From contig JASANE010012807.1 in assembly GCA_030248225.1 (NCBI GenBank), forward strand, positions 1-64,000: DNA of 64,000 nucleotides. The letters run 5' to 3'. Of the stretch, positions 1 to 64,000 are shown piece by piece. Each line of letters begins with the position of its first letter. The first letter of the stretch is position 1. The position numbers and the translations under genes are program-made. The DNA comes from Trileptium ribeirensis (taxonomy: Eukaryota; Nematoda; Enoplea; Enoplida; Thoracostomopsidae). The notes under the pieces are model-generated. The model saw nothing but the letters and a program-made list of their open reading frames with translations, searched no databases and was not told where the DNA came from.

Positions 1-229
1 ATCCAAAAATGTTGTCATTGAGACAATTTGCTCAAGCTCTAGTTTACCTCCCTAGGATTTTAAGGTATCTTATTTTGTTCTGGGAACCCAAATCGCAAAA
101 ATAAGCAGCAAGCATATTTAAATTTCAAGCATAATCGTTTTGTAATATTGATTACGAGTAAGAGTTTCATTGTCGCGCATCTGTAGACGAGCTACATACA
201 TCTATGCTGAATGTAAAAAGCATCCAAAA

Positions 230-406
230 TCAAAATAAACTATCGCTTCCCTCGTTTTCGCAAAAATTCCCTAACTCCACAGAGGGTAAAAATGTGTCCG
301 GTACGTCCATTCTCTGAGCCCCCTGCTCCCTGTATTCCGCAATATATCGTTTGTGTATTCCTTTAATAATATCCTCATCACGTTTACGCTTCACGAAAAA
401 CTGCAT
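230..406 (-). CDS. Small uncharacterised ORF, possible Polinton remnant
   Basis: A 58-codon ATG-to-stop ORF on the same strand as the Polinton genes, charged and rich in Lys, Arg, Glu and Asp near its N-terminus (MQFFVKRKRDEDIIKGIHKR). I do not recognise it. No promoter motif of the Polinton type lies upstream of its ATG. It could be a fragment of a decayed structural gene or a chance ORF in the left flank; the element's left limit is not known. Confidence 0.25.
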   Translation of the reverse strand: MQFFVKRKRDEDIIKGIHKRYIAEYREQGAQRMDVPDTFLPSVELGNFCENEGSDSLF

Positions 407-702
407 GCATAATGAAATTCAAAAATACAGGATATAATCTTTTTCATGTGCTATTTTTTTGGGGTTTTTATTATATAAAATCAACAACACATTTAAACAC
501 AAACATTAAATTTACAGCCATACAATTTTATTGTCATCTTATTTCCTCTTCAAAACGCGTGACCCCCCCATCACAGATAAAACCATACATTCGTTTAGCG
601 TCCTCGCAAAGTCTAATATTAACCTTAGATTACCATGTTAAACTTTACAATTCCTCAAAACCTATCGATTGGAGAAAACCCCAAAATCACGGTTCCGGTA
701 TT

Positions 703-909
703 TTAGACCATGGAGCATCTGCATAAACCTAGGACAAGTTTTTGAGCTGATAATGAGCGGTGTTTGTCTAGGTAAAAGTTAGAGTAAATACCAGCACTTG
801 AAACTTTGATGCTGCTCCGGAAGCTTTCCGTTGAACTATGTCTCTTGCTCACATTTCCATTATAGGGTGTCTTTTGACCACCATCCACACGAATATCCTT
901 AAGGGTCAA
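703..909 (-). CDS. Small uncharacterised ORF
   Basis: A 68-residue ORF, basic and Ser-rich, on the Polinton strand. No domain recognised and no promoter motif upstream. It lies in the decayed left part of the element, where a capsid gene might be expected, but nothing in the sequence proves that. The intervals 407-702 and 910-1104 show nothing further. Confidence 0.2.
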   Translation of the reverse strand: MTLKDIRVDGGQKTPYNGNVSKRHSSTESFRSSIKVSSAGIYSNFYLDKHRSLSAQKLVLGLCRCSMV

Positions 910-1104
910 TCGACCTCAAACGCCCTCCTATTGTGGCCAAAATTTCGATTATGTTTTCCCTCTAAACCAAATGTCCGCAGCTCATAGATCACACAGGGGT
1001 CGCGAGGCTCCCCTTCCCTCATACCTCTTTATCATAGTGGTCCACAGCACCACGGTTTAGCTTCAAGAGGCTTGCTCTGAGTATCGGTTCAGCTGATGAT
1101 CATG

Positions 1105-1308
1105 TTAACACCCTCCGCATTGTCTTTTGCTTGAATAATTTGGGTTAGTGTACTTGAGAAAAACCCAACGATACCTCCGTTTGTGGTGGTAGATACCCAC
1201 CATTAAATTTTCTGAAGTTACCACTGGTATATATAATGTACATTCATCGCTGTTGAAAAAGTACGCTTGCCTAGCTGTAGCGCCTTCATTATCTTCGAAA
1301 CTATCCAT
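1105..1308 (-). CDS. Small uncharacterised ORF
   Basis: A 67-residue ORF on the Polinton strand, beginning MDSFEDNEG and followed by an alternating hydrophobic/polar segment that looks like beta strands. A few residues resemble a stretch in the open frame at about 1480-1650, but too few for a claim. It could be a fragment of a decayed structural gene. No domain recognised. The 1309-1480 interval shows no ORF of note. Confidence 0.2.
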   Translation of the reverse strand: MDSFEDNEGATARQAYFFNSDECTLYIPVVTSENLMVGIYHHKRRYRWVFLKYTNPNYSSKRQCGGC

Positions 1309-1654
1309 GGATTAGGCACTATCTTGAAACCACCAAGCCGATCAAAGATGACGGAGTCTCGCTTCTCGCGTGATGTAAAAGGATTAAAAGGACATTAGGT
1401 CATTTTTACAGGAATAGTTCTTGTTTGATGTTATAATTTCATTGTAGATTTTGACGTCAAACGTTCAAACGTTTTGAACTTAACTAAATACCTGCGTAGC
1501 CAAATTGATAGAATCCATACAATTGCAACTTTGTCTTTTATTTCGTTTTTTTGGAGGTGGCTTGCTGGCTGGGGCTTTGGGTGACTGAGCTTCCGATTTA
1601 GTGATCAGCATTACTTTGAATTTGAGAAACTGCTAATTCATACCCACCAAGTAG

Positions 1655-1801
1655 TCAGACTTTGAATCTTGAATTCCAGTGAGGTGTACAAGCAGCTTCA
1701 ATTTGTTGTCCGCTGACACTGTTAAACTCGACAAGCTGACAGCTTTCAATCTCATTTTGTTGTTGTGGTCTCCGGCTCCAGTTCAGATTACTGTTTTCCA
1801 T
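1655..1801 (-). CDS. Short Polinton ORF with promoter motif, probably truncated
   Basis: A 48-codon ORF starting MENSNLNWSRRPQQQNEIES. Its ATG lies two bases beyond the stop of the basic protein gene and 37 nt downstream of an exact copy of the ACATGAAAAG motif, which supports it as a real gene start. Right after its stop, another frame is open for about 40 codons (down to about 1480) and is Lys/Pro/Ser-rich, so the original gene was probably longer and has been frameshifted. No family recognised. Confidence 0.45.
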   Translation of the reverse strand: MENSNLNWSRRPQQQNEIESCQLVEFNSVSGQQIEAACTPHWNSRFKV

Positions 1802-1802
1802 A

Positions 1803-1982
1803 TTAGAAAATTTTCTTACATTTTAAATGTTTCAATTTCTTTTCATGTTTTTTAAACTTTCGTTTCACAACTTTTTTACGTTTTAACGTTTGTCGCTTAG
1901 GCTTAAAACTCTTTCGCTTAGGTTTCAGATTCTTGCGCTTGGGTTTTTGTCTCTGTCCCTGGAAAACTGGGTTGATATTCAC
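1803..1982 (-). pseudogene. Very basic Polinton protein, start codon apparently lost
   Basis: An open frame of 59 codons made largely of Lys and Arg, with repeated KPKRK/KPKRQ blocks (for example QKPKRKNLKPKRKSFKPKRQ). The composition is that of a DNA-condensing core protein, as in adenovirus-like capsids; that role is inference. No ATG is available at the N-terminus. A GTG at 1982 lies 39 nt downstream of a promoter-motif variant (CTTTTCATAT on the plus strand, 2022-2031), exactly where other genes have their ATG, so a single ATG-to-GTG change is likely. The stop is two bases from the next gene's start. Confidence 0.55.
1839..1848 (-). promoter_or_regulatory. Polinton promoter motif ACATGAAAAG (exact)
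   Basis: 37 nt upstream of the ATG at 1801, inside the end of the basic protein gene. Confidence 0.7.
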
Positions 1983-2021
1983 ACTAAAAAACGTTGTTTG
2001 AAATATTAACAGACTGAAATC

Positions 2022-2031
2022 CTTTTCATAT
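2022..2031 (-). promoter_or_regulatory. Polinton promoter motif, one-base variant ATATGAAAAG
   Basis: 39 nt upstream of the GTG at 1982 that replaces the basic protein's start, overlapping the stop of the 115-residue protein. Confidence 0.6.
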
Positions 2032-2373
2032 TTTTATAAACTTTAAATGTAAGTACAAAAATTTATCCGCAAGCGAGGAAAGTCTGTTTCCTGCGTTGTC
2101 AGTAGCCTCAAGCACTAAAATGTCTGAAGTAAATTTATTCTTCAATTTGGAGCAGGTGTCCACTTTTTGTCCAGTTAAAACACAAAGGGTTTCTGTAAAA
2201 CTACAATTTAAAATTTTAGGTTCAATAAAATTTGCCTTTATCATGTAAGGCATTTTATTTTTATCTATGGATCCAAATAACTTGTAACCCATCACAAGGA
2301 CGTAATCAGCTTCAATTGGTATAGGAAGCTGTACTGTTAAATCATTTAACTTTCTCACAACAATAATCTGCAT
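2026..2373 (-). CDS. Intact 115-residue Polinton protein of unknown function
   Basis: One of the few uninterrupted genes of the element. It starts MQIIVVRKLNDLTVQLPIPI and has alternating hydrophobic residues suggesting a beta-rich fold, with two short cysteine-containing stretches (NCSFTETLC and VDTCSKL). The ATG is 36 nt downstream of an exact ACATGAAAAG motif (2410-2419), and its last codons overlap the motif of the next gene. A small capsid or capsid-associated protein is possible from the position among late-type genes, but I cannot assign a family. Confidence 0.6.
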   Translation of the reverse strand: MQIIVVRKLNDLTVQLPIPIEADYVLVMGYKLFGSIDKNKMPYMIKANFIEPKILNCSFTETLCVLTGQKVDTCSKLKNKFTSDILVLEATDNAGNRLSSLADKFLYLHLKFIKI

Positions 2374-2409
2374 TTATATAAGCTGTTTATAAATAGCATT
2401 ATAGATAGC

Positions 2410-2419
2410 CTTTTCATGT
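2410..2419 (-). promoter_or_regulatory. Polinton promoter motif ACATGAAAAG (exact)
   Basis: 36 nt upstream of the ATG at 2373, 22 nt past the TBP-like stop. Confidence 0.75.
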
Positions 2420-2441
2420 AGTGCTGTTGTTTTTTTTATCT

Positions 2442-2952
2442 TTATTTAAAAAAAATTGAGGTTACCACCATATACAATATATACATATCATCAAGAGACT
2501 TTACACCTGTTATTACAATTTTCCCTGTTCTAAAGACGGACAATGTCCCACTCTTCAATAAAACTCAAACTTGGAAATAATTCCGGTAGGCATGTTATAG
2601 TGTAATCGCCTCTCAGCTTTTCATACAAAACATTTAAATCAATAGCAGCATAACATTTACACACACCAGTTACTGCACAAATTTCAAATTCATCAGTCCA
2701 GTATCCAAAGTTTTTCAAAATTTTCTTAAAATTCTTCGCATCCGAACGCAAGTCATCCATTGATTTGTATCCCAGAAACAATAGTTTGCCATTTGGCCAT
2801 ACCATCACACTTCCGCTTGACAACTTTAAAGTTCCAGCACGAAAACGTCGTGGGTTGTATCATAATCGCTGTAGAACACTGCTGAGTTGTAGCAAGTTAA
2901 TATTATTACTGGTTGTAGTCTTTACCACTAAGTTGGTTATTTTGAAGTCCAT
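2442..2952 (-). pseudogene. TATA-binding-protein-like factor encoded by the Polinton
   Basis: About 170 codons, the size of a bare TBP core. It starts MDFKITNLVV at 2952. Repeat 1 has the TBP hallmark YNPRRF, then NGKLLFLGYKSMDDL. Repeat 2 has LPELFPSL, then TGKIVITGVKSLDDM, and ends at a TAA at 2442. The two halves are visibly repeats of each other, as in TBP (family pattern YNPKRF, SGKMVxTGAKS, EPELFPGL, SGKxVLTGAK). Of the four phenylalanines that kink TATA DNA in TBP, three are kept (RRF, ELF, SVF); the second is Trp (VMVW). Two lesions: an in-frame TGA just before YNPRRF and a frameshift at about 2540 between ELFPSL and the last strand. The start overlaps the end of the NADAR gene by about 46 bp. 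No ACATGAAAAG motif lies upstream; a (TA)n run at 3029-3042 does. Confidence 0.85.
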
Positions 2953-3283
2953 AGCGAACTGACATCCAAAGGCGACCGTACCAGTTGTCTTTAGTCCAAA
3001 GACTGATATCGTTAACGTTTGCGTCTTCTATATATATATATAGTCCAATCCCGTTACCAAATTTACTTGCCTCTGCAATCACAGCAGTTTTTGTAGACAT
3101 CAACAGTTCGTAGGTGGGGTTATGTTGATTGGCTTTAGCCTCCATTGCTTTCAAGTTTGACGTCATACTTGACCTTGTCCCATTCTGGTTGGTCGACAAA
3201 TTTTAAATTTTCTCCAATATTTATTATCTTCTTGGGAGAGCGTTCCATCAATATTTCATATCTTGCTTCATAGCAGTTGAAGT
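2906..3283 (-). pseudogene. NADAR (YbiA-like) gene, C-terminal part, beyond the retrotransposon
   Basis: Continuation of the gene that starts at 6328. It picks up directly at the target-site duplication and carries the central and C-terminal NADAR features: PEWDKVKYDV, AVIAEAS, FGNGIGLY and WYGRLWMSVRYGL. Family members have W-D-xV-R/K, VLVEAS-like, WGIGL and NLLGxALMxVR at these places. A frameshift lies at about 3150. NADAR proteins act on ADP-ribose/NAD-derived compounds, and several remove ADP-ribose from nucleobases. In a virus-like element this could counter host ADP-ribosylation, which is inference. Confidence 0.72.
3029..3042. promoter_or_regulatory. (TA)n run upstream of the TBP-like gene
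   Basis: Seven TA dinucleotides about 77-90 nt upstream of the TBP-like ATG at 2952, inside the NADAR coding sequence (encoding alternating Ile and Tyr). It could be a host-type TATA element or plain low complexity. Confidence 0.25.
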
Positions 3284-3479
3284 TGTGATTTATTTTAAGA
3301 GAATTAAGAAAACTGAACACAATTTAATAAGTATTAAGCAACAAGAATTATCGAAGCCATGCTTCCGCCCAATACGCAGTCCAATATTGAGTTTTACAAC
3401 ATCATCAGTTTTTCAACCTAGCTATCGTTTTAACAGTCACGAGTTTTGCTTGAGTTTGCATACAGTCAAATTTACGACA
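3284..3479 (-). repeat. 3' LTR of the BEL/Pao element
   Basis: 196 bp, near-identical to 5981-6154, with one extra block of about 22 bp (around 3310-3335). Ends are TG..CA when read on the minus strand. Confidence 0.9.
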
Positions 3480-4646
3480 CTGCCGAGGGCAAAATGTGCC
3501 TTTAGACCTTAATGTGACCTTCAATTCACGCTTAATTTTGACCCGCTTCGGTGACATATTGTGCTTGACACGTGCTAAATCAGGCAATAGTTCTACCCAA
3601 GCATCCCACAATTGTCGAAATCCGTAATGATTCAAATGAAACACATCCGAATTAAATAACCGGCGGTTCAGTTGTGCATTTTCATAAAAACTAGGGCTGC
3701 CATGACGGGACCAATTAATACACTGAATTTTGGTTTTCTCCAGTCGTTCTTGAACCCATGTCGAATGGTCATAGATTTGCGGAACAGATGGATTAGGGAT
3801 CAGAGTATTCAATAGAATTTGTGGCCCAATGGGTTGACGCGACAAAAACTGCGCCAATGCTTCCCAGGAACGGATTCGCTTGCTAACCGATCGACGAGCG
3901 TTGTTGACCCCACATTGTATAATTATATATTTATAGTCTAACCAGCGAATCCGTTTCTCTGCAACAACTTCAACAATGTTATGATGCTCCCCACCGGAGA
4001 CAGAAAAGTGAGAGCCACCTTGAATGAATTCGACTTCAGCACATTGACTATCAGCAACAAGTAGCAGCGTACGACGGAATTGCGACTAGAATAGCGAGCT
4101 AGACATCAATCGAGAAGGGCTCCCAATAACGGGAGCGAATTTCTGATCATACCAACAAGAACGAATATGATCCAAACAGCGGCCATATAGGTTGTAGCCT
4201 TGCGGTCCGCCATCGTAGCCACTTTCGCGTTGAGACTCTCGAACGCCAGAACCCCATATTAAGTCGGTTGAACAAAGAACGAATTCAATATCAAGAGGAC
4301 GGCGCAATGCCTTTAGGAGTGATTCAAATGTCACTTTGAATGGACTATGAGGTTGGTGCATTTGATCCATCATGATGTCAATAACGATTTCATATGAGTA
4401 AAAAATACATTCAAGGTTAAACGTACCTTTGTTTCGTACCCACTGTGCGATTTCACCAGGATGATTTTCGAGGTGCTTATTCACCGCCAATCGGGAAGCA
4501 AGCACACTTTCTCCAGACTGGTTCAACATCACGTAATATCGAATAGCGTCGATTGATTTGAAAGAGCGACTACCGAAGTAGAGCGACCTTGGGTGAACAT
4601 AGAACCGATTGAGAGGATGCTGAGGGAGGATCGCGAATTGGCGCAT
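3405..4646 (-). pseudogene. SGNH-hydrolase-like ORF in the env position of the BEL/Pao element
   Basis: A single frame of about 413 codons, open except for one TAG at 4086-4088, running from MRQFAILPQ at 4646 into the 3' LTR. The N-terminal 186 residues are not recognised. The part after the TAG shows the blocks of the SGNH/GDSL hydrolase superfamily: LLLVADSQ (block I, Ser in place), IIIQCGVNNA (block III GxND-like), a LLNTLIPNP strand and DVFHLNHYGF (block V, the Asp-x-x-His pair). It starts 15 nt after the DUF5641 stop, where env genes lie in some BEL/Pao elements. An esterase attached to a retroelement glycoprotein or particle is conceivable. No clear signal peptide or membrane segment is visible. 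Confidence 0.6.
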
Positions 4647-4660
4647 GATTTCTGAAAAAA

Positions 4661-5080
4661 TTACTTGATAGACTGAATTGATTTAATAATAATTACTTGT
4701 GGCTTCTTATTATTATTTTGTGTAAAGCTTATTATTAGTTTGTGTAAATTAGCATAATGTCCTACATTAGCATAATGGGTGTTGATGGTGGAATACCCAC
4801 CAGAATCATAGTCCCTGCTAATGATCTTGTCAATAACTTTTGCCATCTTCCATGATGATCTGGGCATATTGTCCTTCACGAGGACAATACTACCGACGAC
4901 AACAGGTGAAGAGACAATGTTTCTCTGTTTAAAAGACGTATCATGGTGCCGTAATCTTTGCAAATATCCTTGTCGCCAAACATTCCAGAATTCGTTGAGC
5001 TGGCGCTGAGTTCGTTTCCATTGTAAAATTAATTCCGAGGGCTTGATATCCAGGGGTTTAGTTATACATTGGGAATTCAA
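4661..5080 (-). pseudogene. BEL/Pao integrase C-terminal domain (DUF5641-like)
   Basis: The reading frame contains the conserved C-terminal segment of BEL/Pao polyproteins: W-KRTQRQLNEFWNVWRQGYL followed by GSIVLVKDNMPRSSWKMAKV, matching the family pattern of FWxRWxxEYLxxL and G-x-V-V-L-I-K-D-x-x-x-P-R-x-x-W-x-L-G-x-V. Only this end of pol is present. The upstream boundary at about 5080 joins it to gag sequence in another frame, marking a large internal deletion. Confidence 0.85.
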
Positions 5081-5508
5081 GATTGCCAGAGGTTGTTGAG
5101 GTCCCCACTATATTTTTCGATGTGAAGTTTCGGTAATTTTGTGGAGGTTGTAGTACTCCCACCCACTTCATTTCTCTGAGTGACTGCCCCGGAAGGCGAT
5201 GAAACAACGTTACTGATAAAACTGTCAATTTTAACACAAGTTACACATCGTAACTCTAATATAGCTTCATCAACTTCCATTGATTTATTTATATCACTAT
5301 CGATCTCCATATCATCTGAATACAGTGAAAGAATTTCATCGTTGAGCGCCGAAAGACGGGCGCGACAGTCATCTAATTTAGTTACAATACTTTTAAGTTC
5401 ATTACAGTCAGCTTGCGTTTGTGGATGTTTAGATGTCTTAGGTTTATTTAGCTCCTTATTAGGGTTAAGCCGTATAGCATTGCGTTGGCGTACTTTAGTA
5501 GACAGCAT
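5077..5508 (-). pseudogene. BEL/Pao gag N-terminal fragment
   Basis: 143 residues starting MLSTKVRQRNAI. After a charged coil (residues about 25-75) comes TKLPKLHIEKYSGDLNNLWQ, the typical LPKxxLPKFxGDxxxWxxF signature of BEL/Pao and related gag (DUF1759) proteins. The frame stops just where the deletion to the pol C-terminus occurs (about 5078-5085). Confidence 0.8.
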
Positions 5509-5966
5509 TTTTGAGCCGAACTTAGCAACTTAATCCAGTGCTACAGAAATTGGTTTGACAAAGGAACCATACTCAGGCTCGAAACACAATAGCTATGGTT
5601 AAGTAAAGAGATAATTCATCCACATTAAATATTGCAACTGGAATTGAAATTATCGGCAATTTGATTCGAGAATCAGCAAATATGGCTCAATCCACCCACT
5701 ATGGCCGCCACGATATCCAGACGTTGTGCGAAGTCGCGGTCGAATTGATCGCCACACGGACGTTAGATAAGCAGAAGTATGGCAACAGGCTGCTTGACAA
5801 CCAAATTTTTGGAATAAGGACTCAAATTTTAGAGTCGAACTCCTGCAAAATTGAGCAATGAAGCAGTTAAGATTTGCGCAGAATTTGACTCTAAGTCAGA
5901 GTCGAACGGCAATTGCACATAGGGACTCAATGGCTGAGTCGAAAAACAAGTACTTCAGGCAAAGTC

Positions 5967-5980
5967 GGTTCGAAGGACCA
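5967..5980 (-). other. Primer-binding site of the BEL/Pao element
   Basis: Directly adjacent to the 5' LTR. On the minus strand it reads TGGTCCTTCGAACC, complementary to a tRNA 3' end (GGTTCGAAGGACCA with the T-loop GGTTCGA and CCA). The leader 5509-5966 has no ORF of note. Confidence 0.8.
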
Positions 5981-6154
5981 TGTGATTTATTCTAAGAGAA
6001 TTAAGAAAACAAACTGCAACAAGAATTATCGAAGCCATGCTTCCGCCCAATACGCAGTCCAATATTGAGTTTTACATCATCAGTTTTTCAACCTAGCTAT
6101 CGTTTTAACAGTCACGAGTTTTGCTTGAATTTGCATACGGTCAAATTTACGACA
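5981..6154 (-). repeat. 5' LTR of the BEL/Pao element
   Basis: 174 bp, near-identical to 3284-3479. The outer end is followed by the target duplication GAAGT (6155-6159). Confidence 0.9.
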
Positions 6155-6340
6155 GAAGTAATTCGCCTTTTCAGATTCATAATATTGCTGAATACTACCA
6201 TACGTCATATCATATACTTTGAAGTCAGCGACATGTACGCTCCTCAACGGACAATAGCCTGTAGCAAATAGCGCCAAGGCTCGACCGTCTTTCGATTCAC
6301 AAATCTTAAACGTAGTTGATGTTGACATTTTGTTCAACAT
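6155..6340 (-). pseudogene. NADAR (YbiA-like) gene, N-terminal part
   Basis: The start is at 6340 or more likely 6328 (MSTSTTFKICES), 35 nt downstream of an exact promoter motif (6364-6373). The frame contains the NADAR helix pattern YGSIQQYYESEKANYF, comparable to the family's YxSVEQYxQAxKAxxF. It is cut by the BEL/Pao insertion at 6154 and resumes at 3283. It overlaps the end of the preceding gene (stop at 6334). Together with the distal part the ancestral protein was about 190 residues, a normal size for a stand-alone NADAR protein. Confidence 0.72.
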
Positions 6341-6740
6341 AAACGTTTCCAGTCGATACTTTTCTTTTCATGTATTTCCTTGCCTCTCCCTAGAGCTCCA
6401 TTCGGTACCCTCTGCATATACTCTGTTCGAAGTTGGTCAATGTCTATTGGACGGGGAGCTGAAATTTTTCCAAATTTACCAAATACTTTACCATATCGTA
6501 AAGTGTTGATCCCACAGTTCCGTCATTATACTCAACACGATTGTTTGCATCTTGCTTTACGGTTTTCAAATGACTGGAAAGGAGTTTGACCTAAGACTGT
6601 AGGCGCTTGGAAAATAGACTTGAAATATGTTCTTTTGGCTTGTCCTCAAGTGTATCTACACTTACTTTCACTGGTTCTCCATTAGTTTGAGTTTGTTTCT
6701 CTAACCAGCTGGGAGACACTAGCAGATATCGCTTGGCCAT
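6334..6740 (-). pseudogene. Polinton small structural-type protein, frameshifted
   Basis: Starts MAKRYLLVSPSWLEKQ at 6740, 42 nt downstream of an exact promoter motif (6783-6792). After a stop at 6591 the reading continues in other frames with NRVEYNDGTVGSTLYDMVKY and later RPIDIDQLRTEYM, ending at 6334. Short proteins with an MxKxYLLVxP start and a G-x-x-I/L-x-D-x-V motif near the end occur next to the packaging ATPase in many animal Polintons and adintoviruses; that comparison is from memory of the family. At least two frameshifts are needed. Confidence 0.6.
6364..6373 (-). promoter_or_regulatory. Polinton promoter motif ACATGAAAAG (exact)
   Basis: 35 nt upstream of the NADAR ATG at 6328 (23 nt from the alternative ATG at 6340). 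Confidence 0.75.
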
Positions 6741-7021
6741 ACTGCAATTGATTTTTTTAAAAGATCGATTGTAACATGTTGCCTTTTCATGTTATCAGAC
6801 AACTTCAAGGACGATAGTTTGTAAATTGTCGAACGTTGTTTGCGTAGCAGCTTAATCTGCTGCTCAGTAAGAGGAATGTTGCCATATAAAATATTATAAC
6901 AAATTTCACTCAAAGACTTGATTACAAATACGGGGGCGGATTTCATAAAACTGTTAACACATTTCTTGTCAGTTTTCACTAAGGCACAGGCCATACATAT
7001 TGTTGCTGAATGACGTTCCAT
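6719..7021 (-). CDS. Polinton small protein with NIPLT signature
   Basis: 100 residues from MERHSATICMACALVKTDKK. It contains NILYGNIPLTEQQIKLLRKQ followed by STIYKLSSLKLS, the recurring signature of a small basic protein found beside the ATPase in animal Polintons (N-x-L-x-G-N-I/V-P-L-T-x-x-Q-x-x-x-L, then a K/R-rich helix). The ATG at 7021 is preferred to an upstream ATG at 7102 because an exact promoter motif ends 27 nt upstream of it. The motif for the next gene lies inside this coding region. The frame is intact. Confidence 0.75.
   Translation of the reverse strand: MERHSATICMACALVKTDKKCVNSFMKSAPVFVIKSLSEICYNILYGNIPLTEQQIKLLRKQRSTIYKLSSLKLSDNMKRQHVTIDLLKKSIAVWPSDIC
6783..6792 (-). promoter_or_regulatory. 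Polinton promoter motif ACATGAAAAG (exact; the flanking order reads AACATGAAAAGG)
   Basis: 42 nt upstream of the ATG at 6740, within the coding region of the NIPLT protein. Confidence 0.7.
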
Positions 7022-7048
7022 ATCTTTTATATAATCACGATAACGTGT

Positions 7049-7058
7049 CTTTTCATGT
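7049..7058 (-). promoter_or_regulatory. Polinton promoter motif ACATGAAAAG (exact)
   Basis: 27 nt upstream of the ATG at 7021. The ATPase stop codon TGA (7053-7055) is inside the motif. Confidence 0.75.
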
Positions 7059-7668
7059 AGGTTTGTGTACTGCAGTTTGATCAAAAATATTTTCCCTAAC
7101 ACGTAAATCCTCAGGTGTATTAGGTTTCAGATCGATCATCAGATAGTTGTAAGGTTTGTCATTGGTTGCCATTTCAAAGGCTGTAGATAAAAAGTTGGGT
7201 TTATGAGGCCACATTTGTCTTCCTAGTGTTGCAATTTGATTTCGAACGAGGATTTGGAAATAGAAATAAGTACTGAGCGTTTCTGGAAATTTCTGTCATG
7301 TACTTTCCACAATGATAAAAGTTTTGTACTATAAATATAGTACTAATATTTGCATGTCGCATTTGGGTAAACATGTTTGCTAATGTTTTGTCATTTGAGT
7401 ACTCCATTAAATCATCAAGAATGTAGAGTGTTTGTCCTTCATTCCTTCCAACAAAGGTCGGGAATCCTTCTTCAAACGTTAAATTATCCATTTCCTCTGA
7501 CAATTGATGATACATAGGTTGCATCATTCCATAACACCAAACAACCTTTTCAAATTGCTTATCAAATAGATTTTTACGCAACAGTTGAGCCACAAGATGA
7601 GTTTTCCCTACTCCTGTTGCACCCGACACAATGGAGGTAAACGGTATTTCTAACGGTATTGACTCCAT
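7053..7668 (-). pseudogene. FtsK/HerA-like genome-packaging ATPase
   Basis: Walker A GATGVGKT at 7600-7623 and Walker B LYILDDL at about 7408-7428, then a sensor-like FIVQNFYHCGKY. The typical Polinton ATPase C-terminus (LGRQMWPHKPNFL, YNYLMIDLKPNTPEDLRVR) follows in another frame after a frameshift at about 7235. The start MESIPLEIPFTSIVSG at 7668 is chosen over an ATG at 7692 because it is 27 nt from an exact promoter motif (7696-7705), whereas 7692 abuts the motif. The TGA stop at 7053 lies within the next gene's motif. Length is about 205 codons, as usual for Polintons. Confidence 0.88.
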
Positions 7669-7688
7669 TTTTAAAATTGATAAGTAGG

Positions 7689-8742
7689 TCATACCCTTTT
7701 CATGTCTTGTTCACCCACCCAGCTGTTGAATTTTTCAGGATATTCCAGCCATTTTACTAAATATTGACGAGTACTATCTTTCATTCTACGTTTTCGCAAT
7801 ATTTTCTTAATCTTAAATATATCTCCTACACGTACCTTTTGAAGTTCCTGCTCGTACCATGTTCCCAAGATATCTTCATTTCCGTAATCGCTAATTTTAT
7901 AACGAAGAGGATCTGAAGGTATATGTTCGTCTTGTAATATAAAATACTTCTTGAGACCATTGCGGTTTGTATCCCTTGTCGAAGATAAACTGGGCGCTTG
8001 CAACCCTTACAGCATCATTAAGCTTAAACATGTATGAAAGCACTCTGTGTCCTTGAGGAAGGTACAAAATGTTTAAAATATCAGATTCATTTTCAACAGT
8101 TACATCTACTGGACGGAAACCAAAGCGATTCTTTGTGTGATTGTAGTTATCAACAATGTCTCGTAAAATGTCGATATAGCAATACGTATTATGTTTGGTA
8201 AGGTATCAATATATTTTGGATTTCAAAGTACGGATGCACCTTTCCGCAACTGCAGCCTTGGTTTCAACATTCTGAGCAGTGTAACAAATTATTCGTACTT
8301 TTGACAGAGATTATTGAAGGTGATATTTGTAAATTCAGCGCCACTATTCGAGAAAATATGATTTGGACGGTTAATGCGAAACATGGTTTCCAAGGCTTCC
8401 CATACTAATTTTGAGTTTTTAGACTTTAAGGGGGCAACTCTGACAAATTTAGACAACACATCTATAACCACTAGTAGATATTTGTTGTCATCATTATACC
8501 TAGACAATCGTGTCATATCTGCAAGATCAACTTTCCATAAATCATTGAGACCCTTTGTTATTGTTTTTACCCTTCCAAACCTCTTCCGTTTGGGTTTATG
8601 AAGTGTATATGTATCCTGACCTTGTAGCCAATCTTTAACTTGCTGTTTGGAAATACCATATTTTTGGCATGTTGCCAAAGTTTGTTTATCCTTAAAACGC
8701 GGCAGGGCTTTTAAAGCTGTAATATAAATCTTCCAGCTTCAT
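7689..8742 (-). pseudogene. Polinton DDE integrase with C-terminal chromodomain
   Basis: Start MKLEDLYYSFKSPA at 8742. After a frameshift comes a helix-turn-helix-like GISKQQVKDWL, then QDTYTLHKPKRKRF. The catalytic core has WKVDLADM (first Asp), FSNSGAEFTN (second Asp changed to Asn) and KAAVAERCIRTLKS (Glu kept, in a shifted frame at about 8220). A C-terminal chromodomain (ILRKRRMKDSTRQYLVKWLE, then FNSWV) is at about 7695-7830. Several frameshifts and the lost Asp make it inactive. A one-base variant of the promoter motif (CTTTTTATGT, 8769-8778) lies 26 nt upstream, and its last codons overlap the ATPase motif. Confidence 0.88.
7696..7705 (-). promoter_or_regulatory. Polinton promoter motif ACATGAAAAG (exact)
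   Basis: 27 nt upstream of the ATPase ATG at 7668, within the last codons of the integrase. Confidence 0.75.
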
Positions 8743-8764
8743 ACTTAATATAGACAAAATGCAG

Positions 8765-9411
8765 TTATCTTTTTATGTTTATTGGGTAACTGGTTACAAT
8801 CTTATCTTTACAAATATCATATACAATCCTAACTGTATGTGTTAACATACTACAGGGCATTACCACACCAACAATATCATCAAATTGTTTCACCATTATA
8901 TGTTCATTGTTTCCAATATACTTTATATAATCAAATTCAGTAAAACATTTTTCAATCATCAAGTGTCTCGATTCTTCTGTCACAACAAACCAAGACGTAC
9001 TGCTATTTTCATACTCCAAATGTTTCGTTTGCGCGTGATAAGAATAGCTCAGCATTTCTAATGTTTACTCTAAACAGTTGTTTTTCAAAGACCCGTTGCA
9101 AATTGAAGGTTGACAATTTCGCGATGAAGGAGTATTCCAAGTTGCAATTTGTTAAATAAAATCCCTTGTAAGTATCGTCAGTTTGAATCAACACGAGGAG
9201 ATTCTTATACGGTATCACGAATCTTCGAAATAGATGTTCAGATACATCAAATAGATAGACGACCTTTTCACTCCACAGTTTGATGGAACGTGGAGGATGA
9301 AGTATTATCTCAAATTGTAGATTATCACTTGCTCGGTTTACCCAATGAATGTTGTAACCACGAGCTGGAAACCAAGATTCAATGCGACGCTTTGTTTAAT
9401 CTTCGAAACAT
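8765..9411 (-). pseudogene. Polinton gene of unknown function
   Basis: Probable start MFRRLNKA at 9411, 38 nt downstream of an exact promoter motif (9450-9459). A frameshift at about 9385 is followed by a frame open to about 9055 (GYNIHWVNRASDNLQFEIIL, YKNLLVLIQTDDTYKGFYLT), and another shift leads to a frame that ends at 8765 (HIMVKQFDDIVGVVMP). About 210 codons in total, rich in aromatic and beta-forming residues. Not recognised. The adenovirus-type protease signature is not visible. Confidence 0.5.
8769..8778 (-). promoter_or_regulatory. Polinton promoter motif, one-base variant ACATAAAAAG
   Basis: 26 nt upstream of the integrase ATG at 8742, within the last codons of the preceding gene. 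Confidence 0.6.
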
Positions 9412-9616
9412 AGCGGTTCGTTGAGTGATATTCCTTCAACACAAGGCTTCTTTTCATGTTTGTTAATCGGAAAACCATATCTATTGCAATCGTTGTAAGC
9501 AAAGTAACGATTATTGGTATGACCATTTTCAAGTTGATTCTTTTGCCACAAAAATTTTGCTTCCTTTGATATATTTCCGGTTCAAATTCAGAAAACGAAA
9601 CCGATTTGTTAGCCAT
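9338..9616 (-). CDS. Small Polinton membrane protein
   Basis: 92 residues starting MANKSVSFSEFEPEIYQRKQ. One strongly hydrophobic segment, NLKMVIPIIVTLLTTIAIDM (about residues 28-47), suggests a single membrane span with a charged N-terminal tail. The ATG is 29 nt downstream of an exact promoter motif (9646-9655). The last third overlaps the motif and start of the next gene, so the true C-terminus may be shorter than the open frame. Family unknown. Confidence 0.5.
   Translation of the reverse strand: MANKSVSFSEFEPEIYQRKQNFCGKRINLKMVIPIIVTLLTTIAIDMVFRLTNMKRSLVLKEYHSTNRYVSKIKQSVALNLGFQLVVTTFIG
9450..9459 (-). promoter_or_regulatory. Polinton promoter motif ACATGAAAAG (exact)
   Basis: 38 nt upstream of the ATG at 9411, within the coding frame of the small membrane protein. 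Confidence 0.7.
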
Positions 9617-9645
9617 ATTAACTTGTAAAATATAGAATGTGCATC

Positions 9646-9655
9646 CTTTTCATGT
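9646..9655 (-). promoter_or_regulatory. Polinton promoter motif ACATGAAAAG (exact)
   Basis: 29 nt upstream of the membrane-protein ATG at 9616, just after the polymerase stop. Confidence 0.75.
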
Positions 9656-9674
9656 ATTTCATGCTAATTTTTAA

Positions 9675-11198
9675 ATTTTATTATAAATACAACAAAATAA
9701 ATACATAAATATAAAGTATAAATATAAATCAGAACAATCCATAATATCACAATGTCCGTATGGAATAGAAGTTACCCCATGTAGTAAAATATACCTCTTA
9801 TCGTCATAAGCGCTCAAATTAATCTTATTCTGCTCAACCGTATACAATTCATGTTTATTGTTTGAAATCTGTTTCTTGTGGTATTTCTGAGAGTCTGTAT
9901 ATAATCATCCATATGTATAGCTCTCTTTAGGGTTTGTTTTTTAACACCCTTTGCTCTCTTTTTTTCAACACCTCCACATTTTAACGAGTACATTTTTGGT
10001 TTCAATCCGCAAAACTCCTCAATAGGAATCCCAGCAGTTTCATCTTTCATTTTACCCAAAACCTTTTTGTTTTCGGTAGAGTATAGGAAGTGGTCGGCTG
10101 AATAATCACTAGTGTCAAAGTATTCTATATCCTCCTTCATGTCACCGTAGACATCCTCCGCATATATATCATAGCAGAGGCTGTCAGTATCGGTAAACAG
10201 CAGATGACAATCATATCTGCTCTTGATATATTTGTAGTGGAATTCGTACATTAACATTTTGAAAAGCTCAGGAACTGTAAACCCTACGTAAATTGGTTTG
10301 CATAAACAAACACTTGGTTTCTTCATTGAAACCGCCACTAAATTTTCATCAAAGATTGTACTAATACTGTAACGAGGATTCGATACCAACTTTTGAAACT
10401 TTTTCGGACAATTTATAAGTTTAATGTCCTTACAAATCCGTACATTTTCCAAAGACTGCGTTATTTAGCAGTTTAAAATAAATCCTTTTCAAAATCACTC
10501 TTTGCCCCTTGGCGTTTTTCGGTATTAAACAAAATATAGGGTTTCATCCAATCTCGCTCGTTAAACTGAATTGCCCTATAAATTTTAGTTACCTTGAGAC
10601 CCAATTCGGTGTACAGTTTCAAATTTCTTGCATGTATGATATATTTAACCTTACTGTTAAGGTTAGGAACAAGTTTTCTGATTGGGGTATATTTCATTCT
10701 AAAATCCTGTTTTACTTGGAGGCAATATGGAGACAACATTGAGTCTTCAATTTTTGTAGATTCGGGAGCAAGAGGGTAATCACTGTGTAACGTGTGTAAA
10801 TAATCTGGGTATTCTAGATCAACTTCAAGAACATAATCAATATCCCCATCCTTTTCCAATTTATTTTTGACAAATGATTTTCTTCTATCCACTTGAATCC
10901 ATCTACAGGTAACTTCTGAACCATAGTCCATCCATATAAATTATTAGCATCCAAGTACATTATATAGTTTGACTTCTTACTTGGGTCATAATTTTCAAGA
11001 TACTTGTTGTTGGCTTTGGCATAACGGTGTGAAATCATTGAAATACCTCCTCGTATGCCATGTTCAAAAAACATGTACATGTTGGAGTCTTTCGACAATT
11101 GTAACCGAACACCGTCAAACTTTAAACAAGCATCCCATCCAATTACGGGGTAGCGTTATATAATGTACTGGGTCCAACTTATAATTATATCAATAGCT
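9675..11198 (-). pseudogene. Protein-primed DNA polymerase B, N-terminally truncated and frameshifted
   Basis: Polinton PolB palm and C-terminal regions: YKLDPVHYITLP (about 11140-11180), GIRGGISMISHRYAKAN, motif A LDANNLYGWTM (about 10950), motif B KLLNNAVFGK (10446-10475), motif C LLFTDTDSL (about 10185) and the conserved C-terminal segment AYDDKRYIL (about 9800). At least four frameshifts lie between these blocks (near 11140, 10880, 10460 and 9850). The exonuclease and N-terminal half are missing because the sequence breaks at about 11198. Both catalytic Asp motifs (A and C) remain. No promoter can be seen because the start is lost. Confidence 0.92.
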
Positions 11199-11720
11199 AA
11201 GTCAAAATATAAGCTGAGCGCGAAGAAAACGAACAAAAACCGGGCCATCAAGGCAACCGGGCAGAAATCGATTCAAGAATGCTTCCGGCGGGAGCGCCAA
11301 TAGGACATTGACGACGAAAAGGCCAAAATAATCCATATCAAAATTGCTGAAATGATGGTACTGACTGTCAGCCGATTTCAATTATTGAAGTTGTTGTTTT
11401 TAAACTTTTACTAAACTGCCTGGAACCCCGTTGTGTAATTCCAACTCGAAAATTTTTCAGCGAAACTATTATTCCAGAAATTTATGAAATAGTGAGACTA
11501 GAAGTTGGCTCATTGCTTGAGGGTGCCAATTGAATATGTTTCTCGTGTGACATTTGGACATCGAACGTTAATAATGACGCATTTATCAGACTACCGGCGC
11601 ACTTAGTCACCGTTAATTTCGAAAAACTCAAGCTCATCATCAATACACGTCATTTTCCAAGTGGACATACTGGCTCGAAAATTGCCGACACCATAACACT
11701 AATGTTGGACCACAGATGAA
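11199..11720 (+). pseudogene. hAT transposase fragment, plus orientation
   Basis: Degenerate copy of the same transposase as the one on the minus strand at about 13850-13320, lying in the opposite orientation. Recognisable pieces are KYKLSAKKTNKNRAIK at about 11205, IIHIKIAEMM at 11330, CDIWTSNVNNDAF at 11545 and HVIFQVDILARKLP at 11650. Many frameshifts and stops. It abuts the truncated Polinton polymerase at 11198 without a visible element end, so the junction is a rearrangement breakpoint. The stretch 11721-12200 holds no recognised coding sequence. Confidence 0.7.
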
Positions 11721-12203
11721 GCAAAAATGTAGAAAGTGAACAGCATTATATTATATTACCGTCCTATTCCTTAGTTCGTATTCTGCCGTTATCTCAACTT
11801 TGTTCTGTCAAATACAGCATTCATGCTTTCTTTTGGCGTCTGAAACAAAGCAGCAGCTGAGGCGGAACGTTTGGTGTGCTTAGGAGAAGGGATATGCGAG
11901 AATTCACTGAGTTCAAAAAAGATTTGCATAGTATTAAGAAGAAACAGGATGTTCGTTGACGTTGCCCCGAAAATATCGCGATTAGTCGTCTATCTTCAAT
12001 AGTTAGAGTCTGCAAACGCTGCTTTGCCATTTGAATCCGTTAGCGGCAGTATATTTGTAGCGTCCATAGTACCACTCATCCACTCAACACCGGATTTTCA
12101 TCTTTCGACTTCGGACATGGAATAATAGCTCCAGAGGCAAAGGTCGCTAATCTTTTCCCCAACAAATCGCGGGACTGTAGCCAAAAAGTTTTCAGTATTA
12201 GTT

Positions 12204-14208
12204 GTGGTATTCAAAATTCAGAAGCAAGACGTTCTCATGCAAGAACGATTACTTTACATTTTCTGGGTTGAGCCGGTTGAGATTCAAGGTGAGAACATTG
12301 ACCGCGATCCTGAATTGTCGTTCACTTGCGAACTAGTAACAGGAGCAGAGAGGGCACGTCGCTCTAATTGGCTTAGTCGTGGAAATTGCGCTGAATGTAC
12401 TCTCCACCATTCAGAAGGATCACAATTTTTATCTGCTCGAGGAACTGCGATATAACTGTCGAGTTCAGTAGAAGCGTTAGTCAACGCAGTTGTAAATAAT
12501 GCCCCAGGTTTCTGCGATTTTATCAACACTGGCCATTCTCGCTACCTTTGCAGGAGACCTTTCCATTTCTTGCGCCGGACTTGGGTCTGGACTATTGCTA
12601 AGCATACTCAGCAGTGCTATTTTACGCTCAAGTTCAGCTGCCTCTTCAAAAACGCTGCTTTATAGCCAGGACTCAAGTCAGGTAGCACTTCCAGCCTCGA
12701 ATTTAGCATTTTCTAAATATGACAACTAAACCGTGCATTTATCACATTTATTAGCGTTAAAGCTTCATTATGTACCAACTCCTGAATCCGGTAAATTACG
12801 CAGATACTGAATAAACCGCAACTTTGAAGACCAACCATTGATAACGTTGCGTTATTTGTTCATAGTTTTTTTGCTAATTTCTTCACATGGTTGCAACACA
12901 GCAATAATATTTTCCAGAACTTCCAACTGGTTCGCAGACTGTAATTCGATGCCACTATCAGCTGAATGCAACGCCAAGGTCCGTTTGTGTTCCAAAAGAC
13001 TGACAAGCATATGCAAAGTGGAGTTCCAACGCGTCGGAACATCTTGCACCAATTTTTTCTTCGGCAATTCTAACTGTTGCTGAATTTTCGCCAAATTATC
13101 ACATGCTTTTGAGGAATGGTTGAAATGACCCACTATTCGTCTTTCAATAGATATGATATCGGAAACAACTCTCTGGAATTTTATTGCTTCGTTTATGCAT
13201 AACTGTAGGCAATGAGCGGCAGACGGCACTTGACTGATTTCTAAATCGCGCAACGCTTTCAGTATATTGGAACCGCTGTCTGTGACAAAACAGAAGTAAT
13301 CGAAATTATCCCACTGGTCCAACATTAGTGTTACGCTGTCCGCAATTTTCTAGCGAGAATGCCCACCTGGAAAATGACGTGTATTAAGGACGAGATTGAG
13401 TTTTCGAAATTAACGGTAACGAAGTGCGCTGTTAGACTTATAAATGCGTCATTAATGTTCGATGTCCAAATGTCGCACGTGAAACTTATTCCATTGGCAC
13501 CCTCAGGCAATGAGTGAACCTTAAGCTTCACTAGTTCATAAATTTGTGGAATAACAGTTTCTCTGAAAAATTTTCGACTTGTAATTACATTACGGGGTGA
13601 CAGGCAGTTTAGTAAACGTTTAAAGCCAACATCTTCAATAATTGAAATCGGCTGACAGTCAGTTGTCATCATTTCAGCAATTTTGGTATGGATTATTTTG
13701 GCCTTTTCGCTGCTGATGTCCCATTGGCGGTCCGCCCGAAACATTCTTGAATCGATTTCTGCCCAGTTCCTTGCATTGATGGCCCATGTTTTTGTTTGCT
13801 TTGTTCGCGCTCAGCTTGTATTTTTTGGACAAAGCTTCATATACAGAAAATTGCGGAATGTGTTGTTGCAAATGATTTTTCAAGCCGCTTGTTCCGAAAT
13901 CTTTGAATGTTTTACCAGCGCGAGAAATAATCTTTGCTGCATGTGTTACACTTGCATGGGTAGCCGTCGCGTTAGCAACGGAAAAAATGCCATATAGTCG
14001 ACAAACTCGTTACTTACCAGAGTTTCTATACTACTTGCTATTTCGATATAAATATATACTATTTTCTTTCTATTTCTCTACTACAATTTGGCTGAAAAAA
14101 ATTTGCCAGTGTAATTCACTAGAACAAATTTTGATTCTCCCGTATCCGGTCGGATGGTGGAGGCCGAATATCCGGTACTACCGGCCATTTTGGCTATCCG
14201 GTACAACC
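12204..14208 (-). pseudogene. hAT-family transposase (ZBED type)
   Basis: In order on the minus strand: a BED-finger region at about 13980-13850 (CNTCSK in one frame, LKNHLQQHIP in the next), then IIHTKIAEMMTTDCQPISII, SFTCDIWTSNINDAF and HFVTVNF (RNase H-like core), FCFVTDSGSN, AAHCLQLCINEA, VQDVPTRWNSTLHML at about 13030, and the C-terminal dimerisation signature CDPSEWWRVHSAQFPRL at about 12390. Frameshifts separate these blocks. The outer end near 14208 has subterminal TACCGG/TATCCGG repeats and ends in ...TACAACCCTA, a hAT-like terminus. The opposite terminus was not found. Confidence 0.85.
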
Positions 14209-15149
14209 CTAATATCTACATACGTATACCTACAATATTCACATTCGGGAGGAGGGTGCCACGCTACCATTTAAACATTAGTTCAACTTTCGAACCGGAC
14301 TCTCGGAGCCCATCCAGGGTTCAAACAAGAGGGGTTAGGGACCTCGAGCGGGATGGGTTGTATTCTGTGGACTAGCGAGTTACATTTTTTGGATCAAGTT
14401 GATACGAGAAGCACCGGTGGAGGGGAACATGCACATCCGCAAAGGCTCCGTAATTTTCATGGGGTATTATACCAAAGGTGGGCACAACGGGTTCGTGTCG
14501 GGATCAACTTAAACTGTAGAGTCCGGGGTTTATTATTATAATGTTAAATGGATTAATTAATATTAGTTAAAGTAATTAACACCCAAATTTTGAGGTACGA
14601 CTCAGTTATTCTTAATGAGTTGGTTAATTCTAAACGGATATGTACGGCCCCAGTCACATTGGAAATTTTTTAGTCAGAAAAGCCCGCATCTATAAATTTT
14701 GAGCCGTTTCGGAGTAAAACGCCAATGATCCTCAGTTTCTAGTATTCGAAATCGACGTTTTGAAATGTGCTTTGTTTACTGGAATTTTCTGCTTTCCCAA
14801 GTGAAAATGAACATTCGGGAATGTGATACTTCACTGCTGATACGTAGCTATATCTCGACAAAATTTGGTAATTATTACAGGTACATATAAACTACAACGA
14901 ATAAGGATGGTGGGTCGGGACCGGTAAGTACAAGAGGTATTCTACCTGATTAGGTCGTCCAGAAACACATTAATTATACGCGAATTATGTATATAGCTAA
15001 CGGCTAAGATGTACATCAATAAGAATCATATAATCATTCACAAACGGTACAAAAAATACAAAGTCCACGCAAATCAAATTTGTTGATATACCCTTTTGTA
15101 CAATTATAATATAGCCACAAACCATGAAAAATCGAATACTCCCTGGTTA
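14209..15149. other. No gene recognised
   Basis: AT-rich sequence between the hAT terminus and a dispersed repeat. I see no exon-like segment, RNA gene or repeat structure. Confidence 0.4.
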
Positions 15150-15945
15150 GTCATATAATTTCATGCAATAATGGCAATAAGTCATACAATTATAACGATA
15201 AATCTTATAATTATAGCAATATATCATACAATTGTAAAAAAAGATTATACAATTATAACGATAGCTTATTGTATAGTTAATGATTCGATACAATTTTCAG
15301 CAAACCTCATGCGGTTGAATACGACAAGACCTACAAAATCGGTATAACCACGTGTATTTCGATCATGTTATCATGAATAAACTTTGAGCCATGCGTGAAA
15401 AGAGTGAACCAAAGACGACGGTATCCTTAAGAGTGTACAAAAGGTCCTCGACAACAAAATCGTTACGATACACTAATTATTCATCTCCAAATTTCAAACG
15501 TTCTACAATGATTTCACGAGCTGCGCGGGTAATTTCCCTCTAACTTATCGCAGTAGTGAATCTGCTACAGCAAATACATGATTATACAACGACAAACGCA
15601 TGACCACACATTGATAAACGAATAAATACATGATGGTACATGTACAAATGTTTAAAGGAATACATACACAATATTCAAGAACAGACATACAGTTACAGTA
15701 TAAATAAGCGCCAGTAACCGCACGATTATACGTAACAAATAACGTTAAATTCATCCCTGTTAGAAGTTCTCGATCAGATACACACGTACTCGGTCAGGAT
15801 AGGGCATATTAAATTTGGCTCAGGAGTATCGATTTTGCTCTGATCTTTATCTCGGACATGACCTCACGGTTGACCCTTATACTGTGGTAAGGAGCAGTGT
15901 ACTATATAACGATCCAAAATGTATCTGTTACATGTATACTAGTAT
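15150..15945 (+). repeat. Dispersed repeat, copy A (about 0.8 kb)
   Basis: Diverged direct copy of 21520-22245. Shared landmarks include TATTTCGATCATGTT, TATTCATCTCCAAAT, AAATACATGATTATACAA, CACACATTGATAAACG and ACTGTGGTAAGGA. No coding capacity is apparent. Family unknown; LTRs of a lost element or two independent insertions are both possible. Confidence 0.75.
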
Positions 15946-16484
15946 TTTTTGTTTAGTATTTTATCTTTGGAAATGACTAAAGCAAAATAACCTAGTTATT
16001 AAGTTAGTGTTAGTAAATTATCCGAGTTGCAGTTGTTTTGGATACTTTATAACGTGGTTGAATGTATCGAGGCATTCTGGTATTTAATATTAGGGTGTGA
16101 GCAGTTTTGTTTAAACACAACACTAACATGTAAGGTTTTTCATAAATAGTAAGGAAGTTTTCAAGGCACCAGTTTACAGTCAATCTTATCGCTGTATCTA
16201 GAAAACTGATACTATATGTGTAAGTGTCTGGATGCGCCCCGGTTCAATCGCAGAGCGAGCTTCGTTAAAAGTTATTGGTATTTGTTTTTCAGGTGTGTAA
16301 TGGCTGGCGTTATGATTTTCTAGCAAAAAATGTAAAGTCTAAGAGTAGCCCTCCTGTATGCTCGGATGTAGTCAGTAATTGAAAAATTTTAAGTAAACTA
16401 ATAATTGTAGTTTTTTTGGTGGAATTGTATTTATTATTTAACAATCGCTATTAACATGTTTCGTTTTCACGCTTTTATTTCTAG
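15946..16484. other. Presumed TULP4 intron sequence
   Basis: No exon signature. It ends with a good acceptor (TTTATTTCTAG) at 16484. Confidence 0.4.
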
Positions 16485-16763
16485 GTTGTGTACAAAACAA
16501 GCGTCCTTCATCTACAACCTCGGCAAATGTCAGTACAGCTGGTCGACCTAAGCCACTATAAGAAAGGTGTATCTAGTCATCAGTACAATAATTATTACGG
16601 CCAGCACTGTGGCGGCGAATACAGAAATTATCACCATCATTCAGCAAAGGCGGCAGCAGAAAATTTAGACCTCCATGCCTTTTTGCCCGGAGAGCAGTTG
16701 TTGCCCACAAGCGACAACGAAATAACGTTTTCCGGTGTGACAAGCGGGATGTCTGACCAGGAA
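16485..16763 (+). CDS. TULP4: TULP4 exon, first half of tubby domain
   Basis: The acceptor TTTATTTCTAG precedes 16485. The frame encodes VVYKTSVLHLQPRQMSVQLV, closely matching the TULP4 segment VIYKTSLLHLQPRQMTIYLP in the split tubby domain, followed by a His/Tyr/Asn-rich insert. A donor at GAA|GTTAGT (16764) closes the exon in phase 0, which fits the next exon. Without splicing the frame would stop at 16788. TULP4 is a large tubby-family protein with N-terminal WD40 repeats and a SOCS box, proposed as a substrate adaptor of a cullin-RING ubiquitin ligase. The preceding exons (WD40, SOCS) were not found in this window. Confidence 0.85.
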
Positions 16764-17170
16764 GTTAGTCAAAACTTGATTGGAACTTGAAATTTACTGT
16801 ATATTTTGTTGCAAAATGTACAATATGTTCATGTAAGAACAATTTTGGGCTCAGTCTCAAAGTTTTGGTCTAGGGCACAGTAGTATTTTGTCGCAGTTGT
16901 TACTGTATAATCACTTGTTAACCTTCATGCATATGGTTTAACATTATCCAGACATTCACGTTAACATTATCTGACGGTAACGTTTAATATCATCCAGACG
17001 TTTTAATTGATTGATATTCAGATATTCATTGCTTTATCGCAATTTTAAAATATTTACTTAAATCTCAAACTCGGTATACTAAAATTTGCCAATCACTATC
17101 CGGGTCATTTTATGATGTGTTAAAGATTTAGAGATATAAGCAAACAAGGTTCGATAATATGCTTTTACTT

Positions 17171-18165
17171 CAGGCTTTTTTCAAAACAGACCCTGAATCC
17201 AGCAATTTCTTTTGGGTCCAAACCTTACACTGGGTCCAGACATACAATTTTTGGCTCTAGAATTTCACTGAATGTTTACACAATAAAGTAACATAATTAC
17301 ATAGCCAGACAACATTTACATCACCTCAAGCTGCTAAAGATTGGCCCAAATTTGATGAACGCCATTGTCAGGTGCACAACAACTGTGGTTTGTGTTGTTC
17401 CGGCACGCTAACTATATTTTGTATATCTTGGGCTGTATTAATGTGCTTATTGCGTACGTTGATATTTGTGTTATGAAGATATTTCTTATTACGTCTGATC
17501 CAGAGCCGGGAACCTATGTGGCGCGATCTCGTTCGCCAGAAACTAAGGATTCGAACAGTAATAAGACGCAGGTGGCTGACAATGACAACAGGCTGAACAG
17601 TTACAAACTCCCGAGCTAACAGCACCTCCGACGAAACAAAAAGATCGTTCCGTCCGTTCGACAAAAGTATTCCAGCCTTGGAATGATGGCCTAACATATG
17701 CTTATCCATTACGCGCAGCTTGGAAAGAGACATATGTGGATGCGATACGACGCTGCGAAAAACATAATTTTTGCGACATTTGCATTACAGCTTGTTTGAA
17801 GAACCAGTTTTCTGAAGGCTCACCGTATCCAACTGACAAGGGCGCAACGTCATGCCGAATCGCAGACGCACAAGCAAGCAACTGAGGCTCCGCGGCTAGC
17901 CGCGGAATTCGAGCAAGCACGTCAAATCGGTGCTTAGGCGGCTGAGTCGCGTTATACGAAACTATTCAAACACATGTAGTTCAAAAATAATTGCCGATTA
18001 TATACGCACTCTATTTGCTATAGATAGAATAAATATAATTTATTAGCAAACCCTGTGTCTTCGAAGCCGCAACTGTTGTCGGTCCAGCGTGAGTTCAGCA
18101 AACTTTTTTGGGCGATGAAAAATATTTTGGGTCCAGCCCACCTGTTGACCCAAAAATCATTTCTT
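17171..18165 (+). mobile_element. Non-autonomous hAT-like repeat family R1, long copy
   Basis: The ends match the copy at 19489-19928 (CTTTTGGGTCCAAACCTTA near the left, TTGGGTCCAGCCCACCTGT near the right). Relative to that copy it has about 520 extra bases (about 17505-18035) with a short open segment around WKETYVDAIRRCEKHNFCDI, possibly a transposase remnant. The short copy thus looks like an internal deletion derivative. Exact termini are not certain. Confidence 0.65.
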
Positions 18166-18370
18166 TTACACCATGATTTGCGGAGTATGTTTACACTTGT
18201 TCCATTTTAGCTTAGATAATTATAGAGAACATTAGTAATAGGCAGCGTAAAGTGGAAATACGGGTTATTGCGGATGCCCTACGGTTGCCGTGGCCTTAAA
18301 ATTTTAGCTATCTTGGAGATTTCGAGGAAATAGCATAAGGTCACTAGAAATCAACTAAGGGCTGCCAGAG

Positions 18371-18770
18371 ATATGAGGCTCTTGGTTTCTTTATTCGCTG
18401 AAAATTTTGCCAGGAGACATGAACCAGGAGGCTCTGGTTCGGGACCGGGGCGCCGAATATTTCCAGAGGGTGTTAAGTAGCCTTCCCTGGCTTGAACCGG
18501 GGAGTCGAAATTTAAAAATTTTCAAAATTTAATATTTTTCAGGCAAAACGCTGAAATTATTAATAAATGGCCTCAGAAACTGTGAAAAAAGTCTTTGTTG
18601 TGGTTAAAAGCAACTTTTCAACTTTTTTTGCTGAATTTAGTCAACTTTTTAATTTCGGAAAGGGATTTTTGTAAAAAGATTTTGTCATTTTATAGGTCAT
18701 CTACCGAAGTGAAACCCAAATTTTTGCCAGGTTTCCCCAACCGGTGGCGATCCATTTTGACAGGGGGACG
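18371..18770 (-). repeat. R2 repeat (CTGGGCTCTCC family), diverged copy
   Basis: Resembles 35363-35752 (CGCTGAAAATTTTGCCAGG followed by a GAACCAGG/GAACCGGGG-rich part, then an AT-rich core). Most diverged of the set. Confidence 0.5.
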
Positions 18771-18799
18771 ATCTAGTTGATTTTTCAGCACTATTTGAT

Positions 18800-19215
18800 G
18801 TATATAGCTAACTTCCTAAAATTGTGCTAATTTTGTTGCAGAGGGCCCAAAAATTCCATTTTTTCGTATCTGGCTCGCCCAAAGTTAGATTTAGGTCAGT
18901 TACAAAGCAAATTTGATTGAATTGAGCACTTCAGTAACTTTGTGAGCAGTATTTCCGGTATCTAACTACCTTCCTATATTACTAAAATTGGCTAATTGTG
19001 TTCATGGGGTCCCAAAAATTCGACTTTCAGTTTTTGGCTGGGACATAGTGTGATTTAGGTCCGTCAAAAAGCAAACTTGGTCAAATTGGGCACTCTATTG
19101 ACTTTATGAGCACTATTTTCAGCAAACTAGCTACCTCCCTATGCCCCTAAAATTGAGCTAATCGTGTATCTGGGATCTCAAAAATTCAACTTTTGGATCT
19201 GTATCGCCTAAAGTG
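18800..19215 (+). repeat. Tandem repeat, about 160-bp unit, about 2.6 copies
   Basis: Units begin at about 18806, 18961 and 19126 with CTAACT/CTAGCTACCTxCC, and contain CCCAAAAATTC and GTGATTTAGGTC. Lies directly inside the left flank of the fold-back structure. Confidence 0.7.
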
Positions 19216-19488
19216 CGATTGATTTGGACTCATTGTTGATGTTATGAAAACCGGACTTTAGTGAATTGTTTGGAAGTCGTCTCCTGCTGTGTATCTCGCT
19301 CATTCGAAATGACAGAAATAAATTAGAAAAAATTCCTTAACCTGAAATTGGAAAAAGGAATCCATCAACCTTGTTCAATTTTTATAGGTTAGTTATAAAC
19401 TGAAAAATGCTTTTTCAGTCATAACAATGTCCTTCGTTATTTAGCTCAGTGAATTATCGAAAACAAGTTGTTCAAAGTATTCGCTCAC

Positions 19489-19928
19489 AAGGTATTTTTT
19501 TTCAAATTGGACCCTGGGTGCGGCAAATTTCTTTTGGGTTTAGACCTTAAACGCGGGATCCAGATTACAATTTTTGGCTCGAGAATTTTACGAATTTTTA
19601 CACAATAAAGAAACGTAATTACAAAGCCATAGGAAATTAACAGCACCTCCACCTGCAAAAGATTGGACCAAATTTCATTTAAACCCTTGTCAGGTGCAAA
19701 GCATCTGTGGTTTGTGGAGTTCCAGCACGCTAACTATATTTTGTATATCTTTTTAGACTGTATTAATCTGCTTAGAGTTATGTAGAGATTTCTTATTACA
19801 AATGATCCAAAGCAAACGCAACCCTAGTAATAATTTATTAGCAAACCCAATGTCTCCGAATCCGAAACTGTTATGTGTCCACGTAAGAATATTTGGGTCC
19901 AAGCCCACCTGTGGACCTAAAAAACCTA
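19489..19928 (+). mobile_element. R1 repeat, short copy, with empty site preserved in the opposite arm
   Basis: 440 bp inserted in the left arm of the fold-back element. The flanks TCGCTCAC and GCGCTCAA are an imperfect 8-bp duplication. The right arm at about 22655-22675 reads through the same site without the insert. The terminal A/TAGGTxTTTTT sequences are inverted relative to each other. Confidence 0.75.
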
Positions 19929-21519
19929 GCGCTCAAGTCCTTTCATATTTCACTCATTAAAATATCGTAAAAATGCAAGGCGCTGATCCCACTTTCGACT
20001 GTTCAATGTTTTCGCTCACTCTATAACGATAAAGTTGTTTGTACTCACTAAAATATTAAGAACAAAATCACCAGAATTAAACCCCTGTATGAATTTTTAT
20101 TCAGCCGCTAAAATAGCAAAAACAAAGTGTTTGATGCACTCCTTATTATAGTGAGTACACGTCATTTTCTAATGTGAAATCAAGCGTGTCAACAAAATGT
20201 AAATAAAATATCATTTTCAAATGCCGATAATACATAATTTAGAAGGGATTCGCCAGCCCGTAACGTAGATAAAATGGGTTTCATGAGAGTATACAGTTAA
20301 GGCAGAGGCAAATGTTAAAGTACATACTGCAATATATAGTATAAACTTTTCAGAAGAACGTATATTTAAGGAATACATGCAGTTATAAAAGGGTTTATTG
20401 CGTTCGAGTTCAATATTTCGTGCATAGTTTATTTCACTTAGCAGGATTGATTTTGAAGTAATATATCTTGGTACAGTGGTGAAATTTAGGATTCTGCTCC
20501 TTACACTTTATGTACTTCCTTTTAATTGGATGAACACATTACTTAATATGTCACGTAAAAACTAAAAAATACTGCTCAGAATCTGGCACGCAGCGATTTC
20601 TATAACGGACATAACTGGTAATACGATTTTAACAACACCGATGGAACAAATAACAGAAAGTTCAGTGGCAGAGTTGTATTAATCCAATTACACTTTCCAC
20701 GCTCATAATAGAGCGTTTGCGTTATAAACCCAAGTACGTTTACAACGGAACCTTGTTCGCTTGAAGATTTTTACGACAGAATTGTTCTACTGGACACGTT
20801 ATAAATGACTTTCGCATGTTCAGCGAGCGAGTTCGCGTGAGTCGCAAGCGAGAGAGAGAGTCTTTTTGTCGGCTACTGTACGAATAATGTTAAATCGTCA
20901 GATGAGCTCACATAGAAATAGGTTCTTTTAGTACATAAATTTAACGGCGTTTATTTAAAATATATATTTCAATTTGTAATTTATATTATCCTGTGTAACG
21001 CACGTGACACTGTAGCACCAGGCACTTTCAAACGAGGCTTCCGTACGACCCCAACTATCGTAACCTTGTGGGCGGACCTAACCTGCTCATTCTGTACCAT
21101 CTCCCTTGGTCAGATCCAAGAAGCTACGGAGCTAACAAGCCGCAGGAGCGCTTCACGGGACGTGCTTGGATCGCGCCGGATAAATTGTACACGTCGTCTA
21201 CGTGATGCTACCTTTGAGGTCCCCAGGCAGCTTGGCCTGTCACCTGCTCACAGGTCAAGGAGACCATACCGCTATTCCCTATCTTGTCTCAGCGGGAAGT
21301 TTCAATTGGCTACATTTGAGGTTGGCCAAATACAATTTCCGCTTAGTTAATTTATAGCAGCAGTGGCTCCCACTAGGGTCCGATAATCCCTAGACGTTTA
21401 ACGTCGAAACGTTCCAGCTACAAAATTCAGTATGTGGTTCCCCGAATACACGTCGACATTGGATATTAGGAGCTCTCGCACTCAAATTCCTCATATCAGT
21501 CGTACAGCGTACTGCATCA

Positions 21520-22245
21520 AATATTCGGTCATTATTCATACAATTATGGCAATAGCTCATATAATAACGATAAATCTTATCAGTTATAGTGATAAATCAT
21601 TTTGTAGTTATGGATTCGATTAGGATTCAGCAAACCGATTAAGTGCGACAAGACTTATAAAATCGGTACATGTATTTCGATCATGTTGTCATGAGTGTAG
21701 CTTCCGCCATGCGTTGAATGAGTTCACCGACGACTTAAAAGTGTACAAAAGGGCCACGACAGTAAGCTTACTACGGTACACTATTTATTCATCTCCAAAT
21801 GTCAAAAGTTTTACTATGATTTCATGAGCTACACGCGTCATTTCACTTTTAGCATATCGCAGTAGCGGATATATTACAGTAAATACATGATTATACAATG
21901 ACAAACGTATGAGCCACACATTGATAAACGTATAAATACACTAGAGTACATGTATAGATATTTGAAGGTATACATCCAAGATATACAAACACAGACATAC
22001 AATCACAGTTTGCGACAGTGACTGCACGATTATTCATAACAAATAACGCTAAATTTATCAAAATTAGAAGTGCTCAACTTCATACTCGCTCATGGAAGTG
22101 GACCTTTAATTTGGCGCAAGACGATCCAATTTGTTCTAATCTATGTAGCTAACTGGATCTGAATGTTTAGTAATGTTGCCCATTACACTGTGGTAAGGAC
22201 TAATCTACCGCGTAACGATCCAGAATGCCTAGCAATGTGAATATG
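21520..22245 (+). repeat. Dispersed repeat, copy B
   Basis: Diverged direct copy of 15150-15945, located inside the fold-back loop. Confidence 0.75.
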
Positions 22246-23315
22246 CTTTTTGAACTCTTGTTATTTGCACATAACAAATATGACTGTGGCATATCGCTTT
22301 TGTCTCTGGTTGTAGTTTAAAACTTGGGGCTGGCGACCCCCTTCTTAGCTAGGTCTTATCGGCATTTGAAAATGAAATTTTATTTACAGTTTGTGGACAC
22401 GTTTGATTTTACAGTTGTAACTGTGCATCCACACTCACTGAATGAGGGGTGTATCAAACACTTGTTTTTATAATTTTAACGACTGTAGGAAAATTCAGTT
22501 GCGGTATACAGGGGTTTGATTGGTCACCCTATTTTTAATATTTTAGTGAGTACAAACAACTTTATATATCTATATAGTGAGCGAAAACATTTGAACAGTA
22601 GGTTGCGGTTGAGCGCCCTGCTTGTTTTCAATACTTTAGTGTGTGAAATGAGAAAGGGCTTGAGCGAATACCTTGAACAATAAAACTGGAAGGGGTTCAG
22701 TAAGGGTTTGCTTATTTTAGTGGGGGAAATAACGAAGAATAGTCCAAGATAGCACAGGGGTTCCTTTTCCCAATTCCGTTTAGGGAATTTTTTTCTAACT
22801 TGTAAAACCAAATTTACCAAAACATAGAGTTAAAGTTCAGAAAAAAGGTTCAGTTAGCTATCCCACCGTCTGCACTGCGAACTCCTAAATTCTCCATTAT
22901 GTGTCTGAAATAGCCAGCAAACCAAACAATGTGTGTGCGATACCGATATAGTTTTTGGTACATGGTTTTTGTCAAATACAGCGGCTTTATATTTTCTGTG
23001 AAGTCGTCCTTGGACAGCTCGCTCGGCCGACCGTGGAGGGTCCAAATCCCACCCCAGCTCTAGACTTCTCAGCAAGATGTTTTTCACATCCTGTGTCATC
23101 ACGCACATACAATAGGCACAAATGAAACACTTTTTATATATAACATGGATGGAGGTTGTATGGGAAGGTCGGTTTCTGCCGCCGCCTTACCGAGACCAGA
23201 ATTAAAAACCTGTACTTAATTGTGTGACGGCTGTTTTATGTGATTAATGAAATTAGTAAAATATATATGTATATATATATATTCGATCAATAATAAATAT
23301 TCAGTATATATATAT

Positions 23316-24495
23316 CAGGGAGTAATCGGAATTCCGGTTCCGGTTCCGGCGAAAATCGTGTTCCGGTTCCGGCGAAAATCGTGTTCCGGTTCCGGCAAAG
23401 GGCAAAAACCATACCGGAACCGGAATTCCGGTTTAAAAATTTTGTTTGAAATTTTCCACGTTTTTTGCCTTTATCCTGCAATCCAAACATATGTAATATA
23501 TATTATACAATGATCAAGCTCCAATACAACCAAGCAAAAGAAAAGATTAACTAACTGATTTGCCGTGTAAAACGTAAGTAGGGCACATAATTTGAGCAGG
23601 AATTTTTCATAATAACCTGCAGGAGTTTGTTAAATCAAAGCCAGGTCAATGCTTGTAGCAGCTATTTTACACATCCAGAAGTCTGTTGGATACGTTTGAA
23701 TTAAACCGGTCCAACTCGGTAATAGAGTATGGCTTACGCAGAAGTACTTAGGGTATGCTTGGCTAACATAAATTGCGTCAGGCACCCGCCAGTGTGCTTG
23801 TAAACTTGGTAAATCAGTTTAACTTGAAGTAAAATAACGTTATCTGCAACGCAGCTAGAAACTGCTTTCTTGGCAATGAACTGTATTTATTGAAACTGTG
23901 CGAGCAGCATCACAGTGTGTCTCATTTATAGCATTCTGATTAGAAAGTTATCATCATTATGATCTAACTGACGGGCACTGTTTGTTCAACGCTAGCCTAA
24001 ACAGTGTCTCTGACCACTGATCAGAAAATTACTTTCTATCTATTATTTTCTCTTAGAATCATATAAACCAATAATTTTAAGTTTCCTACAGAAGAACATA
24101 CAACAAACGTATGTGTAGTAAAGGGAGGCGACTGGAGACAGAGCGAAAGTGTGTATTCTACGATCCAAGCTTTGTAAGCATATATATTCGATTTGACGCA
24201 GTATATGCAATTGTGTAAGTGGAAGACATTTTTGCTCTGACTGTCCAAAAACCGATATATTTGATCGAAAAATAAACATTATTAGCTTCCTCAGTCTCTT
24301 TAAAGTTTCATAAAGGCAATAATACCGTCGCAATACATTAAGTTTAATGCAAAAGTTATTTTTAATGCATTTTAAATCCACTATACCTTCATTTCTTCCA
24401 TCATCTGTTTTACTATATAAATTTCGAAGACCAGGTTCCGGATCCGGTTTAAATGGACGGTTCCGGTTGCTGGTTCCGGTTCCGGTTATTCCCTG
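23316..24495. mobile_element. Non-autonomous hAT-like element, 1180 bp
   Basis: Inverted termini CAGGGAGTAATCGGAATTCC and CAGGGAATAACCGGAACCGG, with repeated GGTTCCGG subterminal blocks. Flanked by the 8-bp duplication ATATATAT (23308-23315 and 24496-24503). No transposase frame inside. It sits at the end of the cysteine-containing gene fragment at 24540-25007. Confidence 0.85.
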
Positions 24496-24539
24496 ATATA
24501 TATATATAAATAAACCATTACGCTTTGTGTTCTCCCGAC

Positions 24540-25007
24540 TGAAAATGAACCTATTTATACACGGCTCAACGTTATGGGCGCATAATGGTTGTTCTTTTGC
24601 CAAAATCTCGAACTGAACCTTGTAAACATTCGTGTCCACAATTCTGTCATTTGGATTCGTTGTTTCGTCAAGCACAAATATATTTGTGTTGTACGAAAGC
24701 AGTTGGTGTACGTGTATATATGCCCATAAAACGTCATGTCAATATAAAAACGACATTCACTTAGCAAACCGATTTCATATTCACTTTGTTTTAGATTGGC
24801 AAAACACAAATTTCGGCGGTTTTGACACACGAAATCAATACGATTTGTAATTTTAACCATATTAGCGGCCGCATCCTGTTGTTCTTCCACAGTACTGCAT
24901 TTTGCGCAAATGTATACTGGCTCCCTGACCCAATTTATCTCTATGCCTGAGACAATATGTGCTAACATTTTAACTTGCTCAACGCTATGCTTAGTCAAAT
25001 GTGGCAA
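24540..25007 (-). pseudogene. Fragment of an unknown cysteine-containing protein (copy 1)
   Basis: Starts MPHLTKHSVEQVKMLAHIVS and contains VYICAKCSTVEEQQD and CQNRRNLCFANLKQ. After a frameshift at about 24700 it continues with FVLDETTNPNDRIVD and PLCAHNVEPCINRF before running into the hAT-like element. It is similar in order and spacing to the ORF at 39295-39801 (SECRFYIDM versus RKCRFISVC, and CAHNVEPC versus YAPNVGLL). No known domain recognised. Antisense to TULP4, within its intron. Confidence 0.4.
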
Positions 25008-25435
25008 AACGAAGAACCTATCGTGTCCTTAAGACTTCGATTAAATTAAAGCCTAAATGTCTCAGATAATGATTTGTTTAATTATTTATATTTAAAATGC
25101 ATTTATCTTTTCATTTATAATGCATTTTGCTTAATATTTGATTATTTAATATAGAGCATCATGTACGCAAAACAGGTTTGTGGAACAAAGTGTGCTCATA
25201 ATAGATTAAGCGTTTAAAATGGAGACAGGCTTTCCAGAAAAAATTTATTAATTGGTAAAGTCATTAAAAGTACCGAACGATTAACCATTTTCCCATTACA
25301 AGCACACAGTTTTTTCCGCAGCATGTGCTTTTAATACAGTAATGATGTTTTCATTTAGCTGCTATGAAAACAGAGAGTGTTTGTGCTTACTAAAACCTGA
25401 CTGACTCATATCGCATAAAATGTGTGGTGGTAACT

Positions 25436-25690
25436 AAGGTATTTTTGGTCCACATGTGGGTCTGGACCCAAATATTTTTACGTGGACACAAAAAAATTTT
25501 TTCTGTACCCACGCTGGACTCACACTGGATTTTTTCGGCTTGGAGACATAAGGTTTGCTAATAAATTCTATTACAGAGTGCAGGATTTCAACCGTTTGTG
25601 CTTACGTTTGTATATAGTTGCTTGCAGTAAGTTGGAGGTGGTGTAAATTTTATCTGGCTATGTATTTACGTATGGTGGCAGAAGTACTCA
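25436..25690 (-). repeat. R1 repeat, truncated inverted copy
   Basis: Reverse-orientation match to 19489-19928: AAGGTATTTTTGGTCCACA at its end, the GGGTCTGGACCCAAA block and GGAGGTGGTGTAAATTTTAT. Confidence 0.65.
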
Positions 25691-26367
25691 CATTATTTAT
25701 GTCACACTAATTGTTGCAACGTTTTAAAATCAAAATTATGGCTCGGTTGTCACTGGATCTTTTTAGCTCGAAATTTCACCAATTTTTTACAGTATACATT
25801 GCTGTAATTGCATGTTTTTTTCGCTGGGTTAGCTTCATAGTTGCACGTTTTAATGGATGCCGCGCATTTCTTCGAAAATGTTTACATCGTAAGTACAATT
25901 CTGGTTTATCTAAATAGGGGGAGGGGCCAGGTATATTGACCTCCCCCAGTTTGTACCCTCAGGTAAACTTTTGATTCTCCGAGTCCATGCTCCCCCGGTC
26001 TACCCAGATACTTTCCATCTTAACTAAAAATTGGCGCATTTTTCTATGTCGGGCTTAAAGTAAGCTAATTTTTCATCTTTTTAGTAAAAAATCGCTAAGG
26101 TTTCCATGTGACGCTAGAAATCGCTAAAATTTCTCTTTTATGCAAGCACATTTGTAGTCAATTGCTAAATCACGCATTTGGAAGTTTTCTGACAGGTACA
26201 GTACTTTATAGTCCCTTAGTCCAACTAGACGAACCCCCATATAAACTAGGTGAATTGCCCCAGGTATATTTTCAGCTCTCCAGTTCCGAACTGAGGACTC
26301 CCCACTTCCCAGCTGAGGACTCCCCAGGCATAGTTTTGGCAGTTTGGAGAAGCCAGTAATAATGTTA

Positions 26368-26778
26368 CTGGGCTCTCCAAATTGGGAGGGGGGTAGGGAT
26401 TCCGTAGCATTTTTCGGTGCCCCTTGGTTCAGAACAGGTGCCCCCCGGTTCGTGCCCCCTGCCAGAATTTTGGGCTACCCCAGGTTCATTGGCTCTTGGA
26501 AATTTTTTTTATTGCCAATCAGTCCAAACTACAAAAAAATTATCAAAATTTGTACTAAAATTCCGTTCTCAAGCCAAAAATTTCTCAAAATTTATCAAAA
26601 TTTGCTTCAAAGTCGCATTTTCTGTCAACCAAAAGCATATTGACGTGTTTCTGACACGATTTATAATCGTTTTCTCTTTGCAAAAATGTCCCCTGGCAAA
26701 ATCGGGCGCCCCCCGGTTCGGAACCAGGGGGCCCCTGGTTCATGCCCTGGCAAAATTTTAAGCGAATGGAGAGCCCAG
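26368..26778 (+). mobile_element. R2 repeat, MITE-like, 411 bp
   Basis: Terminal inverted repeat CTGGGCTCTCCA / TGGAGAGCCCAG. GC-rich ends with CCCCGGTTC blocks flank an AT-rich core with AAATTTGTACTAAAATTCCG and CAAAATTTGCTTCAAA. Related copies lie at 35363-35752, 40810-41136 and 18371-18770, with a fragment at about 34950-35030. Confidence 0.8.
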
Positions 26779-27007
26779 GTTTATGTATTATTATAGCAGT
26801 TACGTAGATATCTCTTCAATATCTCATTAAATGATTTTTGATATGAAATGATAAACAAATTTTGTTATTAAATATTGATAAAACAGCTTTTTCTGACAAA
26901 TTTAAATTCACCGACAACAATACTCATGGTGGAAATTTATGTATAATTCCAACCAGGAAATTTTACCAAAAATGCACAGTGTTGCTGTATGTATCTCATA
27001 ATTATAG

Positions 27008-27242
27008 GACGATATTATGTATACTTCGACGTCAACTGCTGACGAAAACATCATGTTTCGCATGATGGAAGAGGGACCCCCTGTTGCACCGCTCCCTGCT
27101 GAACTTTTTCGCGGACCGCCGATGTTTGCAGAACGTGATGCTAGTCCACCGACAATCCGCCGCACGGAAAGACCGAATCCTGAAGCTGATTCTGCCTTAA
27201 TGAATGATGATATTGGGTCTTCAGGTATGCCGGTGACTAGAG
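27008..27242 (+). CDS. TULP4: TULP4 internal exon
   Basis: Acceptor ATAATTATAG before 27008. The frame (phase 0) encodes DDIMYTSTSTADENIMFRMM and an acidic, Pro-rich stretch. Two donors are usable, CAG|GTATGC at 27225 and AGAG|GTAAGC at 27243, both leaving one base, so either joins 28441 in frame and the choice changes the protein by six residues. Lies in the variable region between the two halves of the tubby domain, where TULP4 has its long low-complexity insert. Confidence 0.7.
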
Positions 27243-28440
27243 GTAAGCGGATTGTGTTTTTCTATCAACTAGAACAAATAATATCCGTCTCGCAGCGTTT
27301 CATATTAATGTAGTGACCCTAAGGGGTCACTAGAAAATTTCTAACTCATATACACGCATATCGTAGGCTAAACGATCAATTATTTGGTCACCAAACCTAA
27401 AATATGCATGTATACTATACTGAAAAAACTGAAAAAAACCAGCGCCACAGAGGTATGTTGGGACACCTGAAAGAAAAAATGTATTAATTTTTATAAAATT
27501 ACTGACGCCTTAAGGGGTCATGACCCCTAGTTTCCGAAATGACCCCTTGCTACTGACCCCTTAGGGGTCAGTAAATTTTTCCGTTTACTGACCCCTACCT
27601 GGGAGGGCTTAAAATAACCCCGGATTAAGTTATTCTGAAAAATTGTGTTTTAGCCTAAGTACATAGAGGAAAATTACTTCAGCTTCACCAAACCAGCGTA
27701 TAGAAAAAATTAATTTTGTAGAAGGTTTGTTAGCTAGGTTAGTGACCAAATCGATACAGTTAAGATTCAGTATGGATGTACATAGAGCCGTTATGTCGTG
27801 CCAGTTTGTATGTTAGTGTTGATGTTTTTAAATTTAATACTAGTTTCTTTATTGTATTTGAAAATTAATTATCCAGTCCAATTATACATTTTTGCCCAGT
27901 TAATTTTTTGACGTCCATATTTGTATACTGCCTGGTTGTTAAAAAATCTGTGCACGCTTTTAGTAATTATTAAGCAAATGTGTTATCTTATGTGCATTAA
28001 TATACGCTGTTATATCATTATAACTTATTGGTTCATATTTCAGTAAGAAACAGGTTCAACTAGATCACATTTAAGATGTTGCAGTAAACCATTACCATAT
28101 TGGAGTATTTATACTATTTTAGATCTGGAGAAATTTCTGTATCTACCATACATATGTATGGGTAAAAATTTGTTTCAAACCCGTAAGGTCAAAGCAAATC
28201 ATGTTGGATTTAAATTTACAAATTAATCTGTTGTATACTCAAAATATCGCACTGTATATATGTGAAAACGAGGTTGTAACATCTCTGTTTACTTTTGCAG
28301 AGTTATGATCAGCGTATAATTGTCGTGATGAACGTATTGGGAGCATTATAGATATTGTGTTGCGACGAATGTATCTGAATACATACTATCTATGATATCT
28401 TTTATATTAATATTGATAAATAATTTGTTTTTTATTTCAG
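27243..28440 (+). other. TULP4: TULP4 intron with a palindromic repeat cluster
   Basis: Starts GTAAGC and ends TTTATTTCAG. The segment 27312-27594 carries several copies of TGACCCCTTAGGGGTCA in both orientations (for example TAGTGACCCTAAGGGGTCA at its left end), probably a small fold-back element. The rest shows nothing recognisable. Confidence 0.55.
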
Positions 28441-31018
28441 CTGGCGGATACGATGTTGTCGCATTACAAGCTGAGCAGCAGTTAATGTCACAAGTTATCA
28501 ACGAGTTTGACGACTTAAAGATTGCAGTCGAACGTCATATAGAACGAATGCGGCAGTTTGCGGCCAATCTTCAGCAGTCCAGTGAGCCTGTTATTGTGCA
28601 GCAAGATGTATGTAGTGGAATTGATAACGCTCGAAACATTGAAGGATTGGGAGCAACGCCCCAGTTCTGTGTTTCGCTAGACCATCATAAAGGAACTAAA
28701 GCTGCGGAAAGGACAAATCTCGTGGACAGTAGTATTCCTGCGTTTGGCAATAGCGGTAAAGCTTTAAAACATTCAATGTCAACCATATCGGAAATTGGTG
28801 GACCGGTTGTAGCATTGGGTCGAGACAAGCACTTGTCTATGGTTCACAGTACAGGTGTTCATCGGTGCTCAACAGGTGACGAATTGCTTTTGGGTACCTG
28901 TGCAAAGTACAGCAAGGCGACCTCACGCGGTACCGCATTAGTTAGCTCGCCCATACACCAGCGTAGTTTGGCGACAGAAAGCGTATGCGCCTCGGCAGAT
29001 TCGCTTAAAACTAGCATAGCACCATTGAAACCTTTTGTGTCTTTGCTTACTGGAGGTATTGATGATGATTTTATGGTACAAAATCCGTTGCTCGAAAATC
29101 AGAGACAACACGATGCGCTAACTGATGATGAACTCTCTGCAAGCTGTGGTGACTTAGTGCCTGATAAAGCAACAACGTTGTCAGCGGGATTGGTAAAGGG
29201 CGATTTAGCTGGAGCTGCATGGCCTTCTGCATCTGCTGCGGTTCGATCTCCATCTGCTATTTTGCCGATGTCGTCTTCACATACTTCGTTTGATCGGCTA
29301 TCGCCGGGAGGTGAAGCAATTTGCTTATCTGATAGTGAATCGACAAAAAGAGCTCGTTTTATTGGACTAAAAGGTAGTAATTGCACCCAGAATCAAAGCC
29401 TGAAGGATCGTCGCAGAACTACCACTGACTACCTAACCTGTCAGAAGGAAGAGCCGAAACGTAACGCTGAGGGATCTCAACTGCTCCTGCCGTATCAGTA
29501 TAACTCAGGGTTAGCCCAAGAATTCGACGGCGGGGAAATATCGAGCAGTGCTGATGAGTTGTCGATGACGGCTCCAAAGAAATCTGCCTTGGGACGAGCC
29601 GCTATCGATACTGCTCCTGTGTCACATAGCAAAACCTCAGCTGTTAAGCACTTATCCGCCGGTAAACAGCACAGCAGTGGTCATACGTGTGCGAGCAAAT
29701 TCCTTGCAATATCATCGTCATGTATAGGGAGGAGCCAGGCGGCTTCTGAATCACCTTCTGACGACAACGGTTCGAACGTTGGTGTTAAAATTACCGGCGG
29801 TAATCGTAAGGCATTGAGGTCGGACGTTATTAGTCGGTCATTTCGGCGTAAACACGCTAGCATAACGCCTCCTGTTGGTAGCAAGAAATCTAATAAGAAA
29901 AACGTGGATCAGAGCTGTGGTAGTCCAGTTGTGACAGCCGTACGGAGCCCGAGTTATCGAAAAGCAACTGCCGGATTGTCAGCAGTTGACCGTAAAACCT
30001 CTAAAACATCCAGGACTGGAAACGCCGAGAAGAGTAACGTGGGAAACGTGTATTCACACTCCTCATTAAAAATAAATAGCGAGGATCAGCCAAGTTTGGA
30101 CACTCAGATGGCGCCGCGAGCTTCAGATGAAATGGTATACTGTTCTCCAATATATAGCATAGGTGCGACCGGACATACCGTTGGAATGTCTCCATTGGAA
30201 CAGTCAAAAGGCACAAACAGCTCGGAATCGGCCATGCTTCGTACAGTTGGCAAATCGGTAAATTTGCGTGCCAGTAGCAACCGATTTGAATCTGGTAGCG
30301 GACATTTGCAGTCAAAAAGCTGGAGTGCAGCAATAGAGGCGTTTTCGTTCATTGACGACGATGATATAGCGTTGCAAGTGCCTAGCGCAGATCTGCCAAC
30401 TACTGCACGCATTGTAAATGGCAAATTACAACATGTTGCAGGTTCTTGCCAGCCAGAACATTTGAAAAGATACACTAACAATACAGAACAGTGCCCTGAT
30501 AAAGGTTCTTTAACGGTGGATCCAAAATTAACAGGCAACAGCACATTGGTCGGTACAAGTCAAAGAAAGTGCAATGAGAGGAAGGAAGTTCGACAGTGGT
30601 GGCCACGCCGGTTTGGTAATATCAAAAACGAAGGCATAGATTCTGATACAGCTGGTCTAGAAACACTTGAACACGGTGCGTATTCTGACACCGAAGTACA
30701 TCGCGTCGTAACGAATCGTAGATCCGTAAATGACGCTGACCCAATTCCTGTATTTAATAGAAATAGTGCAGAACAGCCATCGTATATCAAACCGGGAAAC
30801 GTTCCAAACACGTTGGCGGAGTCGTCTGTAATGGGATTCACCCATGTCAATAAGCACAGTACATATAAGTACGACAGAGGCACATGTTGCCCTCAGCATC
30901 AGAATGCTCTACAATATTCACAACCACCATCGTCAAACTATCATTTTTGCAATTCGTCTTCGACTCCAGTTCGCACTAGAAATAAACAGCTCAAGGATAT
31001 TGCATCGGTGTTAGACAA
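28441..31018 (+). CDS. TULP4: TULP4 large central exon
   Basis: Acceptor TTTTTATTTCAG. 2578 nt encoding about 859 residues of the region between the tubby-domain halves. It begins with a helical, probably coiled-coil segment (LQAEQQLMSQVINEFDDLKI, about residues 5-45), then becomes long Ser/Thr/Lys-rich low-complexity sequence with basic clusters (SFRRKHASITPP, GSKKSNKKNVD). The donor is AA|GTAAAC at 31019. Phase 2 is completed by the G of the next exon to give AAG (Lys). If not spliced, the codon AAG is followed at once by a TAA stop. The exon start is in phase with either donor of the preceding exon. Confidence 0.85.
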
Positions 31019-31091
31019 GTAAACACTTTTTGATGTATGTGTTTTAATTTATTAAATATGCATGCGCTGTTCTGCGATTTCCTAAATACAT

Positions 31092-31097
31092 AATAAA
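31092..31097 (+). terminator. TULP4: Possible alternative polyadenylation signal AATAAA
   Basis: Lies 70 nt beyond the read-through stop at 31020-31022, in the intron after the large exon. It could end a short transcript lacking the C-terminal tubby half. Confidence 0.4.
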
Positions 31098-31509
31098 CTT
31101 ATATATTTCCTTAACTATCCAAGCAATATGGCTAATATTTAGCTCAGCTTGCACGTTGCTGCTTAGTGTAACAATGTGCAATGGGCTCAGTATAGCAATC
31201 TCTCGAAGTTATGCAACATTCAGAATTCAGCACCTTGGCGATAAGACAAGCTCCTACTTAATTTGTTGCGCTTAAAGTCACTAATTCTGGAAAATATGTA
31301 GCAGTGGTTTAGTTAGAATTTCTTGATACATCGAATATTGGTTCTGGACAGCATTACGCAACGGCACTGATTTGTTTTGATGTTTTACCTCGTTTTGGCA
31401 TTTTAGGTCAAGGTGAAGGTAATTATTTAAGTTATATTTTTAATACCGACGGCACCTCCGTAGGAGAAACAAAATAAACTTTTTAGTTCAAAATTAGTCA
31501 ATATGTATA

Positions 31510-31590
31510 ATATTAAAATGCCTACGGTCATTTCGGTCACATTTTGACGTAAAATGACTATGGTCATTTCGGTCACATTTTGACGTTGCA
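31510..31590 (+). repeat. Two tandem 38-bp units
   Basis: Each unit has GGTCATTTCGGTCACATTTT followed by GACGT. Confidence 0.7.
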
Positions 31591-31835
31591 CGGCTCTTAC
31601 TTAGGGTGCTATAAATACAATGTTTTATTCGTACAGTGTTACTAGTATTTACAGAGCTAAGCAAAGAAACAACAGAGATGAACACCGAACAACAGTCCAT
31701 ATTCTGAAATTTGACATGATTTTCTCTGGCTTATTTGCAGTCCAGTTTTAAGTTTAGTATGTTTTGCGCCTCCGGTTTGTGTTCAAACTTTCGCGATAAA
31801 GTGCATCGGATGGTGATGTTATGGGCTTGAATCGT

Positions 31836-32337
31836 ATTCAGCCGCGCGTTTACACTGCCAATTTCTCAAACACTTCTTTCTGCAAGGGCGTTGCATTTTA
31901 CTGCCTAACGTTAAAAAATCACTGATGGAGTTATAACAAAATGATGGTAGAAGACCTCTCCTACCCCATTTTTGAAGAGCTTGTGACGTCGCTGTCTCCC
32001 TGTAACCACATTAGACGATGGTTTCAGACATTTGATGTCAGCAACAGGATATTCCTGTTTCCGTAATTGTGACAAATATCCTCTTAAATTCTATTCAGTC
32101 GCACATTTAAACTGCGAATTTCTCAAACACTTCTTTCTGCAGGGGCGTCGCATTTTACCTGCCAAACGTTAAAAATCACTGAGACTTATAACAAAACGAT
32201 TGTAAAAGACCATCCCCATCCCAATTTTGAAGAGCTTGTGACGTCTGTCTCCCTGTAACCACACTAGACGAGTTCAGACATTTGATGCCAGGTACAGGAT
32301 ATTCCTGTTTCCCCAATTGTCGCAAATATCTTCTTAA
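31836..32337 (+). repeat. Tandem duplication of about 250 bp
   Basis: 31836-32087 and 32092-32337 share AATTTCTCAAACACTTCTTT, GAAGAGCTTGTGACGTC, TGTCTCCCTGTAACCACA and GGATATTCCTGTTTCC. Flanking intron sequence 31098-31509 and 32338-34480 has no recognised gene. Confidence 0.85.
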
Positions 32338-34480
32338 ATTGTTGCAACTGTCACTTTTTCTCTTGGTAACCACTGTTATCCTTCCCCTGTTGTCGCAATT
32401 ATACCCCTTAGCAACATGTAACAGTGAGCTGTCTGTTTCGCTGTAGGTGATTATAATTCAGGCAAAAAATAATCAGAGTTCAATTGTAGCTTAACTTTGC
32501 ATAGCTTAGCAACGGCTTAGTCGCTGCTGGAGTTTTCAAGTGTAGGTATGTTCATCAACTGTAGCTGAACACAATAACGAACACTAGTAAACTTGATAAT
32601 TAAGACGCCATATGCATATATTTACAAAAGTATACTCGTGTTCTTGTCGAGGGAAGTACAATTGCTCAATGAAGAATCTACTGAGAGTGATTTTGCTAAC
32701 ACCCCATGATTTTGAATCAACCGCGCATTTAAATGCAATATGCGCAATTTTTGGAACTCGACCCCTCCAGGGATCAATTAAAAACGTAAAGAAAAACCTT
32801 TTTACACAAATTTTAATAAGGAAAATTTCGAAAGTATAAGTTGGTTCCAAATTATTCTAAATTATTAAATTCACCCTCGCTGTTAACTGCCTAAATGACG
32901 CAAATTGTTGCAGTCCTATTTATTGTTGCACTTTCCATTTATACCGTTTTCCTGGGTACATTGCCCGGGTTCTCGCTAGGCTTTCCTCACCGGGGGGGGC
33001 AGCCCTTCGAAGCCCTCCTGAGCATCACGGGTGGATGGGGCAAGCAAAGCTGCTAAATAAAAAATGTGCTATACAATTTTACTATTTTAAGGTGAGTTTT
33101 ATGAATTATATGACAAACTGACCTGAAATATCGCTAAATGTTAGATAAATCTAAGCTTTAGGTAATTTTAGTGTCAAAAATACACTGTTCAATGAATAGA
33201 CTAGTTTACAGCTTTAGCTACATAACTTCAGAATTACCCGGTACACTTAAATTTTCTCGGATGGGGGCGTCCCAGGGCAGGGTAGCTTCAGCGCGGAAGT
33301 AAGGCCGGGTAGGTGGTGCTGAAAAGGACTGCTCAATGTCTGTTCGGAACCTGAGAGATATAAAGAAATTTAAAATTATATAATTTGGCTCGACATAGCT
33401 TCATAAGGACAATATTAGAACGCTGTTGCTTGTTGGAGTGAACATGAACATTTTCCGAATTTTTATACTATGTATGACATAAAATGTCAAAAAATCTGGG
33501 TTGTTCTCCTAAGGGTGTTTCAAAACATGGCAGGGTTAATTTTGCGAATACGGTAAGGTGTAACGGTACCACAGAACTAATGTGAGCAATCATAATTGTA
33601 ATCGAGCAACTCGTTAACAAGTTATGAATTGCAGTGACAGAAATGTTACATATTTCGTTACAGCCACATGTATCCACAGACAAAAAAAATAAAGCGGGCT
33701 TTGGTGACATGGTTTGTTTGCTAAACTTAAACGTTCGCTCTCTTTTTTCTGTCATGAACTATTTCTCAATAAGATAGCAGCAATACAGATGCGTGGGCTG
33801 AACAAACGAACATTTTACGCAAACTAGAAATTTGAGTCGATCTGAATCAGATCATCCTGTATCAAATTATAAACAAAGTTTATATTTGGTGTAATTTTGG
33901 ACATGAACAGGGGTTTTGACGTCTTTATTACCTCACGGAGATATTTCCATAATATGAATTCTATGAGTATCGTAACTCATGGGCATGTGCTTTGTAAAAA
34001 CTTGACAGCAATACACGTAGAATGATAGTATTGATATTGGAGCTGAACCGCATCGGTAAACATTAGCAACTTGATCAAAAATTTGTATATCTCACAAATG
34101 TGATGTGCTTTTACTAAAAATATTTGATTTTTGTAAAGCTTGAAGCTAATCTTATTGTCACGGTGCGGAACCAGGAAGATGTCATCAGAGGAACTCTCCG
34201 TATATATTTTCGACCATAGTTTGGGGTCTTTCTTCTGAAGTTGGTGCATAACATCAACACGACACTGTACCGCTCTACGCGGTACCAAAAACTAAGATGT
34301 ATATATATCCTTTTGATTTTTCTAATACACACATGATATGCAGTCGTTGAGCATCCCTCACGCAGTTAAAATAGGGCAAGTCTTGAATTATGTTTAATAC
34401 AACGTTAGCTGTTATTGTCTGATATACCAAGCTGTCTTGTTAGCTTCAAAATAACTCAGTATTTCTGAAACTTACTTCAG

Positions 34481-34638
34481 GTTGTACAAATTGGCAGGAG
34501 AACTTGCACCTTGGGGTCCAAATCGAACTGGAAATAACTCGAACATCAGCGGCTCCGATTTATCCCAACAACAAATATTCGATGGTGGATACCGTCAATG
34601 CCTTTCGTCGAAAATTAAGCCGCACCATGTGGGAGGAG
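34481..34638 (+). CDS. TULP4: TULP4 internal exon
   Basis: Acceptor CTTACTTCAG, donor GGAG|GTGAG. Read after the first base (which completes AAG from the large exon) it encodes LYKLAGELAPWGPNRTGNNS and continues open to the donor, leaving one G that completes a Gly codon with the next exon. A second frame is also open, but only this one matches the phases of both neighbours. Confidence 0.75.
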
Positions 34639-35362
34639 GTGAGACATAATTAAATTTACTAATTTGTCGATATTTTTGTTATACCGTTTAGCGCCATATT
34701 TCTCTCTGGATTTATACAATCACTGTATTAATTACTAAATCCAGTGTTGGATGAAGAGGATTCGATGTACATTTTAACATTTATTGGATTCATACAGCTG
34801 TTAGATATTATTTAATATAAGTTTCTTAAAATTTAGTCAAATATTCTAGTGTTGTTAATTAAAAACATCATATTTTGAGAATTATCAGATTTCGATTCCA
34901 TCGGGTCACTAAACCAGTAGCGCTTTCAAATTCATGCGCATGAGCAAAAGCCATGGCCTTGGCCCTTATACCGAAGCAGCGAACATGGGCTCAAGCCCCA
35001 TGGCAAAATTTTTAGCGAATGGAAAAGTCAGGTTTTATCAAATTGTTTGTAATTGTCAGTGATTGCAACAGTTATCTAGAGTACATCGCTAATATTTAAT
35101 GCTTTTTAAGTCCTTGCGGTGGGTTTATGGCCGATGAACTTGTTTGCTGAAATATATATTGTTTACAGTTTGGATATATGTTGCTTTCATGGCATTTATC
35201 AAAATGGTGACACCATACCCAATGACCCTGTAACGGTACTGACCCGGTGTTCCGGTCTAGCGATAAGGCTATTTTCCAAAGCAAAATATTCATAATCTGC
35301 GAATTTTTAAAAACGGCTTTGGAAAACACTTGAATATCGGATTACATTAGTAGTGCTTTAGC

Positions 35363-35752
35363 CTGGGCTCTCTATTGGCTGAAAATTTTGCCAGGGGGCA
35401 TTAACCAGGGGACCCCCTGGTTTTGAACCGGTTGCGCCCGATTTTGTCAGGTGGCATTTTGCTAAGAGAAAAACGGTTAAGATCGTATCAGAAACACTGC
35501 CATAACGCTTTTGATGGAGAAAAAAAGCAATTTTGACAAAATTTGAGTAATTTTTGGCTTCAGAACGGAATTTTAGTACAAATTTTGATAAAATTTTTGT
35601 ACTTTGGACCGATTGGAAACAAAAATTTTTCAATAGGCGGTGAACCGGGAGGAGCCCAAAATTTTGCCAGGGGGCTTGAACCGGGGGCAGCTGTTCTGAA
35701 CCACGGAAAACCGAAAAATTCCAGGGCCCCACCCCCAATTTGGAGATCCCAG
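35363..35752 (-). mobile_element. R2 repeat, MITE-like, inverted copy
   Basis: Terminal CTGGGCTCTC... and ...TGGAGATCCCAG. The internal order is the reverse complement of 26368-26778. Confidence 0.75.
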
Positions 35753-38329
35753 TTAGTCAGAGACTACAGTCCTGAATAAAGTAGGTGTTCAGGTGAAATG
35801 TAAGCCGATTTGCTGTGTTTTGAAAGTTGTTTTGTCATCTTTTGAAGTCATTTATACCTAATTTAACGCAGCTTAGCAGTAGTACCATATGAAATGGCTG
35901 TAAAAATTTGGCTATTCCAAAGTGGGGGGCGGGGGCCCTCCGGCATTTTCGGCTGCCCACGGCAAAACGGAGGTACCTCAGGCTCCTACCCTCCGCAGAA
36001 ATTCGTCTAACCCCCGGCTCAAAGCCCTCTACTGAGAAAAATAAATGTCTAAAACGCGACAAAATCCGGCAAAAAAATTGCCCACCCCCGCGAAATCCGG
36101 CACCCTCCGGCAGGTGAGCCGGAGCCCTGCGGCTATAATTTCTGAGGTTTGGACTAGCCAGAAAATGAAGAGGTGAGAAAGTAAGATTATCAAGAACTGG
36201 CCCATTTTGGCTTTTAATGAGATATGCCCTGCTCGGCTTGTACTGAGCCATGCCCTGTTCGGCTTGGATTTCACAGACAGATCTTGGGCTCTGCGTCGTC
36301 CCGGCTGCAGGTTCTTCATAAATCGTGTCCGGCTCTGCTATTCCGATGGAAAACCAGCTCTTAAGGCTCCTAATAATAAAAGTTTCGATTGAATAATATA
36401 TATCAGAGAAAACTTAATAACAAACCAGCAAACGAAACGTATATGTAGTTCTTAGAGCTTTTAAGGAGGGACGCCAGATTTTCCAGACATACAAGTGTCG
36501 GCTGGGCTTGGCTGTAGACCTAATCCAAGCTTAGAGCCCGAAATATCACCTTTAATAAAAAGGAACACACAATGCTTTCCAGGAATTTAAAATTTGCTTT
36601 CGGGCTGCACTACATGGCTGTGCTGAACAAGGCTGTCCAATACACTTCAACCAACCTTCCACAGTTCTGGCCGGTTTCTTATTGCGAATTTTGAGCAAGT
36701 GTCGTCGCAGAGTTTGGTTTACGTGCACTTGAACTTTCAACGTGTCTCTGAAGACGATCGGAGCAGAAAAACAACTAAACAAAAGGTTATGTTAAGTACA
36801 GTGCAGAGGAGAGTGCTTTCGGCTTCTGAATCAGACGTTACCATTACCGTGTCACACACCGTGACCCGGTGACTCGTCCAGGCGGCCAGATATGTGACTC
36901 GGAATGACCCGTCGAACCGGTTCCATCTCTGACTTATAGCGGTCTGTGTGGATTTATCGGTACATTGACTATGGGTACATGGACATTTAGAATCTAGCAT
37001 GAATGTACCCCACAGGTTTTAAAGGGTTTCAATGGTTTAGAGAAATTCTGCTTGCCTTAAGAATAGCATGTCTTCACTTGTTAGGTTGCGGTTGTTTTTT
37101 GCGCCTTTGGTCAAGTTATAGATTTGTGGTTGGTTATAATCAAATGATGGTGTTCCTTCTTTTATCAGACCGGTATTATACGTTTACAGGGGTTCCAGAA
37201 CTTCCATACATTAAACGCGACGCTTGTTATTGCTGGTTGCACTTAATGCTAAGATAAATGAAGCTACATTTCACCCTCACTCACGAGATGTTAATAAGTA
37301 ATTGGAATATTTTATCTCCACTGAGTAGTGTTGCATGATTAATTTTTTAACTATTTTTCTTCGCCCTCAAGAAAACGATCTCGTGATTTATGACATAAAT
37401 TGACAATGAACTTGGTTTGCAAAATGAACGGCGACCAACGTAGCATAGCAATATAAAATGAACTTTCTCGCTGGTTTATCTTTATGTCACCATTGTAGTT
37501 AGAACTAGTCTGAGATTCAAACAATAATTTGTCGTAGACAAGTGGTATATATATCGAAGTAATTTTCAATGATAAATGACGAACAAAGGTAATGTTCCTT
37601 TATTAGACCTTTATATTTGCCAGTTTAGAAATAATAGAAAATGTTATCTGTCAACTATTGTGATGTTTGTGTAGCGAAACACTAAAAGCACGAGTTCAGT
37701 ATAAATATTAGAAGAGGATGACACTCGGTCATACTCATGTATGTACATACATTACTTTAGGATTATGTGGGCGTTTTTAGTTCATCCCAAAGGATTACAT
37801 GGGGATACCTCAAGGTACTTTGGGTGGTATAGAGTCACATTCTCAAAGGTTCTTGAGAATTTCAGGTACCAATTTTCTAAAAATCAATCAGATTAAAACA
37901 TCATATGGAGCCGATCATAATTGCTCTTCCTGCTCTATCTTCTTGATAGCCACTGCCCACAAGGAACCTTTTAGAAATAGTCATGGGAAGTTGGGGCGTA
38001 CGCCGGAAAACGATCACATCATTGGATAACTTATTATACATGATTATTACCGAGTGTCATACTCTTCCAATTGTTTATCAAGAACATAGTAAAACTGTTC
38101 GCTGGAATCGATTCCAGCGCGCCATTGTATTCAGTTCGCTAGATTCTAATGTGCGAAACTAAATGCAAATGGAATGAAATTTAGTAGACTTAAAATCTCT
38201 TTTTTTGTTAATGTTGGTAGAATTTAATCAAACAATAAAAATGTCCATTATGTTAGAAATATCGTTATGCGATAAAAATATAGTGTAATAAATTGCGGCC
38301 CGGAATATTGTTATACATTCTTTTAATGG

Positions 38330-38822
38330 CAGTTGTTTTTTAATGTCATTCTAAGATTAAAACCAAAACAACCTCTGACTGTGGTTTTCAACAACATTAT
38401 AGAAATATTTGTTACAGTTTTTATTATAATTACTGGTCCGCACCGGTCCACACTTAATTTAGAAGAAGCTGAATAAGTCTAATATTTAGCTTACCGATTA
38501 CACACACATTCTTTTAACTTTTTCTTTTAATATTATATACTAAGATCAAAACCAAAACAACTTCTGATAGTGGATTTCAGAAACAATTTTCATTATAATT
38601 ACTGGTCCGGACCGGTCCATACTTAGTTTAGAAGAAGCTGAATAAGTCCAATATATGGAGTTTACCGATTACACATACATTCTTTTAACTTTTTCTTTTA
38701 ATGGAACTTGTTTCTTTTAATGTCGCATGCTAACATCATAACCAAAATAACCTCTGACTGTAGTTTTCAACAATTTTATAGAAGTTACAGTTTTCATTAT
38801 AATTACTTTTATAGTATACAGT
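38330..38822 (+). repeat. Tandem repeat, about 175-bp unit, 2.7 copies
   Basis: Units share AAAACCAAAACAACYTCTGA, ATTATAATTACTGGTCCG, GAAGAAGCTGAATAAGTC and ACATTCTTTTAACTTTTTCT. The third copy is shorter and diverged. Confidence 0.8.
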
Positions 38823-39294
38823 TTTAGTTTCGTTTATAGTTACAGTTTCATCACAAGAGCGGGACAATATATGCCTGGTGTAACAGATTCCGCTGGGATT
38901 AATTCCTCCACCCATATTTTTGTTAAATCTAGTTTCCATAAAGGATGGCAGTCGGGTCGGGCGAAGTTCTTGGGTCGGGTTGGGTAAAGTAAACCATGCA
39001 TAATTTTTCACGTTTGCGCAATATAGTAATTTTATAATAGAAAAATTTAGGTTTGGCGTTTGTGTTCTCTGGGCAACCTGAGATAACTCATGACATTTGC
39101 TGGTAGTTTCATTTTCTCATATTCACAGTGATGCGTTGCTATTCCGAGTATATTCCTGGATTTCACATAGGCTTGCGTGCGATGCTGGTACCTGAATTAA
39201 TTGCACAGATCCACCACAGATAATAGGCAAATGTTAAAAATATGCTAACATAATGTAGGTACATATATCTATGCTTGAGGAAACTGTGCGTAAT

Positions 39295-39801
39295 CTACGC
39301 CGCTTTCTTACAGTTTAACCATGTTAGATGGTGCTGGGATGTTTTTCCGTTCCTAATCACACTTTCCACTTCATATTGATAATTTTGGACCGAAATTTTG
39401 TGGTAGATCAACACTACGTGCGTTATCCGGGAACTTAATACAAGATGTGTAAGGCGATAACTTAATGCAATATCAGAAAAGTTGGTTATATAGTTTAAAG
39501 TCCGGCTTGTTATCATCGTTGGACGAAACCAAACTCTTTGAATTTTCACAATAATTGAAACCGAATTGGTTAATAAGCCTACGTTAGGCGCGTACATGGT
39601 TGTTGTTTTGTCGAAATAGCACTCAACCATGCAGAAATTCGCTGTCACAGTGCTGCTATTTGTATTCGTTATTTGGTAGCCACAACAACTATGATATGCA
39701 AACCCTGTTGGCGGACGCGTACATTTGCCAATTTCACATGTTCGTGCGCGTTCGTCAAACAAACATACCGATATAAAACGACATTTTCTTTGGCAAGCCA
39801 A
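39295..39801 (-). CDS. Unknown cysteine-containing protein or fragment (copy 2)
   Basis: 168 residues, starting MACQRKCRFISVCLFDERAR, with cysteines clustered in the first 60 residues (CEIGKCTRPP, YHSCCGY, NFCMVECYFD) followed by a beta-rich segment (MYAPNVGLLTNSVSIIVKIQ). Short matches to the fragment at 24540-25007 suggest that both belong to one gene or repeat family. Extracellular or secreted type by composition, but no signal peptide is visible at this start and an upstream exon may be missing. It lies antisense in a TULP4 intron. Confidence 0.4.
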   Translation of the reverse strand: MACQRKCRFISVCLFDERARTCEIGKCTRPPTGFAYHSCCGYQITNTNSSTVTANFCMVECYFDKTTTMYAPNVGLLTNSVSIIVKIQRVWFRPTMITSRTLNYITNFSDIALSYRLTHLVLSSRITHVVLIYHKISVQNYQYEVESVIRNGKTSQHHLTWLNCKKAA

Positions 39802-40809
39802 ATTTAGTGATTCGCTTTAAATGAGCAAAACTCAATGTCCATCGACTTTGACACCCCATGTCAAAACTATTTGTAATTTTGACTTTATATTTTACTTCCA
39901 CATTACTGAATTTTGCGTCTATGTATACTATTTTTGCGTAAATGCTTTAAATTTGAGACATAATGCGCTAAAATTTTATCGCTTCACTCATTGTGACTTT
40001 ACCAAATAATTAGGCAGAACGGTCAGTTTGTTATGCCCTTTATATAACTCAACAAAACGTATGCTCGCGGTTTCTAAAACCCGACTGACGCATATTGTAT
40101 AAAAAGTGACGTGTAATAGATGCTAAAATAGAATATTAGTTAAAATAGCTGATTTTTCAAATAGTTTGTTTCAGATGTTTAAAATTTTTTTTTCAAAATT
40201 TGTGATACGGATGGAGTTGGTTTCAATGCTATGCCACAGATCTATTCTAAGCTTAACTGAGCGGTATAGAGTTGATGATAATCAACGCCGCATCTTTAAA
40301 GTGGAATAATCATGTAGCGAATGTTCACAGTCCGCAGAACTGTAACGTGGAAGTACGGGGATTCCTGCGGACCTGTGACAATAGGGGGCTCATAGGGTCA
40401 AGTCTGATTGAAAGTTTGGGGGAGGAGGTCAATGGGGGGTGCAAATTTTTTATATATCATATTATATAAATGTATTATATGTATATATTTATATATGTGT
40501 CGTTTTATGTACATGTCTGCGTGAGTGTTACTGCATTCTATGACTGAAATGGGCAAAAAATTGTAGAATTCGCTGAAAATGCATCTTACGGTGGTCCTAG
40601 ATAAAATATTTTCGGAGTCAAAATCAAAAATTTGAAAGGTCAAACTTTCAGGGAAGGGGAGGTAGTCAAAGGGGATCAGCGGCCGGACATGAGGGGTAAG
40701 CCCCACTTCTCTCCTAACCCGGAAGCATCAGTTAACAGGTGTTGCTTTCGTTATACCGAGCTTTACAAATTGTGGGTGGGGATTTGGCAATTTCAAGTGA
40801 CACTAGGCA

Positions 40810-41136
40810 AAAACTTGTGCTCCCGGTTCATCGTGTCTTAGCAAAATTTTTTGTTTAGACTTGATGAAAGCACTCCCAAATGACGTAAACTTAAATCAAG
40901 GTTTGTACTAAAATTCCGCCCTGAAGCAAAAAATTCACAAATTTTGTCAAAATTTGCTTCAAAATAGCTTTTTCTCTCCACCAAAAAGGGTTTTAGGAAT
41001 GTTTCTGACGCGATTTTAACTGGTTTCCTTTTGGCAAAATTGCCCCGGGAAAATCGGGCCCTGTTCAGAACCAGCTCCCGACCTCCTCCTCCCCGTTCAT
41101 ACCCCTGGCAAAATTTTCAGCGAAAGGAGAGGCCAG
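40810..41136 (+). mobile_element. R2 repeat, MITE-like copy
   Basis: Shares GTTTGTACTAAAATTCCG, CAAAATTTGCTTCAAA, GTTTCTGACGCGATTT and an end AGCGAAAGGAGAGGCCAG with 26368-26778. The left end is diverged. Confidence 0.65.
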
Positions 41137-41629
41137 TTATATATATATATATCATAAAATTTGTTGAGCCGAGTTCCATAGTGTCTTAACAGAGACGATG
41201 GCCCTGGCTCATCTGGGTTGAATTTGTGAAATAATGCTTTCACATTTTGAATTAAAACATCCTAGATACTATATAATTTTGCTGTTTTGTTTGAAATTCA
41301 TGATGCATTTCGCTTTTAAATATTACCGCGGCAGTTATTTAATTTCATTGGTTTCTTCCTTTTTAGAGTATACCGACTTTATTTGGTGTGATATAAAGTC
41401 AGGTACTGTCGGGCCTCCAAAAACTAACCAGACTGCCATCTTTAGTTTTCATGTGTCGAATTAAATCCCAGTGGACCTCATCTAAAAAATTAATTCAGTT
41501 TCAGTCAATTTGATTCTAAATGAAAAATAATGTTCCCGCGTTAGTAATTACGTGCACAATTCCTGAAAGTATCTAAGAAGAGAAATATTGTCTTAGCACT
41601 ACGACTGTATCTATCGCTATTTATTATAG

Positions 41630-41940
41630 GCAGCAGTGCCACAAATAGTCGTCATGCCGCGGTGCCGTGTTCGGCCACTACCACGTCCAAGCATAAATCG
41701 CCTTGTTTCTCGTTAATCGAATCTCCAACATCAACATCAGCAACTGTTCGCGAAAGTATTGCTACAATTTCCGCTGCTCCTACAAACACTGCATCATTTG
41801 TTGACATTAATCAAAATATTCCAAGCGCAGAGTTGTGTCGACGCTTAACTGAGCTGTCGTATCGTATAGGCCAATTGGAAAATAGAATTGCGTTCGGAAA
41901 TGAGCTGCTGGATGAAATTAGACGGGATTTGCATCAACGG
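41630..41940 (+). CDS. TULP4: TULP4 internal exon
   Basis: Acceptor TTTATTATAG, donor CGG|GTAAAA. Two leading bases complete a Gly codon from the previous exon, then a Ser/Thr-rich part (SATTTSKHKSPCFS) and a helical coiled-coil-like segment (LCRRLTELSYRIGQLENRIA, about residues 72-91) ending EIRRDLHQR in phase 0. Consistent with the following exon. Confidence 0.75.
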
Positions 41941-43222
41941 GTAAAATTATTGCTGTCTTTTATGTCTTTGTAGCGTTTTGCGGTTTACGTGCAAATTTTG
42001 TGGAAAATGTAATTTCAAAGAAGATGTCAGTTTATGTCAGTGGTTCGATGGAACGTCGATTAAATTCTGATAACTAATTTTAAGACCTATTTTACTAAAT
42101 CGAAGGTCAACAGTTGTAATATTTTAGGCAGTGGATTTCATAAATGTTGCTGGTTCGTTTTCAACTTTAAAAATTTTGCTCCCAGTCAGTTACCGTGGTC
42201 TAGACTCGACACTGTAAAGGTGAGAATTCGGTCAGCCCCGTATATGCCGGTGAGTCGCTTCAACCTCAACTACGCATTTAGCCAGGCTAAGAGGAGGAAA
42301 TCGTTGGATATGAGGAATGAGTAATGATTGGACATTACACAATAAAGGGAAAAACTAGACCAACTTCATGCATGCTGCTGGTTTATTTTCTAACTTTTAT
42401 AAAAAGCATCCGTATTGTTAATTATTGTCATAGTTTGACACTTTTACGGTTAAACTAGGCTTTGTATGTTAAATAATTTTAAATATCTCAAACTTACAAT
42501 AAATTTAGGGATTCGAATTTTTGAAATTAGGCGTTTGGCTCGCCTTATTGAAAGATTATAAGACTACAAAACTGAATGAATTTTTAAAATTGGGATTTTT
42601 CAAAATCATATGCCGTAGACATATTTTTGCATAGGTACAACAGCCTGTGCTATCCTTTGATCAGTCACGTCATCTTTTCAGAGATTGTGTAATTATTACT
42701 TGCACGGTCCCGCCATAACTTGGCAAAAAAAACTAAAATTTTGTCAGTTAAATTGTGAATTTGAATTGATTTTATGAGTTAACATACTTGTACGACGAGG
42801 GAAAACGGAGCGAAATTGTGAAAAGACTATGTCGAAGTTTTAAATTTATGTTCCAGCATTCCGTGAATGAATGTCGCAGAGATGTGTTTTAGAATAATAC
42901 GCTAGTAACGTCCTGGTCATTTTCGGCGCGATACATGCTTATGCGACTTTTGTTTTTATTCTTCCAGTGGCCTAAACAACTGAAACATTCGAAATGAAAA
43001 TTTCAGGAATTATAATTTCAGTCCATCGTCGTTTATGTCAATACTACTTGGCGTGTTTGAAAGAATAAGAATACTGTGCAAGTGTTATTGTTTGTTTATT
43101 TTTTCAGATATCTTAAAAGTCCAATTTGCACGGTAGTGGGGAATATTATTCGCCCAGGGGCTTAGTATTATGATACTGGCATTCTGATATCGGTATCGGC
43201 TATTGATATTAATATTGTTTAG
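41941..43222 (+). other. TULP4: TULP4 intron, nothing else recognised
   Basis: GTAAAA to TATTGTTTAG. No repeat or gene recognised. Confidence 0.5.
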
Positions 43223-43476
43223 GTTCAAAATATCAAGCGTACGCTTACAAGCCGCGCTCGGTTAGGTAATGGACAAGATGCGACGAGCGGCAGCGATGTT
43301 GTATTTCTTGACGACTCAACCAGTGATTTCCTCACAACTGACTCTGAGTATGATCGTCCAGCTAGGGTCGCCACTGACCCAAACAATAATACTCCCAGTG
43401 AGACACTGACGGTGCCGGGCGCCGCCTATAAAAGCAGCTCGCGCGTGAGACGAAGCTCCAAAGAACTGCAAAACAG
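43223..43476 (+). CDS. TULP4: TULP4 internal exon
   Basis: Acceptor AATATTGTTTAG, donor CAG|GTTAGC. Phase 0 start continues the helix of the previous exon (VQNIKRTLTSRARLG). It is followed by an acidic Ser/Thr stretch (SDVVFLDDSTSDFLTTDSEY) and a basic end (SSSRVRRSSKELQN). Two bases (AG) are left to be completed by the next exon. Confidence 0.8.
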
Positions 43477-44301
43477 GTTAGCTTGTTTGTAAATTTTACT
43501 TGATACGGTGACGCTCGCAAGCGCGACGCTGGCCTAGCAACACAACTAGGGACTTGTCTTATCGCCAAGAAAGTGAATTTTATGTGTAAATAGCGATATA
43601 GAGCTTTGCTTTCTTAAAGAAATGACCCAACCACAGTCGAATCGCTCCAATGGTTGAGTATGGCTTATTTGATGTTTTTGGGGATCGCAAGGGCCCATTT
43701 GAAAGCCCATTTCGACACAATTCTCAATCATACGGCAACAATGCGCTCCACATAGCTTTATAGAACTAAACATTCTGAACGAACTGAGCCCAACTGAACC
43801 TAGTTTGCCCGTGCTTAACCAGATATGAGTCATAACGTGTTTTGTGGCGCCCCCAGTGACCCTTTCGGACCGCCAATAGAGGGGGAAGAGTGGGAATTCG
43901 TTTTCCAACTACAGGATACACAGAATTTTCAAGCATACGAATGAGCTATCGCGCGACCTGATCTGCCAGTCAACAGTTGAGTTACGCGTGTCCCATCAAA
44001 AACCCACAAATAAATGGTTATGAATTGCACAGTCCTGACCAACGATAATCTTCGATGACACTCAGAATTCAATAAACTTGTCACAATAGTTTATAGCGGT
44101 AGCGTGTTTTAAATATTAATTTGCCACAAAAACAGTTACGTAAAGAGTTCTGGGAAATTTAAGAATATTTTATTATTAGTTGTATTACATTTATAGAATA
44201 AATTCTAACGCTGCTTACGCTAACGTATTTAGTTGTTTTTGCGATTCACTAAATTGTGGTACTTTATAATTTTACGCTTTTATTTCATAATGCTATTTTA
44301 G
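43477..44301 (+). other. TULP4: TULP4 intron, nothing else recognised
   Basis: GTTAGC to ATTTTAG. No repeat or gene recognised. Confidence 0.5.
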
Positions 44302-44509
44302 TTGTTGGGCGAATACTGTTACTGTATCTAGCAACAGTAATCGTATGTCTGTATCTTCACAGCAACATCAGCATCAGCCTGTAATACTAAATCTTCATAA
44401 CAAAGCTCCACTTTGGAACGACGCGTCACAAGTGTATCAGCTGGATTTCGGCGGTCGTGTGACTCAGGAATCGGCCAAAAATTTTCAAATTGAACATCAG
44501 GCTAAGCAG
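44302..44509 (+). CDS. TULP4: TULP4 exon, second half of tubby domain
   Basis: Acceptor GCTATTTTAG, donor CAG|GTAATG. It encodes [20 protein letters not shown] and [14 protein letters not shown], the hallmark of the tubby C-terminal domain; the [19 protein letters not shown] form is TULP4-specific (TUB has NFHGRVTQASVKNFQI). Ends in phase 0. Confidence 0.95.
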
Positions 44510-47500
44510 GTAATGCCAGCTGTGTTTCACTATTACAATATCGCGTGGCATTGTGTTAGGTACTATTGTTCGATTATTTGATTTAAAACTTCTATATAGA
44601 AGGACATATGAAATTAATGATAAAGATATAAACGAAACATTTTACGCAATATTTACATATTTGCTTTTCTGTGTGATAAACAGATACGTTTCAGCTAGTC
44701 CGTTAAGTGCATAGCTCAACCATTATGCAGCGTATCTTTCCAAATTTGGTATTGGTGGAAGTTTAATGTAACGTAGTTGTAATATTCAGAAAGTTAATAC
44801 TATTACCACGTCATTTTACGCTACACTGCTGATAATTCTGCCATATATATATAAAGTTTTGTATTCTCCGAGACTGAACCGCTGTCGACAGGCATCTTAT
44901 CGATGCAATGGAGAGCTAGTCTTCTACAGATGCTGACAGAGCTTGCAACTGGCTCTAAACAGTGGTGTTCGCGAATAAGTCGATTCTGGGAACCAAGCTA
45001 GTGTACGGTGTTCGTGTAATATGTTTGTGCTTTATGTGATACGCGATCATTTCGATGAAAACGATAGTGGTATAACGAGGGTAACATGATTTTTGTAGTT
45101 TAGCTTTGCGAGGAAAATATGATAGAGATAGTAATTGAAACGGCTCAATTCAGTTTTGTCAAATAGCGTTTAGGGGCGAAAAATTCTTTTTTTAACGTAT
45201 GTAGCGCAAATAGTCAGAACATGGTGGAGATTGTGTGTTGCAGGGGTGAAATCTTTTAAATTCCGTCTGTGTGTGTGATTGGACATAACTCGGAACAAGT
45301 TAACCGATTTTCATGACATTGGGGTGATTCTAACCGACATAGTCGATACATACCGGAGCGTTTTTTGATTTGGGTCTGGTTCCGGGGTCAGGGGTCAAAA
45401 TGTGGGTTTTTTTGTCCCTATTTTAGTACCCTTCACGGAAGCAAGGTTATTTTTATCTTAACTTTCGAATTTTTTCTCTGGTTGGTTTTATATCATAGTA
45501 AAACGACAAATGCCGGTGCCTCTTTTTTGTTTTTCGATTAAGGCTCCAGTTCTGGATTTATGGGAATTGGAGCACGGGGGTGTGGCGCCGCTGTGGTTCC
45601 TAGACCCAAAATTTGAAAATTTGTTCTGACGACGTCTCGGACGGCTAATAAGTTTCACCTGGAGGTTTTCGACATGGAAAAGTCAGTGCCGGGGCTGGTT
45701 TTTCTCTGTGACCCATGGTTCTGTGCGTAAGGAGGTATGACACCCCATGGTTCGGGGTCAGCGGTCAAAAAGGTTTTTACCACCTTTTAGTACCCTTCAC
45801 TGAAGTAAGGTTATTTTTATCATAACTTTCGAATTTTTTCTCCGGTTGGTTTTATTTCATAGTAAAATCGTAAATACCGATGCTTCTTGATTGGTTTTCG
45901 ATTAAGGCTCTGTTTCTGGATTTATGGGGTTTGAATTACGGCAATATGGCACCCCAGTGGTTCCTCGACCAAAAAATTTGAAAATTTGTTCTGACGTCCT
46001 GGGTGGCTGAAAAGATTGACTTGGGGATTTTAGGGCATGGGAAACTCATTGCCGGTGCTGGTTTTGCTCTATGACACAATTATGGTCCCATTGGTACGGG
46101 ACGGGGGTATGATGCCAGCAAGGTTCGGGGTCAGACAACAAAATACAGGTTTTTTGCCACATTTTAGCACCCTTCACGGAAGCAAGGTTATTTTTATCTT
46201 AACTTTCGAATTGTTTTCTCTGGTTCGTTTTATTTCATAGTAAGATCATAAATGCCGATGCTTCTTTATTGGTTTTCATTTAAGGCTCCGTTTCTGGATT
46301 TATGGGGTATGAAGTACGAGAAATGGCGCCCCAGTGGTTCCTCGACCCAAAATTTGTTCTGACGTCTTGGGCGGCTGATAAATTTCACCTGGGGATTTCA
46401 GGCATAGTAAACTCATTGCCGGTGTTGGTTTTGCTCTGTGACCCATGGTTCCATAGGTACGGGGGTATGGCGCCCTCAAGGTTCGGGATTAGAGAGCAAA
46501 ATAAAGACTTTTTACCACATTTTAATACCCTTCACGGAAGCAAGGTTATTTTATCTTAACATTCGATTTTTTTCTCTAATTGGTTTTATTTTACAGTGAA
46601 ATAATGAAAGCCGATGTCTCTTCTTTGTTTTTCGATTAAGGCTCCGTTTCTGGATTTATGGGGTTTGAAGTACGATAATATGGTGCCCCAGTGGTTCCTC
46701 GACCCAAAATTTGTTCTGACGTCTTGGGCGGCTGATAAATTTCACCTGATGATTTCAGGCATAGTAAACTCATTGCCGGTGTTGGTTTTGCTCTGTGACC
46801 CATGGTTCCATAGGTACGGGGGTATGGCGCCCTCAAGGTTCGGGATTAGAGAGCAAAATAAAGACTTTTTACCACATTTTAATACCCTTCACGAAAGCAA
46901 GGTTATTATTATCTTAATTTTCGATTTTTTTCTGTAATTGGTTTTATTTTACAGTAAAATAATAAATGCCGATGCCTCTTTTTTGTTTTTCGATTACGGC
47001 TCTGTTTCTGGATTTATAGGGTTTGAAGTACGAGAATATGGCGCCCTCGTGGTTCCTCGACCCAAAATTCGAAAATTTGTTCTGATGTCCTGAACGCCTG
47101 AAAAGTTTTACTTGGGGGTTTTCTGGCATGGGAAACTCATTGTCGGTGCAGATTTTACTGTGCGACCCATGGTTCCATGGGTACGGGGGTATGGCGCCCT
47201 CATAATTCATCGACCCAAAATTACCAAATTTATTGTGACTTTCTGGGAGGCTGGCTGATGGCTTGCACTGGGGGGTTTTCGAGCATGGGAAACTTATTGC
47301 CGGTGTTAGTTTTGTACTAACTTGTGCGATATTGTGTGATGTCCACATATAGCATATGGACGTATGCTATCGAGAGCTGATTGGCTGTGCACGGAAAATG
47401 CGTAAGTGTACCTATGCTTCACTACGTTCTGCAATCTCGATAGAGTTACTAGTTAGTAAACTAGACACAATATTATTACCACATTGCACACATAGCTTTA

Positions 47501-49387
47501 TTATACCTTGTCCGAATGATTACTTGATCTACAACTGAGTGAAACTGACACCAATTAATCACTTTGTGTAAGTTTGGGCATGATTCTTCTCTTTTTTAGT
47601 TGCAAAGTTTCTCCACGACGTCCGATCAAAGGAAAATACCTCGAAAAAAGTCAAACCATCAAAATTCCGACAGAGTTACTTGCTGATTAGAGCTCAGCGA
47701 TGATCTTAATTTAGTGTTATTAAATCCCGTAAATGAACAACTGGTTTTACAGTTTTAATCTAGCAGTTTGTATGTCGTTACTCCTGCGGGAAGCAGTATT
47801 CCCAACTACCATAGGTAACCGGTCCTACATTTAATTAGTCCCAATTACCGTACTAGTATTAGTAGTTGGGCATTAAAAAATGTAATTGAAGCAGAGCAAA
47901 CGAAGCGAGTGGAATTTGCACTGATGGCGCCAGAGGGAAATCGTAAAAATAGCATTTTATGTCTGTTTCTATCATACATAACTTAATTTCGGATGGACGG
48001 ATTTCACAGTTTTTTTGATAGCAAAAATCAGGATGCTGTTTCGTCTAACTGAACAGAACATCTACGAACCCATCTTCTTTTTTGTAGGACCACTCTCTGG
48101 GCCGCTGTGGGCACGAATATGGTTCGCCGACCCTTTGCCAGAAATAGTGATATTTAATTTTTGGCACAGCACGATTATCCTATGCTTTTTGATTGGGTTT
48201 CGGGTTAACGATCCCGGTTTCCAGAAAATAGTCGGTCTTCATTAGTTTGGTACATGGCATCAAAAATAGTCAATATAAAGGTTTTTTAGTATGCTAATCA
48301 ATGATTTGCTTATATAGAGTCCTGCGTCCCTATTTCATACCTCTCCATGGGTTATCAATTTAGGCTTAGGGAACCCGATTTTCAGAACATAATCTGACAT
48401 CAGTTGTTTAGTTACGTATTGCGTACAAGCCACCACGATTAGTCTATGTAAGTTCTCCGGTAGCCTGAATACGATGGTTGGGTTATCTAGAGATCAGCAC
48501 AAATACTTGATGTGTTGTCACTTGCTTTCGGTGGGTTTAGGGTCTATAAGTTTTTATGATTTTCAATTAATTCAGGTTTCACGAGATTTAATGTGGTATA
48601 TACATCAAGAGCACAGTCTGGTACAGGTGATTAATAATGATAACTTATAAATTAAACCACATTCGCTCCGTGTCACTCTCGCTGGCTAGTTACTAGTTAC
48701 CATAAATCCGGTGACACTCATAACTCAAAAACGGCTGTTCGGATCTATGTCGGCGTGGGCTCAAAATGTTTGCCCTAACAGAAACTGTTGCCGTAGATAC
48801 GTGCCTCCACATCTTGACCTATTATCACTAAAAAACCGTATTTTCACCGCTTTACGTTATAAAACTTCTAAATTTGCTAATTTTAATTTCATCGTCTGTA
48901 ACTCCTGTATAAATTCAATTGTGGATTTCACACGAAGAGGTATAAAAACTTTTACTGCTATTTACCTTGTTGACAAACGCTGACCGAGCAACCCATATTT
49001 TCAGTCCTAATTTCGGATTCTGTGGGTCTCATCAAGTACTTGTTTCTTACATGTAGGCATAAAAATTTATTTGGTTACACGTTTTGACTGCCGTCTTTTC
49101 GAGACACTACAGCTTTAGGCAATTAATTAATTAATAAAAAAGTAATTTAATAATTTTCAAGGAATATCTACGGTAGGCGGGATTTCTCCACTCGTGGCGC
49201 TCATTGAAAAGGTTCAATTTTCTCACCAAAATGGTCAAGTTTTGGTATTTAGCAGTTTAGTTATATAATGGAAGTACAGTTCTTCGAGATCGCTGAATAT
49301 AATGAATTTATGTGTTTTTTATTTATTATGCTAGTATGCCATAAATAATTTATACAATATTATACCTGTCACCAATTTCATTTTCAG
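44510..49387 (+). other. TULP4: Last TULP4 intron, 4.9 kb, with a composite VNTR element
   Basis: GTAATG to TTCATTTTCAG. It contains the VNTR element at 45222-47465. The rest (44510-45221 and 47466-49387) has no recognised gene. Confidence 0.6.
45222..47465 (+). mobile_element. Composite repeat element with internal VNTR, copy 1
   Basis: A head (about 45222-45360, GGAGATTGTGTGTTGCAGGG ... TAACTCGGAACAAGTTAACC), then about five tandem units of 356-378 bp (marker CGATTAAGGCTC at about 45535, 45899, 46277, 46633 and 46991), then a tail (47353-47465, TTCACTACGTTCTGCAATCT CGATAGAGTTACTAGTT). The same head-array-tail order occurs at 58688-59806 with two units. Open frames in the units are not conserved between units and are probably not coding. 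Confidence 0.8.
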
Positions 49388-49504
49388 GTAATGCAGTTCG
49401 GTCGAATCGAAGGCAATTCGTATACGCTCGATTTTCAAGCTCCGTTCACAGCTGTCCAAGCGTTTGCTGTTGCACTTGCCAATATTACACAACGACTTAA
49501 ATAA
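49388..49504 (+). CDS. TULP4: TULP4 last coding exon, tubby C-terminus
   Basis: Acceptor TTCATTTTCAG. It encodes VMQFGRIEGNSYTLDF and APFTAVQAFAVALANITQRL before a final Lys and TAA at 49502-49504. The human protein ends in nearly the same way (VQAFAVALANVTQRLK), so the end of the gene is certain. Confidence 0.97.
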   Translation, partial: VMQFGRIEGNSYTLDFQAPFTAVQAFAVALANITQRLK

Positions 49505-49630
49505 CAAATAGATTCGCTGATCCATATTTCTGTGACGGGAAGTTACTTTATTATGCAAAAAACATGTCGGATAGCCTAAAATGTTTGTACCACGTGCAGT
49601 ACAATTTTTTTTTTCGTCTACCAAAAGCAA

Positions 49631-49636
49631 AATAAA
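49631..49636 (+). terminator. TULP4: TULP4 polyadenylation signal AATAAA
   Basis: 127 nt beyond the stop codon, the first AATAAA downstream. Confidence 0.7.
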
Positions 49637-52600
49637 TTCAAGATAGTAGTAATGTTTTGTCGTAGTGGATTATTGAATATTAGTGTTGAAAGACCCAGCA
49701 CAGCATTGCAACTCTAGAACAGTTGGTTAGCTGCCGATATTTATACAACGTTCAGAGTGCGGTTAGAGCCCCCACTTTCTAAATCCCCCAATGTTCGTCT
49801 CCCACTCAGTCGAAACCCCAATGTTGAACTAAATCCATGATTTTTTGCTGGCGGCAAGTTTATGTTTTTTTGTATGCTAACTGGTTTTAAACATCGCTTA
49901 TTGCTGTTTGTAAATCTAAAACACTGTTTTACAGCCGGACACTATTTGTACGACTGTTAAAAGTACCCTAACATGTTAAAATGTAGTATAGAACAAGACT
50001 TTGTTACTCTCGGTTTGAAATTTCCCCGGAGAATGGATATGCCCAGCCCAGTTTGAAATTTTCTTCGAGAATGGCCATGTCCCCGGTTTTTGGAAGGCTG
50101 TAGACTTGCCAGTTAAGTAGTTTTGTGAAAATTTTAGCCACGTTTAGAACCAGAAATTCATAACGAAAGACAGAACTGACTTGATTTCTGATTAAAAATT
50201 AAATACACACATTACATTAAAATCTTGTATGTCCGTTGTAATTTTATATTTGAACAGTGGTTAAGGAAAATACATTATTTTCGGGGACCATCAGGTGATG
50301 TGTGATTGATGTTATGTATATGGTTTCATTTCTAATCGGGAATATTTACGTTATTGCTAAATTGCTGTATTAAACCGAAACCTCTATCATTCGAAAAATA
50401 TTGAGCTACATTTAGTAGACATTTGTTTTAAAACGAACGAACGAAATTAACCGAAGGAATTACTTAAATTTCACTGTGTTTGCGCTCGTTTAGAATTAAT
50501 TTACCATAGATTTATGCAAACATTAATTTGGCATATAACCATCTATTACGCTTTATCAATAATTGTTGTTGATTGCTAACTCAGCTGATAGTGTTGAATG
50601 ATGTGTTTTAAAATGGCTACCGACACAGGCCATCATTCAAGGTTATGTTTATAAGGGTTTACAAACAACTAAATAATGATATCCTATTTGTTGTTATAAG
50701 ATAAATAATGCGGCTGGCTGGTAACAATATACTTACCTATTGCCACTTTGTCATTCATACACAAAATATAGTGCGGCACTTTTTTAGTCCAGGAGCGATT
50801 TGATGAGTATTTCTATTTTTACAAATGCTTTCACTTATACTTTTTACAACTGGATTGAGTTAAATTCGAATTTTCATGCTACCGGAAAACTGCTGAAAAC
50901 TGGGTGCGTAAAGCGGAAGCATTGTTGGCGACACAAAATGTTTTAGCGGAGCATCTAGCTATTAATTTGTATTTAGTCTTTGAGCAATATTAATTCAATG
51001 CTGTATGGTAAATAATCATCGCCTTGCCAGCGTGGTTTGCCGTGTTATTTAAGGTTTTTATGGGTGATGCATAATATGAAAGCCTGTTTTTTTATTATGG
51101 ACCAGCTATGGGACACTTTTTGTTTTTCCAAATTATCTGAGCTTAATAATGATAGTTTTATCGGCATGAGCAACAGCAGTTTAATAATACTTCATCACTA
51201 TGGTCAGTGTAAACTTGGGGGGCGTAACTTGAATGTAAATCATGGCGTCCTCTATATTCTAAACCTAAGCCTTAGTCTTTAATCCAAACTTACTTCTTGA
51301 TACGGTCTTTAAACAATTGGACATGCCATCACGAACGCTTGCACTAAAACCTGTGCCTTTTTCTATTAACGTTATAAAACCTATTCCTCTTCAGAGCTGC
51401 TTCGGTCACAGTTTTAATGTCCAGCATTCGATTCAACCATAAGTAAGCGATATCTTAAAAACTAAATCACCCAGCATTTATATATTGTATTTAACGGTTT
51501 CAGTACGTTATGCTTACATAAATATTCTTGGTATGGTTAACGTTATGATACCGACGATATACCAGAACTGCTGCTATAACACGTGGACACAATTATTATT
51601 GTTTATTTATTTGAAAGCGGTTCGGGTTCTTAGTGTAATATAATATACTGCTTATAGCTAGTTATAATAAATTACCATACTGCTAAGGTGTAATATTTAG
51701 CGAATTTTAAATATTTACGACTGTGAGCATTGTACATATAATATTATGTATATATTTCTGTCGTAAAGCATGATACGGTGTTTGCACATTACTTTATGGC
51801 ACCAAATCAATCCCCAGACGGAGTTAGATGTTCTTGTCATTCACAGGTTTGAAAATGCACAGTTAGCTCAAGCATGAGGATAACGGCTTGAGAACGAACG
51901 AGTCTCTTCGGCGAAACATGCATAGGTATCATACCTAAATGCATCATGTTCAAGCATTTGCGAAAATTCTCTTATCCGAATCTGTATCTTCAACACGGGG
52001 ACTGATTTTAATTCTAGCTGCGACGTAATTTTTGGAGTATAAACTCTGTATTGACATAAAGTAGAGGTTAGCAACATACATGCTCAGAGGGATTATCCCC
52101 CAGACGCGCCGGACCCGCTCCTTCCCTCTGGGGCCATACCGACGCCCTAGAGAGCTATCTTAACATACTCTGAGGCTATGCACCCGACACCTCTCTCCCC
52201 GCGCCTAATGCGCGCCGAAAATTCGGTAAAAACTGGGGGAAAATTGGAAAAATTAAGAAAAATCTTGTTTCCCCAGAAATTTCGAAAATTTATGCCCGGC
52301 GAACGGCTCGTATTCTCCCCCCTCCACAAGCACCCGCTATCCCTCTGTGTATATAGTTGCTTTTAAAGTATTTAAGAACCGAACTCTATTTAAGGTGTTA
52401 TCTCTTCTTGGTGTTCGTTGATTATTGCAGTATACATCGGTTGTTATATGTTCATTGCTGGAAAAGAGCTGTTAAGTCGTCGATCACAGCTTTTCCAAAC
52501 ACGCTAGTCTCGGCTTTTCAGGCGTAACCTAGATCAGAACCGACTCTGGAGCCTAAATTCTCACCTCTATTAACGCAGAGATCAAATAAAATTAGAAGAG

Positions 52601-55600
52601 ACATTGGGTGTTTTGTTGTACACATGTACCCGCATACGAGTTTAACGTTTGATTCTTTTATGTATTATTCATTCGGAGGGGTTAATCAGATCTATAACAA
52701 CGTTACAATTGGCCCATATTGCTATGCACAGGCTTTGGGGGCCCTCAAATACCGCAAAGGCGACTTTGTGCATAATGTCTCCTTTCATTGCCCGTTGTAG
52801 CAGATACAGGATCTGAGATAAATTTTTTTAGCATGAGCGTAATTGTTTTCGCGGAATCTATTATAGAACTACTACCAGAACAGCTTTACCAGTACAGTGT
52901 GGGTAAAGCAACTGGTTTTACGAAATAAGTAATATTGATTGTGCCGTTTAGCGGTTTCTTGATGCGGAATACACTGTTGATGAATAGTATTGTGGATTGT
53001 TTTTCATGGTCGTTCAAGGTTTGTTTGTGAGCACTGGTTACAAAAGCCTTGGCTTATGTATATGGTTTATATGGTTTTTTTACACGATAAATATTGATCA
53101 TTTTTAAAATGTGGGTTATAAAACTTATGCTAAATAGCAAAAGGTGAGGCCGCTATATTTATTACTGGGACATATTTATCGAATTTTTTGACTGAATGGC
53201 GTTAGCGACAAGAATTAATAGATTGATGTTGCAACCATATCTCCGGCCACAGTTTATGTGCAAGTTCCGCGAGGATTAACGTGTAAGGTAATCTGCATGT
53301 AGGCTGTTCTCGTCCAAAATTTTGGAAAAGTTCATGTTTAATAAGTTTAATGACAGCTGCATCCCTGAGTGTGTAGTTTCACTGGGATTCTTGTTGCTTT
53401 AAACGCCTGAACTGTTACAAATTTATTTATTGTATGCTTTTTAAAATATATATTTAATAAACATTGCTTAAAATTGTTTTATTGGTAGGGCGAATATTGT
53501 TAGTATTGCAGTAGACTATGCACGGCTGCAGCTAAATAGCTTGGCTATACCGATCAAGTTAAATACTGAACAAGTTTGTACTCCATTGAGCGGTGGGTTT
53601 CGTGATAATGGGAAGATTGTTTGAAGCACGTTCATATCAGGATTGATGGTATGGAATAAAAAATGTTGGTATTCATCCAGTGTTTTATAGTTGCTACAGG
53701 TTTAATTAAAGATTTGCATCGGCATGATGTTTCAGACTTCTATGAGATTCTGTCTATGTCAAGGTTCGGGGCTTGACGTTACCTTAAGAAACAACGCCTT
53801 AGTTACTGCAGTTGGTTGTCCCTGTGGGGTTACAACAATGTAGCAAACTAATGGTCCATTTTTACGTCTAGTAATGTTATGTGTCTATCCCACTTGAAAT
53901 TGTGTAGTGCGCGCATTCCACTACGATATCGTTTAACGTGGAGTGCTGAACTGCTTCTAAGAGTAGCAGCATAAGTTTTTTAGGCGATAGACATATAGAA
54001 TTTCGTTTACATGTATCAATAGTAGAACGAGTAATGCAAAAAGTACAAAACTGGTTGCCAAGGAAATCAAAGCGCAAACTATCTCTGGAAATAGGTGTCA
54101 CACCCGTCTTACGTTGCGTCGGACACGTTTGCTGGATATGTTTATAAAATAATAACTTGCTTAGGGTGCAAAAAACTGAAAAACGCCATAGTTTATGACA
54201 AAGGTAAGTGACAACATTTAGGCTATAAATTTTTTCATTTGGATGCAATAGAGATTAGCTAGACAGTTGAAGTGGGAACAAACCGAAATACTCGTGTTGC
54301 GTGCTCTCCAAATATTTAATATTCGGGGCGGCTCGACTGCTCGTTATTAATTTCTCTAGGGCCAGTACGGAAAGTTACAAGATTTATTGTCGGTATTAGG
54401 TGTGACGGAGGTTGTCGAACAGCTGACACCTAGTTTACAATTTGAGGCAGTCATAATATGTTTCGCAACAAAATGAATTAGGCTTAGGTTTGTGAAGGCT
54501 GAAAACTTCATTTAACCCCCCTCGAAAATTGGAAAGGATACTACTCCACGACTTCTTCAAAGTATGAAAACTATATATACAAACCGGGTACGACTTTGGG
54601 TCTCGTGTCCAGGGCTTGAGAAACCGAAAGAACCTAGAAACTTTCCCCTAACTTCATCTGGAGATGTCTCAGTCAAACTTAGCAGTCATAAAGTATCGTA
54701 CTACTCAGTGGAACGCCAAGAGTAGATATATTAACGACGGTCTGAGATATCAGGTAAGGGAAGATTTTTCGCCCCACATCGAAAACAAATAGTAATTTTG
54801 TATCCTAATAGCGCAAAACGCGTATCTCATGAAAAAAGTGAGAGGTATGACCCCTCAAAACCGAGGTCGTGTAAGATCGAGATGGATCCTGTAACGCATT
54901 ATGGTGATGGCAAAAACTGAAACACTCTTCTTCAGAAACCATGAACTCTTGATATCACTAAATGCCATTAGTGCAACCCCATTCTTGCGTATATTACGAC
55001 AAAGACAATACTCTTCATTCAGTATCAGTGTTGCCAGGACTATGCGCATCCCTAAAAATGACATGGGCTGAGGTACGGTTAAGCGAGTTTGAATCCGGGA
55101 CAGCTCCGTCACGAGAATAAATTCTCAAGATCTTAACAAATTAAGGTAAGTATATAACACATCACTGGCATTTACGAGAAGCGAAAACTGCCAACAAACT
55201 ACTACGACGCTTAATTTAGAACATTCAAGGATGTATTCCTAATTTGTATTTCCCCATAATGCTACCATTATACTTTTTAAATGTTTTATCTGGTTATAGA
55301 AAATGGTGTATCGTTTTACGTCAACCCGACTTGATACGATCCGACTAGCAAATATAAACTTCAACTTCATTCAACCCCATGACCAATCTTTCTTCGCCCG
55401 ACTTGACATTAATCTTTACTTTGTGTTTGTATTTATACTTGGTTGGGCATAAAGGCAGTAATACATATAACTAGACTTAAATTAAACATAAAAGCGTCTA
55501 ATCTAATATATACATGCGAAAATGGACAGAAACATTTTGCAGTAATGCATATTTTTTGGGGCTAGGAATATCTCACGGTAGCGTATATATATATATATTT

Positions 55601-55940
55601 TATTCAAAGCCATTTAATCAAAACTTAAACAATATCTTGCACAATTGTAAGAAACCAGCTGGTTCGAGCTTTTTTGCCAATGCTCGGTTCGGTTTGAGAT
55701 ATTGTCAGCTTGGCTAGGCTCGCTTTGAGAAATATGATGCAGGATCACTACTAGCCGTCGATTAGTTTGTATTGCTAATTACATACCCTCACAGACGAAG
55801 GATAATATATATACTGAATTTCGTACACCAAAGTTTTACTTCCCATTCGAAAACAACTCCATTTTGTCCATAGGCGCAGATCCTGGGGTGTAAAGGATGC
55901 ATCCAATGACCACAAAAAATCACTTAACCTAAAATCAAGA
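49637..55940. other. About 6.3 kb without recognised genes
   Basis: Only short AT-rich ORFs. Small local duplications occur (for example two GTTTGAAATTTxCxxxGAGAATGG units at 50012-50095). At 52080-52340 a GC-rich segment with partly inverted GAAAATT/AATTTTC stretches may be a small repeat. No RNA gene seen. Confidence 0.45.
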
Positions 55941-55998
55941 CCCCACTATAAAAAACTGAATCCCGATTTTCTGTGCTGCAATGTTGTATTCTGACCAT

Positions 55999-56349
55999 AA
56001 ACCTCGGGTTAATTTTAACAAGTCTTGCTAATCCGTTTTGAGCGCGTAATTCGTTTTTCGGGGTCATAAGGTCATAAATATTGAAAATAATATACAATAT
56101 CCGATGTATTTGGTTTAAGCGAAACACCGATATATATATCTACGACAGCATAGTATTTAAACTAAAGCTCCGACTCAACCCAACAGAGTACTTGTCGTAA
56201 AACAGTATTATTGAGCACAATTGATTATTGACGTAAAATCGGTTTCGACAAACTGGTGAATGTGTGTTTATAGAAACTATGTATAAAAATATTTTTCGGA
56301 TTAGCCAAGGGGGGCCCGGGCCCCCCGCCCCCCCTTTGGGTGCGCCTAT
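55999..56349. repeat. Insertion interrupting the first unit of the 148-bp satellite
   Basis: Satellite-like sequence breaks after GTATTCTGAC (about 55998) and resumes at TCTGACACAGCCCAAAC (about 56348). The interval between has a GC-rich end with GGGCCCGGGCCCCCCGCCC and ends TGGGTGCGCCTATG. The repeated TCTGAC may be its target duplication. Family unknown. Confidence 0.45.
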
Positions 56350-57930
56350 GTCTGACACAGCCCAAACTTGGAATTTGTACCAATGGGCTTGCTTATTTTC
56401 AGTTCCGTGAACCAAAAAATGAAGGCATATTACGCTGCGGCATATCGTAAATTTAAGAAAACTGAATCCCGATTTCCTATTCTGCAAAATTATCGTATTT
56501 CGACACACCCCAAACGTGGAATTTGCACCAATGGGCTTGCCTATTTTCAGTTCCGTGAACCAAAAAATGAAGGCATATTACGCTGTGGCATATCGTGAAT
56601 TTAAGCAAACTGAATCCCGATTTCCTATTCTCCAAAATTGTCGTATTCGGACACACCCCAAACGTGGAATTTGCACCAATGGGCTTGCCTATTTTCAGTT
56701 CCGTGAACCAAAAAATGAAGGCATATTACGCTGTGGCATATCGTAAATTTAAGAAAACTGAATCCCAATTTCCTATTCTGCAAAATTGTCGTATTCCGAC
56801 ACACTCCAAACGTGGAATTTGCACCAATGGGCTTGCCTATTTTCAGTTCCGTGTACCAAAAAATGAAGGCATATTACGCTGTGGCATATTGTAAATTTAA
56901 GAAATCTGAATCCCAATTTCCTATTCTGCAAAATTGTCGTATTCCGACACACTCCAACCGTGGAATTTGCACCAATGGGCTTGCTTATTTTCAGTTCCAT
57001 GAACCAAAGAATGAAGGCATATTACGCTGTAGCATATCGTAAATTTAAGCAAACTGAATCCCGATTTCCTATTCTGCAAAATTGTCGTATTCCGACACAC
57101 TCCAAACGTGGAATTTGCATCAATGGGCTTGCCTATTTTCAGTTCCGTGAACCAAAAAATGAAGGCATATTACGCTGTGGCATATCGTAAATTTAAGAAA
57201 ACTGAATCCCAATTTCCTATTCTGCAAAATTGTCGTATTCGGACACACCAAACGTGGAATTTGCACCAATGGGCTTGCCTATTTTGAGTTCCGTGAACCA
57301 AAAAATGAAGGCATATTACGCTGTGGCATATCGTAAATTTATGAAAACTGAATCCCGATTTCCTATTCTGCAAAATTGTCGTATTCCGACACACCCCAAC
57401 CGTGGAATTTGTACTAATAGGCTTGTCTGTTTTCAGTTCCATAAATCAAAAAATGTAGGCATATTACGCTGTGGCATATCGTAAATTTAAGAAAACTGAA
57501 TCCCGATTTTCTATTCTGCAAAATTGTCGTATTCCGACACACCCCAAACGTGGAATTTGTACCAATGGGCTTGTCTATTTTCAGTTCTGTAAACCAAAAA
57601 ATGTGGGCATATTACGCTGTGGCATATCGTAAATTTAAGAAAACTGAATCCCGATTTCCTATTCTGCAAAATTATCGTATTCCGAGACACCCCAAACGTG
57701 GAATTTTTACCAATGGTCTTGTCTATTTTCAGTTCTGTAAGCCAAAAAATGTGGGCATATTACGCTGTGGCATATCGTAAATTTAAGAAAACTGAATCCC
57801 AATTTCCTATTCTGCAAAATTGTCGAATTCCGACACACCCCAAACATGGCATTTGTACCATTGGGCGTGTCTATTTTCAGTTCCGTAAACCAAAAAATGT
57901 AGCCGTATTAGGCTGTACCATATCGTAAAT
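56350..57930 (+). repeat. 148-bp satellite array, about 11 copies
   Basis: Unit marker GTGGAATTTG at 56516, 56664, 56812, 56960, 57108, then about 57255, 57402, 57550, 57698 and 57846. The first unit is at 56368. Each unit contains CAATGGGCTTG, TATTTTCAGTTCCGTGAACC, GGCATATTACGCTGTGGCAT and ACTGAATCCCGATTTCCTAT. Because 148 is not a multiple of three, overlapping ORFs of 76 codons recur but cannot run through the array, so they are not genes. Confidence 0.95.
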
Positions 57931-57998
57931 AATCTAGATAATAGTCGCAGCTAAACAGGAAAAGTATGGTAGACTGACTGTAGTAAATGCGGCTTTAC

Positions 57999-58003
57999 AA
58001 AAA
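57999..58003 (-). terminator. RNA polymerase III T-run
   Basis: TTTTT on the minus strand, a few bases after the tRNA. Confidence 0.6.
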
Positions 58004-58006
58004 GCA

Positions 58007-58079
58007 AGCCGGATAGGGGGCTCGAACCCCTGACCTTAGGATTAAAAGTCCCACGCTCTACCGACTGAGCTAACCCGGC
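58007..58079 (-). tRNA. tRNA-Lys (anticodon TTT)
   Basis: 73 nt folding into a complete cloverleaf: acceptor GCCGGGT/ATCCGGC (one G-T pair), D arm GCTC-GAGC, anticodon arm TGGGA-CTTTTAA-TCCTA, T arm AGGGG-TTCGAGC-CCCCT. No intron and no encoded CCA. The A and B box sequences are normal (TAGCTCAGTCGG and GGTTCGAGC). The discriminator base is T (U73) where tRNA-Lys usually has G, so a repeat-derived or decaying copy cannot be excluded. Confidence 0.92.
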
Positions 58080-58080
58080 T

Positions 58081-58687
58081 CGTAGTTATCCTAGTTTTGT
58101 GTTTAGTTATACTCATCGGTCAATAATAATAATAGTAATTTCATTACTGATCGATAGAAATTGTATGTTGAAACACCGGTAACGTTAATATTTTACGTTT
58201 GTAATATAATAAATTATTATTCCTTTATATTTCTAGCTACGTAATTACGAAATTAATTTTGCAGGTGGTCGTGGTACGAACACCCAACGCAGGCACCCGG
58301 GAACGATTTTCAGTTTCGCCAAGCAAAGGTAGTGATACAAAATGTATGTGTGCAAGTGAATTACGTCGCGCCTTTCATTTCATCTAAACAAATACCTGAA
58401 AATTGAATCTTCTTTTCATATAGAGGAAACAAATTCTCGTTACAAAACTTCATTCTATCGTCCCAAAAACTGCTTTTCGTTCAGATGTTTTGTCAGTGAA
58501 TTCTTGGGTAAGTGGATTAATATGTATTCCGTCAAGTAAAGCCTTGCGCACACTAAGAATTGTAGCATGTGTGAGACGCTGCTCGCAAAGGGCGTAGTCA
58601 GGAATTTTGAAATGGTGGGTGGGGTGGGGGGTCGCAGCCCTAACGGGCGAACCGTAAACGGAAAAATGGCCTATTCTGAACATATTG
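58081..58687. other. No gene recognised
   Basis: Short AT-rich stretch between the tRNA and the second VNTR element. Confidence 0.4.
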
Positions 58688-59806
58688 TAATAGTGGAGAT
58701 TGTGTTTTGCACGGATGAAAGCCTTTAAAATCCGTCTCTCTGTGCGTGATCGGCCTTAACTCGGGAATGACTTAACCGATTTTGATGATCTTGGGCTCAC
58801 TCGAACCGGCATAGTCAATGTACCGCGCACATCCCCTAGCGTACTCCATTTTTTGCAGCCTTCATGGAAGCAAGGTTATTTTTATCTTAACTTTCGATTT
58901 TTTCTCTTGTTCGTTTTATTTCATAGTAAAATGATAAATTCCGATGGGCATTTTTTGTTTTCCGATTAAGGCTCCGGTTCTGGAGTTATGTGGTTTGAGG
59001 TATGGTACCCTCGTTATTCATCGACACAAAATTCGGAAATTTTTTCTGACGTCATGTTCGGCTGAAAAGTTTCACTGGAGGTGGGGTGTTTCGGAAGTGG
59101 GAAACTCATTGCCGGTGTTGGTTTTGCCGCGGGACATATAGTTTCATGGGTACTTAGGTGGTATAGCGCCCCCATGGTTCGGTTCGGGGTCAGAGGTCAA
59201 AATGATGGTTTTTACCCCATTTTAGTACCCTTCACGGAAGCAACGCCATTTTTATCTTAACCTACGAATTTTTTATTCTGGTTGGTTTCATTTCATAGTA
59301 AAATCATAAATGCCTGTGCGTATTTTTTGTTTTTCGATTAAGGCTCAGGCTCTGGTTCTGGAGTAATGGGGTTTGCGGTGTGGCATCTAGTGGTTCCTCG
59401 AACCAAAATTCGAAAATTTGTTCTGACGTCCTGGGTGACGAAAAAGTTTCACTTGGGGGTTTCCGGGCATGGGAAACTTATTGCCGATGTTGGTTTTGCA
59501 CTGCGACTCATAGTTCCATGGGTATGGATGTATGACGCCCCCATGGTGGTTCCTCGACCCAAAATTCTTAATTTTATTGTCACGTCCTGGTAGGCTAGGC
59601 TGATAACTTGCAGTTTGGGGGGGTCGCTCTTGGGAAACATATTGCCGGTGTCAGTTTTATTCTAACTTGTGCGGTATTGTGTAATATACACATGTATCAT
59701 ATCGTCGTATGCTATGGAGAGCTGGTTGGCTGTGTCCGCAAAAGGCGTAGGTGTATTATGCTTCACTACGTTCTGCAATCTCGATAGAGTTACTAGTTGT
59801 AGAACT
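58688..59806 (+). mobile_element. Composite repeat element with internal VNTR, copy 2
   Basis: Head GGAGATTGTGTTTTGCACGG at 58695, two array units (marker CGATTAAGGCTC at about 58963 and 59335) and the tail TTCACTACGTTCTGCAATCT ending CGATAGAGTTACTAGTT at about 59802. Same order and strand as copy 1 at 45222-47465. Confidence 0.8.
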
Positions 59807-61401
59807 AAACTGCTTTTGCTTTAGCATTTTATTCGTGCGAGGTGTCAGTCCTTCAGTATGTTATGGCATAAGCTCTGTTTACTACATATTGTTCGCTGTC
59901 TTAAATGACTAAAATTTAATGACTGGTATTTTGTGCGAATAAAACTTGATGTATATATTATCTATGGTGATTTCTCCTCGAAAGTTGTTCTTTTTGTCTA
60001 ATACAATATATTACATGCCGTCTTACTGGCAAGCAAACTGTAGGTGAGGGCGGGTATAATTTTTTAGGCCTGGCCGGCCCAATCCAAAATGTGATCGACC
60101 TAAGCTCGGCCCAACTCGAAAAGCCCTAAGTATCTGATGCGCTAATATATAAGAATATTAAATATTTTAAAAATTTACCGAATTAAAAAATTTTGAAATG
60201 TTATTGTGGCTGGATTTCATTTTGAGTCAGCGAATTCAACAGTTATAGTACGCTAGAAAGATTGTAATATGGTTTCCGTCATGCAAATAGGTCCATCTGA
60301 CTAAACTACTGGGACAATCCAAACAAAGATAACCACAAGCCTTAGCTCTTCGTGTAGGAAAACTGAACCCAACCGAACCCACACTTTTATTATCCGTTAG
60401 CCACAAATTATAAAACACTCGAAATTCAACCTACACCACTAGCACAATGGTACCAGTCTGTCTTCATATCGAGGGAAATATGGTTTCGCCATCGATTATG
60501 AATTCATCAAACAGCATCACACAACAAATTTAAAACTGGAACAGTTACATGAAACCGTTTCGGCTGATCTCTTAATATTATTTCACTCATTAATGGTATG
60601 TTTTACAAAATAGTTTCACCAGATTTGGTATTTAAAACGTTTGGCAAAAAACTATGCTTGCATACTCGAATATTAGTATAGTGCTTAATATACGCAACCA
60701 TTAACAGGTAAACTTTAAACCGGTTTGGTTAGTTATAATTGCGTTAATACAAAAACGGCAACAAGTACATTGAGTATGGACAGAGAAGCGTTTTCACCTT
60801 TCTATTCTATATCGATATTCTCTTGATTGAACATAACTGTGAGTATACGAGCTAAAAGCAATACTCTAATTTAACAAGTCTTAAGTAATAATGAAATATA
60901 TAATCGTTTTACAACAATGTAGGTGTTTTGGACACATTATTCCTAATCACAGATTTTAACCAAAAAGCGCCAAACTTTCAAGACATGCAGGGCTAGCACC
61001 AATAGCCACGACGGGTTGTTATCAAATACCTAGTGACTGGGGTCAATGTTGCTCCTGCGGGTGACTATACGATGTTGATCTGCGAAAATTTCATCCAATA
61101 AGGCTTTCTGTCATGGAGAATAAAAGCAAAATAGGTGCTGATTGTGGCTTAGAAATAGGTATCATTGCAACTGTAAATATTCTACCGAGGGCGCTAGGAG
61201 GAAAAAATCTTGAAAATTTCTTTTTGTCTGTCTCTGGTCGCTGTAACCCAAAATTCTCCTTATGTTTAAAGATTTTCAAAGAGGTACGAAAAGAGGAATT
61301 GTGAATGAGATTCCAATTAATGTGTAAGCTCTTTTAATCGATAAGTCACCGAAGGATGAGATAAGGATTATCTAGCGGATGAGTTTGATGAATCCTTTCA
61401 T
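59807..61401. other. No gene recognised
   Basis: AT-rich with no exon, RNA gene or clear repeat. A segment at 60040-60130 is rich in GGCC/GCCC blocks of the kind seen at transposon ends. Confidence 0.4.
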
Positions 61402-61409
61402 ATGCACAG

Positions 61410-62607
61410 CAGAGCTATAACCGTGTCACCGGGTTATTTGGGTCACTATTTTCAACCCGGTCACCGGGTCACGTTTTAAACCTGGTCACCGAGTCACTAG
61501 CAAATCGGTCCATGACCCTGTTTTTTCATTAGCCGATGATAAAGTTAATTGTTTATGCTACTCAATTTTATGCCCTTTTTCGTCCTTGCGAATCCTTTAT
61601 ATATGTTATGTATATATAATGTTTTTGTTTTGTTTTTATTATGCGTGAGTAAACTTAGGTGACCCCACCACCCATCCTATTCTGTTATTACCGATATCGA
61701 ATCACAAACCCTTGTTACGGAAAACAGGTTTAATTTTATTCAGTTTTTCGCTAACTGAAAATTGGCAAAATCAAATTCAAGTTCCACAAATCAGATCTTG
61801 CGTTCGAACAGAATTTTGGCGATTTCAGTTTGCAGAAATCCTGTTCCCTAATGTATTATCATTTAAATTTGGATTATACAGTGTGCGCGAACAAATTTAA
61901 TGCAGAAGTGACGTCACAATCAAATCGACAAATTTTCGTTCTCAAATATTTGGGTAATTTTACTTCAATTTTCGCGAACACGAAATGGTTAGATTTCAAT
62001 CGCGACCGTTGTGTTCGCGAACAGTTTTCTGCCGAATTTTAATTGACCAAAAAGCGTTCCGTAACAAATTTTACCCAAAAATGCAAAATAGGATGGTTGC
62101 TTGGGTCATTTTAAGTTACTCACGCATTATTTTTATTATTATGTGTGTATATCATAGGATATCTGAACGGTGTTTTTATCGCAGGTGCAGCAAGTTCTTT
62201 ATTATATATTTAACTTTTTTGTTCGCAGTTCCGTTCTATTACGTCCGCTTGTTTTATTTCATCTCACGATTCAAATAGATTTTTTCTTCTAACGATTCAA
62301 CATGTTTAGGAGAGTAGTAGAGATAAGAACGAGCCTGGCTTTTGATGCTCAGCTCGGCTCGTTGGACAAGGTTATAGGCTCGAATAGACTCGCTACTTTT
62401 CCCAAATATTAAAAACAAAGAATTTCACAAATATTAAAAATACGATAATCTCAACTATGAGTAGCATTAGTAACGTGCTCTTTAGCCAGTAGCATGTTTT
62501 ATCAAAACCGGGCCACCGGGTCACTAATCAAACTGGGTCACCGGGTCTCTGGGTCACTGCGCCGACCATGCTACGGGGTCACTTTAACTGACCCTGTTCC
62601 AGCTCTG
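61410..62607. mobile_element. Non-autonomous hAT-like element, 1198 bp
   Basis: Termini CAGAGCTATAACCGTGTCA and, inverted, CAGAGCTGGAACAGGGTCA. Subterminal repeats of CCGGGTCAC are present on both sides. The 8-bp duplication ATGCACAG lies at 61402-61409 and 62608-62615. No transposase frame inside. Confidence 0.88.
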
Positions 62608-62615
62608 ATGCACAG

Positions 62616-63499
62616 TATTGTGAGCTTGGTATAGAGTTGACTAATCGTTTTCCGCCGCGCCAATGTCGATCCCGGAAAGCTTGACTCATTCTCGGCGTGC
62701 CATCCGCAGGACAGTTCGGATCTGTTGCTTTCCTAGCATACTAAAGTTTGCTTCGCAGCAAACATTACATGACCAAGCGTCCAATACTGGCCAATTCGTG
62801 CTGTAAGGATTCGTGTTGGTTACCCGTGCAATATGCATGTTTGTGTTGTTTTTATTCTTTTTGTTTCTTCTCAAACGTTTAAGTCGTCGGAATTTTTTGG
62901 AAATCGTCGGGCCGGCTTGAAACATTTCATCTGAAATTCGAAGCCAAGCTGGCCAGAATGGAAATGAGACAGACCGCGCTGCCCAGGAGACGGGCAGGGC
63001 CGTTTCGGGAATAACGTCACATCTGAGGACACATCAACCACCTCACATCTCCAATCGTTGCAGACATAGCGTCTGCCTTATGCAATTAAGAAGTCAATGT
63101 GAAAGCTGTGTTCACTTCAATTAGCATTTTGCAGATTGTAGTCTTCGGTGCTCGGAGAACACCTGCCAAAATTGTTTAAATACATAGCTAGTAAAGTACG
63201 TTATGCCTCATCTTATATATAAGAAAGCTAAAATATCAAATTTACCGTTGTTAAGTAATGCTGCTTGTGTTGTAAATTCTGCTACTATTATAGCGGTGGA
63301 TTTTATTTTCATAACCGAAATTATACTCCTAACCGTGTTCACACGCTCAAAATTTTTGGGCAAATTTTTAACTCCAAATTGCTGGAATTGTGTTTTTATA
63401 GTAATAATAAGGCATTTATAAAGCATCCTTTTCGCCGATAGCGTTGCAAAAGCGCTGGATACGATATAACAATTAACAACAATACGATAATTTTTGAGA
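62616..63499. other. No gene recognised
   Basis: Between the hAT-like element and the LINE end; the LINE 3' UTR may occupy the right part. Confidence 0.35.
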
Positions 63500-64000
63500 T
63501 TATGAAAGTAAGACATGTGGAAACAGAAACGTCTTTAACTTAGACTTAAATTCAGTAACGTTTTAAGCACTGTCACGAAGCCTAGATGGCAATCTGTTCC
63601 ATGAGGACGGGCCGATGAACCAGAAACTATAATTCCGTGTGACGTCAACGCGCAATACTCGTTCATTGGCTAAGGAGCTGCAGTTGATAGGTGCAACATT
63701 TCAGCAATGTATCTAGGGCTGTTTGACGTCAGAGCTTTGTGAACCAGCAGGAGTACTTTGTATCGAATTCGCTGGTCAAACGGAAACCAGTGTAGCTCAT
63801 GTAGCACAGGACTTATGTGTTCACAGCGTGGCGTATGCGAAAGAATTCTGGCTGCATTATGTAATAAATGACGAACGAGTTGTAGATTAGTCGTGGGCAA
63901 GCCGCAGTACAATGCGTTGCAGTAGTCGATCCGGGACATTACAAAAGCCCGTATTTTAAAGGAATATTTTAAAATTTTAGATTAAAATTTGACCTCAAAC
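63500..64000 (-). pseudogene. LINE reverse-transcriptase C-terminus (CR1/L2-like), continues past the window
   Basis: The frame has SRIDYCNALYCGLPTTNLQL, NAARILSHTPRCEHISPVL and HELHWFPFDQRIRYKVLLL, the conserved end of CR1/L2/Jockey-type ORF2. After a frameshift at about 63675 comes FIGPSSWNRLPSRLRDSA, one in-frame stop, then FKSKLKTFLF and the final TAA at 63500. The upstream reverse-transcriptase core is outside the window. Confidence 0.88.

Follow-up and report, generated by a model that had tools for sequence, protein, structure and literature searches.

A Polinton lineage with its own TATA-binding protein and TATA-like boxes, which may form an element-specific system of transcription start

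The window analysed here, a stretch of 64,000 nucleotides, contains on its minus strand (2952-2445) a gene resembling that of the TATA-binding protein (TBP), which reading of its open reading frames (ORFs) places in three pieces, beginning with an ATG at 2952-2950. The N-terminal piece (2863..2952) runs from this ATG to an in-frame stop and resembles by eye the N-terminus of an intact relative (L040:1115-1630); taken alone (49 aa) it gave no Pfam match. The central open piece of 109 aa (2533..2859) covers most of repeat 1 and the first half of repeat 2. It matches PF00352 with an E-value of 9.4e-9 and 35.4 bits (cut-off 22.9), aligns over residues 1-100 and across both repeats with solved TBPs (best E 5.1e-7) and is 93% identical to the L040 protein over 107 columns. 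The C-terminal piece (2445..2564) lies in another frame and contains TGKIVITGVKS, and its 40 aa alone match PF00352 with E 1.8e-5 and 24.9 bits (cut-off 22.9). Because the pieces match both PF00352 and solved TBPs, the likeness to TBP is not a matter of chance. The two TBP-type repeats that an earlier note had read from the sequence alone are thus borne out by the profile matches and by the alignment across both, in a copy that is itself a broken gene, with one in-frame stop and one frame change in place of a single ORF. A search of 5.8 billion proteins with the 109-aa piece returned no match; a profile of intact relatives did find matches, so the empty search reflects a limit of the query.

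The gene sits in a decayed Polinton. Pieces of an ATPase, of a chromodomain integrase and of a polymerase-like gene share its strand, as do all features of the remnant given below. The start of the TBP gene at 2952 overlaps the preceding ORF, which ends at 2906, just as the earlier note had it. This preceding gene encodes a NADAR domain and is split by an insert of ~2.7 kb (about 3310-6000). Its C-terminal part (2906..3323, two frames), whose end overlaps the TBP start, gave NADAR matches of E 1e-4 and 0.029, both under the family cut-off; the intact relative (L040:622-1158) matches NADAR with E 1e-22. The N-terminal part (6083..6367, ATG at 6328) was recognised by its likeness by eye to the N-terminus in L040 and L028 and gave no Pfam match when searched alone. 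The insert is flanked by direct repeats, together ~180 nt, and shows weak GDSL-lipase and NADAR matches as well as a DUF5641 match.

Beyond the TBP gene follow a small ORF of the MEII/MEVV family (2026..2373; counterpart L040:1693-2037; no Pfam match), a Lys/Arg-rich frame from the ORF listing that is open and has no ATG in the window copy (1803..2033), and a remnant of the start of an MCP-like gene (1658..1801, MENSNLNW...; counterpart L040:2259-2651). A Lys/Arg-rich ORF occupies the corresponding position in clade A (L009:605-919), one of the two clades of these elements; the window itself belongs to clade B. On the other side of the NADAR gene lie the MAKR/MARK ORF in pieces (6334..6791; counterpart L040:206-616), the MERH ORF (6719..7126; counterpart L028:2942-3280), an A32-type packaging ATPase in pieces (7053..7710; PF04665 E 2.1e-8), an integrase with chromodomain in pieces (7689..8738), the MANK ORF in pieces (9009..9649; counterpart L043:2234-2851) and DNA polymerase B-like pieces (9814..11155). 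The integrase falls short of the rve cut-off of 32.6 bits (30.0 bits, E 6.5e-7) and matches Chromo with E 4.6e-9; the integrase of an intact relative (L043:918-1967) lies above both cut-offs. The polymerase B-like pieces were named from their motifs and gave no polymerase match in Pfam or PHROGs. At the edge of the remnant (11204-13824) there are inverted copies, 85-92% complementary, of a stretch that resembles a hAT transposase. On the plus strand, at 28332-31022, an 896-aa open frame is perhaps part of a host gene.

Related copies were collected from the genome of the window (687 Mb) by a TBP-domain search in which the best 150 of 975 candidates were scored. Two of these 150 matches (L002 and L011) are exons that belong to the TBP gene of the host itself. 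The 38 element loci chosen by TBP match (L003-L041 without L011) comprise 18 taken from among the best matches and 20 more selected so that contigs and frame lengths varied. Beside TBP they carry NADAR (36/38), the MEVV ORF (35/38), the MCP-like ORF (35/38) and MARK (32/38), a neighbourhood held by extracts mostly 3.2-3.5 kb long. A set independent of TBP came from a genome query with the clade A ATPase protein (best 150 of 1,187 candidates scored), from which we took the first 20 usable matches on contigs outside the TBP list, leaving out C18772 as too close to the end of a contig. Nineteen of these 20 loci gave a TBP match, and 19 a NADAR match; several of the copies are near-identical, so they do not amount to 20 independent cases. 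Across the matched region the TBP frame was open in 14 loci and broken in five; one locus had no TBP match. Twelve of the open frames extend across most of the gene and two are partial matches (L075, L079); the TBP of L079 appears frame-shifted, and the single stop of L080 was taken as the natural end. In many Polinton copies the homologues occupy the same slot as ORFs without introns; they are hence not captured exons of the host TBP, and the gene belongs to the element, as had been proposed.

Polintons are recognised by a chromodomain integrase, an A32-type ATPase, inverted ends and a 6-bp duplication, and by their integrase, ATPase, inverted ends and 6-bp duplication the TBP-carrying elements are true Polintons. 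Intact integrases match rve with E 2e-12 (L043) and 2.2e-10 (L042) and contain a chromodomain in each case, and intact ATPases match PF04665 above the cut-off (E 2.3e-8 and 1.8e-6). A genome search with PF04665 gave seven weak matches among 150 scored. One element copy (C5982:92200-106754) measures 14,555 bp, has inverted ends of 122-124 nt with 94% identity and shows the same six bases at both flanks, a 6-bp target duplication seen in the one copy examined. Long ORFs in the expected place carry motifs resembling those of Polinton polymerases; these polymerase-like ORFs gave no polymerase match in Pfam, PHROGs or PDB. The capsid-like ORFs (426-435 aa) gave one sub-threshold Capsid_N match (E 0.017) and no match to PDB sequences. 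By eye, a Cys/His stretch at the start of the clade A ATPase (L042:205-963) looks zinc-finger-like.

The intact TBPs of these elements have 171-197 aa, little beyond the TBP core. The profile match seen with the window pieces recurs in them, in two stretches each, at 98.1 (L040), 102.8 (L027), 109.7 (L009) and 104.2 bits (L035), and the structure model of an intact relative is a TBP, with its saddle fold; among solved structures, the 44 best matches are 23-28% identical to it. Cellular TBP kinks DNA with four Phe, and aromatic residues are usual at these positions, though not required for membership of the Pfam family. We compared 20 element rows (14 of clade A, 6 of clade B) in yeast TBP numbering and found Phe at position 99 in 20/20, Phe (14/20) or Trp (6/20) at 116, His (12/20), Phe (6/20) or Tyr (2/20) at 190, and Phe (17/20) or Tyr (3/20) at 207. 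All four kinking positions are aromatic in 6/6 rows of clade B, and clade A has His at 190 in 12/14. The window's clade (L040, L028) reads F99, W116, F190 and F207, which confirms the three Phe and one Trp that had been picked out in the window. In clade B, N159 is replaced by Ser. The majority of DNA-contacting positions are conserved; the basic residues of the N-lobe, which we take to be contacts of host regulators, are largely changed. Of the two residues that we assume to contact TFIIB, E188 is conserved in 20/20 rows and E186 in 16/20, with E186 lost in L040, L028 and L038, the subclade of the window. With dN/dS below 0.5 in 28/28 pairs, these data show that a Polinton lineage encodes a two-repeat TBP under purifying selection.

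Some copies have longer open TBP frames of 251-339 aa, in which the addition is an N-terminal extension only, and in L031 and L032 the long frames continue into the next ORF. The TBP frame is open upstream over much of NADAR in L022, L025, L033, L041, L076-L078, L082-L084, L086 and L087. It might be that in many clade A copies such upstream-open frames represent an N-terminal extension overprinted on NADAR.

In a TBP tree of 41 rows the piece from the window groups with L040 (100/91), and the intron-bearing host TBP (L002/L011) stands apart from the element TBPs and groups with cellular TBPs. Two proteins from ENA contigs, P0009 and P0010, fall inside the window's clade (100/100), with P0009 next to L027 (99/95), and may derive from a host related to this one. 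One contig probably carries both P0009 and the ATPase P0001, because the ENA contig of each is 10,495 bp long. With weak support (64/96) for the branch that unites P0011-P0013 with clades A and B, the tree does not establish a single origin of the element TBPs; P0011-P0013 are TBPs of 176-184 aa, weakly grouped with those of the elements. A further TBP-like protein of 175 aa (P0025), labelled as Dinothrombium tinctorium, lies on a contig of 15,125 bp, near Polinton size, and its position in the tree is unsure. A structure search in BFVD matched the element TBP to viral proteins, the best being A0A5P9U4S6 (189 aa). In IMG/VR, L001, which lies on a phage-like contig, was rejected as a relative because its match is due to chance, the single distant match to the TBP profile A2 (L060) fell outside the element groups in the tree, and ATPase and polymerase queries found no match. 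Queries of prokaryote genomes with TBP and ATPase were also empty. Taken together, the results support the window gene as a TBP-family gene of a Polinton.

Candidate TBP sites, listed together, are CTTAAAAG, CATGAAAAG and TATATAAAG. Exact copies of CATGAAAAG occur eight times in the window, all on the minus strand within 1839..9654 (5' bases at 9654, 9458, 7704, 7057, 6791, 6372, 2418 and 1847), and nowhere else in the 64 kb on either strand. Seven of the eight begin 36-51 nt upstream of the start codon of a recognised gene; the box at 9458 has an ATG 47 nt away and no recognised gene. Several boxes also have a closer ATG that starts no recognised gene. With one mismatch allowed, the window holds 17 boxes against a chance mean of 9.1, and 2 of 100 shuffles were as high, so that this count is close to chance. 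For the comparison between copies, 184 upstream regions of 110 nt were reduced to a non-redundant set of 115. In clade B, CATGAAAAG was present in 14/27 upstream regions, in 0/27 on the reverse strand and in 0/27 coding stretches; these 27 rows include four clade A MERH rows (4/6 of the B_MERH group), and the upstream count is 14/23 when they are left out. ACATGAA was found in 13/18 clade B rows when MERH, TBP and POL were set aside. The clade B NADAR gene has the variant box as well (2/2).

Clade A uses another box. Upstream of its ATPase, INT, MCP and MEVV genes, CTTAAAA was the commonest 7-mer when no pattern was preset, occurring in 44/49 upstream regions, in 1/49 on the reverse strand and in 0/49 of the first 110 coding nucleotides, and 39 of the 44 boxes lie 31-44 nt upstream of the ATG. 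In the 20 later loci, which were not deduplicated and are partly close kin of the first set, CTTAAAA stands at MEVV in 17/17 and at NADAR in 1/17. The clade A NADAR gene has CTTAAAA in 2/16 and TATATAA[AG], a pattern chosen after inspection of the data, in 10/16, at 41-106 nt from the ATG. TATATAA[AG] was found at none of the other clade A genes (0/71), and the later loci gave 6/17 at NADAR and 0/50 at other genes. A looser TATA pattern over all clade A genes is not clearly enriched (18/88 upstream regions; shuffles with a mean of 10.4 and a highest value of 18). The 110 nt upstream of TBP itself hold neither box, in 0/8 of the first set and 0/11 of the later loci, and the TBP start falls at or within the end of NADAR. 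In L005 and its kin CCTTAAAAGG lies directly upstream of a TBP start, which is outside the start used for these counts. CTTAAAA was rejected as a MARK promoter and left out of the counts for that gene, since it lies ~100 nt from MARK. Overall, these counts show that TATA-like boxes specific to the elements precede their genes, with a spacing to the start codon that varies little and is usually 31-51 nt.

On the strength of these sequence patterns, we consider it probable, at roughly 65%, that the element TBP serves as an element-specific general initiation factor and provides a minimal early-to-late switch through the variant boxes. After entry or activation of the element, host TBP would use a canonical TATA box to initiate transcription of the NADAR-TBP unit, a step which accounts for clade A only, since NADAR of clade B, the window's own clade, has the variant box. 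The element TBP would next bind the variant boxes, CTTAAAA in clade A and CATGAAAAG in clade B, bend the DNA and recruit host TFIIB and RNA polymerase II, and the integrase, ATPase, capsid-like and other genes would then be expressed. Whether there is a full two-stage programme, host TBP first and element TBP second, and with a TBP and a box that diverge in step from lineage to lineage, we regard as close to an even question, leaning slightly to the doubtful side; with only two clades, the idea that TBP and box change jointly has a single comparison behind it. Several observations speak against the switch. The boxes are TATA-like enough that host TBP might use them, TATATAA[AG] is absent from NADAR in 6/16 cases and loosely spaced where present (41-106 nt), and E186 is lost in the window's subclade. 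A section heading on the KSHV protein ORF24 (PMC12529657) calls ORF24 incompatible with direct TFIIB binding, which would count against the TFIIB step.

The TATA likeness of the boxes would also suit an element TBP that acts mainly on the host, competing with host TBP or tying up initiation factors, with the boxes being read by host factors. The changed basic residues of the N-lobe, which host regulators contact, could let such a protein escape control. We think this unlikely, however, as the boxes differ between the clades just as the TBPs do, the clade A boxes differ from the TATATAA[AG] kept at NADAR, and the majority of DNA-contacting positions are conserved. Somewhat less probable still is that the boxes are not promoters and represent another signal near the start, connected with the end of the preceding gene or with translation, the TBP having a separate role such as bending of the ends or packaging. 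Their location in short gaps or within the final part of the ORF before them would agree with this; the narrow spacing to the ATG, the strand bias, the TATA likeness and the presence of a different TATA-like box at one gene would not.

Since the structure model aligns equally well to the TBP of Pol II and of Pol III complexes, the element TBP could in principle partner RNA polymerase III or another host polymerase in place of RNA polymerase II. We give this little credence, because the genes are long protein-coding ORFs and Pol III transcripts of this kind would presumably be unusual. That a host TBP exon or pseudogene was captured by chance in one copy and has no function might be suggested by the broken state of the window copy; it is extremely improbable in view of the many copies in the same slot, the two divergent clades, the purifying selection, the relatives in ENA contigs and the position of host TBP elsewhere in the tree. 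An initiation factor specific to the element hence appears to us the best reading of the TBP and its boxes.

TBP is a near-universal and slowly evolving protein, and few DNA signals are as well known as the TATA box. The transposon described here, ~14.6 kb long, encodes a TBP itself and exists in many copies in one genome, and the box differs between its two TBP clades. What is new is that the genes of the element carry TATA-like boxes of two kinds, the variant boxes and, often at the clade A NADAR gene, TATATAA[AG]. The patterns in these sequences suggest that a Polinton may have its own system of transcription start inside the host nucleus. In such elements one could test the long-standing question of how a TBP can coevolve with its promoter box while the host is left undisturbed. 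Polintons would gain a possible temporal gene programme, as needed for virus-like behaviour, and the alternative TBPs used by herpesviruses, mirusviruses and giant viruses would have a counterpart in a small virus-like element.

With animal Polintons/Mavericks and adintoviruses the elements share the integrase with chromodomain, the A32-type ATPase, the inverted ends and the 6-bp duplication. Within the open-access literature, which was covered in part, we came across no description of either a TBP or a NADAR gene from these groups; this search supports but does not prove that a TBP in an animal Polinton is new. The host was taken to be an animal on account of its transposons and its TBP. From cellular TBPs and TBP-related factors the element TBP differs in being encoded by a mobile element, in its identity of 23-28% to solved matches and in the residues that replace F190 (His or Tyr, clade A), F116 (Trp, clade B) and N159 (Ser, clade B). 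Virus-encoded TBPs are also known from NCLDV and mirusviruses, and BFVD gave structure matches to the element TBP. TBP is present in 59% of mirusvirus genomes (PMC10132985), an algal virus with TBP and TFIIB is proposed to redirect the host polymerase (PMC12085832), and viruses that encode a TBP-like protein almost always had a TFIIB-like one too (PMC7221094). These genomes are far larger than the measured Polinton copy of 14,555 bp, and we found no TFIIB domain in the element ORFs scanned by Pfam. The mirusvirus-like elements of Cymbomonas (CHeCMEs) likewise belong to a host genome, as mobile or viral elements, and carry TBP sporadically (PMC10675990). The nearest working precedent for the proposed role of the element TBP is the TBP mimic of beta- and gamma-herpesviruses at TATT boxes. 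KSHV ORF24 acts at TATT late promoters, with the box ~30 nt before the start, and uses host RNA polymerase II (PMC6541308); it works within a six-member complex and has a further DNA-contacting C-terminal domain (PMC6541308, PMC12529657). The element TBP differs in being a stand-alone two-repeat TBP without this C-terminal domain and in its box, CTTAAAA or CATGAAAAG; the two systems have in common a TBP-like factor, a modified TATA box and, if the proposed role holds, the use of host RNA polymerase II.
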